Assembly (NCBI RefSeq): GCF_900129875.1
Contig: NZ_FQXC01000001.1
Coordinates: forward strand, 744,001 to 808,000
Source: Marivita hallyeonensis
GTDB taxonomy: Bacteria; Pseudomonadota; Alphaproteobacteria; Rhodobacterales; Rhodobacteraceae
Length of the DNA: 64,000 nt
Reading direction: 5' to 3'
Shown here piece by piece: positions 1 to 64,000 of the stretch (position 1 is the first letter of the stretch; each line of letters opens with the position of its first letter). The position numbers and the translations under genes are program-made. Under the pieces are notes generated by a model that was given only the letters and a program-made list of their open reading frames with translations, was not told the origin of the DNA and did no database searches.

Positions 1-1
1 T

Positions 2-757
2 GACGCCTGGACCGTGGCGCAGGGGGCTCTGGGAAAACAGGGCGCGCGATGGCTGCCGGTCCGGAAGCCCGCACTCTACGCTGCAGAGGTGTTTCAGACG
101 CTCGCGCGGTCGAACGGGATCGTTCTGAAAACCGGCGAAAAGATCGACGCCATTCCAGAGGGCACGACGCCCCTTGTCACACACCAAAGCGCCCCACTCC
201 GGATCATTCTGCGGGACATGTTGCGGTATTCGACCAACATCACAGCCGAATGCGTGGGCATGACGGCGACGAACGCACGGGCCGGGTCTGTCACGACGCT
301 CAAAGGGTCGGCGGAGGCCATGAATGCTTGGGCGGTGGAAACGCTCGGCATGTCCGCACCCGCGCTTGAGGATCACTCGGGCCTTGGGGATGACAGCCGT
401 CTTTCCGCTCGGGACATGGTCAAGGCGCTGATTGCGGCACGCAAGGCAATGGGCATCAAACCACTTCTCCGAACGCATCCCTTGCGAACCGAAGAGCGTG
501 AGATCATTAAAGACCATCCGATGAAAGTGCAGGCCAAAACAGGGACACTGAATTTCGTCAGCGGCCTGGGCGGCTTCATCGATTTGCCGGACGGGACCGA
601 ACTCGCCTTCGCCTTTTTCTCAGCCGATTTGCCCAGCCGAGACGCCCTGAGCCGTGAAGAACGCGAACGCCCGCCGGGCGGCAAGACTTACAACACCCGT
701 GCGCGGAAGTTGCAGCAACGCATGCTGGCACGCTGGGGCATCGTCTACAACAGCTGA
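2..757 (+). CDS. dacB: D-alanyl-D-alanine carboxypeptidase/endopeptidase, PBP4 type (5' partial)
   Basis: C-terminal part of a penicillin-binding protein of peptidase family S13, which trims peptidoglycan peptides in the periplasm. The frame is open from the first bases, so the start and the first catalytic motif (SxxK) lie outside the window. The second motif, S-T-N, is in RYSTNITAE, and the third, K-T-G, is in QAKTGTLNFVSGLGG. Both are intact and spaced as in PBP4. The gene converges on the sulfotransferase gene with a 17-base gap. Family assignment is firm. The symbol is the usual one for the family, not proof of orthology to E. coli dacB. Confidence 0.88.
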   Translation, partial: DAWTVAQGALGKQGARWLPVRKPALYAAEVFQTLARSNGIVLKTGEKIDAIPEGTTPLVTHQSAPLRIILRDMLRYSTNITAECVGMTATNARAGSVTTLKGSAEAMNAWAVETLGMSAPALEDHSGLGDDSRLSARDMVKALIAARKAMGIKPLLRTHPLRTEEREIIKDHPMKVQAKTGTLNFVSGLGGFIDLPDGTELAFAFFSADLPSRDALSREERERPPGGKTYNTRARKLQQRMLARWGIVYNS

Positions 758-774
758 GCCCCAATGGTTGCCAT

Positions 775-1683
775 TCAATTCTCCAGAGCATCGGTAATGC
801 GACCACTTTGAGATTGTTCTAAGTGTCGCGAAGCCAGGTCATACAGCAGGATATCTTGCGCGAAATGCACCGAGAGCCTTTGACGGAGGTCGTCATCTAG
901 AAATGCGTCAGGCGACAGGGTTTGGGCATCGTCTAAATCTGATGGAAGCACGTCAGCGACACAGTCTCTTGCGGTATCTGAAGACGCATAGCGCGCCCGG
1001 TTTTTGTGAGGGAGGTCGATTCTCTGCCCAACGTGCACGTCCAGGTCGGATTTCAAAACAGCAAGGTGTTCCGTCGTATAAACATGGGTGAACGGAATAG
1101 CCTTCAGCTGCAGCGATTGCGGTCGCCAGTGCGGGTCCAGTCGCGCCGGGTTCTCGCGCAGGATGTCATTTGCAAACGCTCTGAAAGTGATGCCGCGTTC
1201 ATAATCTGCCGCGGTCAGGTCCCACACCCCTAGACTGCGTAACATGACCGGGTCGATGGTGATCCCGGCCTCTTTCACCATACGGTTTTTGACGAATTTT
1301 TCGACGTACACGCTGACCAACCTATCAACCGGATGTCGCAATACGACAAAGCGCATCCATAACGGGTCGAACAGCCGTTCCATGATGTCTTTTTCGGAAC
1401 GGTGCAGAAACAAGAGATCGGTCGTCTCGGTGTCCAGAAGCCGATGAATGTCTTCGCCGGGCCTCTGCTCGGTGAGCCCACCGAGTTTTGCCATCAGCGT
1501 TTTCAGCGAAGAGCACGCGTTTTTTGCAATCGGCATATATATGACCTTTACGGGGTCCGCGATCATCGCCTGCTTCAACGGAAATCGCTTGAAACGCGGT
1601 GTACTTGGCGGGTCCTCGAAATGGTAATAGCGCCACGTTTGACGTCGGCGGAGCCTGTCATGGGCGGTCTTCAGAAAGGACAT
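775..1683 (-). CDS. Sulfotransferase family 2 domain protein
   Basis: A 302-residue protein resembling the Sulfotransfer_2 group, which moves sulfate from PAPS to carbohydrate or other acceptors. A phosphosulfate-binding loop is visible near residue 50 (YMPIAKNACSSLKTLM), and a 3'-phosphate-binding segment further on (LRHPVDRLVSVYVEKF). No signal peptide or membrane segment is apparent. The acceptor cannot be deduced. Genes of this kind in marine bacteria often modify surface polysaccharide, but no glycan genes are nearby. A second, shorter member of the family lies at 37776-38426. The gene stands alone between dacB and a TerB-like gene on the same strand. Confidence 0.8.
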   Translation of the reverse strand: MSFLKTAHDRLRRRQTWRYYHFEDPPSTPRFKRFPLKQAMIADPVKVIYMPIAKNACSSLKTLMAKLGGLTEQRPGEDIHRLLDTETTDLLFLHRSEKDIMERLFDPLWMRFVVLRHPVDRLVSVYVEKFVKNRMVKEAGITIDPVMLRSLGVWDLTAADYERGITFRAFANDILRENPARLDPHWRPQSLQLKAIPFTHVYTTEHLAVLKSDLDVHVGQRIDLPHKNRARYASSDTARDCVADVLPSDLDDAQTLSPDAFLDDDLRQRLSVHFAQDILLYDLASRHLEQSQSGRITDALEN

Positions 1684-1710
1684 GTATCTTTTTGCGATCC
1701 GTTGATGCGA

Positions 1711-2136
1711 TCAAAGCCGCATGTGACGGGCCCGCGATCCGCGTTCGATGGCGGCGGCGTGCAGGCGGTCGATTTCCAGCTCGTACCGGACTTCTTCCAG
1801 AAGGCGCAGCTCGGTTTCTTTCAGCGTCCCGTCCGCTGCCGCAACGTCGCAGGCCAGCGCGTAGGCTGTCTCGAACAATCGCGTGGGCAGATTGTCCCGG
1901 ATCAGTCCAAACAAAGCGTCAAGACCGTCTTCCTGCTCGAACAGATCGAAGACCAGAGCGGACATCGTCGGGATACGCCCCTCATCGTATTCGGCGAAAA
2001 CCGGCAGATTGTTCACCGCTGACTGGATCTTGACGAGTTCGGCCGTGCCGATGCTCTCGTCAGAGGCAGATACGGCAATCATCAGGGCCACAAGGCAATC
2101 CTGCGGGCTGAGCGGGTGGGGATCGGTATCGGGCAC
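1711..2136 (-). CDS. TerB-family tellurite-resistance-like protein
   Basis: An all-helical acidic protein of 141 residues matching the TerB/DjlA-N fold: repeated D-E and A-A-D-G helical hairpins such as ISASDESIGTAELVKIQ and VAAADGTLKETELRLLEEV, which carry the metal-binding acidic residues of this fold. Despite the family name, a role in tellurite resistance is not established for stand-alone members. It lies 27 bases upstream of the sulfotransferase gene on the same strand, so the two may be cotranscribed. It is divergent from the lysyl-tRNA synthetase gene across 127 bases. Confidence 0.78.
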   Translation of the reverse strand: MPDTDPHPLSPQDCLVALMIAVSASDESIGTAELVKIQSAVNNLPVFAEYDEGRIPTMSALVFDLFEQEDGLDALFGLIRDNLPTRLFETAYALACDVAAADGTLKETELRLLEEVRYELEIDRLHAAAIERGSRARHMRL

Positions 2137-2263
2137 GGGGATCGCTTTCCTGGTCTGGGGCCGGTTCCATCCAACTTATTGACGCTCCCGCGCCCCCGCA
2201 ATAGGGAGTGCCCTTTGAACGCCCTGACAGGTGCGTGAGTCAAACATCCGGAGTGAATGAGCA

Positions 2264-3841
2264 ATGTCCGATCTGCGCGAAGCTGCAATGACCTCAAAGG
2301 CGTGGCCCTTTGAAGAGGCGCGTCGGCTGCTCAAACGCTACGAGAAGGCTCCGCCCGAAAAGGGATACGTGCTGTTCGAGACGGGTTACGGTCCCTCCGG
2401 CCTGCCGCATATCGGGACGTTTGGTGAGGTGCTGCGCACCACGATGATCCGACACGCGTTCGAGGTGATCTCGGACATTCCGACCCGTCTGATCTGTTTC
2501 TCCGACGATCTGGACGGTATGCGAAAGGTGCCCGGCAACCTGCCGAACCAGGAAATGCTGGCCGAGCACTTGCAAATGCCGCTGACCTCGGTGCCCGATC
2601 CATTCGAAGAGTACGAAAGCTTCGGCCACCACAACAACGCGATGTTGCGCCGGTTCCTTGACACGTTTGGGTTCGAATACGAGTTCTACTCGGCGACCGA
2701 GTTCTACAGATCCGGCCAGTTCGACGAGATCCTCCTCCGCGCCTGCGAGAAGTACGACGACATCATGGCCGTCATGCTCAAGTCTCTGCGCGAGGAACGC
2801 CAGCAGACCTATTCGATCTTCCTGCCGATCCACCCGGAAACCGGCCGCGTGCTCTACGTGCCGATGAAGAACGTTGATGCCGCCAAGGGCGAGATCACCT
2901 TCGACGACGAAACGGGTCGCGAATGGACGCTGCCGGTCACCGGTGGCAACGTCAAATTCCAGTGGAAGCCCGATTTCGGCGCGCGCTGGGCAGCGCTCGG
3001 CGTCGATTTCGAGATGTACGGCAAGGACCATTCCACCAACACGCCGATCTACGACCAGATTTGCCGCATCCTTGGCCAGCCTGCGCCCGAACATTTCGTC
3101 TATGAGCTGTTCCTCGACGATCAGGGACAGAAGATCTCCAAATCGACCGGCAACGGGATCAGCATCGATGAATGGCTCAGCTACGCCTCGACCGAGTCGC
3201 TCAGCTATTTCATGTTCCAGAAGCCGAAGACGGCGAAGCGGCTCTATTTTGACGTGATCCCCAAGGCGGTGGATGAATACCACCAGCAACTGCGCGCCTA
3301 TCCGACGCAGGATGCCAAGGCGCAGGCGGCGAACCCGGTCTGGCACATCCATTCCGGCGACGTGCCGGAGTCTAAGATGGTGGTGCCGTTCTCGATGCTG
3401 TTGAACCTCGCCTCAGCCGCGCACGCGGAAAACAAGGATGCGATGTGGGGCTTTATCCAGCGCTACGCGCCCGATGCGACGCCCGACACGCATCCCGATC
3501 TCGATCAGGCGGCGGGCTTTGCGGTGAAGTATTACGAAGACTTCGTGAAACCCACCAAAGTCTTCCGCGCGCCGGATGAAAAAGAGCGGGCGGCGATGGA
3601 GGATCTGGCATCGCGGCTAGAGGCGCATGAGGGTCCGACCGATGACGAGACTCTGCAATCGCTGGTCTTTGCGGTTGGCAAGGATCACGACTTCGATCCG
3701 CTCCGCGATTGGTTCAAGGCGCTGTACGAGGTGCTGCTCGGTCAGTCGCAGGGTCCGCGCTTCGGTGGTTTCATCGCGCTGTACGGCGTGAACGAGACCG
3801 TGGCGTTGATCCGCAAAGGACTGGCGGGCGAATTGTCGTGA
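2264..3841 (+). CDS. lysS: Lysine--tRNA ligase, class I
   Basis: Charges tRNA-Lys with lysine in the cytoplasm. At 525 residues it has the length of the class I (archaeal-type) enzyme, also called LysK, which alphaproteobacteria use instead of class II LysRS. The Rossmann catalytic domain carries the HIGH-like signature at residues 48-51 (PHIG in [12 protein letters not shown]) and the KMSKS-like loop at 290-294 (KISKS). The C-terminal half is helical and binds the anticodon. The start at 2264 gives eight residues before a second methionine at 2288, and either could be used. A perfect hairpin follows six bases after the stop. Confidence 0.95.
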
Positions 3842-3846
3842 TAGAA

Positions 3847-3870
3847 AGGTCGGACATATTTGTCCGACCT
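3847..3870. terminator. Perfect 10-bp hairpin after the lysyl-tRNA synthetase gene
   Basis: AGGTCGGACA is followed by a TATT loop and its exact complement, TGTCCGACCT. There is no T-tract, so it is not a classic intrinsic terminator. It may act as an mRNA-end stabiliser, a weak terminator, or a palindromic protein-binding site for the next gene. Confidence 0.5.
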
Positions 3871-3906
3871 GTCCCGCGCTCTACCTCCTCTTCAGGAGGA
3901 TGGATC

Positions 3907-4323
3907 ATGCGCACTATCATCACCGGGTTAACACTCGCCCTGACCATGACGGGCTCTCTCTGGGCGCAAGATGTCCTTGGCCGCGAACCAGCGATCGAGG
4001 AAACGATCCAGAGCCAGATCGACGCCTTCTTGCAGGATGATTTCGAAACCGCCTTCACCTTCGCCAGCCCAAACATCCGCAACATGTTCCGCACGCCGGA
4101 AAACTTCGGCCGGATGGTGCAGCAAGGCTACCCGATGGTGTGGCGGCCCGACACCGTAACCTATGGCGACCTCCGGTCCATTGCCGGTGGGCTCTACCAG
4201 ATGGTGATCGTCAAGGATGTGGATGGCAATCTTCACTATCTCGATTACCGGATGCAGCAGATCGATGGTGAATGGCGGATTGCCGGTGTGCAGATCCTTC
4301 AGCCGCCAGAGGTGTCAGCCTGA
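3907..4323 (+). CDS. DUF4864 domain secreted protein
   Basis: A protein of 138 residues with an N-terminal signal peptide (hydrophobic stretch ending in SLWAQD) and a mature part typical of DUF4864: IQSQIDAFLQDDFETAFTFA near the start and LDYRMQQIDGEWRIAGVQIL near the end. The fold is expected to be NTF2-like. The function is unknown and the likely location is the periplasm. The start was chosen at the ATG six bases after AGGAGG (3895-3900), although the frame stays open upstream. It is convergent with the VOC-family gene. Confidence 0.8.
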   Translation: MRTIITGLTLALTMTGSLWAQDVLGREPAIEETIQSQIDAFLQDDFETAFTFASPNIRNMFRTPENFGRMVQQGYPMVWRPDTVTYGDLRSIAGGLYQMVIVKDVDGNLHYLDYRMQQIDGEWRIAGVQILQPPEVSA

Positions 4324-4345
4324 CACGACGCCCAATTGATCGCGA

Positions 4346-4765
4346 TCAACCATCGTCCCGCTGGGGATCGTCGGGGTTGCTTGAAAACAAGGCGATCTTG
4401 TTGCCCTGCGGGTCGCGCAGGTAGCCCACGTAGAACTGAGGGCCGTAAGACGCACGGAAGCCCGGCGCGCCTTCGTTAACCCCGCCAGCCGCAATCGCCG
4501 CTGCGTGCAATGCACGGACCTGGGCCTGATTGCGTGCTTCGAACGCCACCATCATGCCATTCCCGACTGAGGCCGGCTGCCCGTTGAACGGTTTTTTGAC
4601 ATAGAAATCCGGAAGCGCCGGGGAAGCGCCCTCGTCCCGCGGCAAGACATAGCTCAGGTCGCCATGATACTCTTCGACCGAATAGCCCAACGTCGGCAAA
4701 AAGGCGGAATAGAACCGCCTTGCGCGCTCCATATCGTCAGCACCAATAGTGACATAGGCGATCAT
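4346..4765 (-). CDS. VOC family protein (glyoxalase/dioxygenase fold)
   Basis: A small metalloenzyme-fold protein of 139 residues. It opens with the characteristic beta strand and helix (MIAYVTIGADDMERARRFYS) and ends with QFYVGYLRDPQGNKIALF, a typical VOC C-terminal strand carrying a glutamine/asparagine-rich metal-site region. Substrate unknown; related proteins include glyoxalases and resistance proteins. Its start overlaps the stop of the preceding gene by four bases (ATGA), so the two genes form a translationally coupled pair. Confidence 0.8.
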   Translation of the reverse strand: MIAYVTIGADDMERARRFYSAFLPTLGYSVEEYHGDLSYVLPRDEGASPALPDFYVKKPFNGQPASVGNGMMVAFEARNQAQVRALHAAAIAAGGVNEGAPGFRASYGPQFYVGYLRDPQGNKIALFSSNPDDPQRDDG

Positions 4766-5283
4766 CTCGTCTCCTTCCTGACGTGGTCAGATCCCGGCAA
4801 ACCCTCACCCAAATCGTCCGCCGTCAGCGTGTAAGCTTTGCCGAACCCGCCATTCAGGTGCGCGCCAAGCGGTGTAAAGCGCACCAGCGCGAAATCGGCA
4901 AACCCGATGTAGAGTTTCGCCTTGGGCTGCCGGGCCAGAAAGGCCTTCGCCAAAGGCGCGTGCTCGGCCGTTCCGTGCCGCACGAAGACGGCTTTTGCCC
5001 GCAGGCTAAGGCGCGGGTAGGTCAGCGGATCGCCTTTTGCGCCCGGCTCTCCGATCAAAAGGGAACACACAGGATTTTTCTGCAGCGCGGCACTGTGATG
5101 GCTCAGATCCGAAATCAGACTCAGAGGCTGTCCACCCGGTCCAGACACCAGAGCCACACGGCTGACCATAGGCGTGCCATCGCTTGGGTCGACGTAGGAA
5201 AGCGCCGCATATTTGGACGTTTCGATAAGGTTTCGCGCCAGTTCGCGCGCCTCGCCATCTGTGGGACGTATCGGTGATTTCAT
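4762..5283 (-). CDS. HugZ / pyridoxamine-phosphate-oxidase-like family protein
   Basis: A 173-residue split-barrel flavin-binding-fold protein. Family features are the opening ARNLIETSKYAALSYVDP, the strand GTPMVSRVALVSGPGGQPL, and the internal LSHHSAALQKNPVCSLLIG. Members bind FMN or heme, and HugZ degrades heme. Which applies here cannot be read from the sequence. The start was set at 5283 (MKSPIRPTDGE) because the upstream extension is not protein-like. It is the first gene of a two-gene operon with the VOC protein. Confidence 0.75.
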   Translation of the reverse strand: MKSPIRPTDGEARELARNLIETSKYAALSYVDPSDGTPMVSRVALVSGPGGQPLSLISDLSHHSAALQKNPVCSLLIGEPGAKGDPLTYPRLSLRAKAVFVRHGTAEHAPLAKAFLARQPKAKLYIGFADFALVRFTPLGAHLNGGFGKAYTLTADDLGEGLPGSDHVRKETR

Positions 5284-5380
5284 CGCATCAATTCTAATCG
5301 CAAAAGCCGGTGTGGCAATTTTTATGCTGCACCTGCAAAATAACCCCAGTACCTTCTGATCGAATCGGGGGAACGATAAG

Positions 5381-6022
5381 ATGACCGGACAGGTAATCAC
5401 AGTCGCGCAGCAAAAAGGTGGCTCGGGCAAGACGACCGTGTCGGCCAATCTCGCCACCGGCTTTCTGCGTCAAGGCAAGCGCGTCGCTTTGGTCGATATC
5501 GACCCGCAGGGCAGTCTGGGCCGCTGGTTCATGACCCGCATCGAAGAAGAAAGCGGCCCGGTTGATGCGCTTGAATTCGCAACATCCTCGGCCTGGGGCA
5601 TCACCTACGAAGTGCGCAAGCTGTCTGACAGCCACGACATCGTCATTATCGACACACCGCCGAAGGCCGACAGCGATCTGCGCCCCGCCTTACGCGTGGC
5701 CGATCTTGTTGTCGTTCCGGTCAGCGTCAGCCATGTCGACCTCTGGGCCACCGAAGGTGTCCTCGACCTGGCCCGGCGCGAAGGCAAGGATGCCCTTGTC
5801 GTGCTCAACCGGGCGCGCAAGAACACGCGGCTTGGGTCCGAAGTGGCCGAAGCCGCCGAAAAGCTCATGGCCCGGATTGCGGAGACGCAATTGGCCAACC
5901 GCGTGATCTATGCCGAAGCCCTGGGGCAGGGGCGCGGCGCCGCCGAAGGGCGCAAGACGCCAGCACAGGCTGAGGTCGACGCGCTCACGTCAGAGGTGGC
6001 AGCGGCGCTGGCAAACGGGTAA
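5381..6022 (+). CDS. ParA family ATPase
   Basis: A P-loop ATPase of 213 residues related to ParA/MinD partition proteins. The deviant Walker A motif KGGSGKTT lies at residues 12-19, followed by the Walker A' segment VALVDIDPQGS and Walker B IVIIDTPP. It is short for a plasmid ParA, has no N-terminal HTH and has no parB neighbour, so it more likely belongs to the chromosomal orphan ParA-like group (PpfA/MipZ-like roles in positioning complexes). It is followed after 30 bases by a gene of unknown function in the same direction. Confidence 0.85.
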   Translation: MTGQVITVAQQKGGSGKTTVSANLATGFLRQGKRVALVDIDPQGSLGRWFMTRIEEESGPVDALEFATSSAWGITYEVRKLSDSHDIVIIDTPPKADSDLRPALRVADLVVVPVSVSHVDLWATEGVLDLARREGKDALVVLNRARKNTRLGSEVAEAAEKLMARIAETQLANRVIYAEALGQGRGAAEGRKTPAQAEVDALTSEVAAALANG

Positions 6023-6052
6023 AGCCAGGGCAGACTTGCCGGAGCCCGAGCC

Positions 6053-6898
6053 ATGACCGACCTGACCGCACTCAAGGATGCCATCCGCGCCGATGGCGCG
6101 TCGCGCGGCCAGACCTTGTCCAAGCTCGGCTATTTCTGCGCGCCGTTCCGCCCGGCATCGGGGCCTTTGTCCGACAAGGTCATCAAGGTCTATCGCGGTT
6201 TGCGCGACGACGCGGCACTTGACCGTCTGGCGCGGTGCCATGACGATTACGTCGGGGCCCTGAAACGGGCAGGTGTTGACCTGCCCGAGACCGAGTTCCA
6301 CCTGCTCGATATGGACGGCACCCGCATTCCAGTGATCGTGCAGCAGGCCCTCCCGTCCGACAGCATGATGCGCCCGCAAATGCAAACCGCGTCGCTGGAC
6401 GATACGCTCACGATGATGGAGGCCGCAGGCGACGTCATTGCCACCTTCTGGAACAATGCCGACCAGTTCGACACGCGCATCGGCTTTCACCCGTCGATCC
6501 GCAATTTCGCGTATCTCGACGGACGCGCGTTGTTTTTCGATACCTTCCCGCCGCTGATCCATTATTCCCGCGACGAGATGGGCAAGATGCTGCTGCTTTT
6601 CTCGGACAAGGCGCTGATGCGCTGGGTCGGGCCGCTTCTGCAGTCAAAGGTCACCGGCATTCAGGACGAATGGTACTCCGCCCCGGAAACACTGGTGGGC
6701 CTTGTAGGGTCGGCCTGCCGCCTGCGTCCGAACGATGCTGAGGCCTATCTCGACTGGGGACGTGATTTCACGAGCCGCCGCATGTCGCGCTGGGCGGATG
6801 AAGCGTTGCCGCAGCTTCAGGACCCGCCCCGCCTGCCGGGGTACTGGACAGGGTTCCGGAAACTGCTTGGTTTGCAGGGCGAACCCAACGTGTCGTGA
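6053..6898 (+). CDS. DUF6206-like uncharacterised protein
   Basis: A cytoplasmic protein of 281 residues without an assignable catalytic activity. It resembles the DUF6206 family. The middle contains FHPSIRNFAYLDGRALFFD and DTFPPLIHYSRDEMGKM, a layout reminiscent of the catalytic and metal-binding loops of aminoglycoside-phosphotransferase-like kinases, but the key residues are not clearly conserved. No signal peptide or membrane segment is seen. It probably forms an operon with the ParA gene 30 bases upstream. The assignment is from memory of the family and would need a profile search. Confidence 0.6.
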   Translation: MTDLTALKDAIRADGASRGQTLSKLGYFCAPFRPASGPLSDKVIKVYRGLRDDAALDRLARCHDDYVGALKRAGVDLPETEFHLLDMDGTRIPVIVQQALPSDSMMRPQMQTASLDDTLTMMEAAGDVIATFWNNADQFDTRIGFHPSIRNFAYLDGRALFFDTFPPLIHYSRDEMGKMLLLFSDKALMRWVGPLLQSKVTGIQDEWYSAPETLVGLVGSACRLRPNDAEAYLDWGRDFTSRRMSRWADEALPQLQDPPRLPGYWTGFRKLLGLQGEPNVS

Positions 6899-6910
6899 TC
6901 CATCGCTGAT

Positions 6911-6924
6911 CTGATGCGGATCAA
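6911..6924 (+). promoter_or_regulatory. FnrL/FNR-like box upstream of usp
   Basis: CTGAT-GCGG-ATCAA differs by one base from the FNR-type consensus TTGAT-N4-ATCAA. It lies 58 bases upstream of the universal stress protein start, a normal position for activation by the oxygen-sensing regulator FnrL. Inference from pattern and position. Confidence 0.55.
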
Positions 6925-6981
6925 GGTGCCCTGCCGCGCAGCGGTCTAAGCTGACCCCGAACTGAGAAATGGAGGGGTCTC

Positions 6982-7389
6982 ATGTACACGAATATTCTGG
7001 TTCCCATCGCACTCGACGACGATGACGTCCGGGCGTCCAAATCCTTGGCTGTCGCCAAGACACTTGCGTCGGAAAACGCACGGATCACGCTACTGCATGT
7101 CATCGAGTCGATTCCGACCTACGCGATCAGCTATATCGCGGCGGATATGCTGGCAGAGACGCGTAAGGGCATCATCACCGAGATGAACCGCCTTGCCGAC
7201 GAAGCCGGCGCAAAGGCCGTGGTCATCGACGGCCATTCCGGGGCGTCGATCCTCGACTACGCGGAAGAGCACGGGCCTGACCTGATCGTCCTGGCCTCGC
7301 ATCGCCCCGGCATGCAGTCGCTGCTTCTAGGCTCGACCGCGACGCATGTTGTCCGCCATGCCAAGTGTTCGGTGCATGTCATTCGCTGA
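6982..7389 (+). CDS. Universal stress protein, UspA family
   Basis: A single-domain Usp of 135 residues (Rossmann-like alpha/beta fold). It starts with MYTNILVPIALDDDD and ends with the nucleotide-loop region LLLGSTATHVVRHAKCSVHVI, close to the G-2x-G-9x-G-S/T ATP-binding signature. RBS GGAGG at 6971-6975. An FnrL-like box lies upstream and a hemerythrin-domain gene lies directly downstream, which suggests induction under low oxygen or redox stress. Confidence 0.88.
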   Translation: MYTNILVPIALDDDDVRASKSLAVAKTLASENARITLLHVIESIPTYAISYIAADMLAETRKGIITEMNRLADEAGAKAVVIDGHSGASILDYAEEHGPDLIVLASHRPGMQSLLLGSTATHVVRHAKCSVHVIR

Positions 7390-7436
7390 TTGACTTCCGC
7401 GGTCCTTGGCGCACCTCTTCCTCGCAGGAGGTGCCC

Positions 7437-7988
7437 ATGACGGACAATTTGGCCCTTGAGGTGCGCGACGGCTTGCCGGATGCATTGCGCGTTCTGCTCG
7501 AAGATTACCCGCGCGAGACGTGGGAAACGCATGACAACTTCGCCGGGCTGGTGGCCTTCTGGCTCGACCGGCACCTGATGTTTCGCAAACTCCTGACCGC
7601 GCTGCAGGATGACGCCGAACTGGCGATTGACGGCAAACTCGATGCGCAGACACATGCCGCGAAACTGTCCCGCTACGGGTCGACGCTGTTGCAAAACCTG
7701 CATGGCCATCACCAAATCGAGGACCACCACTATTTCCCGGTCCTCAGCGCCCGTGAGCCCGTGCTAGCCAAGGGGTTCACGCTTCTGGATTCCGATCATC
7801 ATGCGATGGACGGGCTACTGGACCGGTTCGCCAAAGGGGCCAACGCGGTCATTCAGGGCCAGTCTGAACCGGGACCGTTCCGGGACGAGCTGATGGGGTT
7901 CGAGGCCCTGCTCAACCGGCATCTCATCGACGAAGAAGAGCTGATCGTCCCGGTGATCCTGAAACACGGACCGAACGGGCTCAGCTGA
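7437..7988 (+). CDS. Hemerythrin domain-containing protein
   Basis: A four-helix-bundle protein of 183 residues with the di-iron ligand pattern of hemerythrins: a His in helix 1 (WETHDNF), [21 protein letters not shown] and [14 protein letters not shown]. Members sense or carry oxygen or nitric oxide or protect against oxidative stress. The start was placed at ATG 7437 behind AGGAGG (7426-7431). A longer frame beginning at 7365 would overlap the usp gene. It probably forms one transcript with usp, consistent with the FnrL-like site upstream. Confidence 0.82.
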
Positions 7989-8049
7989 CGCCTTTACTTG
8001 GCCCGGACAGCCATGCCACATCTGCCGCCAATCACGGACGGAGCCGCGC

Positions 8050-9033
8050 ATGGACATCGACGATCTGGCCAAACGCATCCTGGCAGGAGAGCGCCGCGCT
8101 TTGGCCCGGGCCATCACGCTTGTCGAAAGTGGCCGGGCTGACCATCGCCAGGACACGCTGCGCCTTTTCGAGGCGCTGAAGGGCCACGGCAAAGAGGCTC
8201 TGCGCATCGGCCTGTCGGGCACGCCCGGCGTAGGCAAATCGACCTTCATCGAAGCTTTCGGCATGATGCTTACGCGGCAGGGGCTCAAGGTTGCCGTGCT
8301 GGCCGTCGATCCCAGCTCGACCCGTTCGGGCGGGTCCATCCTGGGTGACAAGACCCGGATGGAACGCCTCTCGCGTGACCCAAATGCCTTCATCCGCCCC
8401 AGCCCGTCGCAATCGCATCTGGGCGGGGTCGCCCGCCGCACGCGCGAGGCCATCGACCTCTGCGAGGCGGCAGGGTTCGACGTGGTTCTGATCGAGACGG
8501 TCGGGGTAGGGCAATCCGAAACCGTCGTGGCGGAATTGTCCGACCTGTTCCTGCTCCTCCTGGCCCCGGCGGGCGGCGACGAGTTGCAGGGCGTGAAGCG
8601 TGGCATCATGGAAATGGCCGACATCATCCTCGTCAACAAGGCCGATGGCGACCTCAAGACGACGGCCATCCGCACCTGCGCCGACTATGCCGGAGCGCTG
8701 CGGCTGCTGCGCAAACGTCCGCAGGACCCGGACGGTTTCCCCAAGGCGATGACGGTCTCCGCGCTCGAAGACACAGGTCTCGCCACCGCGTGGGACACCA
8801 TGCAAGAGCTGGTCGACTGGCGGCGGGACAACGGGCATTTCGACGCGCGCCGCGCCGCGCAGGCCCGCTACTGGTTCGAGGCCGAACTCCGCCAGTCCCT
8901 TCTGTCGCGTCTTGAACGCGAGCCCATGAAGGGACTTGTTACGGCCGCAGGGCGTGACGTCGAAAACGGCACGCAAACCCCCAGTCAAGCCGCCGAACAG
9001 GTGCTCGCACGGCTTGAAGGCCGCCTTTCCTGA
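8050..9033 (+). CDS. meaB: Methylmalonyl-CoA mutase-associated GTPase MeaB
   Basis: A G3E-family P-loop GTPase of 327 residues that loads and protects the adenosylcobalamin cofactor of methylmalonyl-CoA mutase. The Walker A motif GTPGVGKST is at residues 57-65. It is followed by [22 protein letters not shown], the switch region characteristic of ArgK/MeaB proteins, then [10 protein letters not shown] and the guanine-specificity motif NKADG. The mutase gene is not in the window. The assignment is clear from length and motifs. Confidence 0.93.
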
Positions 9034-9090
9034 ACGGGAAGGCCACACAAGTAGGTGCGTTGCCCCTCTGACGCCTTTGGCGTCATTCAC

Positions 9091-9255
9091 CCCAAGGTAT
9101 TTTCGAAACAGAGAAGTAGCAGTCTGTTTACCAAATCAGGCGATGCTCGGCGGGCGGTACAGGCGGAGGCGCCGATGGCCGTAAACGGAGAAGCCCCTTG
9201 CCACCGTGCAAGGGGTGGACCGGCCAGCCCTTCTCTGTTTCCAAAATACCTCGGG
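9091..9255. repeat. MITE-like non-coding element with 26-bp inverted repeats
   Basis: The ends (9091-9116 and 9230-9255) are inverted copies matching at 24 of 26 positions. Their core reads AGGTATTTT, then GAAACAGAGAAG. The interior carries a second hairpin, CCCTTGC with GCAAGGG (about 9195-9215). No ORF is convincing. It fills most of the 442-base gap between meaB and rpmB. The arm design resembles the element at 43510-43748. Similar palindromes are common between genes in this bacterial family, from memory. Confidence 0.6.
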
Positions 9256-9355
9256 GGAGGCGCGCGCAGCGCGACGGGGGCAGAGCCCCCACATGTCGGA
9301 TTGCCGAAGGCAATTCGAAACATGCCGAGTTTCTGCATTTCGTGAACACCTGTAC

Positions 9356-9384
9356 TTGACGCCTTTCCCGCATCCCTCTAAGGA
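9356..9384 (+). promoter_or_regulatory. Possible sigma70-type promoter of rpmB
   Basis: TTGACG at 9356-9361 and TAAGGA at 9379-9384 are separated by 17 bases. The -35 box is near consensus and the -10 is weak. It lies about 90 bases upstream of the ribosomal protein L28 gene. Prediction by eye only. Confidence 0.4.
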
Positions 9385-9475
9385 CAGCCAACGAGATTCC
9401 GGGCGCTGCCAGACGGCGCCCTTTCATATTGGTGGAGGGCTTGGGCCTCCCCTTTGACAAGACGAGGATGAACCC

Positions 9476-9766
9476 ATGTCGCGTGTTTGCGAACTGACCG
9501 GTAAAGGCCCGATGACTGGCAACAATGTCAGCCACGCCAACAACAAGACCAAGCGGCGCTTCCTGCCGAACCTGAACGATGTGACGCTGCAGTCCGAAAC
9601 GCTCGGTCGCGGCATCAAGATGCGCATCACGGCCGCGGCGCTGCGCAGCGTCGATCACCGTGGCGGGCTGGACAAGTTCCTGGCCAAGGCAAAGGACACT
9701 GAATTGTCCGCCAACGCCCTGAAGGTGAAGAAGGAAATCGCCAAGGCGCAGGCCGCGCAGGCGTAA
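9476..9766 (+). CDS. rpmB: 50S ribosomal protein L28
   Basis: Large-subunit ribosomal protein of 96 residues. The start [20 protein letters not shown] is the L28 signature, followed by [13 protein letters not shown] and the conserved segment [14 protein letters not shown]. Alphaproteobacterial L28 is about this length, longer than the 78-residue E. coli protein. It is monocistronic: a likely promoter lies upstream and an intrinsic terminator 24 bases after the stop. Confidence 0.96.
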
Positions 9767-9790
9767 CACCCTTTTCCCAACCGGATTGAT

Positions 9791-9823
9791 CAGCCCCGTC
9801 GGACGCTCCGGCGGGGCTGTTTC
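9791..9823 (+). terminator. Intrinsic terminator of rpmB
   Basis: An 8-bp stem, CAGCCCCG with CGGGGCTG (9791-9798/9812-9819), with a GC-rich loop, is followed directly by TTTCC. It lies 24 bases past the rpmB stop. Confidence 0.75.
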
Positions 9824-9868
9824 CATTTGTCACCTTGCGGTCGAACGACCCGGGCGTAGATCGGACAC

Positions 9869-10219
9869 ATGCAACGGCTTTCGCGTCAGATCACATCGCT
9901 ACTGCTGGCACTGGTGATTGCGGTCACCAGCGTCCAGTTCGCCGCGGCGCGGGGTGACTCCACCGCCGTCGCGACGATGGTGATCTGCACCGGAAGTGGT
10001 CCCGTCCATATTCTGGTCGACGAAAACGGCGAACCGACAGGCAAGTTCATTGTCTGCCCCGATTACGCGACCGCATTCTATGCCAATGTCTGGACACCCC
10101 TGCCGGACGCTCTGCGGCATGGGCAATGGCGGGACATCTGGCTGTCGCGAACGGTCGGTCAGCTGTCTCAGGCCCTTGGTGTCCCGACACATGCCCGCGA
10201 TCCACCACCTTTTGTTTGA
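9869..10219 (+). CDS. Small exported protein, DUF2946-like
   Basis: A protein of 116 residues with an N-terminal signal/anchor (ITSLLLALVIAVTSVQFAAA) and a short mature domain containing ICTGSGPVHILVDENGEPTG and VCPDYATAF. As I recall related alphaproteobacterial proteins, these segments read CTG and CPDC. Here the second cysteine of the CPDC site is tyrosine, so any metal site may be altered. It lies 36 bases upstream of the PCu(A)C copper chaperone gene on the same strand, which suggests a role around copper or cytochrome oxidase assembly. Function unknown. Confidence 0.6.
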   Translation: MQRLSRQITSLLLALVIAVTSVQFAAARGDSTAVATMVICTGSGPVHILVDENGEPTGKFIVCPDYATAFYANVWTPLPDALRHGQWRDIWLSRTVGQLSQALGVPTHARDPPPFV

Positions 10220-10255
10220 CGTCTCACGCACTGACATCAAACGAAAGATATCCAA

Positions 10256-10726
10256 ATGTTGAAAAAACCTCTTCTCAGCGGGGCATTGGCCCTTCTTCTG
10301 GCCACGCCCGCCTTTGCGGAGATCAAGATCGAAGACGCCTACGCGCGTTCGGCCTCACCCATGGCGAAATCCGGCGCCGCCTTTCTGGTCATCAGCAATG
10401 AAGGCGGCACAGCCGATCGCCTTCTCGGTGCCCGTTCCGAGATTGCCGCAAGAACTGAATTGCACACGCACCTGTCCGGCGACGGCGGCGTGATGCGCAT
10501 GGTGCATGTCGAAGAGGGATTCGAACTGCCCGCCGACGGCACGATCACCATGCAGCGGGGCGGCAAGCACGTGATGCTCATGGGATTGACGGAGCCGATG
10601 GAGCATGGCGCAACTGTCACGCTGACACTGACCTTCGAACAGGCGGGTGATCTCGTGGTTGAAGTGCCGGTCGATCTGGAGCGTCAGGATCACGGTGCCA
10701 CGATGAAGGGCGATCAGGGCAGCTGA
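10256..10726 (+). CDS. Periplasmic copper chaperone PCu(A)C
   Basis: A cupredoxin-like chaperone of 156 residues that delivers Cu(I) to the CuA or CuB site of cytochrome oxidase. Signal peptide: LLSGALALLLATPAFA. The mature protein begins with the family hallmark IKIEDAYARSASPMAKSGAAF and carries the His/Met copper-binding set (LHTHLSGDGGVMRMVHVEE and KHVMLMGLTEPM). It pairs with the small exported protein upstream and converges with the sirtuin gene, 10 bases apart. Confidence 0.88.
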   Translation: MLKKPLLSGALALLLATPAFAEIKIEDAYARSASPMAKSGAAFLVISNEGGTADRLLGARSEIAARTELHTHLSGDGGVMRMVHVEEGFELPADGTITMQRGGKHVMLMGLTEPMEHGATVTLTLTFEQAGDLVVEVPVDLERQDHGATMKGDQGS

Positions 10727-10736
10727 TCGCGACCAG

Positions 10737-11432
10737 TCATGCCAGCAGACGGTCGACCCACGCGGGCACCGTCTTGCTGGCCGGACCGATGATATGCTCG
10801 TCGAACGCAAAACTCGTGTCGCTGTCCCGCAGGTTCAGCTCTATTGTCGCGGCGCCGGCCATCCGGGCTTCCTCGACAAACCCCGCCGCCGGATAGACCT
10901 GTCCCGAGGTGCCGATCGCCGCGAACAGGTCGCAGGACTGCAGCGCGTCGGCGATGCGCTCCATGTGGTAGGGGAACTCGCCGAACCACACCACGTCCGG
11001 GCGCGCCGCACCGATCCCACACGCCGGGCAAACCTCTCCGGTCTCCATGACGAGCGGTGCGTCCCAGCGGTGGTCACATGCGGCGCAGAGGGCCCGGGAC
11101 AGCTCTCCATGCATATGGATCACCGACGCCCCGGCTTTCTCATGCAGCCCGTCGACATTCTGGGTCACCAGCGTGATCAGGCCGCGCCACGCCGCCTGCA
11201 ACCGTGCCAGCGCCTCATGGGCGGCATTCGGTGCCGCCGCATGCGCCTGTTCCCGCCGGGCGTTGTAAAAACGGTGGACCAGCGCAGGATCACGGGCAAA
11301 GGCCTCGGGCGTGGCGACATCCTCGATCCGGTGCTGCGCCCATAGTCCGCCTTCATCGCGAAACGTGCCCAGACCGCTTTCTGCCGATATGCCGGCGCCG
11401 GTCAGGATCACGATGTTGTCTGTTCGGCGCAT
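10737..11432 (-). CDS. cobB: NAD-dependent protein deacylase, sirtuin (CobB type)
   Basis: Removes acyl groups from lysines using NAD+. All sirtuin landmarks are present: GAGISAESGLGTFRDEGG, TQNVDGLHEKAG, HMHGELSRALCAAC and a CPACG zinc ribbon with four cysteines. The tyrosine and arginine of the class III pocket are in FYNARREQ (Y-x-x-R), as in E. coli CobB and SIRT5, which suggests desuccinylase or demalonylase activity beside deacetylation. The start was set at 11432 behind an AAGGGG sequence. The ATG at 11483 would run into the divergent phosphatase gene. It is 231 residues long. Confidence 0.9.
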   Translation of the reverse strand: MRRTDNIVILTGAGISAESGLGTFRDEGGLWAQHRIEDVATPEAFARDPALVHRFYNARREQAHAAAPNAAHEALARLQAAWRGLITLVTQNVDGLHEKAGASVIHMHGELSRALCAACDHRWDAPLVMETGEVCPACGIGAARPDVVWFGEFPYHMERIADALQSCDLFAAIGTSGQVYPAAGFVEEARMAGAATIELNLRDSDTSFAFDEHIIGPASKTVPAWVDRLLA

Positions 11433-11474
11433 CTTGCCCCTTTTCTTCACGGAAACCCTGCGTTTAGGTGCAGT

Positions 11475-11918
11475 ATGACGCACCGCATCCTCTTTGTCTG
11501 TCTCGGAAACATCTGTCGCTCCCCCACGGCCGAAGCCGTCATGCGCGCGAAGGCTGCGTCACTTGGCATCCCGGTTCAACTGGACAGCGCGGGAACGGCG
11601 TCCTGGCACACGGGGAAGCCGCCCTATGGTCCGATGCAGGTGGCGGCGCAGGCGCGGGGGTATGATATGTCGGCTTTGCGCGCGCGGCAGGTCCAGCCCT
11701 CGGATGCCAAGGGCTTCGACCTGATCGTGGCCATGGACGAAGAGAACCGGCGCGATTTGGCGCATCTGTCACGGCCCGTGACGCTCTTTACCGACTACGC
11801 ACCGCATCTCGCGGCGACCGAGGTACCGGATCCGTATTACACGCGGGATTTTGACGGGGCCTTGGCCCTGATCGAAGCCTGTGCCGACGGGCTGCTCGCA
11901 TCACTCAAACCGGGCTGA
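11475..11918 (+). CDS. Low-molecular-weight protein-tyrosine phosphatase
   Basis: A cytoplasmic phosphatase of 147 residues. The catalytic P-loop C-x5-R-S appears as VCLGNICRSPTAEAV at the N terminus. The general-acid aspartate is in VPDPYYTRDFDGAL near the C terminus. Members remove phosphate from tyrosine or, in related enzymes, from arginine or low-molecular compounds. The gene is divergent from the sirtuin gene with 42 bases between starts. It stands alone, with no tyrosine kinase or polysaccharide export genes beside it. Confidence 0.9.
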   Translation: MTHRILFVCLGNICRSPTAEAVMRAKAASLGIPVQLDSAGTASWHTGKPPYGPMQVAAQARGYDMSALRARQVQPSDAKGFDLIVAMDEENRRDLAHLSRPVTLFTDYAPHLAATEVPDPYYTRDFDGALALIEACADGLLASLKPG

Positions 11919-11952
11919 CCTGCTCCGCAACCAAAACAAGACGCGTGCGTTC

Positions 11953-11992
11953 AAAAAATGGGGCAAGCCTCGGACGATCCGAGCCTGCCCCA
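11953..11992 (-). terminator. Intrinsic terminator of the DksA-like gene
   Basis: Nested stems TGGGGCA with TGCCCCA and CTCGGA with TCCGAG (11959-11992) are followed on the minus strand by six T residues (complement of 11953-11958). It lies 21 bases beyond the stop of the minus-strand gene. Confidence 0.8.
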
Positions 11993-12012
11993 TATGGGTG
12001 GTTGTCAGTGCG

Positions 12013-12333
12013 TCACGCTCCCCGCGCGCACCTCCGGCATAACGCCGCTTCAGGCACCGCAACCAACCGTTCGTCCGAAATCGTCTCCCCACATTTCGGA
12101 CAAATGCCATATGTTCCCTCTTCGATCCGTGCGAGCGCCGCATCGATCTTGCGCAGCTCCTCCAATTCGACGTTCCCAAGCGCCTCCAGAACCTCGTCGC
12201 CCTGCCGCTCCGACGCCCGGTCTTCCCAATCCTTCGGCATCGGATCGTCGAGCTTGTCCTCGATCTCCAACAGGTCGCCGGCCAGCTCGGCCCGGCGTTT
12301 CAGCAGGATGTCCTTGAAGTCTTGTGGCGTCAC
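12013..12333 (-). CDS. TraR/DksA family zinc-finger protein
   Basis: A protein of 106 residues with a coiled-coil N-terminal half (DFKDILLKRRAELAGDLLEIE) and a C4 zinc finger at the C terminus (CPKCGETISDERL and CRRC). It is shorter than E. coli DksA (151 residues), like the small DksA paralogues of alphaproteobacteria, which bind the secondary channel of RNA polymerase and alter initiation under stress. The tip acidic residues DWEDRASER include the D-x-x-D/A type motif. It has its own intrinsic terminator and borders the accessory region. Confidence 0.88.
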   Translation of the reverse strand: MTPQDFKDILLKRRAELAGDLLEIEDKLDDPMPKDWEDRASERQGDEVLEALGNVELEELRKIDAALARIEEGTYGICPKCGETISDERLVAVPEAALCRRCARGA

Positions 12334-12616
12334 CAGTTCCCTCCTCGCATTGAACTTATGTCAAAGATGGCATGTGTTGCGGCACAGCACTTTGATTTGG
12401 CTCAAGCGAAATTGGCAACACTTCGGGGGGCGGTGCGGGCGGACTCGTGACCAGAGGCACACCAGATCATGCAGGGTACTACAGCCCATGGTGGCATCTG
12501 TGCCACTTTGGTCAAAATCTTGGGGCGGTGTTGCACGCGCACTTGATCGGGCTGCATCCCAGCGCTACCTCACCGGCATTAGGTGCATAGACGCGGTATG
12601 CAATTCTGACGCACGG

Positions 12617-12655
12617 GGCCAGGGCTGAGGGATCAGCGTCTGGCCTCGTCTTTTT
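12617..12655 (+). terminator. Orphan intrinsic terminator
   Basis: GGCCAG pairs with CTGGCC, with an inner GCTGA/TCAGC stem, and is followed by TCG-TC-TTTTT. No gene ends upstream on this strand, so it could terminate an unannotated small RNA. Confidence 0.55.
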
Positions 12656-13203
12656 CGAACAGGGAAAAAGTAGAAGACGTCAGGTGCTCAGACGCGGTCT
12701 TTGCAATATGGCCGAAGCCACAATCCTGACGCCTTCCGGAACATCCGGACCCGAAAGCCCTTCCGTTCGTTTGCCTCCACTCCGAAGAGCGTCGAGCATA
12801 GCGGGATCGACCCTTGCGGACCGTCCCCCCTACCGACCCCGGCTTGCACCGGTTCCGGCCACACGAGGGCTTTATGCGCTGCCTTCCCGGTTTTGCTTCA
12901 AAGAAGCGCGCCGTTTCGACCTGCGTCCTGACACTCTCAACACGGGGTCCGTTTGACTTGCGCCGCCCTTCTCCCGCTCCAGCCCCAGAAGACCTTCGCG
13001 TCCCGCTCCGGGTCTTGCGACCCCTTGCGTTAAGAAGAGGCTCACCCAGACACCCCGAGTCGCGCAACAGAAATTTCGCGGCTTCGTGACATTTCTTGGG
13101 GAGGAAATTGTTGATAAGTCTCAGGAAATTCTGTGTGCCGCACAGGTTTTGCGCGGTTTATGAACGGGTTAGGGGGGATGCCGCAGCGCCGCGTCGCGCA
13201 ATT

Positions 13204-13223
13204 GGTGCGTGAGATCACGCACC
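13204..13223. repeat. Perfect hairpin at the edge of direct repeat A
   Basis: GGTGCGTGA and its exact complement TCACGCACC are separated by GA. The hairpin abuts the CCCTACGGC that starts the direct repeat. Similar GTGCGTGA hairpins are, from memory, scattered in genomes of this family. Confidence 0.55.
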
Positions 13224-13389
13224 CTACGGCACGGCTCGGAACTCGGGCAGAGGATGGCCGCGGACTGCCGCTCCAACCTTTGGTCACTGCACTTTATGGC
13301 AGCCAAATCCGAACATCCTCAACCGTCGCGCAGGTGTCCCCAAAGCGGCTGGCCGGGGGGCAGCCATCCGCTGCCCGAGGGCGCCTCGC
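13222..13389. repeat. Long direct repeat, copy A (~168 bp)
   Basis: This segment recurs at 13984-14151 with a constant offset of 762 bases and about nine in ten bases identical. Shared blocks include GGCCGCGGACTGCCG, CACTTTATGGCAGCCAAATC and CAGGTGTCCCCAAAGCGGCT. The two copies bracket the DUF4160/DUF2442 gene pair. Confidence 0.85.
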
Positions 13390-13427
13390 GCTGTTCCTCG
13401 AGCGGTTTTCGCTGAACAAAACAGGTG

Positions 13428-13664
13428 TCAGGCAGCCGAGTCCGTCGCGCCGCGACCGTTCAGCAAAGCGGGGACCGAGATGTCCTCATCCAAACTCGGC
13501 CAATGCAGGCCGAATGCGCTGATCTCAAAATCCGCGCGTTGTTCCGGCGTTGCCTCTGCAAGGCGGGGGAACCACGCCAAGGGCACGCCAAGGACCCGCC
13601 CATCCTCCAGTGTCACCCACATCTTCGCCGAGTCGAACGTGATCTCAGTCGCCAAAGTGCTCAT
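13428..13664 (-). CDS. DUF2442 domain-containing protein
   Basis: A protein of 78 residues with the DUF2442 pattern: VTLEDGRVLGVPLAWFPRL, then the helix A-T-P-E-Q-R and the C-terminal GLHWPSLDEDISVPALL. Proteins of this family are commonly encoded next to DUF4160 proteins and have been proposed as the antitoxin-like partner. The start at 13664 was chosen because it matches the usual N terminus and overlaps the end of the upstream DUF4160 gene by 20 bases, indicating coupling. The pair is bracketed by long direct repeats. Confidence 0.8.
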   Translation of the reverse strand: MSTLATEITFDSAKMWVTLEDGRVLGVPLAWFPRLAEATPEQRADFEISAFGLHWPSLDEDISVPALLNGRGATDSAA

Positions 13665-13887
13665 TCCACGCCTCCTCGATCCGTTCGGCTTTGTCCTCCA
13701 CGATCCGCATAAGCGTTCGCAGCGTTCGAAAATCAAACCCATGATACCGCGCGGTCTTCACCGGATGAAGCCAGATCTTTGCTTCGCCGCCACCGCCCGT
13801 GACATGAATGTGAATGGGTTCGCGCGGGTCTCCCTCGTTCGAATAGAAGAAAAAGCGATACCCTTGCTGGCGGAAGACTGTTGGCAT
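13645..13887 (-). CDS. DUF4160 domain-containing protein
   Basis: A protein of 80 residues with the typical DUF4160 layout: MPTVFRQQGYRFFFYSNEGD, PIHIHVTGGGGEAKIWLHPV, and a helical end with EDKAERIEEAWNEHFGD. The His-x-His motif (HIHV) is conserved in the family. It is thought to be the toxin-like half of a small two-gene module with DUF2442, although the activity is unproven. A start at 13920 is also possible, but 13887 gives the standard N terminus. It is the first gene of the pair. Confidence 0.8.
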   Translation of the reverse strand: MPTVFRQQGYRFFFYSNEGDPREPIHIHVTGGGGEAKIWLHPVKTARYHGFDFRTLRTLMRIVEDKAERIEEAWNEHFGD

Positions 13888-13983
13888 GGACCTGTGTGGC
13901 TCGAAGCGAACCGGCACCATCGCGCAATTTGGTAATCAATCCGTTAAGGAGTGGAGAGGGGTAGATTAAGTGAGGGCGCAGCC

Positions 13984-14151
13984 CCCTACGGCATAGCCCT
14001 GAACTCGGGCAGGTGAGGGCCGCGGACTGCCGATCCAACCCATGGCCACCGCACTTTATGGCAGCCAAATCCGAACACCCTTAACCGTCGCGCAGGTGTC
14101 CCCAAAGCGGCTGGCCGGGGGGCGGCCATCCGCTACCCGAGCGCGCCACGC
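13984..14151. repeat. Long direct repeat, copy B (~168 bp)
   Basis: Second copy of the repeat at 13222-13389, same orientation. It lies just upstream of the DUF4160/DUF2442 operon and ends 71 bases before the 3' end of the AT-rich DUF2971 gene. Confidence 0.85.
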
Positions 14152-14222
14152 CGCCTAAATCCAAGATTCTACATTTTCGGTATACCGGATTTGGCATCAG
14201 AATCGTTCGATATGACAACGAA

Positions 14223-15071
14223 CTACAACCGACTGATACCAATTTTATAAGTATTTTTCTCGGTGTTTGTTTGAAATAGCTCCAAACGACTGGAGTATCT
14301 TTCTATAACCGATGTGCGGACATCCTTATCCATACGCAAACCAAGTATCATGCCTTTCAACTCAATCGAAGGAACATGGTAATACGCGGAACCGTCTTCA
14401 GACTTATGCTGAATCCGCCATTCCTTCTCATACTCCCAAACACATGGCTTCTGACGCACAAGAGCATCAAAAATTCGGTCCCTGTCTTCGTCAAACTTGC
14501 CCTTGAGTTCATCTTGGTTTGTAAACTTTATTACATCAATTGTTGTAATTTCGGGTCGATCATCTGAGTATATGATGCTCATAGGAAGATATTCATTTGC
14601 GAAATGATCATCTTGGTCTGTGACGCCAAAGATCAGGCAAACGCCGCTGTGACTGTCTGCATAATGACTCCACATCAAAATATTGTCGTTAATTTCGCTA
14701 AAGCATGCTATGAGTGTCTTTTGTCTTTCAAGTTCAAGCATCTTCTCGATGATTTTGTTCTCTAGTTGTCTGTTTTTATAGCTCCATTTAAACCATTTCT
14801 TTTCCCTCTGGCGTTGTTTTCGAGGAAGATTTCCAAATTTCTTCTCGAATGATTTTTCAGAAACAACCAGCTTGCGCTTTAGATGATCTTCTTCAAACTT
14901 CTTTATGTCGCGAACTTTGCTCGTGTTGTAGTAGGGAAAGCAGTCAAAAGGGTCGTTTTGAGCGACGATTGGACTCAGAAAGAGATTGCTATTTAGAGCA
15001 TTGTCAATTTCATCAAAGAAGTAGGGAGTTGAAGCCGAGCGATACCTAAATATTGACCTTGGAATATCCAT
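14223..15071 (-). CDS. DUF2971 domain-containing protein (AT-rich, probably acquired)
   Basis: A protein of 282 residues with the DUF2971 signature: FRYRSASTPYFFDEIDNAL at the start, IACFSEINDNILMWSHYADS followed by HSGVCLIF, and later VWEYEKEWRI. The biochemical role is unknown. Relatives often sit in accessory and defence islands. Codon use is strikingly AT-rich compared with every neighbour (many AAA, ATT, TTT), indicating recent horizontal transfer. It is rich in lysine and charged residues and has no signal peptide. It lies between direct repeat B and lepA as a single gene. Confidence 0.82.
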   Translation of the reverse strand: MDIPRSIFRYRSASTPYFFDEIDNALNSNLFLSPIVAQNDPFDCFPYYNTSKVRDIKKFEEDHLKRKLVVSEKSFEKKFGNLPRKQRQREKKWFKWSYKNRQLENKIIEKMLELERQKTLIACFSEINDNILMWSHYADSHSGVCLIFGVTDQDDHFANEYLPMSIIYSDDRPEITTIDVIKFTNQDELKGKFDEDRDRIFDALVRQKPCVWEYEKEWRIQHKSEDGSAYYHVPSIELKGMILGLRMDKDVRTSVIERYSSRLELFQTNTEKNTYKIGISRL

Positions 15072-15131
15072 ATTGTTACGATAACCATTGAGCGTATTTG
15101 GTCAATCAACTTCAGTTACAGTAAGCTCTAT

Positions 15132-16934
15132 TCAACTATCCATCTTCAAGGCCGAAATAAACGCCTCTTGCGGGATATCGACCCGCCCAAACTGGCGCAT
15201 CTTTTTCTTACCGGCTTTCTGCTTTTCCAGCAGCTTCTTCTTCCGGGTGGCATCCCCGCCATAACACTTGGCCGTCACGTCCTTGCGCAACGCCGCCAGG
15301 GTCTCACGTGCGATGACCTTGCCGCCAATCGCTGCCTGGATCGGGATCTTGAACATGTGGCGCGGGATCAGGTCTTTTAGCTTCTCGCACATCGCGCGGC
15401 CCCGCATCTCGGCGCGATCCCGGTGGACCATCGTTGACAAGGCATCCACCGGTTCGTCGTTCACGAGGATCTGCATCTTCACGAGATTGTCCTCGCGGTA
15501 GCCGATCATCTGATAATCAAACGACGCATAGCCCTTCGTCACCGATTTCAGCCGGTCGTAGAAATCGAACACAACCTCGTTGAGCGGCAGGTCGTAAACC
15601 ACCATCGCACGGCTGCCGGCATAGGTCAGGTCGAGCTGGATGCCGCGGCGGTCCTGGCAGAGCTTCAGCACGTCGCCAAGGAAATCGTCCGGCACCAGAA
15701 TCGTCGCCTTGATGCGCGGCTCCTCAAGGTGATCGACCTTCGACAGGTCGGGCATGTCGGCCGGGTTGTGCAGCTCGATCATCTCGCCGTCTTTCATGTA
15801 GACGTGATAGATCACGCTCGGCGCGGTGGTGATGAGCTCGATGTCATACTCGCGCTCGATCCGGTCGCGCACCACTTCGAGGTGCAAGAGCCCCAAGAAC
15901 CCGCAGCGGAAACCGAAGCCCAATGCGGCGGAGCTTTCCATCTCGTACGAGAAGGACGCATCGTTCAGCGCCAGTTTGTCGATGGCCTCGCGCAGGTCTT
16001 CGAATTCGGCGGAATCGACCGGGAACAGTCCGCAGAACACCACCGGGACGGAGGGTTTGAAACCGGGCAGGGGCGTTTCGGTCTGACGCTTCTCATGTGT
16101 GATGGTGTCACCGACGCGGGTGTCGCGCACCTGCTTGATCGACGCGTTGAGGTAGCCGATCTCGCCCGGTCCAAGCGACTCTACCGATGTCATCGCCGGG
16201 CGGTAGACGCCCACATCGTCCACGTCATAGGTGCCGCCCGTCTTCATCATGCGGATGCGGTCGCCCTTTTTGAGCGTGCCCTCGATGATCCGCACGATAC
16301 AGATCACGCCCAAGTACTGGTCGTACTTGCTGTCCACCAGCATCGCCTTGAGCGGCGCGTTGGGGTCACCCTGTTTCGGCGCGGGCAGACGGTGCACAAT
16401 GGCTTCCAGCACGTCCGGAATGCCCAGACCTGTCTTCGCGCTGATCTCGACCGCGTCATGCGCTTCGATCCCGATCACGTCCTCGATCTGCTCGCGCACA
16501 CGGTCGGGTTCGGCGGCCGGCAGGTCCACCTTGTTCAGAACCGGCACGATCTCGTGGTCGGCGTCGATGGCCTGATACACGTTCGCCAGCGTTTGCGCCT
16601 CGACGCCCTGGCTCGCGTCCACCACCAGAAGCGATCCCTCGACCGCCTGCATCGACCGGCTGACCTCGTAGCCGAAATCCACATGCCCCGGCGTGTCGAT
16701 GAGGTTCAGAACGTAGGTCTCACCATCCTGCGCCTTGTATTCAATGCGCACGGTGTTGGCCTTGATCGTGATGCCGCGCTCGCGCTCGATATCCATGCTG
16801 TCGAGCAGTTGCTCTTTCATGTCCCGGTCCGCGACCGTGTTGGTCGATTGAATCAAGCGGTCGGCCAGGGTGGATTTCCCGTGGTCGATATGGGCAACGA
16901 TGGAGAAGTTGCGGATGCGCGAAAGCTCTGTCAT
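15132..16934 (-). CDS. lepA: Elongation factor 4 (LepA)
   Basis: A ribosome-associated translational GTPase of 600 residues, the normal length. G1 motif [15 protein letters not shown]3 [15 protein letters not shown] and G4 NKVDLP are present, with the EF4-specific C-terminal domain near the end ([20 protein letters not shown]). The start was set at 16934 ([19 protein letters not shown]), which fits the family. The upstream extension of the frame is not conserved-looking. It is the last housekeeping gene bordering the accessory patch at 12.3-15.1 kb. Confidence 0.97.
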
Positions 16935-17108
16935 GGGGCGGATATGATGCGGTTTTGGGGTCCGGTCAAGGTGGCGCGTCAGCCGCGCATCGATTGACAA
17001 AAGGTGATTTGAAAAGCCGCGTCGTTTGCGGCATGCTCCCGGCATCGTTGTTCCGCAAAACCTGGGCGTCAGACCCGCACGCGGAACGTTGCAAAGCGAG
17101 CAGGCGGC

Positions 17109-17456
17109 ATGAAACTCTTACTTGCGATGATGGTCTTGGCCTTGGCGGCGGGATGTGGCGGCTCCCGGTTCGACGGGGGCGACAGCGGTACCGTGACGCG
17201 GTTGTCCAGCGGTCCGATCAGCCGGGCCTGTCTCACATCGGATCGAAAGGCGCGCAATTCGCGCCTGTGCGGGTGCATTCAGACCGTGGCGGACCGGTCC
17301 CTGTCGGGCGCGGATCAGCGCAAGGCGGCGCGGTTCTTCCGCGACCCGCAGCGCGCGATGGACGTCAAGATGTCGAAAACCCCATCAGACGACGCCTTCT
17401 GGGAGCGCTACACTGCGTTCGCGACGCGATCCGAGACGTCCTGCCGCGGCTACTGA
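17109..17456 (+). CDS. Conserved small lipoprotein of unknown function
   Basis: A protein of 115 residues with a lipoprotein signal: a short hydrophobic stretch ending in the lipobox LAAGC at about residues 12-16. The mature part is cysteine-bearing ([26 protein letters not shown]) and probably disulfide-bonded in the periplasm. Family members are frequent in this bacterial family. Some database entries call them arginine transporters, which nothing in the sequence supports. The 3' end overlaps the convergent hydrolase gene by seven bases. Confidence 0.7.
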
Positions 17457-18214
17457 CCCGCATCGAGAAACGCCCGAACGGAGGCCTCGAACGCGCGCGG
17501 GTTTTCCGCGTGCAGCCAGTGCCCGGCGTCCGGCATCTTGGCAAAGCGCGCTTTAGGAAACAGCGCGCGGATCACCGGGCGATGCTCGGGCAGGACATAG
17601 TCCGACTTGCCGCCCGACAGAAAAAGTGTCGGTTTCTCGAATGTGCGATCAATTTGCGGGAAGCCCAGGACCTTGGGCATTTCAGCCGCCAGCGCATCGA
17701 GGTTCAGCTTCCACCGCTTCTCTTTGAGGTCCAGCGATTGCGTGAAGAACGCCTGAAGCGCCGGGTCTTCCACCGTCGCGGCCAACTGCGCGGAGGCGTC
17801 AGAGCGTTTTTCGACCTTGGACAGATCGACAGCCTTCATCGCGTTGATGAAGTGCGCCTGTGAATGCGAGTAGGTCACCGGTGCAATGTCGGCGACCAGC
17901 AAACGGTTGACCAGATCGGGTCGCGTGAGCGCGAGCATCATCGCCGCCTTGCCCCCCATGGAATGGCCGACCACGTCCATCGGCGCGCTATGCGCCGCGA
18001 TGACGTCGGCCAGATCCTCAGCCATATCCGGGTAGCTGTGACTGTCCGACCAGAAACTGTCGCCGTGGTTGCGCATGTCGACCGCGATGACCGGGCCGCG
18101 ATCCGACAGTCGCTTGCCGATCACACCCCAGTTTCGGCCGGAGCCGAACAGGCCGTGTACGATCAACACCGGGGTGGACGAACCGTCCGACGGGTTTGTG
18201 AGCGTGTGCAACAT
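17450..18214 (-). CDS. Alpha/beta hydrolase (YbfF-like esterase)
   Basis: A protein of 254 residues with the alpha/beta-hydrolase fold. An oxyanion-hole region is present in LIVHGLFGSGRNWG, the nucleophile elbow is GHSMGG, and the acid/His end of the triad is in LFLSGGKSDYV and DAGHWLHAENP. Closest in organisation to E. coli YbfF, which hydrolyses short acyl-CoA or esters. The true substrate is unknown. It is transcribed divergently from the next small gene and converges with the lipoprotein gene. Confidence 0.87.
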   Translation of the reverse strand: MLHTLTNPSDGSSTPVLIVHGLFGSGRNWGVIGKRLSDRGPVIAVDMRNHGDSFWSDSHSYPDMAEDLADVIAAHSAPMDVVGHSMGGKAAMMLALTRPDLVNRLLVADIAPVTYSHSQAHFINAMKAVDLSKVEKRSDASAQLAATVEDPALQAFFTQSLDLKEKRWKLNLDALAAEMPKVLGFPQIDRTFEKPTLFLSGGKSDYVLPEHRPVIRALFPKARFAKMPDAGHWLHAENPRAFEASVRAFLDAGQ

Positions 18215-18277
18215 GCCCGCCTCTTACTGCGCGTGTGTGGTCTTGAGCAAGACGAAGCGGCGGCTTAGGACTGACGC

Positions 18278-18652
18278 ATGGACCGGAACGAAACCATAGC
18301 GACGCAAGCGGACAGCCTGAGGGACCTGATGGCAAACCGCCTCGGGCTAAAGCGCGGGACGCTTGCGCACCGCGCGGCCAAGGCGGGACGGCGCCTGCCA
18401 ATCGGAGTTCGCAACGACATTGCGAGCGTGGCGCGGGCCGAGGCGATGGCGGACAACCCCAAACTTGGATTGCGGATGGATCCGAAGGCCACACATGCGG
18501 CCTATGAGAGAGCCGCGGCCTTCCTCCGCGCCATCGACGTAAAGGACCGCCGCAAAGGCGTGGCCCTGTCGATCCTGGGCAGCGTCGCATTGAATATCCT
18601 CGCGGTGATTGGGCTGCTTATCCTTGTCCTGCGCTGGCGCGGCTTCGTCTGA
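18278..18652 (+). CDS. Uncharacterised protein with C-terminal membrane anchor
   Basis: A protein of 124 residues. The first 90 are basic, helical and alanine-rich (LGLKRGTLAHRAAKAGRRLP); the last 30 contain one transmembrane helix (LSILGSVALNILAVIGLLILVL). It is therefore a likely tail-anchored inner-membrane protein. No known domain is recognised. Frames and composition match the surrounding core genes, and it precedes the SDR/photolyase pair by 40 bases on the same strand. Confidence 0.65.
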   Translation: MDRNETIATQADSLRDLMANRLGLKRGTLAHRAAKAGRRLPIGVRNDIASVARAEAMADNPKLGLRMDPKATHAAYERAAAFLRAIDVKDRRKGVALSILGSVALNILAVIGLLILVLRWRGFV

Positions 18653-18692
18653 GCCGTTGACCCGCCCCGGCGCAAGCCTAGTTGGCGGGGTC

Positions 18693-19358
18693 ATGGAAAA
18701 CGCACTTATCATCGGAAGCAGCGGCGGGATCGGTTCTGCCATGAGCGCGGCCCTGGCGGAGCGCGGTGTCACTGTCACCGGCTTGTCCCGGAGCGAACAC
18801 GGGCTCGACGTGACGGACGAGGCCAGCGTCGCGTCCCACCTTGGCGCTCTGGAAGGCCCGTTCGACCTGATCTTCGTGGCCAGCGGTGCGCTCGAGATCA
18901 ACGGGGCCGAACCGGAAAAGACGCTCCGGCATGTAACCGCAGACGCGATGCTGGACCAGTTCAAGCTGAACACCATCGGCCCATCGCTGGTGCTCAAACA
19001 CAGTCTGAAACACTTGCCAAGAAAGGGCCGGTCGGTGTTCGCGGCCCTGTCCGCGCGCGTCGGGTCCATCGGCGACAACCGTCTTGGCGGATGGTACAGC
19101 TACCGCACATCGAAGGCGGCGTTGAACCAGATGATCCACGGCGCCGCGATCGAAATCGCGCGGACGCATAAAGACACGATCTGCGTGGCGCTGCATCCCG
19201 GAACCGTGGCCACGAAGTTCACCGAGAAATACGCCGATCAGCATCCGACCGTGCCGCCGGACGAGGCGGCGGCGAATTTGTTAAGCGTCATTAACGAGTT
19301 AACAGTTGACAACTCAGGCGGCTTCTTCGACTGGCAAGGCAAAGAGGTGCCGTGGTGA
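18693..19358 (+). CDS. SDR family oxidoreductase (C-factor-like)
   Basis: A short-chain dehydrogenase of 221 residues. The dinucleotide-binding motif GSSGGIGSAMS lies at the N terminus. The catalytic Ser/Tyr/Lys set is represented by LSARVGSIGDN and the Y-x3-K site in YSYRTSKAAL. Layout and length resemble CsgA/C-factor-type SDRs. Start at 18693; the frame opens at 18609 but that would overlap the preceding gene. Its stop overlaps the GTG start of the photolyase gene, so the two are translationally coupled. Confidence 0.87.
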   Translation: MENALIIGSSGGIGSAMSAALAERGVTVTGLSRSEHGLDVTDEASVASHLGALEGPFDLIFVASGALEINGAEPEKTLRHVTADAMLDQFKLNTIGPSLVLKHSLKHLPRKGRSVFAALSARVGSIGDNRLGGWYSYRTSKAALNQMIHGAAIEIARTHKDTICVALHPGTVATKFTEKYADQHPTVPPDEAAANLLSVINELTVDNSGGFFDWQGKEVPW

Positions 19359-20866
19359 GCCGCCTTGTTTTGGTGCTTGGGGACCAGCTGACAGACACCG
19401 TGGCGGCACTTGCCGCGTCGGACAAGGACTCCGACATCGTGGTCATGGCCGAGGTCTCGGACGAGGCCACCTATGTACAGCACCACCCCAAGAAGATCGC
19501 TTTCATCTTCGCCGCGATGCGCAAGTTTGCCAAGCGCTTGCGCGACGACGGTTGGGACGTGCGGTATACCCAATTGGACGACTCCGAAAACGCCGGGTCC
19601 ATCCCCGGCGAACTGTTGCGTCGCGCGGAGGAAACCGGCGCGTCAGAAGTGATCGCCACCCAACCCGGCGAATGGCGGTTGATCGAAGCGCTCGAGGACA
19701 TGCCGCTCAGGCTGACGATGTTGCCCGACGACCGGTTCGTCAGCACGCAAGAGGAATTCGACGCCTGGGCCGAGGGCCGCAAAGCGCTGCGGATGGAGTA
19801 TTTCTACCGCGATATGCGCCGCAAGACGGGCCTTCTGATGGACGGAGATCAGCCGGAAGGCGGCAAGTGGAACTACGACGCCGAAAACCGCAAACCCGCG
19901 CCGGAGGACATCGCCTTCTCTGGTCCGATGCAATTCACGCCGGATGACACGGTAGAGGAGGTGCTCGACCTCGTTGAAGCACGCTTCGGCAACAGCTTTG
20001 GCCAACTGCGCCCGTTCTGGTTCGCCACCGATCAGACCCAGGCGCGTCGCGCCTTGACGCATTTCATCACCTACGCCCTGCCGCGCTTTGGCGATTTTCA
20101 GGACGCGATGATGAACGACAATCGCTTCCTCTATCACGCGCTGATTTCGCCCTACCTCAATGTCGGTCTGCTCGACCCGATGGAGGTTTGCCGCGCCGCC
20201 GAGGAGGCTTACAAGGACGGGCACGCGCCGCTCAACGCGGTGGAAGGCTTCATCCGCCAGATCATTGGCTGGCGCGAATACGTGCGTCGCATCTACTTCC
20301 GCGAAGGCCCCGACTACCCGCGCCGCAACGCGCTCAATCACCAGCGCAAGCTGCCCGAGTTCTACTGGACCGGCGAGACCGACATGAATTGCCTGTCGAA
20401 AGCCATCACCCAGACGGCGGAAGAGGCGTATGCCCACCATATCCAGCGCCTGATGGTGACCGGCAATTTCGCCCTGCTCGCCGGGATCAATCCGCATGAG
20501 GTGCACGAGTGGTATCTTCGCGTCTACATCGACGCCTTTGAATGGGTCGAGGCGCCCAACGTCATCGGCATGAGCCAGTTCGCCGATGACGGGATCATCG
20601 CGTCGAAACCCTATGTGTCATCCGGGGCTTACATCAACCGCATGTCGGATTACTGCAAATCCTGCCGTTACAAGGTAAATGACAAGACTGGCCCGGATGC
20701 CTGCCCGTTCAACCTGCTTTACTGGCAATTCCTCGATCGGCATTCCGAAAAGTTCAGCGGCAACCAACGAATGAACCAGATCTACGCGAACTGGCGGAGG
20801 ATGGATGAGGACCGGAAAAAAACCATCTTGTCCGAGGCCGAGGCGTTTCTCGAAAACCTGAGCTAG
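19352..20866 (+). CDS. phrB: (6-4) photolyase, iron-sulfur bacterial cryptochrome/photolyase (PhrB type)
   Basis: Repairs UV-induced (6-4) photoproducts using FAD and light. At 504 residues it matches the FeS-BCP group. Four cysteines at 347, 435, 438 and 451 (MNC, CKSC, CPFN) are placed as in Agrobacterium PhrB for a 4Fe-4S cluster, shifted by three. The histidine pair HH at 362-363 fits the active site. The gene starts with GTG (19352 or 19355), inside the stop region of the SDR gene. The FAD domain runs from about residue 220. Its 3' end runs directly into a series of hairpins. Confidence 0.92.
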   Translation: MVSRLVLVLGDQLTDTVAALAASDKDSDIVVMAEVSDEATYVQHHPKKIAFIFAAMRKFAKRLRDDGWDVRYTQLDDSENAGSIPGELLRRAEETGASEVIATQPGEWRLIEALEDMPLRLTMLPDDRFVSTQEEFDAWAEGRKALRMEYFYRDMRRKTGLLMDGDQPEGGKWNYDAENRKPAPEDIAFSGPMQFTPDDTVEEVLDLVEARFGNSFGQLRPFWFATDQTQARRALTHFITYALPRFGDFQDAMMNDNRFLYHALISPYLNVGLLDPMEVCRAAEEAYKDGHAPLNAVEGFIRQIIGWREYVRRIYFREGPDYPRRNALNHQRKLPEFYWTGETDMNCLSKAITQTAEEAYAHHIQRLMVTGNFALLAGINPHEVHEWYLRVYIDAFEWVEAPNVIGMSQFADDGIIASKPYVSSGAYINRMSDYCKSCRYKVNDKTGPDACPFNLLYWQFLDRHSEKFSGNQRMNQIYANWRRMDEDRKKTILSEAEAFLENLS

Positions 20867-20972
20867 CGTTTCGGTCCCCCGAAACGCAGCCCTCCCGCGC
20901 GGGAGGGCGACCCCCGGCAGAGCCGGGGCGTGTTTCGATGGATCGAAACCGGCCCTCCGGTGACGGAGGGCC
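20866..20972. repeat. Cluster of five consecutive hairpins between convergent genes
   Basis: Five separate perfect stems lie head to tail: 20866-20887 (CGTTTCGG arms), 20889-20908 (GCCCTCCCGC palindrome), 20912-20928 (CCCCGGC arms), 20932-20949 (GTTTCGAT arms) and 20951-20972 (GGCCCTCCG arms). They occupy the whole gap between the photolyase and malic enzyme stop codons and probably act as a bidirectional terminator or mRNA-end structure. Confidence 0.8.
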
Positions 20973-23251
20973 TACCCATAGCGCGCGACCGGTGTCCCGG
21001 CGATCGCGGCCATGTTCAGCAATCCGCGCGGCGTGATCCCCGGCGTGACCACATGCACGCGATTGCCCATGCCCATGAGGATCGGACCGACCTCGAGCCC
21101 GCCCGCTTTCATCTTGAGGATGTTCCGCGTGGCCGACGCCGCATCCGCATGACCGAAGATCAGCACATTCGCGCTACCCTGCATCCGATTGGCGGGCAGC
21201 AGACGTTCGCGCAGCTCGGGATCGAGGGCGGCGTCGACGTTCATCTCGCCCTCGTAACAGAAGTCGCGCGGTTTGGAATCCAGAAGCTCGATCGCCGCCC
21301 GCAGGCGCTTGCCGGATCCTTCGGCCTGATTGCCGAATTGCGACTGCGAACAGAAGGCGATGTTGGGCGTCAGGCCGAACCGTCGCACATGCCGCGCCGC
21401 GCCGATCGCGCTGAGGGCCAGCTCTTCTGGCGTGGGCAGGGAATGGACATGGGTGTCGGCGATGAACAGCGGGCCGTCCTCGAGGATCATCATGCTCAGC
21501 GCGCCGTGCGGCGCGAAACGCTCGTTGCCCAAAACCTGGTTCACATAGCTCAGATGCCAGCGGTATTCCCCAAAGGTGCCGCAGATCAGGCTGTCGGCCT
21601 CTTCGCGGTACACCATCACTGCGCCGATGGCGGTGGTGTTGGTCCGCATGATCGCACGGGCCAGGTCCGGGGTGACGCCGCGCCGCGCCATGATCTGGTG
21701 ATAGGTGCCCCAGTAATCGCGGTAGCGTGGGTCGTTTTCCGGGTTCACGATGGTGAAATCGCGGTCGGGCCGGATCTCCAGCCCCAATCGTTCACAGCGC
21801 GACGCGATCACCTCGGGACGGCCGATCAGGATTGGCGTTTCCGTGGTTTCCTCAAGGATCGCCTGCGCCGCGCGCAGCACGCGCTCGTCCTCGCCTTCGG
21901 CAAAGACGATCCGGCGCGATCCGGTCGCGGCCGCCTCGAACACCGGTCGCATCAGAAGCGCGGATTTGTAGACGCTGGCGTCGAGCCGCGCCTTGTAGGC
22001 CTTGAGGTCATCCAGGGGCCGCAGGGCGACGCCCGACTCCATGGCGGCCTTTGCCACCGCCGTGGACACGACGCCCGACAGGCGCGGGTCAAACGGTTTG
22101 GGGATCAGGTACTCCGGCCCAAAGGTGAGCTGCTCACCCCGATAGGCCGCCGCGGCTTCGGCGCTTGTGGTCGCGCGGGCCAGCTTGGCGATGCCCTCGA
22201 CGCACGCAACTTCCATCTCGTCGTTGATTTCGGTCGCGCCCACATCGAGCGCACCCCGGAAGATGAACGGGAAGCACAAGACGTTGTTGACCTGATTGGG
22301 ATAGTCGCTGCGGCCCGTGGCAATGATCGCCTTTGGGGCCACCTTTCGGACCACATCGGGCTCAATCTCCGGGTTCGGATTGGCCAGCGCGAAGATGATC
22401 GGCTCGTCCGCCATCTTCGCGACCATCTCGGGCTTCAGGACGTTGGGACCGCTCAGCCCCAGAAACAAGTCGGCGCCGTCGATCACATCATCCAGCGTGC
22501 GCAGGTCTGTTTTCTGCGCGAAAGCGGCCTTCTGCGGGTTCATGTCCTCGGTCCGACCCTCGTAGACCAGACCGTGAATATCGCAGAGCCAGATGTTTTC
22601 GCGCTTCACCCCCAGCTTGAGCAGCATGTTCAAGCAGGCAATCCCGGCAGCACCCCCGCCCGTGGACACGATCTTGATGTCTTCAAAGGACTTTTTCGTG
22701 ACGTACAGAGCGTTCGTGGCCGCCGCGCCCACGACAATGGCGGTGCCGTGCTGATCGTCGTGGAAGACCGGGATGCCCATCCGTTCGCGGCAGAGCTTTT
22801 CGACCACGAAACAATCCGGGGCTTTGATGTCCTCGAGGTTGATCGCCCCAAAGGTCGGTTCAAGTGCACAGACGATGTCGGCCAGTTTTTCGGGGTCGCT
22901 TTCGTTCACCTCGATATCGAAGCAGTCGATATTGGCGAATTTCTTGAATAGGACCGCCTTGCCCTCCATCACTGGCTTCGACGCGAGCGCCCCGATATCG
23001 CCGAGGCCGAGCACAGCCGAGCCGTTTGAAACCACGGCAACCAAGTTGCCGCGCGAGGTGTAGCGCGCCGCATTTCCAGGATCCGCCTTGATTTCAAGGC
23101 AGGCCTCGGCGACGCCCGGGCTGTAGGCGCGCGCAAGATCGCGCCCGTTGGCCAGCGGTTTGGTGGCGCGGATTTCCAGTTTTCCGGGCTTAGGGTGTTC
23201 GTGATAAAAGAGCGCTGCCTGACGCAGCGCTTCGTTGCCAGTCTCTGACAT
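20972..23251 (-). CDS. maeB: NADP-dependent malic enzyme with phosphotransacetylase-like domain
   Basis: Converts malate to pyruvate and CO2 with NADP+ reduction. At 759 residues it is the long MaeB form: the malic domain ([38 protein letters not shown]), the NAD-binding domain ([19 protein letters not shown]), and from about residue 430 a phosphotransacetylase-like domain ([27 protein letters not shown]), which is regulatory in such enzymes. The start was set at 23251 with GGGGAG upstream. The frame continues to 23314 but would include a 36 bp palindrome that looks regulatory. Confidence 0.94.
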
Positions 23252-23261
23252 GTGAAGCTCC

Positions 23262-23297
23262 CCGAAAATTTGGTTTAGTATTAAACCACATATTCGG
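23262..23297 (-). promoter_or_regulatory. 36-bp interrupted palindrome before maeB, likely operator
   Basis: CCGAA at 23262-23266, TGGTTTA-GTAT-TAAACCA at 23271-23288 and TTCGG at 23293-23297 share one symmetry centre (23279.5). It lies 11-46 bases before the malic enzyme ATG and overlaps the RBS region, as expected of a repressor operator. The regulator is unknown. Confidence 0.6.
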
Positions 23298-23302
23298 AAA
23301 GG

Positions 23303-23326
23303 AAAAGAGCGCACCGTAGCGCGCTC
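23303..23326 (-). terminator. Terminator of the DUF3072 gene
   Basis: On the minus strand a 6-bp stem, GAGCGC with GCGCTC (complement of 23307-23326), is followed by TTTTCC. It separates the DUF3072 gene from maeB. Confidence 0.6.
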
Positions 23327-23344
23327 CTTTCAAGCAACCTCTGC

Positions 23345-23536
23345 TTAGTTCAGATATTCTTCCAGATAGGCGATCCGCCGCGCGGCCTGACGTTCGGTCA
23401 GGCTTCCGTCGAACGGTTCATCGGCGCGCTCGGCCAACTCGCGAAGCTTGACCTTCTGTTTCTCGGTCATTTCTGTCTCAGGGTCCGGGCCCAATCCAGC
23501 GGATGGATCAAGCACAACACTATTTTGCATCGGCAT
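23345..23536 (-). CDS. DUF3072 domain-containing small protein
   Basis: A protein of 63 residues. The second half, MTEKQKVKLRELAERADEPF then GSLTERQAARRIAYLEEYL, is the DUF3072 helical domain. Its function is unknown. A strong RBS (AAGGAGG on the minus strand, just upstream of the ATG at 23536) supports the start and shows that this very short gene is real. It is divergent from the nucleoside salvage operon and is followed by its own terminator before maeB. Confidence 0.78.
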   Translation of the reverse strand: MPMQNSVVLDPSAGLGPDPETEMTEKQKVKLRELAERADEPFDGSLTERQAARRIAYLEEYLN

Positions 23537-23652
23537 GAGGTACCTCCTTCATTGCGCAATCAACGCGACGGGAGCGCGGACGGTTCCACCAGCCCCTTGC
23601 AATCAGGCGTCCAGCCTCGCAATCATGACGCCTACCAGAGCAGGGGGCGAGG

Positions 23653-24045
23653 ATGGATCTCAAGAGTTCGGCACGGGCGGTTCGCGAAAACGCCCATGCG
23701 CCTTATTCGAATTTCAAGGTCGGAGCCGCCCTGCGCTCGATATCCGGCGCGGTATACGTCGGCTGCAACGTGGAAAACGTGGCCTATCCCGAAGGCACCT
23801 GCGCCGAGGCTGGTGCGATTGCGGCCATGATCGCCGCCGGCGATCGCGAGATTGCTGAAGCCTATATCGTCGCGGACAGCCCGGAGCCGGTGCCGCCTTG
23901 CGGCGGATGCCGGCAAAAGCTTGCGGAATTCGCGGAGAGTTCAGTGCCGGTGACCTTGGCAACCGTCGACGGTGCCGAGTTTCAAACCACCGTCGGTGAC
24001 TTGCTGCCCGGTGCATTCGATGCCGGTCACATGGAGCGCCGCTGA
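23653..24045 (+). CDS. cdd: Cytidine deaminase
   Basis: Deaminates cytidine and deoxycytidine to uridine and deoxyuridine. It is the short tetrameric type, 130 residues. The catalytic zinc site is complete: CNVENVAYPEGTCAEAGAI supplies C-A-E and PCGGCRQKL supplies the P-C-x-x-C pair. It is the first gene of the operon cdd-deoA-deoB-add-upp. Its stop overlaps the deoA start by one base (TGATG). The heptamer GCAATCA occurs three times in the 100 bases upstream (23556, 23600, 23619) and may be an operator element. Confidence 0.94.
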   Translation: MDLKSSARAVRENAHAPYSNFKVGAALRSISGAVYVGCNVENVAYPEGTCAEAGAIAAMIAAGDREIAEAYIVADSPEPVPPCGGCRQKLAEFAESSVPVTLATVDGAEFQTTVGDLLPGAFDAGHMERR

Positions 24046-25334
24046 TGGATGCGCGGGCCGTCAATGCGACGCTGAGAAAGCGGCAGACGCCCAGTGCAGA
24101 GGCGCTCGCGTGGTTTGCACAAGGATTGGCCGACGGTACGGTAAGCGATGCGCAGGCCGGGGCGTTTGCCATGGGCGTCTGCCTGAACGGGCTGGACGAC
24201 ACCGGACGCGCCGCGTTGACCATCGCCATGCGTGACAGCGGCGACGTGATGCAATGGGCGCTCGATGCGCCGGTGCTCGACAAGCATTCAACAGGCGGGG
24301 TGGGTGACTGCGTAAGCCTCATTCTCGCGCCCGCTCTGGCCGTGTGCGGTGTCTATGTGCCGATGATCTCTGGCCGTGGGCTGGGCCATACCGGTGGCAC
24401 TCTGGACAAGCTCGAAGCGATCCCGGGCTATCGCACAGGTCTTTCGGAAGACCAGCTCAAGGACGTGGTCAAGCGGGTCGGCTGTGCCATCGTCAGTGCG
24501 AGCGCCGACATCGCCCCGGCGGACAAGCGCCTCTACGCGATCCGCGATGTGACGGGAACCGTCGAAAGCCTTGACCTAATCACAGCGTCCATCCTGTCGA
24601 AAAAGCTCGCTGCCGGGTTGGAAGGTCTGGTGCTCGACGTCAAGTGTGGCTCTGGCGCGTTCATGAAATCGCAGGAAGATGCACGCGCGCTGGCGCAGGC
24701 TTTGGTCGACACGTCCAACGCGGCGGGCTGCCCGACCTCTGCTCTCATCACAGACATGTCCCAACCCTTGGTGCCGAGCCTCGGTAACGCTTTGGAGGTG
24801 GTCGAGGTGATGCGCGTCCTCACAGGTGTGCAGACCGGTCGCGTTCTGGACCTGACCGTTGAGTTGGGCGGCGCGTTGCTGGCGCAGGCGGGCATTGATG
24901 ATGGCGCGTCCAAGATCGCCGAAAGTATCCAATCCGGGACGGCGGCAGAGAAGTTCGGCGAGATGGTCTACGCGTTGGGCGGGCCTGTCCGGTTTGTCGA
25001 GGATTGGATGCGGTTCCTTCCCGAAGCGCCCGTGATTCATGAAGTGCTCGCGCCCTCCGGTGGCACGGTGTCTGCCATTGACGGCGAAACGCTTGGTCTA
25101 GCGGTGGTCGGCCTGGGCGGAGGGCGACAGGTCGAGACGGATGTCGTCGATCCTGCCGTCGGTCTGAGCGATGTGGTGGCCTTGGGCGCGACGGTTAGCA
25201 AGGGGCAACCGCTCGCCCGCATTCACGCCGCGCGCGAAGCGATGGCGGATGAAGCCGAGGCGCAGGTGTTGGATGCCATCTCTTTCGGAGAAGCCCCAAA
25301 GGACACACCGCTGATCCTGGAGCGCATCCCATGA
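24045..25334 (+). CDS. deoA: Thymidine phosphorylase
   Basis: Splits thymidine with phosphate to thymine and deoxyribose-1-phosphate. A protein of 429 residues. The family signature KHSTGGVGD with the phosphate-binding segment follows about residue 80, then ISGRGLGHTGGTLDKLEAI. The C-terminal domain (PSGGTVSAIDGETLGLAVV) is normal for the family. It is coupled to cdd at its start and overlaps the deoB start by four bases. Deoxyribose-1-phosphate made here feeds the next enzyme, DeoB. Confidence 0.95.
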   Translation: MDARAVNATLRKRQTPSAEALAWFAQGLADGTVSDAQAGAFAMGVCLNGLDDTGRAALTIAMRDSGDVMQWALDAPVLDKHSTGGVGDCVSLILAPALAVCGVYVPMISGRGLGHTGGTLDKLEAIPGYRTGLSEDQLKDVVKRVGCAIVSASADIAPADKRLYAIRDVTGTVESLDLITASILSKKLAAGLEGLVLDVKCGSGAFMKSQEDARALAQALVDTSNAAGCPTSALITDMSQPLVPSLGNALEVVEVMRVLTGVQTGRVLDLTVELGGALLAQAGIDDGASKIAESIQSGTAAEKFGEMVYALGGPVRFVEDWMRFLPEAPVIHEVLAPSGGTVSAIDGETLGLAVVGLGGGRQVETDVVDPAVGLSDVVALGATVSKGQPLARIHAAREAMADEAEAQVLDAISFGEAPKDTPLILERIP

Positions 25335-26539
25335 GCCGCGCGTTTCTGATCGTGATGGACTCGGTCGGGATCGGCGGCGCACCCGACGCGGGCGCGTTTT
25401 TCAATAACGGCACCCCCGACACCGGAGCCAACACGGTTCTGCACATCGCCGAAGCCTGCGCAAAGGGACACGCGGAAGAAGGTCGAAGCGGCCCCCTGAG
25501 CGTGCCGACCCTGGACCGCCTTGGTCTGGGACGCGCCGTCGCCCTTGCCACCGGGGCGGAAGCGCCGGGGCTGGACGCGACGCCCACCGGGCGCTGGGCC
25601 GCCGCGACCGAAGTGTCCAAGGGCAAGGACACGCCGTCAGGACACTGGGAAATCGCCGGACTGCCCGTCCCATGGGACTGGACCTACCTGCCGAACGCAA
25701 TCCCGTCGTTCCCCGAAGACATCACGGCGCGCATCTGTGCACTGGCGGGGGTGGATCGCATCCTTGGCAACTGCCATTCGAACGGCATCAAGGTGATCGA
25801 GGACTTCGGCGCGGAACACCTGCGCACCGGATATCCGATCTGTTACACCTCGGCCGACAGCGTTCTGCAGATCGCCGCGCATGAAGAGACGTTCGGATTG
25901 GAGCGACTGCTGAATCTCTGCAAAGAACTTGCGCCGATGTGCCATGACCGCAGGATTGGGCGGGTGATCGCGCGTCCCTTCGTCGGGACCGAGGGCAACT
26001 TCGAACGCACGACGAACCGCAAGGATTACGCCATTGCTCCCCCAGCACCCGTGCTCACCAATTGGGTGCAGGACGCGGGGCAGCGGGTGATCGCGATTGG
26101 CAAAATCGGCGATATCTTCTCGATGTCCGGGATCGACGAGGTGCACAAAGGTTCTGACGCCGATCTCATGACACACCTCGCGCATCAGATCGACACTGCG
26201 CCGGACGGCGCTCTGGTCTTTGCGAATTTTGTGGAGTTCGACAGCAAATACGGCCACCGCCGCGATGTGTCGGGCTATGCCCGCGCGCTGGAGTGGTTCG
26301 ACGCCGAGATCGGCAAGCTGCTTCCCAACCTTCGGTCAGATGACCTGTTGCTCATCACCGCCGATCATGGCAACGACCCGACATGGACGGGCACCGATCA
26401 CACCCGGGAACGCGTGCCGGTTCTGATCGCGGGTGCCGGAACCGGAGAGGTCGGGCATATCGGATTTGTCGATGTCGGCGCTTCCATAGCGGCGCATCTT
26501 CACGTGGCGTCTGAAGGACCAGGGCAGAGCTTTCTATGA
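25331..26539 (+). CDS. deoB: Phosphopentomutase
   Basis: Interconverts ribose- or deoxyribose-1-phosphate and the 5-phosphate, linking nucleoside breakdown to sugar metabolism. A protein of 402 residues of the alkaline phosphatase superfamily. Metal-binding residues are in FLIVMDSVGIGGAPDAG at the start and in LLLITADHGNDPTWTGTDHT toward the end. The phosphorylated threonine lies in KGKDTPSGHWEIAG. No deoC aldolase gene lies in this window. ATGA overlaps join it to deoA and add. Confidence 0.95.
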   Translation: MSRAFLIVMDSVGIGGAPDAGAFFNNGTPDTGANTVLHIAEACAKGHAEEGRSGPLSVPTLDRLGLGRAVALATGAEAPGLDATPTGRWAAATEVSKGKDTPSGHWEIAGLPVPWDWTYLPNAIPSFPEDITARICALAGVDRILGNCHSNGIKVIEDFGAEHLRTGYPICYTSADSVLQIAAHEETFGLERLLNLCKELAPMCHDRRIGRVIARPFVGTEGNFERTTNRKDYAIAPPAPVLTNWVQDAGQRVIAIGKIGDIFSMSGIDEVHKGSDADLMTHLAHQIDTAPDGALVFANFVEFDSKYGHRRDVSGYARALEWFDAEIGKLLPNLRSDDLLLITADHGNDPTWTGTDHTRERVPVLIAGAGTGEVGHIGFVDVGASIAAHLHVASEGPGQSFL

Positions 26540-27543
26540 TGGACGAAGACCAGCTTGACCGCATCAGACGCCTGCCCAAGGTCGAGCTTCACCTGCACCA
26601 CGAAGGGGCCGCACCACCCGCCTTCATCAAAGGGCTGGCGCAGGAAAAATCCGTCAATCTCGACGGCGTGTTCACACCCGATGGCAGCTATGCCTTCCGC
26701 GATTTCGTCCATTTCCTGAGCGTCTACGAAGCCGCCACGAGCGTGCTCAAAACGCCCGAGGATTACGCCCGCCTGACCAAAGCCGTGCTTGAGGAAAGCG
26801 CGGCAAACGACGTTGTCTATTCGGAAACCTTCCTGTCACCGGATTTCTGCGGCGGCGGCGATGTGGGTGCGTGGCGCGAATACCTGCACGCGATCATCGA
26901 AGCGGCGAACGAGGCAGAGCGCGATAGCGGGATCATCCTGCGCGGCATTGTCACCTGCATCCGTCATTTCGGACCCGAAAAGGCCAAGGCGGCGGCGCTC
27001 TGCGCGGCTGAAACGGCGGGAGATTGGATCACCGGGTTCGGCATCGCAGGTGACGAGATGAAGGGCAAGCCCAAAGACTTCGCCTACAGCTTTGACATGG
27101 CGCGCGAAGCGGGTCTGCGCCTGACCGCCCATGCGGGCGAGTGGGGCGGCGCGCAATCGGTGGCGGCCTCGATCCGCGACCTGCGCGTCGAACGCATCGG
27201 CCACGGCGTTCACGCCATCAACGATCTCGCACTGGTGGACGAGATCATCGAGAGCGGGATCACGCTCGAAGTGTGCCCCGGATCGAACGTGACCTTGGGC
27301 GTCTACCCGAGCCTTGCCAAACATCCCATCGAACACCTGCGGGACCGCGGTGTGAAGGTGACCGTCTCGACCGACGATCCGCCCTTCTTTCACACCACGA
27401 TGCGCGACGAATACCTCAACCTCGCCCGGACCTTCGGCTGGGATGAGGAGGTGTTCGGCGACATCAACGAAACAGCGGCCAAAGCCGCCTTTTGCGACGA
27501 GGACACGCGCGACCGTGTCCTGAAACGACTGGAGCGCACATGA
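26536..27543 (+). CDS. add: Adenosine deaminase family protein
   Basis: Hydrolytically deaminates adenosine (or adenine) in purine salvage. A TIM-barrel metal enzyme of 335 residues: the first His-x-His is in [14 protein letters not shown], the catalytic glutamate lies in [12 protein letters not shown], and the acidic end motif is [13 protein letters not shown]. Its position inside a nucleoside operon favours adenosine as substrate, although adenine aminohydrolases share these motifs. The start overlaps the deoB stop (ATGATGG) and the stop overlaps upp by four bases. Confidence 0.88.
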
Positions 27544-28172
27544 CCGACCACCTGACCATCGTCGACCACCCGCTTGTTCAGCACAAGCTGAGCCTGATGC
27601 GCGAGAAAGACACGTCCACCAAGTCGTTCCGGCAGTTGCTGCGTGAAATCAGTCACTTGCTGGCCTACGAGGTGACGCGCAATCTGCCTCTCACGACGAA
27701 GCGCATCGAAACACCGCTCTGCGAGATGGACGCACCCGTGATCGAGGGCAAAAAGCTCGCCCTGATCTCGATCCTGCGCGCGGGCAACGGCCTGCTCGAC
27801 GGTATCCTCGAACTGATCCCGGCGGCGCGAGTGGGCTTCGTCGGCCTTTACCGCGACGAGGAAACGCTGAAACCGGTGCAGTACTACTTCAAGGTGCCCG
27901 CCGAACTCGAAGACCGCGTGACCATTATCGTCGACCCGATGCTCGCCACCGGCAACAGCTCTGTCGCCGCGATCGATCTGGTCAAGGGCGCCGGGGCGAA
28001 GAACATCATCTTCCTCTGCCTGCTCGCCGCACCCGAAGGCGTCGCCCGCATGAAAGAAGCCCACCCCGACGTGCCCATCGTCACAGCGGCGCTGGACAGC
28101 CACCTGAACGAGCTTGGCTATATCGTCCCGGGCCTCGGCGATGCCGGGGACCGGATGTTCGGGACGAAATAG
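27540..28172 (+). CDS. upp: Uracil phosphoribosyltransferase
   Basis: Makes UMP from uracil and PRPP. 210 residues. The PRPP-binding loop is [17 protein letters not shown] and the uracil-binding C terminus is [17 protein letters not shown]. It is the last gene of the salvage operon. The stop TAG (28170-28172) lies inside the 8 bp target duplication of the IS1595-family element inserted directly after it, so the coding sequence is intact and the downstream part of the transcript has been displaced 3 kb. Confidence 0.95.
28165..28172. repeat. Left 8-bp target-site duplication of the IS1595-family element
   Basis: CGAAATAG, repeated exactly at 31181-31188 on the far side of the element. The length agrees with the 8 bp duplications of the IS1595 family. 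The sequence contains the last codon (AAA) and the stop (TAG) of upp. Confidence 0.85.
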
Positions 28173-28196
28173 CGGCCTTATGTATCAAGCGCACCA
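28173..28196 (+). repeat. Left terminal inverted repeat of the IS1595-family element
   Basis: 24 bases starting CGGCCTTATG, matching the complement of 31157-31180 at 23 of 24 positions. Confidence 0.9.
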
Positions 28197-28232
28197 ACAA
28201 TCTAGCGGATCTTCTGCCCCGTGTGAATCATC

Positions 28233-28655
28233 ATGCGGGGTATGATTAAGAAGTTGAAAATCGGCAGGCACAGCGACGAGACAATCAATATCTCGCTGTA
28301 CTACCTACGCGCTCAAATCATCCGCAATGATGCTGATGGGCTAGAGCATGTCGAAGCCATCATGAGGCTACGCGGGCTTGCTCTGGACGCTTTGTCAGTG
28401 CCTGAGAAGCGCAACAGGCGGTTTCGCAAGGGTCAGCTACGGCAGGCGATACTTGATGAACTCCGCAAGGGTCCGCTCACGTCACGCCAGATCGCAGAGG
28501 CGATAGGGCACGAGCGGAACAACTTTGCTCACACGCTGCAAGCGCTCAAGGCGCGTGGTGTGGTGCAGCGGGATGGACGGGTGTGGAGGTTAATTGCGGG
28601 AAGCCACTATATCGCTGATCCTGCTAAGGACATAAGACCCAAGCATGAAAATTAA
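28233..28655 (+). CDS. Passenger gene: winged-helix-like DNA-binding protein
   Basis: A basic protein of 140 residues. The middle (QAILDELRKGPLTSRQIAEA, then HTLQALKARGVVQRDGRVW) looks like a winged-helix domain: a helix-turn-helix followed by a hairpin wing. No catalytic motif is visible and the N-terminal 60 residues match nothing I recognise. A start at 28242 is also possible. It is the first passenger after the left terminal repeat. The 3' end overlaps the opposing small membrane-protein gene by 66 bases, which is unusual but possible in mobile DNA. Confidence 0.6.
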   Translation: MRGMIKKLKIGRHSDETINISLYYLRAQIIRNDADGLEHVEAIMRLRGLALDALSVPEKRNRRFRKGQLRQAILDELRKGPLTSRQIAEAIGHERNNFAHTLQALKARGVVQRDGRVWRLIAGSHYIADPAKDIRPKHEN

Positions 28656-28808
28656 GCCTGTGGCCGTCAAATATGCTGCCGTTTCTCCCCAATAGGCACT
28701 GTCAAGAAAGATAGACATGACACCGCCAATCAACAGCAATGCCCACGGCACAATTGCACCGAAGAACACGCATACCGCGCAAATTGCATTAATGTGGTCG
28801 TCATTCAT
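28590..28808 (-). CDS. Passenger gene: small membrane protein
   Basis: A hydrophobic protein of 72 residues with two probable transmembrane helices (AICAVCVFFGAIVPWALLL and AAYLTATGLIFMLGSYVL) and a short charged tail. No family recognised. Its start overlaps the stop of the next small gene by four bases (ATGA, 28805-28808), a coupling that supports both being real. Located inside the IS1595-family element, downstream of the transposase gene on the same strand. Confidence 0.5.
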   Translation of the reverse strand: MNDDHINAICAVCVFFGAIVPWALLLIGGVMSIFLDSAYWGETAAYLTATGLIFMLGSYVLSRISDIVASRN

Positions 28809-29005
28809 TCTTCGTCTCCCGACTCACGGCAAAAAGCCTCAAGCCCCCATAAGATCGCAAGTATCGTACCACAGACGATCCAAAAGGTACCTGTGGCAAA
28901 AAGATATTTCTCTAAGTTCTCAGCGCAAGCCACTAAAGCTATGAAGCCTGCGCCGCCACAACCCAACACCTTGGAAATACACTTGCGAATCGGGGGCTTA
29001 CTCAA
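28805..29005 (-). CDS. Passenger gene: small membrane protein
   Basis: A protein of 66 residues with two hydrophobic stretches (CGGAGFIALVACAENL and GTFWIVCGTILAILWGLEAF) separated by a short polar loop. No family recognised. It lies between the transposase stop (44 bases away) and the second small membrane protein, with which it is translationally coupled. The two could be co-expressed from the transposase transcript. Confidence 0.5.
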   Translation of the reverse strand: MSKPPIRKCISKVLGCGGAGFIALVACAENLEKYLFATGTFWIVCGTILAILWGLEAFCRESGDEE

Positions 29006-29049
29006 GCTATCAACAGTCCGTTAACAAATCGTAACGCGAACAATGCACG

Positions 29050-30012
29050 TTACACCGCCCGTTGCCAATACCCTTTCCAGTTGCGTGAAACCCGTGCGCC
29101 CATCGCATTGCTGACCAGCGTGTGTGCCAGAGTGCCGTTATCGGTGCGGCGGTTGTCTTCCAGCCATGCAGAGTGGTTCGCGTACTGGTGAAGGTACTGC
29201 GGGCTGACGTGGTGGTGTTGACCAACGACCATGCGGCGCAGGCGCGAGAAATAGCTTTCGACCATGTTGGTGTGCTTGCCGTGGTCGCTGTAGATTTCGC
29301 TATGGTTCACGCGCTCGACATCCCAACCCGCGTGCAGCAAGTCCCAATGGCTTGCTTCGTCTGCCGACAGAGTAGCCATGCGGTCAACATTCTCGTTCAC
29401 CAGAGCAACGCCTTCCCCCTCAGTGCGGGTAACAAACGGAAGAACGCGGCCTTGACGCTCACGCAGGGCAACAACGACGCGGCGCTTGTCCGAGCGGTTC
29501 TCTTTCAAACGGCGGTCCTTGCGGTCCGCTTTGGCGTTCTCAGGGCGAACGTGACCGCCAAAGTATGCGCCATCAACTTCGACGTGACCGCCAAGCACAA
29601 CGCCTGTCTGGACCTCTTGCGCCATCGCCTCACGGAGTTTGTGGGCCAGCACGAAGGCTGTCTTGTAATGGCAGTCCAGATCGCGGGAAAGCTGGATCAT
29701 GCTGACGCCCTTGGAGGCGTTGACCATAATGCAGATCGCGGCCAGCAGGTCCACAAAGTCCATCTTGCGGCTGGCAAAGATGGTGCCGGATGTAACGCTG
29801 AACTGGTGCGCACATGCCTTGCACTTAAACTTGCGGCGCGTGGTGATCTTGTAGGTTTCGTCATGGCTGCAACGCGGGCAAACCGCTTCGCCATTAGTCT
29901 CAGGCCAGCGCATTTCGCAGAACGTCTGGTAAGCCGCTTCTTCACCAGCCTTGTAGATCGCACGAAGGCTGAGAGTGCGGGACGCTGCGGAGAGAAGGAA
30001 GTGCTGTGCCAT
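29050..30012 (-). CDS. IS1595 family transposase (ISXO2-like DDE domain)
   Basis: A protein of 320 residues. The N terminus has a zinc ribbon with cysteines 45, 48, 64 and 67 (CPRC, CKAC). The catalytic ISXO2-like domain follows with acidic residues at D147 (HVEVDGAYFGG), D218 (LSADEASHWD) and E252 (HTNMVESYFSR), and the family pattern HSEIYSDHGKHTN. Full length with no frameshift, so the transposase may be active. The promoter region faces the DUF6471 gene across 103 AT-rich bases, which could allow coordinated control of the two directions. Confidence 0.92.
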   Translation of the reverse strand: MAQHFLLSAASRTLSLRAIYKAGEEAAYQTFCEMRWPETNGEAVCPRCSHDETYKITTRRKFKCKACAHQFSVTSGTIFASRKMDFVDLLAAICIMVNASKGVSMIQLSRDLDCHYKTAFVLAHKLREAMAQEVQTGVVLGGHVEVDGAYFGGHVRPENAKADRKDRRLKENRSDKRRVVVALRERQGRVLPFVTRTEGEGVALVNENVDRMATLSADEASHWDLLHAGWDVERVNHSEIYSDHGKHTNMVESYFSRLRRMVVGQHHHVSPQYLHQYANHSAWLEDNRRTDNGTLAHTLVSNAMGARVSRNWKGYWQRAV

Positions 30013-30115
30013 TTTATACTGTATCCGTTATCTACATATCGAACATAGTATAGTGACATACTGCTTGCAATAGGTTATATATCGTAAATGTTAGGTTTTA
30101 CATCATAGGTGATAT

Positions 30116-30340
30116 ATGCCAGATCAGAACGAGTGGGAAAAGATGGCCGCAGGGCTGCTCAAAGCAGAGTTGAAACGTAAGGGGGTGACTTACGCTCAAC
30201 TTGTTGAAAGGCTTGCTGATATTGGAATCAGTGAGAAAGAGGTGAACGTCGCCAACAAGCTGTCCAGAGGGAAGTTTTCAGCGGCGTTTATGTTGGCATG
30301 TTTAAAAGCCGTTGGAGTAACGGATTTGCGAGTGGGCTAG
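30116..30340 (+). CDS. Passenger gene: DUF6471 domain protein
   Basis: A helical, HTH-like protein of 74 residues. WEKMAAGLLKAELKRKGVTY and NVANKLSRGKFSAAFMLACL match the DUF6471 pattern, probably a small DNA-binding module similar to Cro/C1-type folds. It is divergent from the transposase gene, which fits a role in controlling transposition or cargo expression (inference). Its last 43 bases overlap the start of the following membrane-protein gene in another frame. Confidence 0.72.
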   Translation: MPDQNEWEKMAAGLLKAELKRKGVTYAQLVERLADIGISEKEVNVANKLSRGKFSAAFMLACLKAVGVTDLRVG

Positions 30341-31098
30341 TCGTTTGCCTTTGTGTCGCTGCGTTTGCGCTTGCAGTTGCGACCGTAGGACACGACAGCG
30401 CTAGCGCAATTTCCAATAACCCAAACCAAGGAGCCTACAATTCCAATCAGTGCGGCAATGGGAATGAGCCAGTATGGGGGCCATGGTTTGGGTTGTGCTT
30501 CGGACTTTACGACAGTTTGGCACAATGGATCATGATGGCCTTCACGGTAATCGCTGCCGGGCTGCTTCTCGGAACACTCTACGAAGCCAACAAAACGAAC
30601 CTTGCCGTACTGCGCGCGAATGAAATCATGATTTCGGAGCAGCGGCCTTGGCTCTCGTGTGAGATTGACCTTTTTGGCTTTAAAGATGACCGAGGAATCG
30701 AGACCGTTTGCGACTACACCATTTACAATCACGGCAAGAGACCCGGCTTTGACGCGATGATCATTGTCCGGCCAGTTCAGTACTATACATGGCAAGATGT
30801 CAGAAATGTAATCAAAGAAATGAAGCACGGCCTTAACATGGAGCGCCGTGCGGACTTGCCCGTTGTTTATCCAGGCGTGCCTTTGGTCAAGCCGCAGACC
30901 CACAGGCAAATTGGTGGTATGCTGGGACACAGCGGGCCAAATCTCGCGTTGATTTCTGTTTTGGCATATCGCGTCACGCCCGAGAGCAAAAGTAGAGATG
31001 GCATGGAAATCAGAGCTTACGATGTCCTTCGCAAGAGTGACACTCCTAACGGGCATAGTGGCAGGGTAGAGCAGCACGAGGACGGATTTGTCTTGTGA
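30298..31098 (+). CDS. Passenger gene: membrane protein of unknown function
   Basis: A protein of 266 residues. There is a hydrophobic segment near the N terminus (FASGLVVCLCVAAFALAVAT) and a second one around residue 80 (WIMMAFTVIAAGLLLGTLYE). Then comes the motif NEIMISEQRPWLSCEI, which I recognise from many uncharacterised proteobacterial proteins, and a soluble C-terminal domain of beta character. The opposite strand is also open but hydropathy and this motif favour the plus strand. The first 43 bases overlap the DUF6471 gene. A start further inside is possible. Confidence 0.65.
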   Translation: MFKSRWSNGFASGLVVCLCVAAFALAVATVGHDSASAISNNPNQGAYNSNQCGNGNEPVWGPWFGLCFGLYDSLAQWIMMAFTVIAAGLLLGTLYEANKTNLAVLRANEIMISEQRPWLSCEIDLFGFKDDRGIETVCDYTIYNHGKRPGFDAMIIVRPVQYYTWQDVRNVIKEMKHGLNMERRADLPVVYPGVPLVKPQTHRQIGGMLGHSGPNLALISVLAYRVTPESKSRDGMEIRAYDVLRKSDTPNGHSGRVEQHEDGFVL

Positions 31099-31156
31099 AA
31101 TTATTGCAAGCGCCAGAGCCAACGCCTTAATCACCGCTCAACCCTCCGAAGTGGGC

Positions 31157-31180
31157 TGGTGCGTTTGATACATAAGGCCG
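31157..31180 (-). repeat. Right terminal inverted repeat of the IS1595-family element
   Basis: Complement of the left end, one mismatch. It ends in CATAAGGCCG immediately before the right target duplication. Confidence 0.9.
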
Positions 31181-31188
31181 CGAAATAG
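31181..31188. repeat. Right 8-bp target-site duplication
   Basis: CGAAATAG, identical to 28165-28172. Removing the element and one copy would restore a continuous sequence running from upp into the 31.2 kb region. Confidence 0.85.
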
Positions 31189-31246
31189 CGCTTTACACTC
31201 AAGGGGCTGGCGGGCAGTCTTTCCCCACATCTGTGGGGACAGAGAT

Positions 31247-31879
31247 ATGCCGATTATCAGAGTGACCGCGCTGGCCGTGTTGGCGGCGATGAGCCTTTTT
31301 GCCTCGGGGGCAACCGCGCAAAGCATCAACCGTGTCGGGCCGCCTGCAGAAACGCCGCCTGCGAGCTTCGACGGGCGGCAGTTCGTGGACAGCCGTGGCT
31401 GCGTCTTCGTGCGCGCCGGTGTCGATGGGGCCGTCAATTGGGTGCCGCGTGTGTCCCGTGATCGGCAGCCGATCTGCGGGCAGACACCGACTTTCCAGAC
31501 CCGGACGGTCACCGTCGCCGAAGCCGCGCCGGTCATCATCACGCCGCAGGCCGTCGCTCCGCAACGCACGGTGCGCTCGGTCCCCAACCGGACCGTGTCG
31601 AACCAGAAATACACGCCCCGACAGGTCGTCCGGGAAGAGCGGATCGTCCCGAAACATGTCTACGATGCGCAAGGTGACACGCTTCCGCCAGTGCCCAAGG
31701 GGTATCGGCGCGCGTGGGAGGATGACCGCCTCAATCCGCACCGCGCACACCAGACGCGCCAGGGCTACCGCGCCACACAGCAGGTCTGGAGCAACACCGT
31801 CCCACGCCGCCTTCTGAACGCACCGCAAGAGATCAAGGAACCGGTGATCGTGGGGCGCGGCAAGGGTCTCGGCCACTGA
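31247..31879 (+). CDS. Secreted basic protein of unknown function
   Basis: A protein of 210 residues with a signal peptide ([18 protein letters not shown]) and a short conserved-looking mature start ([36 protein letters not shown]) carrying two cysteines. A long arginine- and proline-rich segment follows with low-complexity character. I recall similar proteins in this family, some linked to SPOR-domain envelope proteins, but no SPOR domain is visible here. It is convergent with the next gene (16 bases apart). Before the IS insertion it lay about 75 bases beyond upp. Confidence 0.65.
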
Positions 31880-31895
31880 GCGCCGAACGCGGGCC

Positions 31896-32921
31896 TTATT
31901 CGCCGCAAATGCCCTGCAGCCGCAACCAGTCTGCGTCGCTTAGCACGGGCCTTGGATCGCGCCCCGTCATCGGGTCCGCCTCGATCAGGGGCAGGGTCGT
32001 TTCGCCCGTGATATCAACCGCATAAGCATAAGGCGTCGACCGCAATTCCGCCGTCTCGAAGGCCGCAAGGACCACGTCGTCGGACAGCGGCATAGGCTCT
32101 TTGCTGAGAAGGTATTCGCTGTAGCGCTCAAGATCGGTGTCGCGCAATTCTCCGGTCGTCAGCAGGCGCAGGCTGGACCAGAGGCCGGTTTCGATCAGCA
32201 TCTCTTCCAGCGGGTCCTGTGTGAGCGCGCGCAGCCGTTCAGTCAGAATGTAGCCCGCCGTGACGTCAGGCTCTTCCGGGTCTTCGACCAGCGCCTTGTT
32301 CAACAGGATCCGTCCGCCCGGCAGGTGCGCGGTGGTCCTGACACCGGCAGGCAGAACAACCAAGGCACCGCGCTGACCCGGCCCAAGCACACGCGAGGAT
32401 AGGCGACGCAGTGGCTCACGCGCATCCCGTGTCATGCAGGCCTGTCCCGAAATCCGCGTGATCCTCGACAGAAGCGCGTCGCCGATCTCTGCCCGTTTGA
32501 CGGCTGGCACAACCTGCACCGTGTGCCGCAACAACGCGTCCGGAAGCCAGAACACGATCCCCGCAATCACCGCAGCGCCCAGCGCGCCGGTGATCCAGAG
32601 CCGCAGTTTTCCGGGCTTCGGTCGGGTTCTGTCAATCGCCGTGCGGAGCTGTTCGATCGCGTCGATCATCTCGACCCCGTTGTCATCCAGCTCAAGGGTC
32701 TCGCCGGGATCTCCGTCGGGATGGTAGATCGCCGGACGCTGCCCCTTGTTCGCACGCGCGACGGCCGCAATCGACCAATGGGCCAGCACGTTTTCCCGCA
32801 GATCAAGAATGGTGAGAGAGGCGTCGCCCAGCGAAACGATCACGTCCTTACGCTGGTCAGCGGGCGTCGCACGCCAGACACCGGCGGCTTCGAGCCGTTG
32901 AAATTCCTTCAGCGCGGTCAT
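31896..32921 (-). CDS. Single-pass membrane protein of unknown function
   Basis: A protein of 341 residues. The N-terminal cytoplasmic part (about 1-105) resembles a small PH-like or beta domain (DVIVSLGDASLTILDLRENV, LAHWSIAAVARANKGQRPAI). It is followed by one transmembrane helix (LWITGALGAAVIAGIVFWLP) and a long periplasmic domain rich in leucine and arginine, with a patch LPAGVRTTAHLPGGRILLNK that recalls the M48 peptidase fold, though no HExxH zinc motif is present. A degenerate or non-catalytic protease-like domain is possible (speculative). Composition matches core genes. Confidence 0.65.
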   Translation of the reverse strand: MTALKEFQRLEAAGVWRATPADQRKDVIVSLGDASLTILDLRENVLAHWSIAAVARANKGQRPAIYHPDGDPGETLELDDNGVEMIDAIEQLRTAIDRTRPKPGKLRLWITGALGAAVIAGIVFWLPDALLRHTVQVVPAVKRAEIGDALLSRITRISGQACMTRDAREPLRRLSSRVLGPGQRGALVVLPAGVRTTAHLPGGRILLNKALVEDPEEPDVTAGYILTERLRALTQDPLEEMLIETGLWSSLRLLTTGELRDTDLERYSEYLLSKEPMPLSDDVVLAAFETAELRSTPYAYAVDITGETTLPLIEADPMTGRDPRPVLSDADWLRLQGICGE

Positions 32922-33228
32922 GCGGGCTGCTCTGCCTCATTGATTGACGTAAAGCGTACACCCGAGCAGGATTTCGCGCAATGCGACAGAGACTGAGGCC
33001 TTGTCCTCTCAAATACGCCTTCAGGTGCTCCGAGCCAAAGCCCCGGGTCCATGGGTCCGTTGGTGCCTGAGCTGGTTCGATTGTCTGTTTTGCGGGACGA
33101 AGCGGTGGTCCATCTTCTTTAAGTCGAGTTCTGCTCGTGACCTTTTGCCGACATCCACCAATGGCATCGGCAGTTGTCTTCTGTTGAACTGAGCAGCGCG
33201 GTGAATAGTCCGCAGGCAAATCCAGGCT
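32922..33228. other. 307-base gap with no recognised feature
   Basis: Short frames exist on both strands but none has an RBS, family motif or convincing composition. No strong hairpin, tRNA or repeat was seen. Confidence 0.5.
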
Positions 33229-34119
33229 TCAGCCCGAAAGCTCTTGTGCGAGAAACTCGAACACTGCCCGCACGCGACGCGGCAAATGGCGGCCTTCGGG
33301 ATAGACCAGCGAAATCGGTGGTCCAATTGCTGTGTAGTCTGAGAGGACATGAACCAGTGTTCCGGCCTTGAGGTCGGCGGCCACATTGAAGCTCAGATCC
33401 TGAACAATGGCGAGGCCCGACCGGGCGACGGCTAGATAGGCGTTGCCATCGTTCACGCAGAGATGTTGGGGCGGCTCAAACTGTAGCGACCCATGCTCCG
33501 AAGCAAACCGCCATTGGAACGGGCGACCCGATCCCTTGAAGATATATGTCGCACATTCATGGTGATGCAGGTCGTTCGGTTCCTTCGGCATGCCGCGTGC
33601 TTCGATGTATGCAGGCGCTGCGCAGGTGATCCATCTTGTCTCCATCACCTTTCGAGCTCGTAAGCTGGAATCTGTCAGCTCTCCGATCCGAAGCGCGAGG
33701 TCGACACCCTGTTCAACCAAGTCGCTGAACTGGTCATTGAAGCGCATGTCCAGATCGACGCCGGGGTTTGCGCGTTTGAAGTCGAGCAGGAGTGGAACGA
33801 TGCACAACTGTCCAAGCATCGAAGGCATATCGATCCGCACCCGACCGCGCAGGTCAACCTGACTGTCCTGTACCTCCGTTTCGGCCTCGGCGATATCGTC
33901 GAGTATTGATCGCGCGCGCGTGTAAAAGCGTTCGCCTTCTTCGGTGAGTGCGACTCGGCGAGTGGTGCGCGTGAACAGTCGCACCCCAAGCCGCGCCTCA
34001 AGACGCCCGACACTTTTTGATGTCCCAGACGAGGTAACACCCAACCGCTGCGCGGCCGCTGTGAAGCTGCTGGTTTCGGCAACGGCGACGAAAACAGAGA
34101 GATCGTTCAGTTGGTCCAT
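33229..34119 (-). CDS. LysR family transcriptional regulator
   Basis: A LysR-type regulator of 296 residues. The N-terminal winged HTH is clear (LSVFVAVAETSSFTAAAQRL then KSVGRLEARLGVRLFTRTTR), followed by an effector-binding domain (DLRGRVRIDMPSMLGQL, DLALRIGELTDSSLRARKV). It is transcribed divergently from the monooxygenase/NTF2/GST genes with a T-N11-A site between them, the standard LysR arrangement. It therefore probably controls those genes and itself. The inducer is unknown, perhaps a quinone or other electrophile given the targets. Confidence 0.92.
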   Translation of the reverse strand: MDQLNDLSVFVAVAETSSFTAAAQRLGVTSSGTSKSVGRLEARLGVRLFTRTTRRVALTEEGERFYTRARSILDDIAEAETEVQDSQVDLRGRVRIDMPSMLGQLCIVPLLLDFKRANPGVDLDMRFNDQFSDLVEQGVDLALRIGELTDSSLRARKVMETRWITCAAPAYIEARGMPKEPNDLHHHECATYIFKGSGRPFQWRFASEHGSLQFEPPQHLCVNDGNAYLAVARSGLAIVQDLSFNVAADLKAGTLVHVLSDYTAIGPPISLVYPEGRHLPRRVRAVFEFLAQELSG

Positions 34120-34138
34120 AGGAGATTATGGACCTAGT

Positions 34139-34155
34139 GTTGATAATAATTCAAC
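34139..34155. promoter_or_regulatory. LysR-type T-N11-A binding site candidate
   Basis: GTTGA and TCAAC arms are separated by seven AT bases, in the 124-base divergent region between the LysR gene and the monooxygenase gene. Fits the general LysR box. Prediction by pattern. Confidence 0.5.
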
Positions 34156-34243
34156 GCAGAACTGGATTATCATCGGCCTAAATCTTGGCCATCTTCCCTT
34201 CATCGAAACGCGGAACGCTCCGCTCAAACGAAAGAGAACAGCC

Positions 34244-34606
34244 ATGAAAGACACAATCGAAACCACCGACCCGATCACCATCGCGGTTCAGTTCAAGACC
34301 AAGCCAGGTCAACAAGATGAAGCCAAGGCGGTCGTCAACCGTATCCTGCGTGATGTTCTGGCAGAGGACGGCAACGTGCATGTGCAGATGTTCCAGGACC
34401 CCGAAGACCCGACGAAGTTCCTCTTCATCGAGACCTTCGTGAACAAGGCCGCTGAAACGGCTCATACGCAAACTCCCTACATGCAGCGCTTCTACCAGGA
34501 GATCGCGGCTCCGCTCGATGGGGAATCGACCCTCGCCTATTGGAAGCCTTACGGGCTCTTTGACGGTGCCGGTGCGAAGGCCGTGTCCTTCGATCTGCCC
34601 AACTGA
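34244..34606 (+). CDS. Antibiotic biosynthesis monooxygenase (ABM) domain protein
   Basis: A dimeric ferredoxin-like fold protein of 120 residues. Pattern: ITIAVQFKTKPGQQDEAKAV at the start, then VHVQMFQDPEDPTKFLFIE and a helix with HTQTPYMQRFYQEI. Related proteins are quinol monooxygenases (YgiN) or heme-degrading enzymes. The start at 34244 was taken instead of the long upstream extension that overlaps the LysR gene. First gene of a probable operon with the NTF2-like and GST genes, under the divergent LysR regulator. Confidence 0.83.
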   Translation: MKDTIETTDPITIAVQFKTKPGQQDEAKAVVNRILRDVLAEDGNVHVQMFQDPEDPTKFLFIETFVNKAAETAHTQTPYMQRFYQEIAAPLDGESTLAYWKPYGLFDGAGAKAVSFDLPN

Positions 34607-34631
34607 CCCTCGCTCAAATCTGGAGAATACC

Positions 34632-35168
34632 ATGTCTAGCTTTATCAAATCCCTTGCCATCGCCGCTGCGACCAGCACGGTTCTCATCACCAGCGCTGTT
34701 GCCCAAGATGTCCCACCCACCTCTGATGTTGCCGATCACCATGCCGTCACCGACGCGCTGATCCGTTTCACCAACGGGATGGACACCGACAATGGCGCGC
34801 TCATCGCATCCGCCTTTGCCGAAGCCGGCATCGCCGACTTCACCCCGGCCGCTGCTCGCGTGGGCATGCAGTTCCCGGTTCTGGAAGGGCGCGAGAACAT
34901 CGTTTCGGCTTTGGTGCCCTTTGCCTCAAGCTTCACCACGTCTCATTCCGTCACAAACGCACGGGTGGATGTACAAGGTGATACGACCACGCTCTATGCC
35001 CTGGTCGAGGCGCAGCACCTGCCGACGGACGACGGGTCGCGCAATTTCATGATGATGAACCAGTACCGGATCGACCTGGTTCGCGAAGGCGATCAATGGG
35101 TCATGTCCCGCATGACCATCGACAACCTTTGGTCCGAAGGCGACCTCGCCGTGATGACCGGCGGCTGA
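34632..35168 (+). CDS. Exported nuclear-transport-factor-2-like (SnoaL) protein
   Basis: A protein of 178 residues. A signal peptide (FIKSLAIAAATSTVLITSAVAQ) is followed by a SnoaL/NTF2-like domain: DHHAVTDALIRFTNGMDTDN, then the conserved strand end WVMSRMTIDNLWSEGDL. Such folds include isomerases, dehydratases and ligand carriers. Which applies is not clear. RBS GGAG sits just before ATG 34632, and the start follows the monooxygenase stop by 25 bases. Confidence 0.8.
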   Translation: MSSFIKSLAIAAATSTVLITSAVAQDVPPTSDVADHHAVTDALIRFTNGMDTDNGALIASAFAEAGIADFTPAAARVGMQFPVLEGRENIVSALVPFASSFTTSHSVTNARVDVQGDTTTLYALVEAQHLPTDDGSRNFMMMNQYRIDLVREGDQWVMSRMTIDNLWSEGDLAVMTGG

Positions 35169-35253
35169 CGCCCAGTTCACCCACACAACCGACAGCGAGA
35201 CCGATGGAGACCCACCGGTCTTGCTCCTCGATCACTTCCAGATTGGATAAACT

Positions 35254-35955
35254 ATGCCGCTCGATCTTTCCACGTCACCCCTTGCTGCCCGCTGGCCCTC
35301 GCACCATCCTGACTTCATTCAGCTCTACACCGAACACACGCCCAACGGGGCCAAGGTGTCGATCGCACTTGAAGAGCTGGGCCTTCCTTATGAGGTCCAC
35401 CACGTTTCCCTTGCCGCCAAAGAGCAGAAGACACAGGAGTTTCTCCACCTTAATCTTAATGGCAAAATCCCGGCCATCATTGATCCCGATGGGCCAGGCG
35501 GTGCCCCGACGGGCATCTTCGAAAGCGGCGCGATCCTGTTCTACCTTGCGGAAAAGACTGGACGCCTCATGCCGAGTGATGCCGCGGGCCGTCTTGAGAC
35601 ACTACAATGGTTGATGTTCCAGATGGCAAGCATCGGTCCGATGTTCGGCCAGTTCGGGCACTTCTACAAAGTGATGGCTGGCAAACTGGCTGATCCTTAT
35701 CCCGTCGAGAAGTATGCCGCAGAGACTCGCAGGCTCTACTCTGTGATCGACACGCGCCTTGATGGCCGCGATTGGCTTGTGGGCGATAGCTTAGGCATTG
35801 CAGATATCGCCGTCGCGCCTTGGATCTGGTGTATGGAAGAGATCTATCGCGGCGGAGATCTTATCGAAGCTCAGGGCTTCGCAAACCTTCGCCGTTGGTA
35901 CGACGCGATCACCCGGTTGCCATCTTGGGAGAGGGGCCTTTTTGTCGGCAAGTGA
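35254..35955 (+). CDS. Glutathione S-transferase, Nu class (YfcG/YghU-like)
   Basis: A protein of 233 residues with a thioredoxin-like N-terminal domain (LYTEHTPNGAKVSIALEELG, LNGKIPAIIDPDG, ESGAILFYLAEKTG) and an all-helical C-terminal domain. The T-P-N-G motif marks the Nu class, which has disulfide reductase and peroxidase activity using glutathione disulfide. Third gene of the putative LysR-controlled set, 85 bases after the NTF2-like gene. Together with the monooxygenase it suggests response to quinones or organic electrophiles (inference). Confidence 0.85.
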   Translation: MPLDLSTSPLAARWPSHHPDFIQLYTEHTPNGAKVSIALEELGLPYEVHHVSLAAKEQKTQEFLHLNLNGKIPAIIDPDGPGGAPTGIFESGAILFYLAEKTGRLMPSDAAGRLETLQWLMFQMASIGPMFGQFGHFYKVMAGKLADPYPVEKYAAETRRLYSVIDTRLDGRDWLVGDSLGIADIAVAPWIWCMEEIYRGGDLIEAQGFANLRRWYDAITRLPSWERGLFVGK

Positions 35956-36040
35956 AGCGAATGTCGGTTCAGCGCGCAGTTCTGGCATTCGTGCACACCG
36001 CAGCAACGAGAAGTTTGGGCTCCTAGCCGACCTTCGCCGA

Positions 36041-37678
36041 TCACAGTGCCTTCGCGCGCTCCCGGAGCTGGAACTTCTGGATCTTCCCGGTCGAGGTTTT
36101 GGGCAATTCCTCGAACACCACCTTTTTCGGTGTCTTGAACCCGGCGAGTTTCGTCCGTGCAAAGGCGATGAGGTCGGCCTCGGACACCGAATGATTGTCC
36201 TTCAACTCTACAAAGGCACAGGGCACTTCGCCCCATGTGTCGTCGGGCTTGGCGACCACGGCACACAGAAGCACCGCGTCATGGGCCATCAGACATCCCT
36301 CGACTTCGACGGATGAGATGTTCTCGCCGCCCGAGATGATGATGTCCTTCGCCCGGTCCGCGATCTGCACGTAGTTGTCCGGATGCATGATCGCGATGTC
36401 GCCGGAGTGGAAATGCCCGCCTTCGAAGGATTCGGCGGTGGCTTCGGGGTTCTTGAGATACCCTTTCATCACGGAATTGCCCCGCATGACGATTTCGCCC
36501 TGGGTTTTCCCATCGCGCGGGACGGGGACGTTCTTGTCGTCTACCACGTCAAGCTTTTCCATCATCGGGAAGGCCACACCCTGACGCGCCTTGATCGCGG
36601 CCTGGTCGTCCTGGCTCAACCCGTCCCACGCCTCGCCATTCCACACGCACTCGGTGACATGCCCGTAGGTTTCGGTCAGCCCGTAGACTTGCATCACGCT
36701 GAAGCCCATGTCGCCGATCTTGGCGAGTGTTGCCGGGGCCGGGGGTGCGCCAGCGGTGTAGACCTGCACATCGTGGTCGAATGTCCGCCGGTCGGACGGA
36801 TCGGAATTGACGATCATGTTGAGGACAATCGGCGCGCCTCCGAAATGGGTGACGCCTTCGTCCGCAATCGCGTCATAGATCGCCTTCGCGGTGATATCGC
36901 GGCAGCACACCACCGTGCCGCCGAGAAGCGGCATCATCCAGGTGTGGTTCCAGCCGTTGCAGTGGAAGAGCGGCACAATCGTCAGATACTTGGGCCGCAA
37001 CGTCAGTTGCCAACTCACCACCGTGCCCATGGTCATCAGATACGCGCCCCGGTGGTGGTACACCACGCCTTTGGGTCGTCCAGTCGTGCCTGACGTGTAA
37101 TTGAGCGCAAGGCTCTCCCACTCGTCCTCGGGCATGATCCATTCGAAGTCCGGATCACCCCCTGCCAAGACCTCTTCGTATTCGGGGTAGTCACTGGTCG
37201 CGGCGACACCTTCATGCGGATCGGCCACCTCGATCACCTTCGGGGCGGCGCCGTCCATCTGCTCCATCGCTTGCGCAAGCACCGACATGAATTGCGGATC
37301 GCACAACACTACCTTCGCCTCGCCGTGATCGAGGATGTAGGCAATCGTGTCCACATCCAGCCGCGTGTTGATCGTGTTGAGCACCGCACCGCAGGCGGGG
37401 ACGCCGAAATGCGCTTCTGCCTGCGCCGGGATGTTGGGCAGGATCGTCGCGACCACGTCGCCCGGTTTCACACCCATGTCCACCAAAGCCGATGCGAGGC
37501 GCGACACGCGCTCATGGTATTCGCGATAGGTCTTGCGGTGGGGTCCGTGCACGACGGCCAGCGTGTCGGGAAACACCTCTGCCGCGCGTCTGAGATGTGA
37601 CAAGGGTGTCAGGGGAACATAGTTCGCCGCACGCTTCTCCAGACCGGTCTCATCGCGCATCCAACCCATCGTCGTCAC
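36041..37678 (-). CDS. Acyl-CoA synthetase (AMP-binding)
   Basis: Activates a carboxylic acid to its CoA thioester through an acyl-AMP. A protein of 545 residues. The P-loop-like motif is YTSGTTGRPKGVVYHH, with the A5 motif YGLTETYGHVTE, GDIAIMHPDNYVQIADRAKD and the C-terminal lysine segment ELPKTSTGKIQKFQLRE. It resembles medium- or long-chain acyl-CoA ligases and is likely part of the fatty-acid region that follows. An exact substrate such as fatty acid or methylmercaptopropionate cannot be read from the sequence. Divergent from the small sulfotransferase gene. Confidence 0.88.
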   Translation of the reverse strand: MTTMGWMRDETGLEKRAANYVPLTPLSHLRRAAEVFPDTLAVVHGPHRKTYREYHERVSRLASALVDMGVKPGDVVATILPNIPAQAEAHFGVPACGAVLNTINTRLDVDTIAYILDHGEAKVVLCDPQFMSVLAQAMEQMDGAAPKVIEVADPHEGVAATSDYPEYEEVLAGGDPDFEWIMPEDEWESLALNYTSGTTGRPKGVVYHHRGAYLMTMGTVVSWQLTLRPKYLTIVPLFHCNGWNHTWMMPLLGGTVVCCRDITAKAIYDAIADEGVTHFGGAPIVLNMIVNSDPSDRRTFDHDVQVYTAGAPPAPATLAKIGDMGFSVMQVYGLTETYGHVTECVWNGEAWDGLSQDDQAAIKARQGVAFPMMEKLDVVDDKNVPVPRDGKTQGEIVMRGNSVMKGYLKNPEATAESFEGGHFHSGDIAIMHPDNYVQIADRAKDIIISGGENISSVEVEGCLMAHDAVLLCAVVAKPDDTWGEVPCAFVELKDNHSVSEADLIAFARTKLAGFKTPKKVVFEELPKTSTGKIQKFQLRERAKAL

Positions 37679-37775
37679 TCCCCAGTGGAATTCGTGTCCT
37701 GTGACATAGCGCAGGGATCGTGCGGAGGAAAAGCAATTCCTTGCGCGTTGCCATTCTCAATGGCACCTCTGGCGC

Positions 37776-38426
37776 ATGATCATTTCGCCGGGCCGCAAAT
37801 TCATCTTCGTGCACATTCCCAAGACGGGCGGCACATCCGTGGCATTGGCGCTTGAAGACCGCGCGCATCGGGACGACATCCTGATCGGTGACACGCCAAA
37901 GGCGCAGAAGCGAAAAGGGCGGTTGAAAGGTCTCAAGGCTCAAGGCCGGCTGTGGAAGCACAGCACTCTGGCGGATATCGGCGGCGTGTTGCCGCCCGAA
38001 GAGCTCTCGCGGATGTTCGTCTTCACGCTGGTGCGCAATCCCTGGGACCGCATGGTGAGCTACTACCACTGGCTACGCGCCCAAAACTTCGATCATCCGG
38101 CGGTGCGGCTGGCTAAACAAAGCGATTTCGACCGCTTTGTCTGCGCCGACGAAACCCGCGCGAGTTTTGAGGCGGCCTCCTTTGCCAGCTACGTCACGGA
38201 CACTGAGGGTGCGGAGCGGTGCAATGCTTTTGTGCGGCTGGAAAGGCTGGAAGAAGACCTTGCCCCGGTCTGGGATCATTTGGGGTTCACGCTGCCGATC
38301 CCTCATGCAAACGCGTCAGACCGGCCCCGCGACTATCGTTCGGCCTACACGGACCTTACCGCCGACGCCGTGGCGCAGATGTGCGCTCAGGATATCGCCC
38401 GATTCGACTACCATTTTTCCGCCTAA
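37776..38426 (+). CDS. Sulfotransferase family 2 domain protein
   Basis: A sulfotransferase-like protein of 216 residues. 5'-phosphosulfate loop: KFIFVHIPKTGGTSVALAL. 3'-phosphate segment: FTLVRNPWDRMVSYYHWLR. It is close to bacterial proteins that sulfate carbohydrates, but no acceptor is known. It interrupts the otherwise minus-strand acyl-CoA region. Second family member in this window (other at 775-1683), and the two differ in length and motif wording. Confidence 0.85.
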   Translation: MIISPGRKFIFVHIPKTGGTSVALALEDRAHRDDILIGDTPKAQKRKGRLKGLKAQGRLWKHSTLADIGGVLPPEELSRMFVFTLVRNPWDRMVSYYHWLRAQNFDHPAVRLAKQSDFDRFVCADETRASFEAASFASYVTDTEGAERCNAFVRLERLEEDLAPVWDHLGFTLPIPHANASDRPRDYRSAYTDLTADAVAQMCAQDIARFDYHFSA

Positions 38427-38596
38427 TTTTTGGGCTATTGTGAAAGATGTGCCGCAGATATCGGCGAAACACAGGCTTATGCTGCAGTGCAGCAATTCGT
38501 CGGTGCACAAATAGGAGTTTTGCGGCACGGTATTTTTGACCGTCCGTAAGAGACGGCTTTCACGCAAGGGAGGACACTTGAAAAAGGAGTACTCTC

Positions 38597-38791
38597 ATGT
38601 GTCTGACTGCCGAAGCTCTCGCCCTGTTTCTCAACATGATCGCGGTTCCGGAAATCTCGATGGAACCGGGCCGCATTGTCGTCCACGCGGAAACCCGCGA
38701 CGCGCATTGGGTCGCGGTTGAAGACGAATGGTGTACTATGGCGCCACAGATCGACCGGATGGACCGGTTCGCGTCCCTGCGCGCCGAGTGA
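38597..38791 (+). CDS. Small acidic protein, unknown
   Basis: A protein of 64 residues (MCLTAEALALFLNMIAVPEI at the start), mostly acidic with no known domain. The RBS AAAAAGGAG (38580-38588) eight bases before the ATG is strong and supports expression despite the short length. Three GCCGGGC hairpins follow directly. Confidence 0.55.
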   Translation: MCLTAEALALFLNMIAVPEISMEPGRIVVHAETRDAHWVAVEDEWCTMAPQIDRMDRFASLRAE

Positions 38792-38802
38792 ATGGTGCGT
38801 CG

Positions 38803-38897
38803 GCCGGGCTCAAACCCGGCGCCTGAAAAGAAATAAGCCGGGCAAGTGCCCGGCCTACATGTTCTGTCCTTCTGCGTCGGCCGGGCGTTAGCCCGGC
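38803..38897. repeat. Three successive GCCGGGC hairpins
   Basis: Stems at 38803-38820 (GCCGGG/CCCGGC), 38837-38854 (GCCGGGC/GCCCGGC, AAGT loop) and 38880-38897 (same arms, GTTA loop). They occupy the gap between the small gene and the 3' end of the hydratase/dehydrogenase gene. Probably a bidirectional terminator and mRNA-stabilising repeat. Confidence 0.75.
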
Positions 38898-38904
38898 ACA
38901 CAGA

Positions 38905-41103
38905 TCACGCCGCTTTCGCCTCCGGCGCGAAACGTCCGTAGAAGGTCTGACCCTTCGACGCCATGTCGCGCAGCAATTCGGGGCAGGCGAAGCGGTCGCC
39001 AAAGGCTTCCGTCAGCTCGTCACAGCGGGCGGCCGCGTATTCCGCGCCCAGCATGTCGAGCCAGGAGAGCGGACCGCCGGACCACGGCGCAAAGCCCCAG
39101 CCAAGGATCGCGCCCACGTCGCCTTCGCGAATATCCATCAGAACGCCATCTTCCAACGCGCGGACCGCCTCCAACGACTGCGCGAAGAGCAGACGATGCT
39201 GCACATCGACCAAGTCCGGCTGATCTTCGGCCTGCGGGTACTGCGCCGCGACAACCTCGGACAGACCCTGACGCTTGCCCTTCTCGTCGTAGTCGTAGAA
39301 ACCCGCCGCCGATTTCCGGCCCAGACGGCCTTCGCCTTCCATCCAGAAGATGACCTCGTCGACGGCCTCGTCCGGATAGGCATCGCCCATCGCGGCCTTG
39401 GTCGCACGCGCGATCTTCGCCCCAAGATCAATCGATGTCTCATCGACCAGCTGCAGCGGGCCAAGTGGCATTCCCACCATCTTCGCCGCGTTCTCGATTA
39501 GCGCAGGCGCCACACCTTCCTTCACCATACGAATGCCTTCGTTGATGTAAGGAATGATGCAGCGGTTGGCGTAGAAGAACCGCGCGTCGTTCACGACAAT
39601 TGGCGTTTTCCGGATCTGGCGCACGAAGTCCAAGGCCTTCGCCACGGCACGATCGCCCGTCGCCTCACCCTTGATGATCTCCACCAGCATCATCTTCTCG
39701 ACCGGTGAGAAGAAGTGGATGCCGATGAACTGCTCTGGCCGCTTCGACGCCTTCGCAAGTTCGGTGATCGGCAGGGTCGAGGTGTTGGTGGCAAAGATGC
39801 AATCTTCACCGATCACCTCTTCGACCTTCGCGGTCACCTCTGCCTTGATCTTCGGATCCTCGAACACCGCTTCGACGATCAGGTCACAGCCCGCAAGTGC
39901 CGCATAATCCGTGGTCGCGGTGATCCGACCCAGCATCGCGTCCGCCTTGTCCTGTGTGATCTTTTTCCGGCTGACACCCTTGGCAGTGTAATCGGCCACA
40001 TAGGCCTTACCTTTGTCCGCCGCCGCCTGTTCGCGGTCCAGGAGCACAACTTCGATGCCCGCCTGCGCCGACACCAGTGCGATGCCCGCACCCATCATGC
40101 CAGCACCCAGAACACCGACCTTCTTCACCGCCTGGTCATCAACATCCGCCGGACGCACCGCGCCCTTTTCAAGCGCTTGCTTGTTGATGAAGAGCGACCG
40201 GATCATCGCGGACGAGGACGGATTCATCAGCACATTCGTGAACCAGCGCGCCTCGATCTGCAGCGCCGTGTCGAAGGGCACCAACGCGCCTTCGTAGACC
40301 GCCGAGAGCAACGCCTTGGCCGCCGGATAGACACCCTTGGTCTTGCCATGCACCATCGCCGACGCGCCGACAAAGGTCATGAACCCTGCAGGGTGATAAG
40401 GCGCGCCGCCGGGCATCTTGTACCCCTTGGCATCCCAAGGCTTCACGATATCCGCGTCCTTGGCGTTCAACACCCACTCGCGCGCCGCCGCGACCGGATC
40501 GTCCACCACCTCATCAATCAGGCCCGCGGCCTTGGCTTTCTTCGGATCGCTGAGCTTACCTTCCAGCAGGAACGGCGAAGCCGCCATCGCGCCCATCTTG
40601 CGCACGAGACGTGTCGTGCCGCCCGCGCCCGGGAAGATGCCCACGAGGATCTCGGGCAGGCCGATCTTGGCCTTCGGATTGTCGGCGGCGAAAATCCGGT
40701 GAGTGGCCAGCGGCACTTCGAGCCCGATGCCCAAGGCTGTCCCCGGCAGTGCCGCCGCAATCGGCTTGCCACCTTTGAGCGTCTTCGGGTCCATGCCCGC
40801 CCGCTCGATCTTGCGCAGCATCTTGTGGCCGTTCATCGTGAAATCGAACAGCGCCTGTGCCGGGTTGTCACCGGCCTCTGCCCGGATTGTCGCCAGCACG
40901 TTGAGGTCCATCCCGCCCGCGAAATCGGGCTTGCCCGAGGTGATGACGATGCCTTTCACCGCGTCGTCCGCCAGCGCGTCGTCAATCAGATCGTTGAGCA
41001 CGACCATCGAGTCGCGGCTCATGACGTTCATGGATTTCCCAGGCACATCCCAGGTGATGATCGCGACGCCATCGGCGTCTTTCTGCATCGTGAAGTCAGT
41101 CAT
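38905..41103 (-). CDS. fadJ: Enoyl-CoA hydratase / 3-hydroxyacyl-CoA dehydrogenase (FadB/FadJ type)
   Basis: A two-domain beta-oxidation enzyme of 732 residues. The N-terminal hydratase/isomerase domain has KPIAAALPGTALGIGLEVPL and GIFPGAGGTTRLVRKMGAMA. The central NAD-binding site is VGVLGAGMMGAGIALVSAQA, and the C-terminal helical domain ends with LLRDMASKGQTFYGRFAPEA. It catalyses the second and third steps of beta-oxidation. The start was chosen at 41103, because the longer frame overlaps the next gene and is not protein-like. The thiolase (41606) is its natural partner, with an NTF2-like gene between. Confidence 0.92.
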   Translation of the reverse strand: MTDFTMQKDADGVAIITWDVPGKSMNVMSRDSMVVLNDLIDDALADDAVKGIVITSGKPDFAGGMDLNVLATIRAEAGDNPAQALFDFTMNGHKMLRKIERAGMDPKTLKGGKPIAAALPGTALGIGLEVPLATHRIFAADNPKAKIGLPEILVGIFPGAGGTTRLVRKMGAMAASPFLLEGKLSDPKKAKAAGLIDEVVDDPVAAAREWVLNAKDADIVKPWDAKGYKMPGGAPYHPAGFMTFVGASAMVHGKTKGVYPAAKALLSAVYEGALVPFDTALQIEARWFTNVLMNPSSSAMIRSLFINKQALEKGAVRPADVDDQAVKKVGVLGAGMMGAGIALVSAQAGIEVVLLDREQAAADKGKAYVADYTAKGVSRKKITQDKADAMLGRITATTDYAALAGCDLIVEAVFEDPKIKAEVTAKVEEVIGEDCIFATNTSTLPITELAKASKRPEQFIGIHFFSPVEKMMLVEIIKGEATGDRAVAKALDFVRQIRKTPIVVNDARFFYANRCIIPYINEGIRMVKEGVAPALIENAAKMVGMPLGPLQLVDETSIDLGAKIARATKAAMGDAYPDEAVDEVIFWMEGEGRLGRKSAAGFYDYDEKGKRQGLSEVVAAQYPQAEDQPDLVDVQHRLLFAQSLEAVRALEDGVLMDIREGDVGAILGWGFAPWSGGPLSWLDMLGAEYAAARCDELTEAFGDRFACPELLRDMASKGQTFYGRFAPEAKAA

Positions 41104-41125
41104 TCTTGGTCTCCTTTTCGGACCA

Positions 41126-41602
41126 TCACATCTCGGCCCGAGGCGCGGCGTGTGAGGCTGAAGTCTGTTGTTTTTCCTTCGGCAACATCGCGGCCGCATG
41201 GGCCGGGTCTTCGCCGATGGCGTAATTGCTGGCCGTGATCTTCCAGGCTCCGTCGCGACGTTCGAGGGTGGACAGCACCGGGTAGGGTGGCCGGATCCGA
41301 TGCGAGCCGGAAAACATGTGCGACTCGTGCGTCGACAGGATCTTGTCCGGGGTCTGGTAATCGGCGGCGACACAGAAGCGGATGATCCGCGTCACTCCGA
41401 TCTGTCGGAAATGCCGGCGCACCTGATCGTAGACACTGCGGATGTCGGCAAGGTCCGTGATCTCGACGGTCGCATCGAACGTGTCATGACGGTAGGGCAG
41501 GGCAAACGCGTCGGCGAAAAGATCGAAATCCCCGCTGTCCAGACCGCGCCCGGTCCGGTCCAGCAGCTCTTCCGCAATCTCGATCGCCGGACGCGTCGTC
41601 AT
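41126..41602 (-). CDS. NTF2-like/SnoaL family protein
   Basis: A cytoplasmic protein of 158 residues with an NTF2-like cone fold: AIEIAEELLDRTGRGLDSGD then DFDLFADAFALPYRHDTFDA, with VLSTLERRDGAWKITASNYA near the end. No catalytic assignment. It lies inside the beta-oxidation operon between thiolase (4-base gap) and hydratase/dehydrogenase (22 bases), which suggests an accessory or housekeeping role with acyl-CoA substrates. Confidence 0.78.
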   Translation of the reverse strand: MTTRPAIEIAEELLDRTGRGLDSGDFDLFADAFALPYRHDTFDATVEITDLADIRSVYDQVRRHFRQIGVTRIIRFCVAADYQTPDKILSTHESHMFSGSHRIRPPYPVLSTLERRDGAWKITASNYAIGEDPAHAAAMLPKEKQQTSASHAAPRAEM

Positions 41603-41605
41603 GGC

Positions 41606-42817
41606 TTACACCCGCTCGATGATCGTGGCCGCGCCCATGCCGGACGCGATGCAGAGCGTAGCAAGGCCGGTGCCTTTGCCGGTCCGCTCCAGCTCGTCCA
41701 GCAACGTGCCGATGATGATCGCGCCGGTCGCGCCCAGCGGGTGACCCATCGCGATGGAGCCCCCGTTCACGTTGACCACGCTGTCATCCACAGCAAACGC
41801 CTGCATGAAGCGCAGAACGACCGACGCGAAGGCTTCGTTCACCTCGAAAAGGTCGATATCACTGATGCTCATGCCGGTATCAGCGAGGATCTTCTCGGTG
41901 ACTGGTACAGGCCCGGTAAGCATGATGGTCGGATCGGTGCCGATCTTCGCCGTCGCCTTGATCCGCGCGCGGGGTTTCAGGCCCCACTTCTCGCCAAATT
42001 CCTTGTTACCGATCAGCACACCCGCGGCACCGTCTACGATGCCCGAGGAATTGCCCGCATGGTGAATGTGATTGATCCGTTCCAGATGCGGGTACTTCAT
42101 CAGCGCCACCGCATCAAAGCCCGGCATGACCTCGCCCATTTGCTGAAACGAGGGGTTCAGCGACCCGAGGCTCTGCATATCCGTGCCGGGGCGCATGTAT
42201 TCGTCGTGATCAAGGATGCTCAGACCGTTCTGGTCCTTTACCTCGATCATCGACTTGGCAAACCGCTTGTCGTCCCATGCCGCCTTCGCGCGCTTCTGGC
42301 TTTCAACGGCAAGGCTGTCCGCATCGTCGCGGCTGAAGCCATACTCTGTCGCGATGATGTCCGCAGAAATGCCCTGCGGTACGAAATACGTGTCCATCGC
42401 AATCGACGGATCGACGGCAATCGCCGCGCCGTCCGAGCCCATCGCCACGCGGCCCATCATTTCGACACCGCCCGCGATATAGGCGTCGCCTGCACCGCCC
42501 TTGACCTGGTTCGCGGCAAGGTTCACCGCTTCCATGCCCGAGGCACAAAACCGGTTGATGGCAAGACCGGGGATCGACTCGTCGAGGTTGGACGCAAGCA
42601 CTGCGGTCCGCGCGAGGCAGCCGCCCTGTTCGCCAACCTGGGTGACATTGCCCCAGATCACGTCCTCAACCGCATGGCCGTCGAGCCCGTTGCGATCCTT
42701 CACCGCGTTCAGAACCTGCGCCGACAGGCGCGCGCTCGTGACCTCGTGCAAGCTGCCGTCCTTGCGGCCCTTGCCGCGCGGTGTGCGCACCGCGTCGTAA
42801 ATATAGGCTTCCGTCAT
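41606..42817 (-). CDS. fadA: Acetyl-CoA C-acyltransferase (thiolase)
   Basis: Last step of beta-oxidation: cleaves 3-ketoacyl-CoA to acetyl-CoA and a shortened acyl-CoA. A protein of 403 residues. Nucleophilic Cys91 lies in NRFCASGMEAVNLAAN, the His motif is GGSIAMGHPLGATGA, and the second Cys (389) is in LCIASGMGAAT. Length and pattern fit degradative thiolases. Followed on the minus strand by the NTF2-like gene and the FadJ-type gene. Confidence 0.92.
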   Translation of the reverse strand: MTEAYIYDAVRTPRGKGRKDGSLHEVTSARLSAQVLNAVKDRNGLDGHAVEDVIWGNVTQVGEQGGCLARTAVLASNLDESIPGLAINRFCASGMEAVNLAANQVKGGAGDAYIAGGVEMMGRVAMGSDGAAIAVDPSIAMDTYFVPQGISADIIATEYGFSRDDADSLAVESQKRAKAAWDDKRFAKSMIEVKDQNGLSILDHDEYMRPGTDMQSLGSLNPSFQQMGEVMPGFDAVALMKYPHLERINHIHHAGNSSGIVDGAAGVLIGNKEFGEKWGLKPRARIKATAKIGTDPTIMLTGPVPVTEKILADTGMSISDIDLFEVNEAFASVVLRFMQAFAVDDSVVNVNGGSIAMGHPLGATGAIIIGTLLDELERTGKGTGLATLCIASGMGAATIIERV

Positions 42818-42830
42818 GTTTTTCTCCGTC

Positions 42831-43469
42831 TCAGGCCCAATCCGCAGGGGATCCGGGCATCAAATCGTAAGGGTGCTTCCAGCCGGGTATCGCTTGGATA
42901 TTGGACAGCCAGCGGTCGATATTGGGCCAATCCGCCCGGTCGAAACCGAACGGTTCGGGGTAGAAAAGATAGCCACAGCAGGTCAGGTCCGCGTTGGTGA
43001 CAGCATCCCCGACAATCCAGTCGCGCCCCTCAAGATGCGCGTCGAGTACGCCGTAGGCGGCTTTCATCCGGCCTTGCATAAAGGCGATGACCTCGGCCGG
43101 GCGCTTGTCTTCCGGCAGGAAGTTCATCAGGAACCGCAAAGGTCCCGACGTGCCGCTGAATTTCTGGTTGTCCCAGATGATCCAGCGCAGGATTTCAAGC
43201 TTCTCCGCCGCGTCTTGGCCGCCGAACTTGCCATAGGTGTCCGACAGATAGGTCTGGATCACTCCCGACTGTGACAGCTTGACGTCCCCGTCCACCAACA
43301 CAGGCGCTTCGCCCATTTCGTTGACATTGGCGCGGTAATCGGGCGTGCGCGTCTCGCCGTTGAAGAAATCGACCTTCACGGGCTCCCAATCCAGCCCCGC
43401 CAGTTCCAGCGCCAGCGCCGCCTTGTAGGAATGCCCGCTTTCGCCAAAGCAGTAGAGTTGGATCGTCAT
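42831..43469 (-). CDS. Glutathione S-transferase family protein
   Basis: A GST of 212 residues with an N-terminal thioredoxin-like domain (IQLYCFGESGHSYKAALALE, then GEAPVLVDGDVKLSQSG) and a helical C-terminal domain with the N-capping motif DAVTNADLTCCGYLF. Start 13 bases before the thiolase gene (minus strand), so likely first in that transcript. Upstream is the inverted-repeat element at 43510-43748. Substrate unknown, possibly electrophilic acyl products. Confidence 0.87.
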   Translation of the reverse strand: MTIQLYCFGESGHSYKAALALELAGLDWEPVKVDFFNGETRTPDYRANVNEMGEAPVLVDGDVKLSQSGVIQTYLSDTYGKFGGQDAAEKLEILRWIIWDNQKFSGTSGPLRFLMNFLPEDKRPAEVIAFMQGRMKAAYGVLDAHLEGRDWIVGDAVTNADLTCCGYLFYPEPFGFDRADWPNIDRWLSNIQAIPGWKHPYDLMPGSPADWA

Positions 43470-43509
43470 ATGGTCTGCTCCTCAACAGGCTGTGCATACC
43501 GGATGGGCT

Positions 43510-43748
43510 GGGATGCCTCCGGCGGGAGTTTATTTGGCAAGATGAAGCGGGAAGCGGCCTCTTCTTTACCGCCCGTTAAGGTTAACCGCCCCAAAATGTG
43601 TGCGCATGGCAGGCTGGAGAGCTGAGCCATGTGCAAGGTGAAGCCCCGGCGATGGTGCCTGACACCGCGTGGTAAAAAGGCCGACTGCCGGGGTGGAGCT
43701 TGCCTTACTCCTTCATCTTGCGGGATAAACTCCCGCCGGAGGCATCCC
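43510..43748. repeat. MITE-like element with 38-bp inverted repeats (239 bp)
   Basis: The arms 43510-43547 and 43711-43748 are inverted copies matching at 35 of 38 positions. They read GGGATGCCTCCGGCGGGAG followed by TTTAT and AAGATGAAG. The interior has no convincing gene but includes GGTTAACC and other small palindromes. It sits between the GST and acyl-CoA dehydrogenase genes and fills most of their 310-base gap. Related in arm design to 9091-9255. Confidence 0.7.
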
Positions 43749-43779
43749 GCACTCTCCAACTGCATGACGGTCGGGCGCA

Positions 43780-44919
43780 TCAGAGCGTCCTCGCAATCAG
43801 TTCTTTCATGATCTCGTTGGTACCGCCATAGATGCGCTGCACCCGCGCGTCGGCCCACATCTCGGCGACCGCGTATTCCAACATGTAGCCGTAGCCGCCA
43901 TGCAGCTGGACGCACTCATCAAGCACTTCGCCTTGCGTATCCGACAACCAGTATTTCGCCATCGCGGCCTTTTCGACGGTCAGCTTGCCCTGCAGGTGCT
44001 CAACCATGCAGTCATCGAGGAACGCGCGTGCGACCGTGGTTTTCGTTTTGCACTCTGCCAGCTTGAACCGCGTGTTCTGGAACTGCGTCAGCGGCCCACC
44101 GAAGGCCTCGCGCTCCTTGCAGTAGGCGATGGTGCGTTCAACCGCGCCTTCCATAGCGCCCACGGCGCCACACCCGATGATCAGCCGTTCCTGCGGCAGC
44201 TGCTGCATCATCTGGTAGAAACCCTTGCCTTCCTCGCCGCCCAGCAGGTTCTCGGGCGCGATCTCGACATTGTCGAAGAACAGCTCTGACGTATCCGCCG
44301 CGTGACACCCGATCTTTTCGAGGTTCCGACCGCGCGAGAAGCCCTCTGCGCCGTCGGTTTCCACAATGACCAAAGACGTTCCTTTCGATCCCTGAGACGG
44401 GTCGGTCTTGGCCGCCACGATGATCAGGTTCGCATGCTGGCCATTGGTGATGAACGTCTTTTGCCCCGACAGGCGGTAGGCGTTGCCGTCCCGCACAGCG
44501 CGCGTCTTGATGCCCTGCACGTCCGATCCGCCCGACGGTTCGGTCATGGCCAAGGCACCGACCAGCTCACCTGTCACCATCTTCGGCAGCCAACGCTGCT
44601 TCTGGTCTTCGGTTCCGTATTCCAGAATGTAATGCGCCACGATGCCGGAATGGATGCCATGGCCCCAGCTTGCCAGATTGGCGCGGCCGGCTTCCATCAG
44701 GATCACCGCCTCGTGGCCGAAATCACCGCCGACGCCGCCGTATTCCTCCGGAACGGACGGGCAAAGAAGCCCAAGCTCCCCCGCCTGCTGCCAGATCTCG
44801 GGATCCATCTGACCCTGTTTGCGCCACTTGTCGTAAAGCGGTTGCCATTCGGTTTCGATGAATTTCGCAGTCATCTCGGCGAGCATCTCGTGCTCGTCGG
44901 TCATCCAACTTGATCGCAT
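43780..44919 (-). CDS. Acyl-CoA dehydrogenase
   Basis: A flavoprotein of 379 residues that makes the alpha-beta double bond of acyl-CoA. N-terminal domain with [23 protein letters not shown] contact [20 protein letters not shown], substrate-side [20 protein letters not shown], and a C-terminal domain with [20 protein letters not shown] ending in [15 protein letters not shown]. The start at 44919 is preferred over 44940 because of GGGGGGAG five bases before it. It lies downstream of a small gene and of the larger DmdC-type dehydrogenase, probably in one operon. Confidence 0.92.
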
Positions 44920-44939
44920 GGCTCCCCCCAAATCCCGCA

Positions 44940-45152
44940 TTATCGTTTGCGCGCCTCAAGCTCGGCATTGAAGAGCCTGAGCCGGTGTGTCAGCGCCTCG
45001 TCATCCGTGACGCTGTCGAAGTTCTCGAACAGGAAAGACAGCGCTTCACCTTCGTCCAGACCCGCCTCGGCCGCGAATTTCTTCAGGCGGCGGAAGCCGT
45101 CCTCGGTCATCGCAACCGGAAAGCGGCGGGTCAGGCGAAAGCGTTTGGGCAT
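44940..45152 (-). CDS. Small basic protein, ribbon-helix-helix-like
   Basis: A protein of 70 residues. [20 protein letters not shown] followed by helix [20 protein letters not shown] resembles a ribbon-helix-helix DNA-binding fold, but this rests on pattern only. Start at 45152 behind GGAGG; the longer frame from 45179 has no such RBS. Its stop overlaps the region just before the acyl-CoA dehydrogenase gene. Its location within the fatty-acid operon suggests a regulatory or structural role there. Confidence 0.65.
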
Positions 45153-45188
45153 CTGTCCTCCGTAGTGTGGGTTTGTCACCCACCGCGC

Positions 45189-46970
45189 TTAGAAATTGGC
45201 GGCCTCCAGCGCCATCACCGGCTCGGCCCCTGTTTCGATACGCGCAAGGTGCATCTTCGTCGCCGGAAGCTGACGCGCCATGTAGTAGCGCCCCGTGGCC
45301 AGCTTGGTCTCGTAGAACTCGGTATCCGACGCACCGTCTTTCAGCGCCTTCGACGCCGCAAGTCCCATCCGCGCCCACATGTAGCCAAGGCAGACATGGC
45401 CGAACATGTGCATGAAGTCATACGACCCGGCGAGGGCGTTGTTCGGGTTCTTCATGCCGTTCTGCATGAAATACATCGCTGCTGCCTGAAGGTCCTTGGA
45501 CGCCGCTTTCAGGGGCTCAAGGAAGTCGCGGTCGAATGCTTCGTCCTGGCCTTTGGTCTCGGACGCAAACGTCTTGATCATGTCGAAGAACGCCATGACG
45601 TGCTTGCCGCCATCCTGCGCCAGCTTCCGGCCCACGAGGTCAAGCGCCTGAATACCGTTTGCGCCTTCGTAGATCATGGCGATCCGCGCGTCGCGGGCAA
45701 ACTGCGACATGCCCCATTCTTCGATATAGCCATGCCCGCCATAGACCTGCTGGGCGTTCACCGCCATCTCGAAGCCCTTGTCGGTCTGGAAACCCTTGAT
45801 AATTGGGGTCAGCAGGGAAATCAGACCATCCGCGTCCGCATCAGAATTCTTGTGCGCCCGGTCGATAAGGTACGCGCCCCAGTAGGTGAACGCGCGCGCG
45901 CCTTCGGTGAAGGACTTCTGATCCATAAGGTTGCGGCGGATATCCGGGTGCACGATGATCGGGTCTGCGGACTTCTCGGGTGCCTTGGCGCCTGTCACGT
46001 CGCGTCCCTGAAGACGGTCATTCGCGTAAGCCACGGCGTTCTGATAGGCCACTTCGGCCTGTGCATAGCCTTGAAGGCCCACACCCAGACGCGCTTCGTT
46101 CATCATGGTGAACATCGCGCGCATGCCCTTGTGCATCTCGCCAACAAGATACCCGGTTGCGTCGTCGTAATTCATCACGCAGGTGGCGTTGCCGTGGATG
46201 CCCATCTTCTCTTCAAGCTTGCCGACGGACACACCATTACGTTCGCCCAAAGAGCCGTCTTCCTTCACGATGAACTTCGGCACGATGAAGAGTGACACGC
46301 CCTTGATTCCGTCCGGACCACCGGGGATCTTCGCCAGAACAAGGTGAATGACGTTTTCCGCCATGTCGTGGTCGCCGGCCGAGATAAAGATCTTCTGACC
46401 GGAGATCTTGTAGCTGCTATCGTCCTGCGGCACCGCCTTGGTGCGCATCAGGCCAAGGTCCGTGCCGCAATGCGGCTCGGTCAGGTTCATGGTGCCGGTC
46501 CATTCGCAGGTGGTCATCTTCGGCAGGTAGGTCTGTTTCTGCTCGTCCGAGCCGTGGAAGTAGATCGCCGAATAGGCCCCGTGGGTCAGACCCTGGTACA
46601 TATTGAAGGCCATGTTGGCCGACACAAACGGTTCCTGCGCCGCGGTGTGCATGAGATAGGGCAGGCCCTGTCCGCCGTATTCCGGGTCGCAGTCCAAGGC
46701 GGTCCAGCCGCCTTCTTTCATCATCTCGAACGCTTCCTTAAAGCCGTCCGGGGTGCGCACGACACCGTTTTCAAGAACGCAGCCCTGCTGATCGCCAACC
46801 GAGTTGAGCGGCATCAAGACTTCGGAGGCCAGCTTGCCTGCCTCTTCGATCACCGCGCCGGTGAAGTCGCGGTCCAGCTCGTCATAGCCGGGGATGTCCT
46901 GTCCCGCGACGTCCAGAACGTCGTGGAGGATAAACTGCATGTCTTTCACGGGTGCGGTATAACTTGGCAT
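45189..46970 (-). CDS. Acyl-CoA dehydrogenase, DmdC type
   Basis: A protein of 593 residues, the long form with an extra C-terminal domain. Glu435 in [19 protein letters not shown] falls at the number reported for the catalytic base of Ruegeria DmdC. FAD contact [19 protein letters not shown] and substrate region [19 protein letters not shown] are present. Known members oxidise methylmercaptopropionyl-CoA in DMSP breakdown or ordinary fatty acyl-CoA. No dmdB or dmdD genes are evident beside it, so general fatty-acid oxidation is equally possible. It follows the first MerR gene by 27 bases on the same strand. Confidence 0.9.
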
Positions 46971-46997
46971 ATCTGGTCTCCCTAGGGTCCGTTTGGC

Positions 46998-47411
46998 TTA
47001 TTCAGCCGCCTTTTTCGTCTGATCCATCGAAGAGATCATTTTCTCTCCCCAACGCATCTGTTCTTCGAGTTCGTCAATCGCCTGTGTCAGCTCATCGCGC
47101 TGGGCGACCATGTCGGCCAGGCGCTGCTTGGCGATTTCATAGGTGCGCACCAGCTGGGTGCGCTGCTGGTCGCCCATGTGGTAGAGGTCGAGCAGCTGGC
47201 GAATTTCTTCGAGGCTGAACCCAAAGCGCTTGCCGCGCAGGATCAGCTTGAGGCGCGCGCGGTCGCGCTTGGTGAACAGTCGTTTCTGGCCTTCGCGGAT
47301 CGGAAACAGCAGTTCCTTGGCTTCGTAGAACCGCAAGGTGCGCGGCGTCACGTCGAACGCGTCGCACATCTCTCTGATCGTCATGATGCGGTCATCAGTC
47401 ATTTTCTTCAT
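46998..47411 (-). CDS. MerR family regulator (LiuR-like), first copy
   Basis: A protein of 137 residues. Winged HTH: MTIREMCDAFDVTPRTLRFY, EAKELLFPIREGQKRLFTKR, then a coiled coil (LVRTYEIAKQRLADMVAQRD). Similar regulators (LiuR) control branched-chain amino acid and fatty-acid degradation in proteobacteria. It heads a probable operon with the DmdC-type dehydrogenase. A LiuR-like palindrome lies 62 bases upstream. A second MerR gene (47648-48019) lies further upstream in the same direction. Confidence 0.85.
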   Translation of the reverse strand: MKKMTDDRIMTIREMCDAFDVTPRTLRFYEAKELLFPIREGQKRLFTKRDRARLKLILRGKRFGFSLEEIRQLLDLYHMGDQQRTQLVRTYEIAKQRLADMVAQRDELTQAIDELEEQMRWGEKMISSMDQTKKAAE

Positions 47412-47472
47412 CCTTGTTCGGTGCCGTCATGGCATCGAAATGCGAAGGCTGGGCTTTTCATACAATGGGAAT

Positions 47473-47486
47473 TTACGTTGACGTAA
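47473..47486. promoter_or_regulatory. LiuR-like operator upstream of the first MerR gene
   Basis: TTACGT-TG-ACGTAA, a near-perfect palindrome with the ACGT core of LiuR-type sites, 62 bases before the MerR ATG. A further half-site, TTGACGTAAC, occurs at 47511-47520. Probably autoregulation and control of the dehydrogenase operon. Confidence 0.55.
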
Positions 47487-47647
47487 CTCAGACGCCACGT
47501 CACTTCTAAGTTGACGTAACATCCTTCAACGTCACCCGCATTCTGGCGAAACTATCTTTCAAAGCGCTTTGGATGTCTGTTTTCCAAGAGGTCAGGTTTT
47601 CCTGACCCAAGGGAAAGATGTTGTGGAAATGCAGGTTTTCGCCCGAC

Positions 47648-48019
47648 TCAGTCGCCGAGAGTCGCCTGCGTTTCATCGCGAAGCGCGCGCAATTCGTCGA
47701 TTGCCTCGTCAAGCTGCTTGCGCTGCTCGTCGAGCTCTCCCAACTGCCGGTCAGCCAGTTCGATCCACGCGCGCATCTGCGCCTCGGTGCCTTCGTGTTC
47801 GTAGATCAAAAGCCACTGGCGGATATCTTCGAGCTGAAACCCGAATTTGCGCCCGCGCAGAATCAGGGTCATGCGGGCGACTTCCTTTGGCCCGTACCAG
47901 CGTGACCGCCCGTCGCGTTCCGGCTGCAAGAGTTCAATATATTCGTAATAGCGCAACGTGCGCGGCGTCACATCGAACTTGGCGCACATCTCTTTGAAAC
48001 TGAGCTTTTGATCGGCCAT
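47648..48019 (-). CDS. MerR family regulator, second copy
   Basis: A protein of 123 residues with the same architecture as its neighbour: LSFKEMCAKFDVTPRTLRYY, EYIELLQPERDGRSRWYGPK, then a coiled coil (ELADRQLGELDEQRKQLDEA). Likely an ancient duplication of the same regulator. It is transcribed toward the first MerR gene with 236 bases between, and lies divergent from the thioesterase/MATE operon, which it may also control. Confidence 0.83.
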   Translation of the reverse strand: MADQKLSFKEMCAKFDVTPRTLRYYEYIELLQPERDGRSRWYGPKEVARMTLILRGRKFGFQLEDIRQWLLIYEHEGTEAQMRAWIELADRQLGELDEQRKQLDEAIDELRALRDETQATLGD

Positions 48020-48138
48020 GCTGCTCTCCCCTGGTCGGAATCATACGAGCGCACTGCCGCTAGGGCAACCAGCACATGCGGGTGCTGGCCACGCGCGGAT
48101 AAGCGGCGTAAACCAAGAGCAACGACCAAGGAACACCC

Positions 48139-48561
48139 ATGAGCGCCGACAAAGCCCAAATCGCCCGCCAGTTCATCGAATTCCTCCCACACGCCAAGGC
48201 TCTTGGGATGCAGATCGTGTCGATTGGCGATGGCATGGCCGAGATCACCATGCCCTATGACGAACGCTTTATCGGTGATCCGAAAACCGGCGTGATTCAC
48301 GGCGGCGCGGTTTCCGCCCTGATGGATACCTGTGGCGGAGCAGCGGTGATGTGTCACCCCGATGCCCCGGCAGGAACGGCAACCATCGACCTGCGCATCG
48401 ACTACATGCGCGGCGCCACGCCGGGTCAGGCGATCACGGCCAAGGCGCATGTGTATCACATCACCCGCTCGGTCGCCTTCGTTCGCGCCACGGCTTGCGA
48501 CGAAGACACGGACCGCCCGGTTGCCACGGCCACCGGGGCCTTCACCGTGGAGGGCCGTTGA
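48139..48561 (+). CDS. PaaI family thioesterase (hotdog fold)
   Basis: A hotdog-fold protein of 140 residues. The catalytic helix region is TGVIHGGAVSALMDTCGGAA, with the following strands ATIDLRIDYMRGATPGQAIT. It hydrolyses acyl- or aryl-CoA thioesters to release CoA. The stop is immediately followed (one base) by the second thioesterase gene. Together with the MATE gene they form a three-gene operon divergent from the second MerR gene. Likely role is trimming of dead-end CoA esters from fatty-acid breakdown. Confidence 0.88.
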   Translation: MSADKAQIARQFIEFLPHAKALGMQIVSIGDGMAEITMPYDERFIGDPKTGVIHGGAVSALMDTCGGAAVMCHPDAPAGTATIDLRIDYMRGATPGQAITAKAHVYHITRSVAFVRATACDEDTDRPVATATGAFTVEGR

Positions 48562-48562
48562 G

Positions 48563-49078
48563 ATGGTGCGCAAAACTCCGGAACCTGTTCAGATCGTCAA
48601 GCAACGCCGCGACGCCGCGCTCAACGCGCTGGTCAGCGGCGTGCCCTACATCACCTTCATGGGCATCAGCTTTGACCGACGCGGCGACGAACTAACGGGT
48701 GTGCTGTCCTTCGAGGACAAACTGATCGGCAACCCCATGCTGCCCGCCATCCACGGGGGTGTGACGGCGGCGTTTCTTGAGGTGACGGCGGTCATCTCTC
48801 TCAGCTGGGCCTATATCTGGGAAGACTTCGAAAGCGGTACGCTGGACGTGGAGGCGCTGGCATCGGGCGACCTGCCTCGCCTGCCCAAGACCATCGATTT
48901 CACCGTCGACTATCTGCGTTCCGGTCTGCCGCGCGACGCCTATGCCCGTGCCACCATCACGCGGGCAGGGCGGCGTTATGCATCCGTGCAGGCCGAGGCA
49001 TGGCAAGACAACAAGGATCGCCCTTTCGCGCAGGCCACCGCGCATTTCCTCATGCCGCGCACCGATAACACGGAATGA
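48563..49078 (+). CDS. PaaI family thioesterase, second copy
   Basis: A hotdog protein of 171 residues related to its upstream neighbour. MLPAIHGGVTAAFLEVTAVI carries the active-site helix, then LPKTIDFTVDYLRSGLPRDA. The start ATG follows the first thioesterase stop by one base. An ATGA overlap links it to the MATE gene. Compared with its neighbour it has an insertion in the middle (YIWEDFESGTLDVEALASGD). Paired hotdog proteins may form a heteromer (inference). Confidence 0.85.
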   Translation: MVRKTPEPVQIVKQRRDAALNALVSGVPYITFMGISFDRRGDELTGVLSFEDKLIGNPMLPAIHGGVTAAFLEVTAVISLSWAYIWEDFESGTLDVEALASGDLPRLPKTIDFTVDYLRSGLPRDAYARATITRAGRRYASVQAEAWQDNKDRPFAQATAHFLMPRTDNTE

Positions 49079-50403
49079 CGGCGGACGCCGCCGCGCCAGA
49101 GGCTGTCACCAACACACGCGTCCTGAAGATCGCGGTCCCGATCGTTTTATCCAATGTCACCATCCCCATTCTCGGTGCCGTGGACACGGGCGTTGTCGGC
49201 CAGATGGGCGACGCCGCACCCATCGGGGCTGTCGGCCTCGGCGCCATCATCCTGTCCGCGATCTTCTGGATTTTCGGCTTCCTGCGCATGGGCACAACGG
49301 GCCTCACGGCACAGGCGCAAGGGCAGGGCGATCCGGCCGAGGTTGCGGCCATCCTCACACGCGTGCTTCTGATCGCGCTCACCGCCGGGTCGGTCATCAT
49401 CCTGTTGCAGATGCCCATCATCTGGGCCGCATTCCAACTCGCGCCCGCCAGCGCAGAGGTCGAAACCCTCGCGCGCGGGTATATGGCAATCCGCATCTGG
49501 TCCGCCCCCGCCGCCATCGCGGTTTTGGGCATCACCGGCTGGCTCATCGCGCAAGAGCGAACGCGGGCGGTGTTTGTTCTTCAACTCTGGATGAATGGTG
49601 TGAACGTGGTGCTGAGCATCTGGTTCGTGCTCGGCCTCGGTTGGGGCGTGAACGGGGTGGCCTTTGCCACCTTCCTTGCCGAATGGGGCGGATTGGCGAT
49701 GGGGCTGTATCTCTGCCGCGCGGCATTCCGTGTACCCGACTGGCGGAACTGGTCCCGCGTGTTCGACCGTCTGAGGCTCACACGGATGGCCCGCGTGAAC
49801 TCCGATATCCTGATCCGGTCCCTCCTGCTTGAGACTATTCTCCTATCGTTCATGTTTCTCGCTGCCGATTTTGGCGACGTCACGCTGGCGGCCAATCAGG
49901 TGCTGCTGCAGTTTCTTTACATCACGGCCTACGCTCTCGACGGGTTTGCCTTCTCCGCAGAGGCGATTGTCGGTCAGGCCGTCGGCGCGCGGACGGTTCC
50001 GACACTGCGTCGGGCGGCGATCCTGTCGAGCCTCTGGGGTCTTGGCGCGTCCGGCCTGATGGGTCTGGGGTTCTGGGTCTTCGGCCCCGACATCATCACG
50101 CTGATGGCCAAGAGTGCCGACGTTCAGGGCGCGGCGATGGAGTTTCTTCCGTGGCTCATCGCCGCGCCGATGATCGCGCTTGCGTCTTTCATGTTCGACG
50201 GCATCTTCGTGGGCGCGACAAGAACCGCTGACATGCGCAACATGATGGTGGTGTCCGCGGTGATTTACGGCCTTGCCGCTTGGGTGTTGGTGCCGGTGTA
50301 CGGAAACCACGGGCTCTGGGCCGCGCTACTGATCTCTTTCGTCGCACGCGGCGCAACGCTGGCATGGCGCTACCCGGCATTGGAACGGGCGGTGATGACC
50401 TGA
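49075..50403 (+). CDS. MATE family efflux transporter
   Basis: A 12-helix inner-membrane exporter of 442 residues. First MATE repeat: [20 protein letters not shown], then [20 protein letters not shown]; second repeat around residue 260 ([20 protein letters not shown]). It exports cationic drugs or metabolites using Na+ or H+. Coupled to the thioesterase gene by ATGA. A terminator follows at 50441. A second MATE gene is at 61843-63243. Confidence 0.92.
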
Positions 50404-50440
50404 CCGGCACGGAATCAAGGGCCACAAGGCCCGCCGTGCC

Positions 50441-50474
50441 AGCGCCGGACCGGCCCGATGGGCCGGCGCTTTTG
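50441..50474 (+). terminator. Intrinsic terminator after the MATE gene
   Basis: A GC-rich stem, CCGGCCC with GGGCCGG (inside AGCG/CGCT outer arms), is followed by TTTT. Located 37 bases after the MATE stop. Confidence 0.65.
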
Positions 50475-50647
50475 AACGCGCTGCGCATAGCAGAGCCGGT
50501 CGAGTGCCTGACACCCATAAAGCTCGGCAGATCAGCGGTCGGCGCGCCGACCCCCGGTCCGGCGCTGGCACGCCTAGGACAGCGCTTCCCCTTGCCCCTG
50601 CCGGGCGACCTCGTTACTCACATCCTGTTCGACAAAAGAGGCGCGCG

Positions 50648-51880
50648 ATGAACGATCTTTTTAACTCTTTCATGACTGGACCCGATGAAAAGGGTCGCTT
50701 CGGTATCTTCGGTGGACGGTTCGTCTCGGAAACGCTGATGCCGCTTATTCTGGAGCTGGAAGAGCAATACGAACGCGCCAAAACCGACGACAGTTTCTGG
50801 GCGGAAATGGAGTTTCTCTGGAAGCACTATGTCGGCCGCCCCAGCCCGCTCTATTTCGCCGAACGCCTGACCGAGCATCTGGGCGGCGCCAAGGTTTACA
50901 TGAAGCGCGACGAACTGAACCACACAGGTGCGCACAAGATCAACAACGTACTGGGCCAGATCATCCTCGCCCGCCGCATGGGCAAGACCCGGATTATCGC
51001 CGAAACCGGTGCTGGCCAGCACGGCGTCGCCACAGCGACCGTCTGCGCAAAGTTCGGCCTGAAATGCGTCGTCTACATGGGCGCGCATGACGTCGAACGC
51101 CAGCAGCCCAACGTTTTCCGCATGAAACTCCTCGGGGCCGAGGTCGTTCCGGTGACCAGCGGACGCGGCACGCTCAAAGACGCAATGAACGACGCGCTGC
51201 GCGACTGGGTGACAAACGTGCGCGACACGTTCTACTGCATCGGCACGGTCGCCGGCCCGCACCCGTATCCGGCCATGGTCCGCGACTTCCAGTCGATCAT
51301 TGGCAAGGAAGCCAAGGAACAGATGCTCGAGGCCGAAGGCCGTCTGCCCGACACCATCATCGCTGCCATCGGTGGCGGGTCGAACGCGATGGGCCTTTTC
51401 TACCCGTTCCTCGACGACAAGGAGGTCGAGATCATCGGCGTCGAAGCGGGCGGCAAAGGCGTGAACGCCAAGATGGAGCATTGCGCCTCTCTCACCGGTG
51501 GACGCCCTGGCGTTCTGCACGGCAACCGCACCTACCTGTTGCAGGACGATGACGGGCAGATCCTCGAAGGCTACAGCATCTCCGCCGGTCTCGATTATCC
51601 CGGCATCGGCCCGGAACACTCTTGGCTCCACGACATCGGTCGTGCGCAATACGTGGCGATCACGGATAAGGAAGCGCTGGAAGCGTTCCAGCTGTGCTGC
51701 GCCACCGAGGGCATCATCCCGGCGCTCGAACCCTCTCACGCGTTGGCGCATGTCATGAAGATCGCGCCAGACCTGCCCAAGGACCACATCATCTGCATGA
51801 ACATGTGCGGACGCGGCGACAAGGATATCTACTCCGTCGCGCGTCACCTTGGAATCGATATGGGTGAAGAAGGCCGCTAA
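50648..51880 (+). CDS. trpB: Tryptophan synthase beta chain
   Basis: Makes tryptophan from indole and serine, with PLP as cofactor. A protein of 410 residues. PLP lysine 97 is in [14 protein letters not shown], with [20 protein letters not shown] and the glycine-rich phosphate loop [14 protein letters not shown] downstream. Start ATG 50648. The frame extends upstream through non-conserved sequence. It is not directly followed by trpA and no trpF is recognised before it, so it is an isolated copy, with its own terminator at 51911. Confidence 0.96.
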
Positions 51881-51910
51881 ACCTAAACCAAATACATAAA
51901 CCTGATCAAA

Positions 51911-51941
51911 GCCGCCCCAGCACCTGCTGCGGGCGGCTTTT
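51911..51941 (+). terminator. Intrinsic terminator of trpB
   Basis: Stem GCCGCCC (51911-51917) with GGGCGGC (51931-51937), then TTTTC. Located 30 bases after the stop. Confidence 0.8.
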
Positions 51942-52112
51942 CAGTTCACGCGTGCCACCCAAGGGTCTCGATAAACTTCAGTTTATGCGCGTCAGGCAGA
52001 GGTTTATGGACCGGCGATTAAACCATCCGCAAATGTCAGGTTACGTGCATCGGGGGCAGTGTCCCGCATGTCTGCACGGAGCAGGCACATGGGACATGAA
52101 AGGACTTGTTCA

Positions 52113-52922
52113 GTGAAAAAGACATTGATGACAGCCGCCCTCGCGACCTTCGCCGCTACGTCGCTCGTCGCACAATCCGCTACCGATCAGATTATCAGCG
52201 ATCTGACAGGGCAGGGCTTCCAGCGGATCGAGATCGACAATGGCATCGGCCAGATCAAGGTCGAGGCAATCCGTGGGACGCAAAAGCTCGAAGTTGTCTA
52301 CGATCGCGCCACCGGGAACATTCTCAAGCAAGAAGTAGAACGCGTGCGTGCTGGCGAAGACACCCGCCCGGGCGTCGAGATCCGCAACCGTGACCGCAAT
52401 TTCGTGGATGCGGGCCGCGCGTCCGACGACACCCGGACACCGACCGTGACCCGCGCGGCACTCGGAAGCACAAACACGGATCAGATCGTCAGCGATTTGC
52501 AGGCGCAGGGTTTCACCCGGATCGAGATCAAGAATGGCCTGACCCAGACCAAAGTCGAGGCGATCCGTGGCACCGAGAAGGTCGAAACCGTCTTTGATCG
52601 GGCGACCGGCGAAGTGATCAAGCAAGAGGTGGAGCGCGTCGACTCCGACGACGACACGCGGCCCGGCGTCGAGATCGCAACGCGCAACCGTGACTTCGTC
52701 GATGGACCACGGACTGAGGATGACGACGACGACCGCCGCGATGGTCGGGATGATGACGATGACGACGATGATCGCGGACGCGATCGCGACGAGGACCGTG
52801 ATCATGATCGGGACCATAACGACGACGATAACGACGATGACGACGATGATGATGACGACGATGATGATGACGACGAAGATGATGACAGCGACGACGATGA
52901 TGACGATGATGACGATGACTAA
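52113..52922 (+). CDS. Exported PepSY-repeat protein with long aspartate-rich tail
   Basis: A protein of 269 residues from a GTG start, with AAGGA upstream. Signal peptide (LMTAALATFAATSLVAQSA), then two PepSY-like repeats of about 60 residues (TDQIISDLTGQGFQRIEIDN and TDQIVSDLQAQGFTRIEIKN, each ending KQEVERV). The last third is almost only Asp with Arg and His, encoded by GAC/GAT repeats. PepSY domains are thought to inhibit proteases or sense the envelope. The acidic tail could bind Ca2+ or other cations. An alternative start is ATG 52089. A strong terminator follows, then the related gene at 52988. Confidence 0.78.
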   Translation: MKKTLMTAALATFAATSLVAQSATDQIISDLTGQGFQRIEIDNGIGQIKVEAIRGTQKLEVVYDRATGNILKQEVERVRAGEDTRPGVEIRNRDRNFVDAGRASDDTRTPTVTRAALGSTNTDQIVSDLQAQGFTRIEIKNGLTQTKVEAIRGTEKVETVFDRATGEVIKQEVERVDSDDDTRPGVEIATRNRDFVDGPRTEDDDDDRRDGRDDDDDDDDRGRDRDEDRDHDRDHNDDDNDDDDDDDDDDDDDDEDDDSDDDDDDDDDD

Positions 52923-52946
52923 ACCGGTCGCGACCTGACCTGTCAG

Positions 52947-52977
52947 AGGCTCCTGCCAACTGGCAGGGGCCTTTTTG
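52947..52977 (+). terminator. Terminator between the two aspartate-rich protein genes
   Basis: An 11-12 bp stem, AGGCTCCTGCCA with TGGCAGGGGCCT, is followed by a T-run. The RBS GGAG of the next gene starts directly after the T-run, so it may act as an attenuator for the downstream genes. Confidence 0.75.
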
Positions 52978-52987
52978 GAGACGACGC

Positions 52988-53485
52988 ATGAACCGAAGAC
53001 AGATCCTTACCGGCGTGTTGGCCGCCACGCTTCTGCCAAGCACCGCCTTCGCGCAGACCGCGCAGGATCAGGTGATCGACCAGTTGCAGCGCCAGGGCTA
53101 CAACCGTTTCACGCTCGGCCGGACCTTGCTGGGCCGAACACGGATCGTGGCCACCGGGCCGAGCGGGCGGCGCGAGATCATTCTCAACCCCTCGACCGGG
53201 GCCATTCTGCGCGACTATGTCGACCGGTCCGCACGCGGCGACGATGACGACTCCGACGACCGGGAGGACCGCGAGGATGATCGTGACGATGACGAGGAGA
53301 ATAGCGGCCGTGGCAGCGGTGGTGACCGCGATGACGACGACGATGATGATCGCGACAACAGCGGCCGCGGTGGTGGTGGCGACCGCGACGACGATGACCG
53401 TGACAACAGCGGCAGCGGCGGAGGCGGCCGCGATGACGACGATGATGATGATGGCGGCGGTGACGATGATGACGATGACGATTGA
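52988..53485 (+). CDS. Exported single-PepSY protein with Asp/Gly-rich tail
   Basis: A protein of 165 residues. The N terminus (MNRRQILTGVLAATLLPSTA, then FAQ) looks like a signal peptide, possibly Tat-type because of the twin arginine. One PepSY-like unit follows (QDQVIDQLQRQGYNRFTLGR, IILNPSTGAILRDYVDRSA), then about 80 residues of Asp-rich and Gly/Ser-rich repeats (DNSGRGGGGDRDDDD). Clearly a shorter relative of the protein at 52113. It precedes the membrane LuxR-type gene by 30 bases, suggesting one functional unit. Role unknown. Confidence 0.72.
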   Translation: MNRRQILTGVLAATLLPSTAFAQTAQDQVIDQLQRQGYNRFTLGRTLLGRTRIVATGPSGRREIILNPSTGAILRDYVDRSARGDDDDSDDREDREDDRDDDEENSGRGSGGDRDDDDDDDRDNSGRGGGGDRDDDDRDNSGSGGGGRDDDDDDDGGGDDDDDDD

Positions 53486-53515
53486 TCGGGCGGGCCACCG
53501 ATCTTCGGCTGGCTT

Positions 53516-54046
53516 GTGAGGGTCTGGCTGGTTCTCATGCCCCTGGGCGCGCTGCAATTTGCAAGCGGCCTGTTCCTCTTGTGGGATATTCTCGGCAGCA
53601 TCCTCGGTATCCGGTCCGCGCCCATCGCGTGGGTCTACTACGAACTTGCACAGATCGGTGCCGTGATCGGTCTCATCCTTGGCACAGCTGTCAGCGCGAC
53701 ATTGCTTTTGCGATCCATCCGGCGCCAGCACGCGGCAGAGGAAAGCCTGCGACTGGCCTCCGGCGCGTTCATGGATGTCCTGCACGAACGCTTCGACGAT
53801 TGGGAACTGACCCCGGCGGAACGGGATGTGGCGCTGTTTTCGATCAAGGGCCTCAGCACCGCAGAGATCGCCGGGCTGCGCAACACCTCTGAAGGCACGG
53901 TCAAGGCGCAGACCAACGCGATCTATCGTAAGGCGGGCGTGAACGGGCGCCCCCAGCTTCTCAGCCTTTTCATAGATGAGTTGATGAGCGATCCGCTTGC
54001 GGGCGTCACCTCGGAGGAGGTTCAGCGGATCGACAAGGCGTCCTGA
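53516..54046 (+). CDS. Membrane-anchored LuxR-type regulator
   Basis: A protein of 176 residues from a GTG start. Two predicted transmembrane helices near the N terminus (VWLVLMPLGALQFASGLFLL and IGAVIGLILGTAVSATLLLR) are followed by a short linker and a GerE/LuxR helix-turn-helix: LTPAERDVALFSIKGLSTAE, TSEGTVKAQTNAIYRKAGVN. There is no receiver or autoinducer domain, so any signal must arrive through the membrane part. Its position directly after the two exported PepSY proteins suggests they are its sensors or targets. This is inference. Confidence 0.75.
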   Translation: MRVWLVLMPLGALQFASGLFLLWDILGSILGIRSAPIAWVYYELAQIGAVIGLILGTAVSATLLLRSIRRQHAAEESLRLASGAFMDVLHERFDDWELTPAERDVALFSIKGLSTAEIAGLRNTSEGTVKAQTNAIYRKAGVNGRPQLLSLFIDELMSDPLAGVTSEEVQRIDKAS

Positions 54047-54052
54047 TCTGCC

Positions 54053-54436
54053 TCAGATCTCGGATGCCTTGACGTCGTGCTGCTCGAGCACGCGCATCGG
54101 CACGATATCCAAGGCGCGCTTGTGGGTCGCGGCAAGGTTCACCATCGGCGCGCAGCCTTCGTCATGCGCCTGAAGGAAACGCGACGCGCAGAGGCACCAG
54201 TGATCGCCGGGTTTCAGGCCCGGAAACCGGAACTGTGGCATCGGCGTGCTCAGGTCGTTACCGACATATTTCGAATAGGCCAGGAATTCGGCGGTCATCA
54301 CGGCGCAGACCGTGTGGCTGCCCTGATCCGCAGCGCAGGTATTGCAGTGGCCGTCGCGGAAAAAGCCGGTCATCGGGTCGGTCGAACACCCCTCCAACGG
54401 ACCATCCAGCACATTGATCGACTCGTCGGGTTCCAT
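54053..54436 (-). CDS. DUF2237 family protein
   Basis: A protein of 127 residues. Family features are NVLDGPLEGCSTDPMTGFFR, then a cysteine cluster (CNTCAADQGSHTVCAVMT), FLAYSKYVGNDLSTPMPQF and FPGLKPGDHWCLCASRFLQA. Function unknown. Several cysteines suggest metal or redox chemistry. The start was set at 54436, where the family N terminus begins. It converges with the LuxR gene with only six bases between stops and is followed on the minus strand side by DUF2332 upstream. Confidence 0.82.
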   Translation of the reverse strand: MEPDESINVLDGPLEGCSTDPMTGFFRDGHCNTCAADQGSHTVCAVMTAEFLAYSKYVGNDLSTPMPQFRFPGLKPGDHWCLCASRFLQAHDEGCAPMVNLAATHKRALDIVPMRVLEQHDVKASEI

Positions 54437-54467
54437 GTCAGCCTCCCTGCGGTTCCTCTTTTCGAAC

Positions 54468-55505
54468 CTAGGGGTTCTCCGGTTCCCAATCCACCCAACG
54501 CCCGTGGAAATCTGACCGTGCAAGCGAAATGGTTTGGTTGCCGGGCCACAACCGCGCGGACACGGCGGCCCCGCGCGGGCCTTCATCCGCCTCCATGCGC
54601 AGCCATGCCAGGGGCGTTTCAGGTGTCGCCCTGTCCCCGGCGGCTTCGATCAGCTTGGTCCCGCGTGCCTGAGCCTCAGACGGGAAATACTGCCACGCGA
54701 TTGTGTGAAAGATCAGATGCATCTGGCCCTTCGGCGCGGACCCCAGACGCTGTCCAAGCCAGTCAACTGCGTCACCGCGATCGACCGTTGCCGCATTGGC
54801 CGCAATCGCCGCATCCGTGAGAGCGAGCCGATGGGGTTGATCCGCCCAGAGATACGCGCGCAACCGCAACGCGTCCGCCGGATCATGCGGATCGAGCGGG
54901 TTCAGGTCGACGCCGCGCCTGTCGTGCACGGAAAACGGGGATTTGACCGGTGCAGGCCCGGTCCAGTCAGGCGTCAAGACAAGCGCGGGATCACTCGGCC
55001 CAAGCCGTGCACCCGCCACGTCGAGCCCGTAGTGGTCGAACATCAGGTTCAATCCCGCACTTGCGCCCAGTTCGGACAGGTGCAGATCAGCGACCCCGGT
55101 GCGATGGACAAGATGATGCACGCCCGCGATCAGGCCCGCACTGCGCCGCACTTCGTTGGTTTGCGGCGGCGAGGTGATCCATGACAGCAGAAAGTCTTCG
55201 TGCGACGTCAGGGCGCGCTGCACTGCGGATGCGAGATCCGCGTCCGACACGGTGTGCGGCGGATAGGCCGCAGCGAGCTGTGCGTCCGTCCCCGTCAGGA
55301 CCAACGCATGTAGTCCTGACGCAAGCCGCAACGGCAGAGAATGCCCCTTCGGCCCGATTTCGCCTTGAAAGGCCATAACCGCGTCGTCAAGCGCCGAACC
55401 GGCGGGCCAGACCTCGCCCAGAAGCGGCAGCATCCGCGCCATGAAGGGCGAGTCGAGCGCGGCGCAGTGTCCGGCCTGTTCGACCAACGCATCGTTCAGT
55501 GTCAT
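54468..55505 (-). CDS. DUF2332 domain-containing protein
   Basis: A protein of 345 residues with family motifs VHHLVHRTGVADLHLSELGA, SAGLNLMFDHYG and LIFHTIAWQYFPSEAQARG. Appears to have a Rossmann-like SAM-binding-type core (LHLSELGASAGLNL resembles motif I of methyltransferases), but the family is uncharacterised. Overlaps the pth stop by four bases (ATGA), so it is in an operon with pth. Composition matches the core genome. Confidence 0.78.
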   Translation of the reverse strand: MTLNDALVEQAGHCAALDSPFMARMLPLLGEVWPAGSALDDAVMAFQGEIGPKGHSLPLRLASGLHALVLTGTDAQLAAAYPPHTVSDADLASAVQRALTSHEDFLLSWITSPPQTNEVRRSAGLIAGVHHLVHRTGVADLHLSELGASAGLNLMFDHYGLDVAGARLGPSDPALVLTPDWTGPAPVKSPFSVHDRRGVDLNPLDPHDPADALRLRAYLWADQPHRLALTDAAIAANAATVDRGDAVDWLGQRLGSAPKGQMHLIFHTIAWQYFPSEAQARGTKLIEAAGDRATPETPLAWLRMEADEGPRGAAVSARLWPGNQTISLARSDFHGRWVDWEPENP

Positions 55506-56188
55506 CGGAATTTGTCCAACAGCTTCTGCATCGGACTGCGTGTGTCGGCTTCGGGTGCCGGGTCCGGTGCCGGATCGGATTTCGGAGCCTCAGCAGGGGC
55601 GGGTGTCTTCGAAGAACGCGGCGGGGCAACGCGCAGAGATACCGCGTTCATGAACTTGCCGGTATCGCCCTCTGCCAGATGCGGTGCACCGTCCGAGATG
55701 CCGCGCATCAGATCGTCGAGCCACCCTTCATCCGCCTTCGCGAAATCGTGCAGGACATAGCCCGGCACCTTGTCCTTATGGCCGGGATGGCCGATCCCAA
55801 GCCGCACGCGCCCGTAAGCCTCACCGATATGGCCATGGATCGACCGCAGCCCGTTATGACCGGCATGCCCGCCACCTTGTTTGACCCGGCATTTGCCGGG
55901 CGCGAGGTCCAGCTCGTCGTGAAACACCGTCACGTCCACAGGTTCCAGCTTGTAGAACTGCATCGCCGCTTGAACCGATTGGCCCGAGCGATTCATGAAG
56001 GTGCCCGGTTTCAACAGCAGCACTTTCTCTGCCCCGAGACGGCCTTCCGTCACGTCGCCCTGAAACTTGGACTTCCACGGACCAAACCCGTGATCCGCCG
56101 CGATCTGATCGACCGCCATGAAGCCGATATTGTGCCGATGGCGTGCGTATTTCGAACCGGGATTTCCGAGGCCGACAAAGAGTTTCAT
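55502..56188 (-). CDS. pth: Peptidyl-tRNA hydrolase
   Basis: Frees tRNA from stalled peptidyl-tRNA. A protein of 228 residues. The catalytic core starts KLFVGLGNPGSKYARHRHNI, with the essential His19 (H20 of E. coli), followed by KPGTFMNRSGQSV, FHDELDLAPGKCRVK and GGHAGHNGLRSI. A proline/alanine-rich extension of about 40 residues follows the core, usual in alphaproteobacteria. The start at 56188 was chosen by family alignment. In this bacterial family pth usually follows rplY. Here four genes separate them. Confidence 0.95.
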   Translation of the reverse strand: MKLFVGLGNPGSKYARHRHNIGFMAVDQIAADHGFGPWKSKFQGDVTEGRLGAEKVLLLKPGTFMNRSGQSVQAAMQFYKLEPVDVTVFHDELDLAPGKCRVKQGGGHAGHNGLRSIHGHIGEAYGRVRLGIGHPGHKDKVPGYVLHDFAKADEGWLDDLMRGISDGAPHLAEGDTGKFMNAVSLRVAPPRSSKTPAPAEAPKSDPAPDPAPEADTRSPMQKLLDKFR

Positions 56189-56261
56189 GAATGCCCGCTT
56201 TCGCCGAATGTCTTCCGTTGGCCATTCTCTATGCCAAACCGCGCCGGGGCGCAAAGGCGGG

Positions 56262-57524
56262 TCACATCGGGATGAAGGACAATCCCCACGCGGCAGCGGC
56301 CGAGATCACAAGCGCCCAACCGATGCCCAGATGCGCGCGCAAAAGCAGCACTGCGGCCAGCGCGATAAGAACCAAAGCCTCCCATCGCACCGTGGCGACT
56401 TCCGGTCGCCAAAGCGTCACCGGTCCTGATGATACCTGCATCACAGAGGCAAAGACCACATGCATCGCAAACCAGAGCGACAGGTTCAGGATCACCCCCA
56501 CCACCGCCGCCGTGATCGCCCGCAGCGCGCCGCTCAGGCGTGGCTGGGCGGAGATCCAGTCAAGATACGGCGCGCCCGCGAAAATCCAGAGGAAGCAGGG
56601 CACGAAGGCGACCCAAAGCGTGACCAACCCCCCGGCCACCGCCAGCCCGTATCCGCCGTCCCGAAACGCCGCAAGGGTTCCGACAAACTGCGTCACAAGG
56701 ATCAGCGGCCCCGGCGTGGTTTCGGCCAACCCCAACCCGTCCATCATCTCGGTCGCGCTCAGCCAGCCGTAGTCCGCAACCACCTCCTGCGCCATGTACG
56801 CCAGCACGGCGTAAGCCCCGCCAAAGGTGACCACCGCGAGTTTTGAAAAGAACAGCCCGATCTCGGTCAGGATCGTCCCACCGAACACCAGATCAAGCGC
56901 CAGCACCGGCAATCCCCAGATCAAGAGGCCCAGAAGAATTGTCAGCCCGGTGCGCCGCCAAGATACAACGGGAAGAGGCGCCGCGTCAGTCGCAACACCG
57001 CGCGCCGCCAACGCTCCGTACAGCCCGGCCGCTAGGATGATGATCGGAAACGGCACAGCGAAGAAGAAAAGTCCAACAAATGCCAGTGCTGCCAGGGCCC
57101 AATGCGACCGACCCTCCAGCGCACGCCGCGACACCCGAAGCAAGGCCTCGATCACGATGACAACCGCCACGGCCTGTACACCCAGAAACAACGTGCTGAC
57201 CAGCGGCACGTCGCCGAACGTGATGTAGAACATCGCCAGCGCAAAGATCACTAGCGCGCCGGGGATCACGAACAACAGCCCGGCAATCAGCCCGCCGACA
57301 AGCCCGTGCAACCGCCATCCGGAAAAGGTGGCGAGCTGCATCGCTTCCGGTCCGGGCAACAGCATACAGAAGCTGAGCGCGTTGAGATATTGCTGCTCGC
57401 TCAGCCATTTCCGCTCATCCACAAGGACGCGGTGCATCAAGGCGATCTGTGCCGCTGGCCCTCCGAACGACAGCATCCCGATCTTCAGGAACACCTTGAA
57501 AAGCTCTGTCAAAGACGTGGTCAC
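56262..57524 (-). CDS. chrA: Chromate efflux transporter, CHR family
   Basis: A protein of 420 residues, the two-domain (long) CHR form, with about 10-12 transmembrane helices. Domain 1 motifs are FLKIGMLSFGGPAAQIALMH, LNALSFCMLLPGPEAMQLAT. Domain 2 repeats them (FFSKLAVVTFGGAYAVLAYM, GLGLAETTPGPLILVTQFVG). It expels chromate using proton exchange. Overlaps by ATGA with the rhodanese/ChrB-type gene, its regulator or sulfur-handling partner. Confidence 0.92.
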   Translation of the reverse strand: MTTSLTELFKVFLKIGMLSFGGPAAQIALMHRVLVDERKWLSEQQYLNALSFCMLLPGPEAMQLATFSGWRLHGLVGGLIAGLLFVIPGALVIFALAMFYITFGDVPLVSTLFLGVQAVAVVIVIEALLRVSRRALEGRSHWALAALAFVGLFFFAVPFPIIILAAGLYGALAARGVATDAAPLPVVSWRRTGLTILLGLLIWGLPVLALDLVFGGTILTEIGLFFSKLAVVTFGGAYAVLAYMAQEVVADYGWLSATEMMDGLGLAETTPGPLILVTQFVGTLAAFRDGGYGLAVAGGLVTLWVAFVPCFLWIFAGAPYLDWISAQPRLSGALRAITAAVVGVILNLSLWFAMHVVFASVMQVSSGPVTLWRPEVATVRWEALVLIALAAVLLLRAHLGIGWALVISAAAAWGLSFIPM

Positions 57525-58339
57525 GACGGCGCTCCGGTCACGGGCCAGTCGTGCCCTTCGTCCGTGGCATCCCGCGCCCAGCGGTAGAACGCATCGTAAA
57601 GCCCCATGCCCGCCTCAAGCTGGGCGAGGTCATCGCGGTACATCCGGGACAGACCAAGCGAAGCGGCCAACAGCCCTGCTGCCTCGGGCGCAAGGTCATG
57701 CCGGTTGGTATCCGCGCCGCGCACGATCACGGCAAGCCGGTCGAGCGCCTCGGTCCGCAGCCCGAATTCGTCCAGCATCGTATCGAATGTGCAGGCGTCG
57801 CCGCGATGGCTCCAGAAAACCTCTTCGACATCGAACGGCGTCGCACCGAATTTCTCGGCCACGTTCAGCACCTGTCCCGGTTCCACGAACAGAAAGCGTG
57901 CGAGCGGGTCGACAAAGCGCCGGATCAGCCAGGGACAGGCGATCCGATCGATCTTGGGCCGGTGCCGCGTCACCCAGACGGTGCGTCCGGCGGCGTCCGG
58001 TCGGGGCAGGCTGCCCGTCTCCACCAAAGGCAGCCCCGCGTCGCGCCAGGCGAATTGCCCACCTTTCAGCGTCTCGGCGGATATCCCAGCCGCCCGCAAA
58101 AGCGCCGCGGCACCCTGACTGATCTTGAAGCCCTTCTGGCAGTAGACGACCACCGGTTTTTCGAAAAGCTCCGGAACGAGCCTCTCGATCTCGGTGAACG
58201 GATGGCGCCGTGCGCCGGGGATCAGCCGCGGATCGTCCGCGAAATCCGCGTCGATGCGCACATCGATCAGATCCGGCGCGTTCGGCGTTCCGATCAGGCG
58301 TCCCAGTTGGGCAGGTGTGATTTCCGTTGGTGAGGCCAT
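57521..58339 (-). CDS. Rhodanese/ChrB-domain chromate resistance protein
   Basis: A fused protein of 272 residues. An N-terminal rhodanese-like domain (ITPAQLGRLIGTPNAPDLID, VVVYCQKGFKISQGAAALLR with the active-site cysteine) is joined to a C-terminal ChrB-type domain (RIACPWLIRRFVDPLARFLF, GDACTFDTMLDEFGLRTEAL). Chromate-responsive ChrB proteins regulate chrA. The rhodanese part suggests sulfur transfer or reduction. Start at 58339 chosen because the frame upstream lacks conserved character. The pair occupies a spot between pth and rplY, probably acquired. Confidence 0.85.
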   Translation of the reverse strand: MASPTEITPAQLGRLIGTPNAPDLIDVRIDADFADDPRLIPGARRHPFTEIERLVPELFEKPVVVYCQKGFKISQGAAALLRAAGISAETLKGGQFAWRDAGLPLVETGSLPRPDAAGRTVWVTRHRPKIDRIACPWLIRRFVDPLARFLFVEPGQVLNVAEKFGATPFDVEEVFWSHRGDACTFDTMLDEFGLRTEALDRLAVIVRGADTNRHDLAPEAAGLLAASLGLSRMYRDDLAQLEAGMGLYDAFYRWARDATDEGHDWPVTGAPS

Positions 58340-58462
58340 GGCGGCATCCTTCCCGTGATACAGGTTGTCAGGATGCGGGTCTTGGGCTGTCGCCTCACGA
58401 GGCGTCCGCGGCCCCATGGCGTATCCGTGCCAGACCGGGACTTGCGCTGTCAAGTAAGGTGG

Positions 58463-59668
58463 TCACCCACAGGACTGGCTATTGCGGCGTGAAGTGTCGA
58501 AGATCCAGTCCGGTTTCCATCCAAAATGCCCGGTCAGATTGTTGTGTCGGGTCCAACCATCGAATGTACCATCGTCATCCACGTCGACCTCTGCCAGCGT
58601 GTCGGTCACATCACCGATCCGCGCCGCGTTGGCATAATCTATCTTTGGCGGCACCCGCAGCGACTTGCCACCTTTGCACTGCTTGGCCCGTAGCACATCC
58701 GACGCCGAAGACGATTTCTCTCGGCGAATGACCGCATCTCCGTCGCAGGCGAACCGGCGGGTCGCGAAGATGTCGAAAGTGCGTTCTTCCGGGACTACAA
58801 ACGAAGTGTTGCCTTGCCAGAACCCCACATCTGTAGACTGAAACATGTTCTGGACGTTGGTATCGAGAGGCAGGCCATGGGTACATCCGCCACCCGAACG
58901 CGGTGTGCCAAACCATTCGCGATCCACTTGGTTCTGAAAAAGGTGCCAGTTGCCGGAGCGGTGGAATTCGCTGGTTCCGGTAAACGCACGAGATGCCGAG
59001 ATCCAAGCGTAATCGATCAGCCCACCGTCGGTCTGCTGCAGGATCTCCAGCGCACGTCCGCTGCCGTAAGCCCCAAGTTTGTAGCCCGAGGCAACCATGC
59101 TTCGGCGGATCACCCGGAAATACCGCTGCATCAGATCAATAGTCTCGCGGTCGCTGTCTTGGAAGTTGAAGTCGACACCGAAGTAAATTGCCGTTCCTGG
59201 CGGCTGTCCGACCGATCGCGCCTGAGAAATCGCCGCATCCACGTCAAGCCGCGCCTCTTCCTCGACCGTGCGGGCAAATCCGGTCCATTGGCAATTTGCA
59301 TCGGGCAGGGCTTCGCCGTCACGGTTTTGACCGTGAAACTTGTTCGGCGTGTTACTGTAATACTGGTAAATCGACAGGATCGCGAAGCCTTTTGCAAAGA
59401 GCTGTGCCACCTCGCTGCTAGGATCATTTGGCAGCCCTTGATTGATGAGCCGTTTTTGCGTCAGACCGTACTCCGGCTGATCACAGCGTGCGTAGTACCG
59501 GCCGATCACCGCAACCCCGCGCTCCTTGAGTTTGTCCAGATATGGCCGCGTGTCATACGCCGTGTCGATAATCGCGATGCGCGTTTCTGCAGCCAGCGCT
59601 GACGCAAAGAACGATAACGCTGCCAGACCGGCAAGAATTGAGTGAAAGACAAATCGGACCACGGGCAA
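58463..59668 (-). CDS. DUF1906 (Rv2525c-like glycoside-hydrolase-like) secreted protein
   Basis: A protein of 401 residues. A signal peptide (FHSILAGLAALSFFASALAA) leads into a TIM-barrel-like domain related to Mycobacterium Rv2525c, a glycoside-hydrolase-like family: AIIDTAYDTRPYLDKLKERG, VIGRYYARCDQPEY, AIYFGVDFNFQDSDRETIDL, KLGAYGSGRALEIL, IDYAWISASRAF. The end has Cys residues (RFACDGDAVI, KQCKGG, NSQSCG) that may form disulfides. A mycobacterial relative is thought to act on the cell wall. The role here is unknown. An intrinsic terminator for rplY lies upstream at 59833. Confidence 0.8.
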   Translation of the reverse strand: MPVVRFVFHSILAGLAALSFFASALAAETRIAIIDTAYDTRPYLDKLKERGVAVIGRYYARCDQPEYGLTQKRLINQGLPNDPSSEVAQLFAKGFAILSIYQYYSNTPNKFHGQNRDGEALPDANCQWTGFARTVEEEARLDVDAAISQARSVGQPPGTAIYFGVDFNFQDSDRETIDLMQRYFRVIRRSMVASGYKLGAYGSGRALEILQQTDGGLIDYAWISASRAFTGTSEFHRSGNWHLFQNQVDREWFGTPRSGGGCTHGLPLDTNVQNMFQSTDVGFWQGNTSFVVPEERTFDIFATRRFACDGDAVIRREKSSSASDVLRAKQCKGGKSLRVPPKIDYANAARIGDVTDTLAEVDVDDDGTFDGWTRHNNLTGHFGWKPDWIFDTSRRNSQSCG

Positions 59669-59832
59669 ACCCCGGCTATCGGCATCAATGTACCGAGCAT
59701 AAGCCGAAATCGCTGTTTCCGCGACAGGTTTGAGCCGGTCTCAAACTGTCAGGTCAAATAACGGGTAGGTCGCTGCAGAGTAAGGATCGTCAGATATCGT
59801 CGCGCGAAGTGCTCTGAAGTTCATATCGAACA

Positions 59833-59863
59833 CAAAAAAGGCCCTGCCGTTTTGGCAGGGCCG
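59833..59863 (-). terminator. Intrinsic terminator of rplY
   Basis: On the minus strand, GGCCCTGCC and GGCAGGGCC form a 9-bp stem with an AAAA-containing loop, followed by a T-run (complement of 59833-59839). It lies 24 bases beyond the rplY stop. Confidence 0.85.
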
Positions 59864-59886
59864 ATTTCTTTTCGGAATATGACCGA

Positions 59887-60537
59887 TTACTCTTCGGTCT
59901 GCTCGGTTGCCGGGACCTCGTCCGCTTCGGTCTCTGCCTCGGCTTCCGCGTCGTCGGCGGCGCGCAGGCCGGACGGTGCCGAGATATTTGCGATCACGAA
60001 GTCGCGGTCGATGGTCGGCTTCGACCCTTCCGGCAGCGTGATGTCCGAAATGGTCACCGTGTCGCCGATTTCGAGGCCGGTCAGATCAACGGTCAGCTTC
60101 TCGGGGATGTCGCCCGCGGTCACGATCAGTTCGACCTCGGGGCGCACGGCGTTCAGAACGCCACCCTTCTTCAGACCGGGCGACGCGCCTTCGTTCAGGA
60201 ACTCGACCGGGATGAAGAGGTTGATCTTTGTCGTACGGCGCAGGCGCATGAAATCGACATGCGTCGGCAGGTCCTTCACGACATCGCGCTGCACGTCGCG
60301 GCAGATCACGCGAACGTCGTCGTGGCCTTCGACCTTCATGTTGAACAGCGTCGACTTGAAGCGGCCTTTCTTCAGGCGCTTGAGAAGGACGTTGAAGGGA
60401 ATGTTGATCGGAAGCGGATCGGTGTCGCCGCCAAACACAATGCCCGGAACCATGCCGTCGCGGCGTGCCTGACGAGCGGCGCCCTTGCCTGTCCCCGTCC
60501 GTTCCAGAGCTTCGAGATCAGGAATCTCACCAGCCAT
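59887..60537 (-). CDS. rplY: 50S ribosomal protein L25 (general stress protein Ctc type)
   Basis: Binds 5S rRNA. A protein of 216 residues, the long Ctc form with a C-terminal beta domain. N-terminal start [40 protein letters not shown] is the L25 signature. C-terminal TL5 domain: [20 protein letters not shown], then an acidic tail ([20 protein letters not shown]). Start chosen by family. Followed by an intrinsic terminator. The usual neighbour pth is 3.7 kb downstream, separated by the chromate and DUF1906 genes. Confidence 0.95.
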
Positions 60538-60682
60538 GATATATCTCCAAATTGTAAGGGCAGGGTGCCTCCAAGGCTGTCACCCCGCATGAAGGCTGCG
60601 CGATAGACCGGATTCTTCCATGATGCAAGTCCGAAGCGCACGGGGCTGGACGCGCCGCGCCGCCCGTGACACAGCGTCGGAC

Positions 60683-61846
60683 ATGAGCATGTTGCAGGAC
60701 CTTGCCGAAAGCCGCAAACCCGCCGCGAGTTTCGCGGCGATTGGCGTGCTTTGGGGGGCCTTCGCCGCGCTGGTGCCCGAGGTGAAGCAACAGGTCGCGC
60801 TGGATGACGCGACATTCGGCATTTGCCTCACGATTGGCGCGCTTGGCGCGGTCATGGCCATGTGGCTCGCCCCGGTGGCCGAGCGCGTGTTCGGCACGCG
60901 CATCCTGCCGGTCGTGACCGGGGCTGTTGCCGTGGCGGCCCTGCCCATCGGCCATGTGACCGGGGCAATCGGCCTGACGCTCGCGTTCATTGCGATGTCG
61001 ATCACTTCGGGAACGCTCGACGTGGTCGCCAACGCCCGCATCAGCGCTATCGAGGCGCGCTTGAAGCGATCACTCATGAACCTCAACCACGGGGTCTTTT
61101 CCGTTGCCTATGCTGCGTCCGCTTTCGCGACGGGGCTGGCGCGGGAAGCGCATATCGGACCCGTTGGCATCTTCGCGGGTTGCTTCCTCGCGCTGGCAAG
61201 TCTCACGCTGTTGTCGTCCGGCACGCCCCGGGCGCGACGCGTGCCCGGGACGGCGCCACCGGTCCTGCCGGCCGCTCTGCCCTGGGCGCTGCTTGCACCC
61301 GTCGCGCTGATCCTGCTGGTCGCCTTCATGGCCGAACAGGCCACCGAAGGTTGGTCGGCATTGCATCTCGAACGCACGCTCGACGCAGGCGCGGCAGGAG
61401 GCGCGTTGGGGCCGACGCTGCTGGGCCTTACGATGGCGGTCGGGCGACTGTCGGGACAGGTCTTCGCCAACCGGGTGTCCGAACTTGTGGTGATCCGATG
61501 GGCCTGTCTGCTCTCGGGCGGCGGCGCGCTTTTGGCGGCGGTGGCGCCGAATATCGCGCTGGCCTACCTCGGCTTCGCGCTCTCCGGGCTTGGCATATCG
61601 GTCGTGGTGCCGATGGCCTTCGGGTGGATGGGGCGGTACGTGACCGACGATCAACGCTCGGTAGCAATCGCGCGGGTGTCGGTTCTGGCGTATGCAGCCT
61701 TCTTCATCGGCCCGATGCTCATGGGAGGGCTATCGCAAGCCTACAGTCTGCGCGTTGCCTTCGGAGCGATTGCGGCGTCGCTTCTCGTCGTGGCGGCGGT
61801 GTTGGTGCCGCTCTTGTCCGTCCGCGCCCGCGCGCGCGCACTTTAG
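60683..61846 (+). CDS. MFS transporter
   Basis: A 12-helix transporter of 387 residues (start uncertain; 60620 would add 21 residues). First helices: SFAAIGVLWGAFAALVPEVK and FGICLTIGALGAVMAMWLAP. A long cytoplasmic loop follows helix six. Later helices include LAYLGFALSGLGISVVVPMA. It resembles the YfkF/CynX-type and sugar transporter branch, but the substrate is unknown. Divergent from rplY, and its stop overlaps the opposing MATE gene by four bases. Confidence 0.85.
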   Translation: MSMLQDLAESRKPAASFAAIGVLWGAFAALVPEVKQQVALDDATFGICLTIGALGAVMAMWLAPVAERVFGTRILPVVTGAVAVAALPIGHVTGAIGLTLAFIAMSITSGTLDVVANARISAIEARLKRSLMNLNHGVFSVAYAASAFATGLAREAHIGPVGIFAGCFLALASLTLLSSGTPRARRVPGTAPPVLPAALPWALLAPVALILLVAFMAEQATEGWSALHLERTLDAGAAGGALGPTLLGLTMAVGRLSGQVFANRVSELVVIRWACLLSGGGALLAAVAPNIALAYLGFALSGLGISVVVPMAFGWMGRYVTDDQRSVAIARVSVLAYAAFFIGPMLMGGLSQAYSLRVAFGAIAASLLVVAAVLVPLLSVRARARAL

Positions 61847-63243
61847 CGCCGCCCGAAGAACAGCGCGATCTGCCGCGCCTGACGCTGGAACAGCCAGGGC
61901 GACTTCGGAACTTCGTCCTGCGCCTCGACCGCATCGATGGTGCGTCGCACCAAGATCACCGAAAGAACCCCGAACAGAACGCCTCCCGCGGCTTGCCCGA
62001 TCAGCACCCCCGGTGCGCCGAAAAGCAGCGACCCGACCCAGACAAAGGGAATAACCCCCAGCGTGTGCCGTCCCCAATTGAGCCATGTGGAATAGAATGG
62101 GCGTCCCACATTATTGAAGCAGGCGTTCGAGACAAAGAGCATCCCGTTGAAGAAAAACGCCAGCGCCAAAGGACCGCAGAAGAGGTAAATCAACGTCAGG
62201 GACACTCCCTGCGCGTTGAAGAGCGCCGCGATATGGCTGCGAAGCACGAACAGCGCAAGCGTCGCCACCAGCACGACAATCCCGGTAAAGAGCAGCGCGT
62301 CAAACAACGCCCGGCGCACCCGGACAAAGTCTTTCGCGCCGTAGTTCTGGCCGATGATCGGTCCGACCGCGCCCGACAGGGCAAAGATCGTGCCGAAGGC
62401 GATGGGCGTCAGGCGGCCCACGATGGCCATGCCCGCCACCGCCTCCTCGCCATACTCGGCCATCGCGCGCGTCACCCAGGCCTGTCCGACCGGTGTTGCC
62501 AGCTGCGTCAGGATCGCGGGCAAAGAGATCGCGAGGATCGGCGTCAGATCTTTGAAAAACCCGGCGAAGCGCGGCCAGGACAATCCGCCGTGGTGCTGGA
62601 AGATCGGCACCAAGGCGAGCCCCGCGATGGTGAACCGGGCAATGACACTGCCCAAGGCCGCACCCATGAGTTCCAGCCCGAAGGTGAAGATCAACACCGG
62701 TGCAACTGCCGCGTTCACCGCCCCGCCCACCACCGTCGCCGTCATCGCACGCCGCGCATCGCCATGCGCGCGCAGGATCGCGCCCCCTGCCATACCGATC
62801 AGGAGAACGGGCAGCGAGGGCACGATGATCGACAGGTAAAGAACGGCCAGATCAGCCGTCTCGCCTGTCGCGCCCAGCAGACCGACAAGAAAACCGAGGT
62901 TCTGCCAGACCAGTGCCGCGAACACGATGGCAAGAAGGACACCCGCCACCAGAGCGCTCGACGCACGTTGACGCGCAAGTTCCGGGTCTCCGGCCCCTAG
63001 CGCGCGCGCCACCAAGGCCCCCGCCGCGATGGCGATGCCGATGTTGAACGAGGTCGTGAAAAAGAGGATCGCACCCGCATACCCGACCGCGGCGGCGAGC
63101 TCTTCTTTGCCCAGCATCGAGATGAAGATCATGTCGACGAAATCGACCGCGAAGACGGCCATGAGCCCGACCGAAGCCGTCAGGGACATCACAGAGATGT
63201 GGCGAAAGAGATTGCCTTTGAGAAAGACGGCCTGATCAGACAT
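61843..63243 (-). CDS. MATE family efflux transporter (NorM/DinF-like)
   Basis: A membrane exporter of 466 residues with 12 predicted helices. First repeat: ISVMSLTASVGLMAVFAVDF, then FISMLGKEELAAAVGYAGAI. Second repeat from about residue 230: ISLPAILTQLATPVGQAWVT, GRLTPIAFGTIFALSGAVGP. Exports organic cations or metabolites. Not a close relative of the MATE at 49075 by these segments. It converges with the MFS gene. Confidence 0.92.
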   Translation of the reverse strand: MSDQAVFLKGNLFRHISVMSLTASVGLMAVFAVDFVDMIFISMLGKEELAAAVGYAGAILFFTTSFNIGIAIAAGALVARALGAGDPELARQRASSALVAGVLLAIVFAALVWQNLGFLVGLLGATGETADLAVLYLSIIVPSLPVLLIGMAGGAILRAHGDARRAMTATVVGGAVNAAVAPVLIFTFGLELMGAALGSVIARFTIAGLALVPIFQHHGGLSWPRFAGFFKDLTPILAISLPAILTQLATPVGQAWVTRAMAEYGEEAVAGMAIVGRLTPIAFGTIFALSGAVGPIIGQNYGAKDFVRVRRALFDALLFTGIVVLVATLALFVLRSHIAALFNAQGVSLTLIYLFCGPLALAFFFNGMLFVSNACFNNVGRPFYSTWLNWGRHTLGVIPFVWVGSLLFGAPGVLIGQAAGGVLFGVLSVILVRRTIDAVEAQDEVPKSPWLFQRQARQIALFFGRR

Positions 63244-63364
63244 TCGGGAAGCCTGTCACGGATCATGGAGCACGAAAAGCCTGAATGCGCTTGGTGACGA
63301 CGCGCTTGAGGGGGTTAACAAACCACTATACGGTTGAATGATCAGGTTCGTAGGAGTGCGAGTT

Positions 63365-64000
63365 ATGGCGACTGTTTATCTGGATGGGAATTTCGACCTG
63401 CTGAACAGCTTTGACCATCAGGACGTCATCTACCCGTTCTACAGCATTGAATTCAGCCCCAATCTGATCACGGTCACGCATGGCGGGTTGGGGGCCTTTA
63501 CCAACCAGTATTCCGGCAGTTTCACGCAGGCGGACAACGGGGTGATTTCCGGTACGGTGGTCGGGGTGATGGGGCACTACTTCAGCGATGCCATTTCGCC
63601 CGACTCCAAATGGCCCGAACTGATGTTCATGGCGCAGGGAATGGCAGTGGAATTCGCCGATTTCGAGGCGGTCTTGGCCGACGACGGCACCTTTCCATCG
63701 CCCGAGGCGTTGTTGCTGGCCGAGAACGATTTGATCTACGTCGTCAATCACCAGGGGGGATATGGCTACCCCGTCCTGCGCGGCTACGCTGGCGATGATC
63801 GCATCTTTGGCGGTTACTGGTCCAACGACAACATGCAGGGCGATGACGGCGATGACGAGCTCATCGGCTATGGCGGCAACGACACGCTGACCGGCGGGGC
63901 GGGCAACGACCGTCTGAGCGCATCTTCTGGCAACAACCAGTTCGAAGGCGGCGCCGGCGACGACTGGATCAGCGGCGAGCCCGGGTATTACTTTGTCGGC
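63365..64000 (+). CDS. Calcium-binding RTX-repeat protein (3' partial)
   Basis: The first 212 residues of a protein cut off by the window end. There is no classic signal peptide. The N-terminal 150 residues (starting MATVYLDGNFDLLNSFDHQD) match nothing I recognise. From about residue 153, nonapeptide-type repeats GDDGDDELIGYGGNDTLTGG and AGNDRLSASSGNNQFEGGAG are hemolysin-type Ca2+-binding repeats. Such proteins are usually exported by type I secretion, with a C-terminal signal beyond the window. Start at 63365 with TAGGAG eight bases before; an upstream in-frame ATG at 63338 lacks an RBS. Confidence 0.85.
   Translation, partial: MATVYLDGNFDLLNSFDHQDVIYPFYSIEFSPNLITVTHGGLGAFTNQYSGSFTQADNGVISGTVVGVMGHYFSDAISPDSKWPELMFMAQGMAVEFADFEAVLADDGTFPSPEALLLAENDLIYVVNHQGGYGYPVLRGYAGDDRIFGGYWSNDNMQGDDGDDELIGYGGNDTLTGGAGNDRLSASSGNNQFEGGAGDDWISGEPGYYFVG

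Follow-up and report, generated by a model that had tools for sequence, protein, structure and literature searches.

A 3,008-bp segment at positions 28173-31180 of the window (the whole 64,000-nucleotide stretch of Marivita hallyeonensis DNA analyzed here) is an intact IS1595-type element, which appears, with a probability of roughly 70%, to belong to a Rhodobacterales clade of IS1595-family transposons that work as two-slot cassette carriers. Small insertion sequences (ISs) are usually viewed as a transposase accompanied, if by anything, by the odd resistance gene; here, cargo in a stable layout is present in every one of the 77 relatives that could be delimited. The core genes are fixed and two cargo compartments vary between copies, and therefore even a very small transposon can carry membrane, toxin-antitoxin, and defense-like genes interchangeably. 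The two slots offer a defined hunting ground for small proteins of these kinds in marine Alphaproteobacteria. IS1595 elements with passengers were already known; the two-slot cassette organization appears to be new. For example, tISCpe8 and MTnSag1 of the IS1595 family share with the window element the transposase family, terminal inverted repeats, and passengers between the ends, and as in other transporter ISs, the ends enclose non-transposition genes (encoding proteins of 66, 72, and 266 aa). Both tISCpe8 and MTnSag1 carry a resistance passenger, whereas here a three-gene backbone with two variable slots extends over 77 copies.

The borders of the element were recomputed and lie where the original prediction had placed them. 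The 24-bp terminal inverted repeats (28173-28196 on the plus strand and 31157-31180 on the minus strand) agree at 23 of 24 positions, and are flanked by exact copies of the target duplication CGAAATAG at 28165-28172 and 31181-31188. A target duplication of 8 bp, as found here, is characteristic of the IS1595 family. When the 24-bp end pattern was searched for in the 4.19-Mb genome with up to three mismatches allowed, only these two places, the sole pair in the genome, were recovered, while a reversed control gave no match in the same 4.19 Mb; chance is therefore not a plausible source of the repeats. The element has a GC content of 53.2%, against 60.8% in the window. It adjoins the host gene upp (uracil phosphoribosyltransferase; 27540-28172, plus strand; PF14681, 250 bits), the stop codon of which sits within the target duplication, and because the duplication restores the end of the gene, upp is left intact. 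Related genomes without the insert were indeed found: the site is empty in 11 of 17 same-genus genomes, which argues against the cargo being ancestral to the locus, and is occupied at the identical nucleotide position in six.

Pfam and NCBIfam recovered a single transposition gene, which encodes a DDE transposase of 320 aa (29050-30012, minus strand) with an intact reading frame; Tn7-type multi-protein transposition genes are absent from these matches, and those to Pfam include no resolvase in the window element. The assignment to the IS1595 family is borne out by scores above the cut-offs of PF12762 (126 bits against 27; 1.3e-36), PF12760, an N-terminal zinc ribbon (53 bits against 25.4; 2.7e-14), and NF033547 (149 bits against 75). 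Its open reading frame (ORF) of 963 bp makes up 32% of the element, close to the one-third estimated earlier. The two other backbone genes encode a winged-helix (wHTH) protein of 140 aa (28233-28655, plus strand; sub-threshold winged-helix matches) and, divergent from the transposase gene, a DUF6471 protein of 74 aa (30116-30340, plus strand; PF20075, 106 bits against a cut-off of 26.8). While all ORFs listed in the original prediction were present on re-checking, its "five or more" passenger genes are reduced to three, because the wHTH and DUF6471 genes are conserved backbone rather than passengers. Each was called in 75 of 77 delimited elements, and the wHTH gene accompanies the transposase gene even in two bare relatives, L143 and L145, which have only these two genes between their ends. 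In PADLOC, the wHTH protein matched no more than CARF/Csa3 models, and these weakly (best E = 0.003); its profile found no convincing relative among PDB sequences.

Other copies with the same ends, which had been looked for, proved abundant: the 77 distinct relatives range from 2,346 to 4,633 bp, and 68 of them have perfect duplications. Their order is fixed, running from the left end through wHTH, slot A, transposase, DUF6471, and slot B to the right end, such that slot A extends from wHTH to the transposase and slot B from DUF6471 to the right end. Genes in the relatives were called with a simple purpose-built caller based on a position-specific model, which superseded a codon-usage caller that was trained on transposases and overfitted. 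In L063 and L105, the position-specific caller wrongly placed antisense ORFs over the transposase gene; the cargo count leaves out four ORFs that lie on top of this gene. In the window, the caller picked a 76-aa plus-strand ORF at a place where the evidence favors the conserved 66-aa ORF of the minus strand.

Slot A of the window holds a pair of small membrane proteins, of which the first has 66 aa and a TTG start (28805-29005, minus strand) and the second 72 aa (28590-28808, minus strand); the two ORFs overlap by 4 nt. The same pair recurs in slot A of the element L061, which comes from a different genus and has a broken transposase and unequal flanking octamers; both ORFs, judged from sequence, are therefore probably real genes. 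The 66-aa protein is 61% identical to its homologue in L061/G294 and 45% identical to one in G027, where no element parts were found and the 72-aa protein has a free-standing homologue as well. Across the relatives, slot-A families include some toxin-antitoxin and candidate-defense types. Only 18 Pfam families were matched among 56 slot-A representatives. A membrane protein is present in slot A of 14 of 68 elements, compared to 12 of 56 flanking ORFs. With PDC-S23 and PDC-S05 counted once as one protein, PADLOC matched seven or eight of 56 representatives versus about four of 56 flanking ORFs, and 14 of 21 slot-A representatives viewed singly had no hit; the enrichment is weak, and a strong defense enrichment in the cargo was rejected on these figures. 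A defense role, as originally suggested, thus finds candidates in some relatives and none in the window's own cargo, as no PADLOC model up to E = 1 fits its 66-, 72-, or 266-aa protein.

The slot-B cargo of the window is a membrane protein of 266 aa (30298-31098, plus strand) from a cargo family of 28 elements. It has two hydrophobic stretches by hydropathy and a C-terminal beta domain in the predicted model (pLDDT 72), and its gene starts inside the DUF6471 gene with a 43-nt overlap. Its family profile found no convincing relative among PDB sequences, and a fold search with the model gave nothing at E <= 0.001; beta-sandwich and Kir-type fold matches were weak and set aside as uninformative. 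Slot B contains a called ORF in 77 of 77 elements and a membrane protein in 66. These membrane proteins are unrelated in sequence and frequently have a common N-terminal membrane region. Such near-universal presence of unrelated proteins with a shared region would also be expected if their benefit went to the element, such as by aiding its transfer or excluding other elements, rather than to the host. We think this improbable, because L143 and L145 are bare and the wider family therefore manages without a slot-B protein, and because the largest slot-B family has relatives even in genomes for which no DUF6471 was recovered in the same sample.

Cargo turnover among the relatives is extensive. 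From the 77 elements, 201 cargo ORFs fell into 105 clusters, 79 of which are singletons, and with singletons counted there are 71 distinct slot-A/slot-B combinations. The mobile module that was originally proposed is upheld, as are its borders, the empty site, and the other copies; a fixed cargo set is not. Sixty pairs of elements have a slot-A family in common, and in 47 of these pairs the slot-B contents are different. Moreover, copies whose transposases are 97-98% identical to that of the window carry cargo unlike the window's in both slots, and homology between same-genus copies is limited to the backbone. On the transposase tree, in which only 12 of 71 inner branches are starred, cargo families showed no clustering when compared with shuffled rows: 24 changes account for the 27 rows of the largest slot-B family (22.1 on average after shuffling), and 12 changes for the 12 rows of the second (11.2 after shuffling). 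The many singletons might suggest an ordinary IS1595 element that gained neighboring or random genes imprecisely, in which the slots are tolerated gaps between must-keep genes and the cargo is purposeless as a group. IS1595 transporter elements with passengers (tISCpe8, with lincomycin resistance, and MTnSag1; PMC5704250, in part) would be precedents, and nothing is conserved after the transposase stop codon in the elements displayed in the operator comparison. However, none of the 77 elements is bare, slot B is filled in every one and mostly by a membrane protein, and certain two-gene cassettes occupy the same slot in elements that are distant from one another, so that random pickup seems an unlikely explanation compared to a two-slot carrier.

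The elements prefer (C/G)AAATAT(C/G)-like octamers as targets (motif from 67 sites), and some chromosomal sites were reused by several elements, partly in both orientations. An ORF of at least 150 aa spans 35 of 66 insertion sites, against 89% of 1,300 random flank positions. A general preference for gene ends is weakened by several shared sites inside conserved coding sequence, and an RNA motif as the target was discarded after an Rfam search of eight loci gave just a cobalamin and a SAM-SAH riboswitch. Elements at an HNH-like site are dispersed on the transposase tree (six rows, five changes; shuffled mean, 5.2). On the other hand, the two upp-site rows share one genus-level branch of three rows, and some shared sites may therefore be inherited. 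The upp site may have been entered by a single insertion in the genus, after which the terminal repeats recombined to give the opposite orientations and gene conversion later changed the cargo. The identical nucleotide position in all six occupied genomes and the common branch agree with this, and inversion via 23-bp IS ends was documented in Wolbachia (PMC3004938, in part). It is at odds with a 94% identity of the window and G014 transposase DNA beside just 86% for upp, with the 11 empty sites, and with the HNH-like-site elements, which come from different genera and orientations and are unclustered. We accordingly give a single insertion some credence, short of even odds.

The DUF6471 protein is a predicted XRE-type DNA-binding regulator. 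Its AlphaFold2 model (pLDDT 82) was compared by Foldseek, and the best matches were mostly XRE regulators, with probabilities up to 0.97 and TM scores of about 0.6-0.7, but E values of 0.2-1; C.BclI and C.EcoT38IS came first, followed by C.Esp1396I, and HipB antitoxins were among the neighbors. Its profile had no match among PDB sequences, and none of the papers searched mentions DUF6471, for which the present element provides a lead. The likeness to restriction-modification controller (C) proteins and XRE repressors extends from the predicted fold to a divergent promoter region with a dyad, although C proteins control a restriction system, whereas DUF6471 would control a transposase. The dyad, a putative DUF6471 operator, is imperfect (30017-30050; 12 of 17 pairs) and lies in the 103-bp region between the transposase and DUF6471 genes, about 20 bp upstream of the transposase start; the best dyad is at an equal distance from that start in 55 of 73 regions. 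Its variation follows DUF6471 (Mantel r = 0.63) and not wHTH (0.04) or the transposase (0.09), which suggests that DUF6471 may repress transposition. The outer intergenic part correlates with DUF6471 equally well (0.70), and since the putative operator adjoins DUF6471, linkage may account for some of the Mantel correlation.

Alternatively, DUF6471 could be the antitoxin-like partner of the slot-B membrane protein, the two forming a system that rides in the element. For example, membrane genes of the largest slot-B family begin 39-45 nt before the DUF6471 end in 25 of 25 parsed cases, always beside the long form of DUF6471, and HipB antitoxins resemble the predicted DUF6471 structure. Nonetheless, DUF6471 persists where an unrelated slot B lies on the opposite strand (31 of 33 short-form and six of 36 long-form cases, with six of the 75 proteins left unparsed), and the dyad is placed just ahead of the transposase. 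A partnership of this kind therefore strikes us as a poor candidate next to transposase repression.

In the favored reading, the transposase would mobilize the whole unit, comprising the ends, backbone, and both slots, and DUF6471 bound to the dyad would repress the transposase. The element would jump upon entering a repressor-free cell and thereafter stay single-copy. Cargo would be swapped between elements by recombination through the conserved backbone, aided by common insertion sites, and its toxin-antitoxin-like, candidate-defense, and membrane proteins would favor element retention or shield the host from other invaders. All 27 genomes whose transposase reached at least 79% identity contained a single full-length copy, where at most five candidates per genome were scored and many assemblies are drafts that can collapse identical copies. 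Two assemblies hold two copies each (L092/L100 and L086/L125), and the operators of these co-resident pairs differ, though not beyond what many random pairs show (84th and 78th percentiles); with just these two pairs, the comparison for immunity groups was not significant. The family may lend itself to testing whether a repressor carried by a transposon controls its copy number. More speculatively, it might be a self-limiting, phage-like vehicle of IS size, in which DUF6471/operator types form immunity groups with one copy each per genome. Slot A would carry soluble toxin-antitoxin or defense-like proteins and slot B membrane effectors, reshuffled with almost no phylogenetic memory, while incoming elements would replace or recombine with residents at shared sites, yielding a rotating set of tiny defense or addiction cassettes. 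We advance this scheme tentatively, and would not yet bet on it.

Two groups of larger or better-known transposons invite comparison. Tn7-like elements are far bigger and transpose by means of several proteins, whereas the window element has 3 kb and a single transposase. The likeness lies in almost constant cargo carriage and in the defense and toxin-antitoxin types: 96% of Tn7-like transposons have cargo, enriched in such genes, including ImmA, and the cargo travels between distant hosts (PMC8649781, in part). Tn3-family transposons carry diverse toxin-antitoxin pairs at a fixed place in the transposition module, which were acquired several times and exchanged by recombination (PMC7157771, in part), and they resemble the present elements in that exchange at a fixed position. 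As described in that part of the source, they have a Tn3 transposase and a resolvase, with the pairs mostly at one position beside res; the window element has an IS1595 transposase, no Pfam resolvase match, and two slots, one with mostly membrane proteins. A phage search gave just two weak transposase relatives, both from uncultured records. A plasmid search, while recovering no relative of the 266-aa protein, gave 14 records with transposase relatives (42-62%).

The IS1595-type element next to upp (27540-28172, plus strand) spans positions 28173-31180 (3,008 bp). Its terminal repeats (28173-28196 and 31157-31180) are identical at 23 of 24 positions and are flanked by copies of the octamer CGAAATAG at 28165-28172 and 31181-31188, so that the borders of the original prediction are exact; its overall observation was right, and the evidence for it is now stronger than was stated. 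The GC content of the element is 53.2%, against 60.8% for the window. Because the target duplication contains the upp stop codon, upp is left intact. A search of the 4.19-Mb genome that tolerated as many as 3 mismatches found no further ends, and the reversed end pattern, used as a control, gave no match. The gene downstream of the element is present in all 17 same-genus genomes (window genome counted). The empty site that the prediction had proposed to look for exists in 11 of them, where upp reads straight into this gene across 51-63 bp and the octamer at the upp stop is the target octamer or a variant differing at one or two bases. The site is occupied in the other six: by elements in the window, G015, G009 and G014, and by remnants in G003 (without the left end) and G007. 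In the window, G015 and G007, upp lies next to the wHTH end; the orientation is opposite in G014 and G009.

A family search with the transposase (295 genomes) gave a single match at E <= 1e-60 in each of 21 genomes, and a scan of genome contigs gave 322 loci. We examined 104 loci: the window, three same-genus copies, 20 from the family search and the best 80 of the 322. Paired ends 1.2-9 kb apart were present at 92, and the 12 loci without them (three from the family search, nine from the contig scan) were excluded from the count. After removal of 15 duplicates, 77 distinct elements remained in this sample, which includes the best 80 of 322 loci; they measure 2,346-4,633 bp (median 3,373). A perfect 8-bp duplication flanks 68; among the other nine, two are cut short by the contig end, two show a single mismatch and five are more divergent. 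Other copies with like ends, also anticipated by the prediction, thus exist, and all 77 bear cargo, with no bare IS among them. At the order level (390 genomes, at most five candidates scored per genome), the transposase matched at E <= 1e-40 in 36 genomes. In 27 of these it is full-length, with an identity of >=79%, and present in one copy each, although many assemblies are drafts, which may collapse identical copies; the other matches are fragments or relatives of <=67% identity. Two copies in one assembly occurred in two cases among the best 80 of 322 loci.

When the element is oriented with a minus-strand transposase, a wHTH(+) gene comes first, followed by slot A, the transposase(-), DUF6471(+) and finally slot B. 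By tblastn the transposase was located in 77/77 elements; the gene caller reported it as an ORF in 75 of them. Relatives of the wHTH and DUF6471 proteins were each called in 75/77, and these two of the passengers first proposed (five or more) therefore belong to the backbone. In the alignment of the wHTH protein (28233-28655) with its homologues, the N-terminal half is highly variable, and the position and winged-helix part are kept. DUF6471 occurs in 29/295 family genomes versus 0/14 control genomes. Among more distant plasmid-borne relatives (five fetched of 14 found), two are bare two-gene ISs with perfect duplications: L143, of 1,543 bp, from Limimaricola and L145, of 1,688 bp, from Skermanella. 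Each consists of a transposase gene and a wHTH gene convergent with it, and lacks DUF6471. L146 has a 3,021-bp end pair and one additional gene; L147 (Methylobacterium, 62%) carries DUF6471 and wHTH, and ends sought at L147 and L144 were not found. This suggests that the wHTH gene is the older partner and that DUF6471 and the slots are later additions; possibly, there was loss in the bare forms instead. The element kind is already known, and the variation in its organisation is new; the IS1595 family is reportedly the subject of a 2009 paper by Siguier. No title or abstract opening describing the two-slot layout was found among the papers listed for IS1595 passengers, cargo, toxin-antitoxin, subgroups and Rhodobacteraceae, DUF6471, transposon defence cargo or transporter IS. 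Conceptually, the nearest systems are the toxin-antitoxin modules of Tn3 (PMC7157771) and the cargo of Tn7-like transposons (PMC8649781).

The DUF6471 protein was modelled as a four-helix domain (pLDDT 82), whose top structural neighbours are mostly XRE regulators, restriction-modification controllers first, albeit at weak E-values (0.2-1). In 55/73 transposase/DUF6471 spacer regions, the transposase start lies 19-22 bp from the centre of the best dyad; the dyad score is 11.6 of 17 pairs versus 9.6 in shuffles, with z > 2 in 55%. Spacer sequence distance correlates with DUF6471 distance (Mantel r 0.63, the same after allowing for the transposase, 0/499 permutations), but not with that of wHTH (0.04) or the transposase (0.09; n = 66 throughout); part of this correlation may reflect linkage. 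We infer that the element encodes its own repressor, putatively DUF6471.

Between the window and the same-genus copies, the backbone aligns and the slot contents do not. The transposase tree has 74 rows (3 rows with stops excluded), and 12/71 of its inner branches are starred. On it, 24 changes were needed for the main slot-B family (27 rows; shuffled mean 22.1), 12 (11.2) and 8 (7.7) for the second and third, and 29 (26.9) for six families pooled (56 rows); for slot A, changes equalled member number in 8/9 families tried. Thus, as far as this poorly resolved tree allows, no phylogenetic memory of cargo can be detected. Slot B differs in 47 of the 60 element pairs with a common slot-A family, and 71 slot-A/slot-B combinations occur among 77 elements. 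The HicB-like proteins of L020 (a degraded same-genus copy in G015) and L091 (from another organism) share 131 of their last 134 residues. The slot-A HicAB-like pairs of these two elements are nearly identical.

The 266-aa protein of the window (30298-31098) belongs to the largest cargo cluster (28 elements), every member of which lies in slot B on the plus strand; the start codon falls 39-45 nt before the long-form DUF6471 end in 25/25 members parsed. Its relatives occur in 21/295 family genomes, some without DUF6471, and the family is therefore not restricted to the window-type element. Its alignment looks mosaic, similar N-terminal membrane halves being joined to differing C-terminal halves and vice versa. 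The pair of 66- and 72-aa membrane proteins recurs in slot A of L061, whose slot B differs, and as a gene pair in G027 (L153), between what we take to be typA and a Fur-type regulator gene; no ends, transposase, wHTH or DUF6471 were found in the 3.2 kb examined around this second pair.

Our own caller assigned 109 cargo ORFs to slot A and 92 to slot B; short ones may be spurious. These 201 ORFs form 105 clusters, 79 of them singletons; 56/74 slot-A and 30/31 slot-B representatives were scanned. At E <= 0.001, the 56 slot-A representatives gave 18 Pfam families, including SocA_Panacea and DUF3800 (2 members each), RhuM, Bro-N, HicB, RelE, DUF4258, MqsA, PBECR3 and NYN, and the 56 flanking ORFs gave 58; slot B, at a laxer E <= 0.01, gave 7, including Peptidase_M78 and pieces of other transposases. 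When examined singly, seven slot-A proteins matched PADLOC models (L126, BstA; L073, PDC-S05/S23; L131, HEC-09; L132, PDC-M04A; L133, DUF3800_VII; L117, PDC-M06B; L054, PDC-M14A, weakly) and 14 others did not; the remaining slot-A representatives gave one further match at most. Slot B gave capP, RmrA and a few others, and the flanks 9 models, or ~4/56 proteins if six ZorB models match one protein. This is a tendency, short of proof of a defence role. The defence role first proposed is plausible for the element family, and gained no support for the window copy. Judged by hydropathy, membrane proteins are present in slot B of 66/77 elements and in slot A of 14 of the 68 with slot-A ORFs; 12/56 flanking ORFs encode one. 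A small membrane protein paired with a second small protein recurs in slot B of L070, L080 and L137. One slot-B representative, which may or may not belong to this pair, matches DUF3467.

The preferred octamer (67 sites) is (C/G)AAATAT(C/G)-like with C-rich flanks, and several orthologous sites were hit in different genera, partly in both orientations. Six elements (L084, L088, L123, L048, L130, L131) interrupt one conserved, presumably HNH-like gene at the identical place in several genera and are unclustered on the transposase tree. This site required 5 changes versus a shuffled mean of 5.2, compared only with rows of other site groups, and on that tree the six therefore look like independent insertions. 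Three of six site groups, that of the two upp rows among them, needed one change and may be inherited. At L104 (~2096-3304; also L051), the element adjoins the remnant of a second element, with one 8-bp duplication common to both; the L104 remnant contains a transposase fragment, a wHTH gene and a relative of HEC-09-type cargo.
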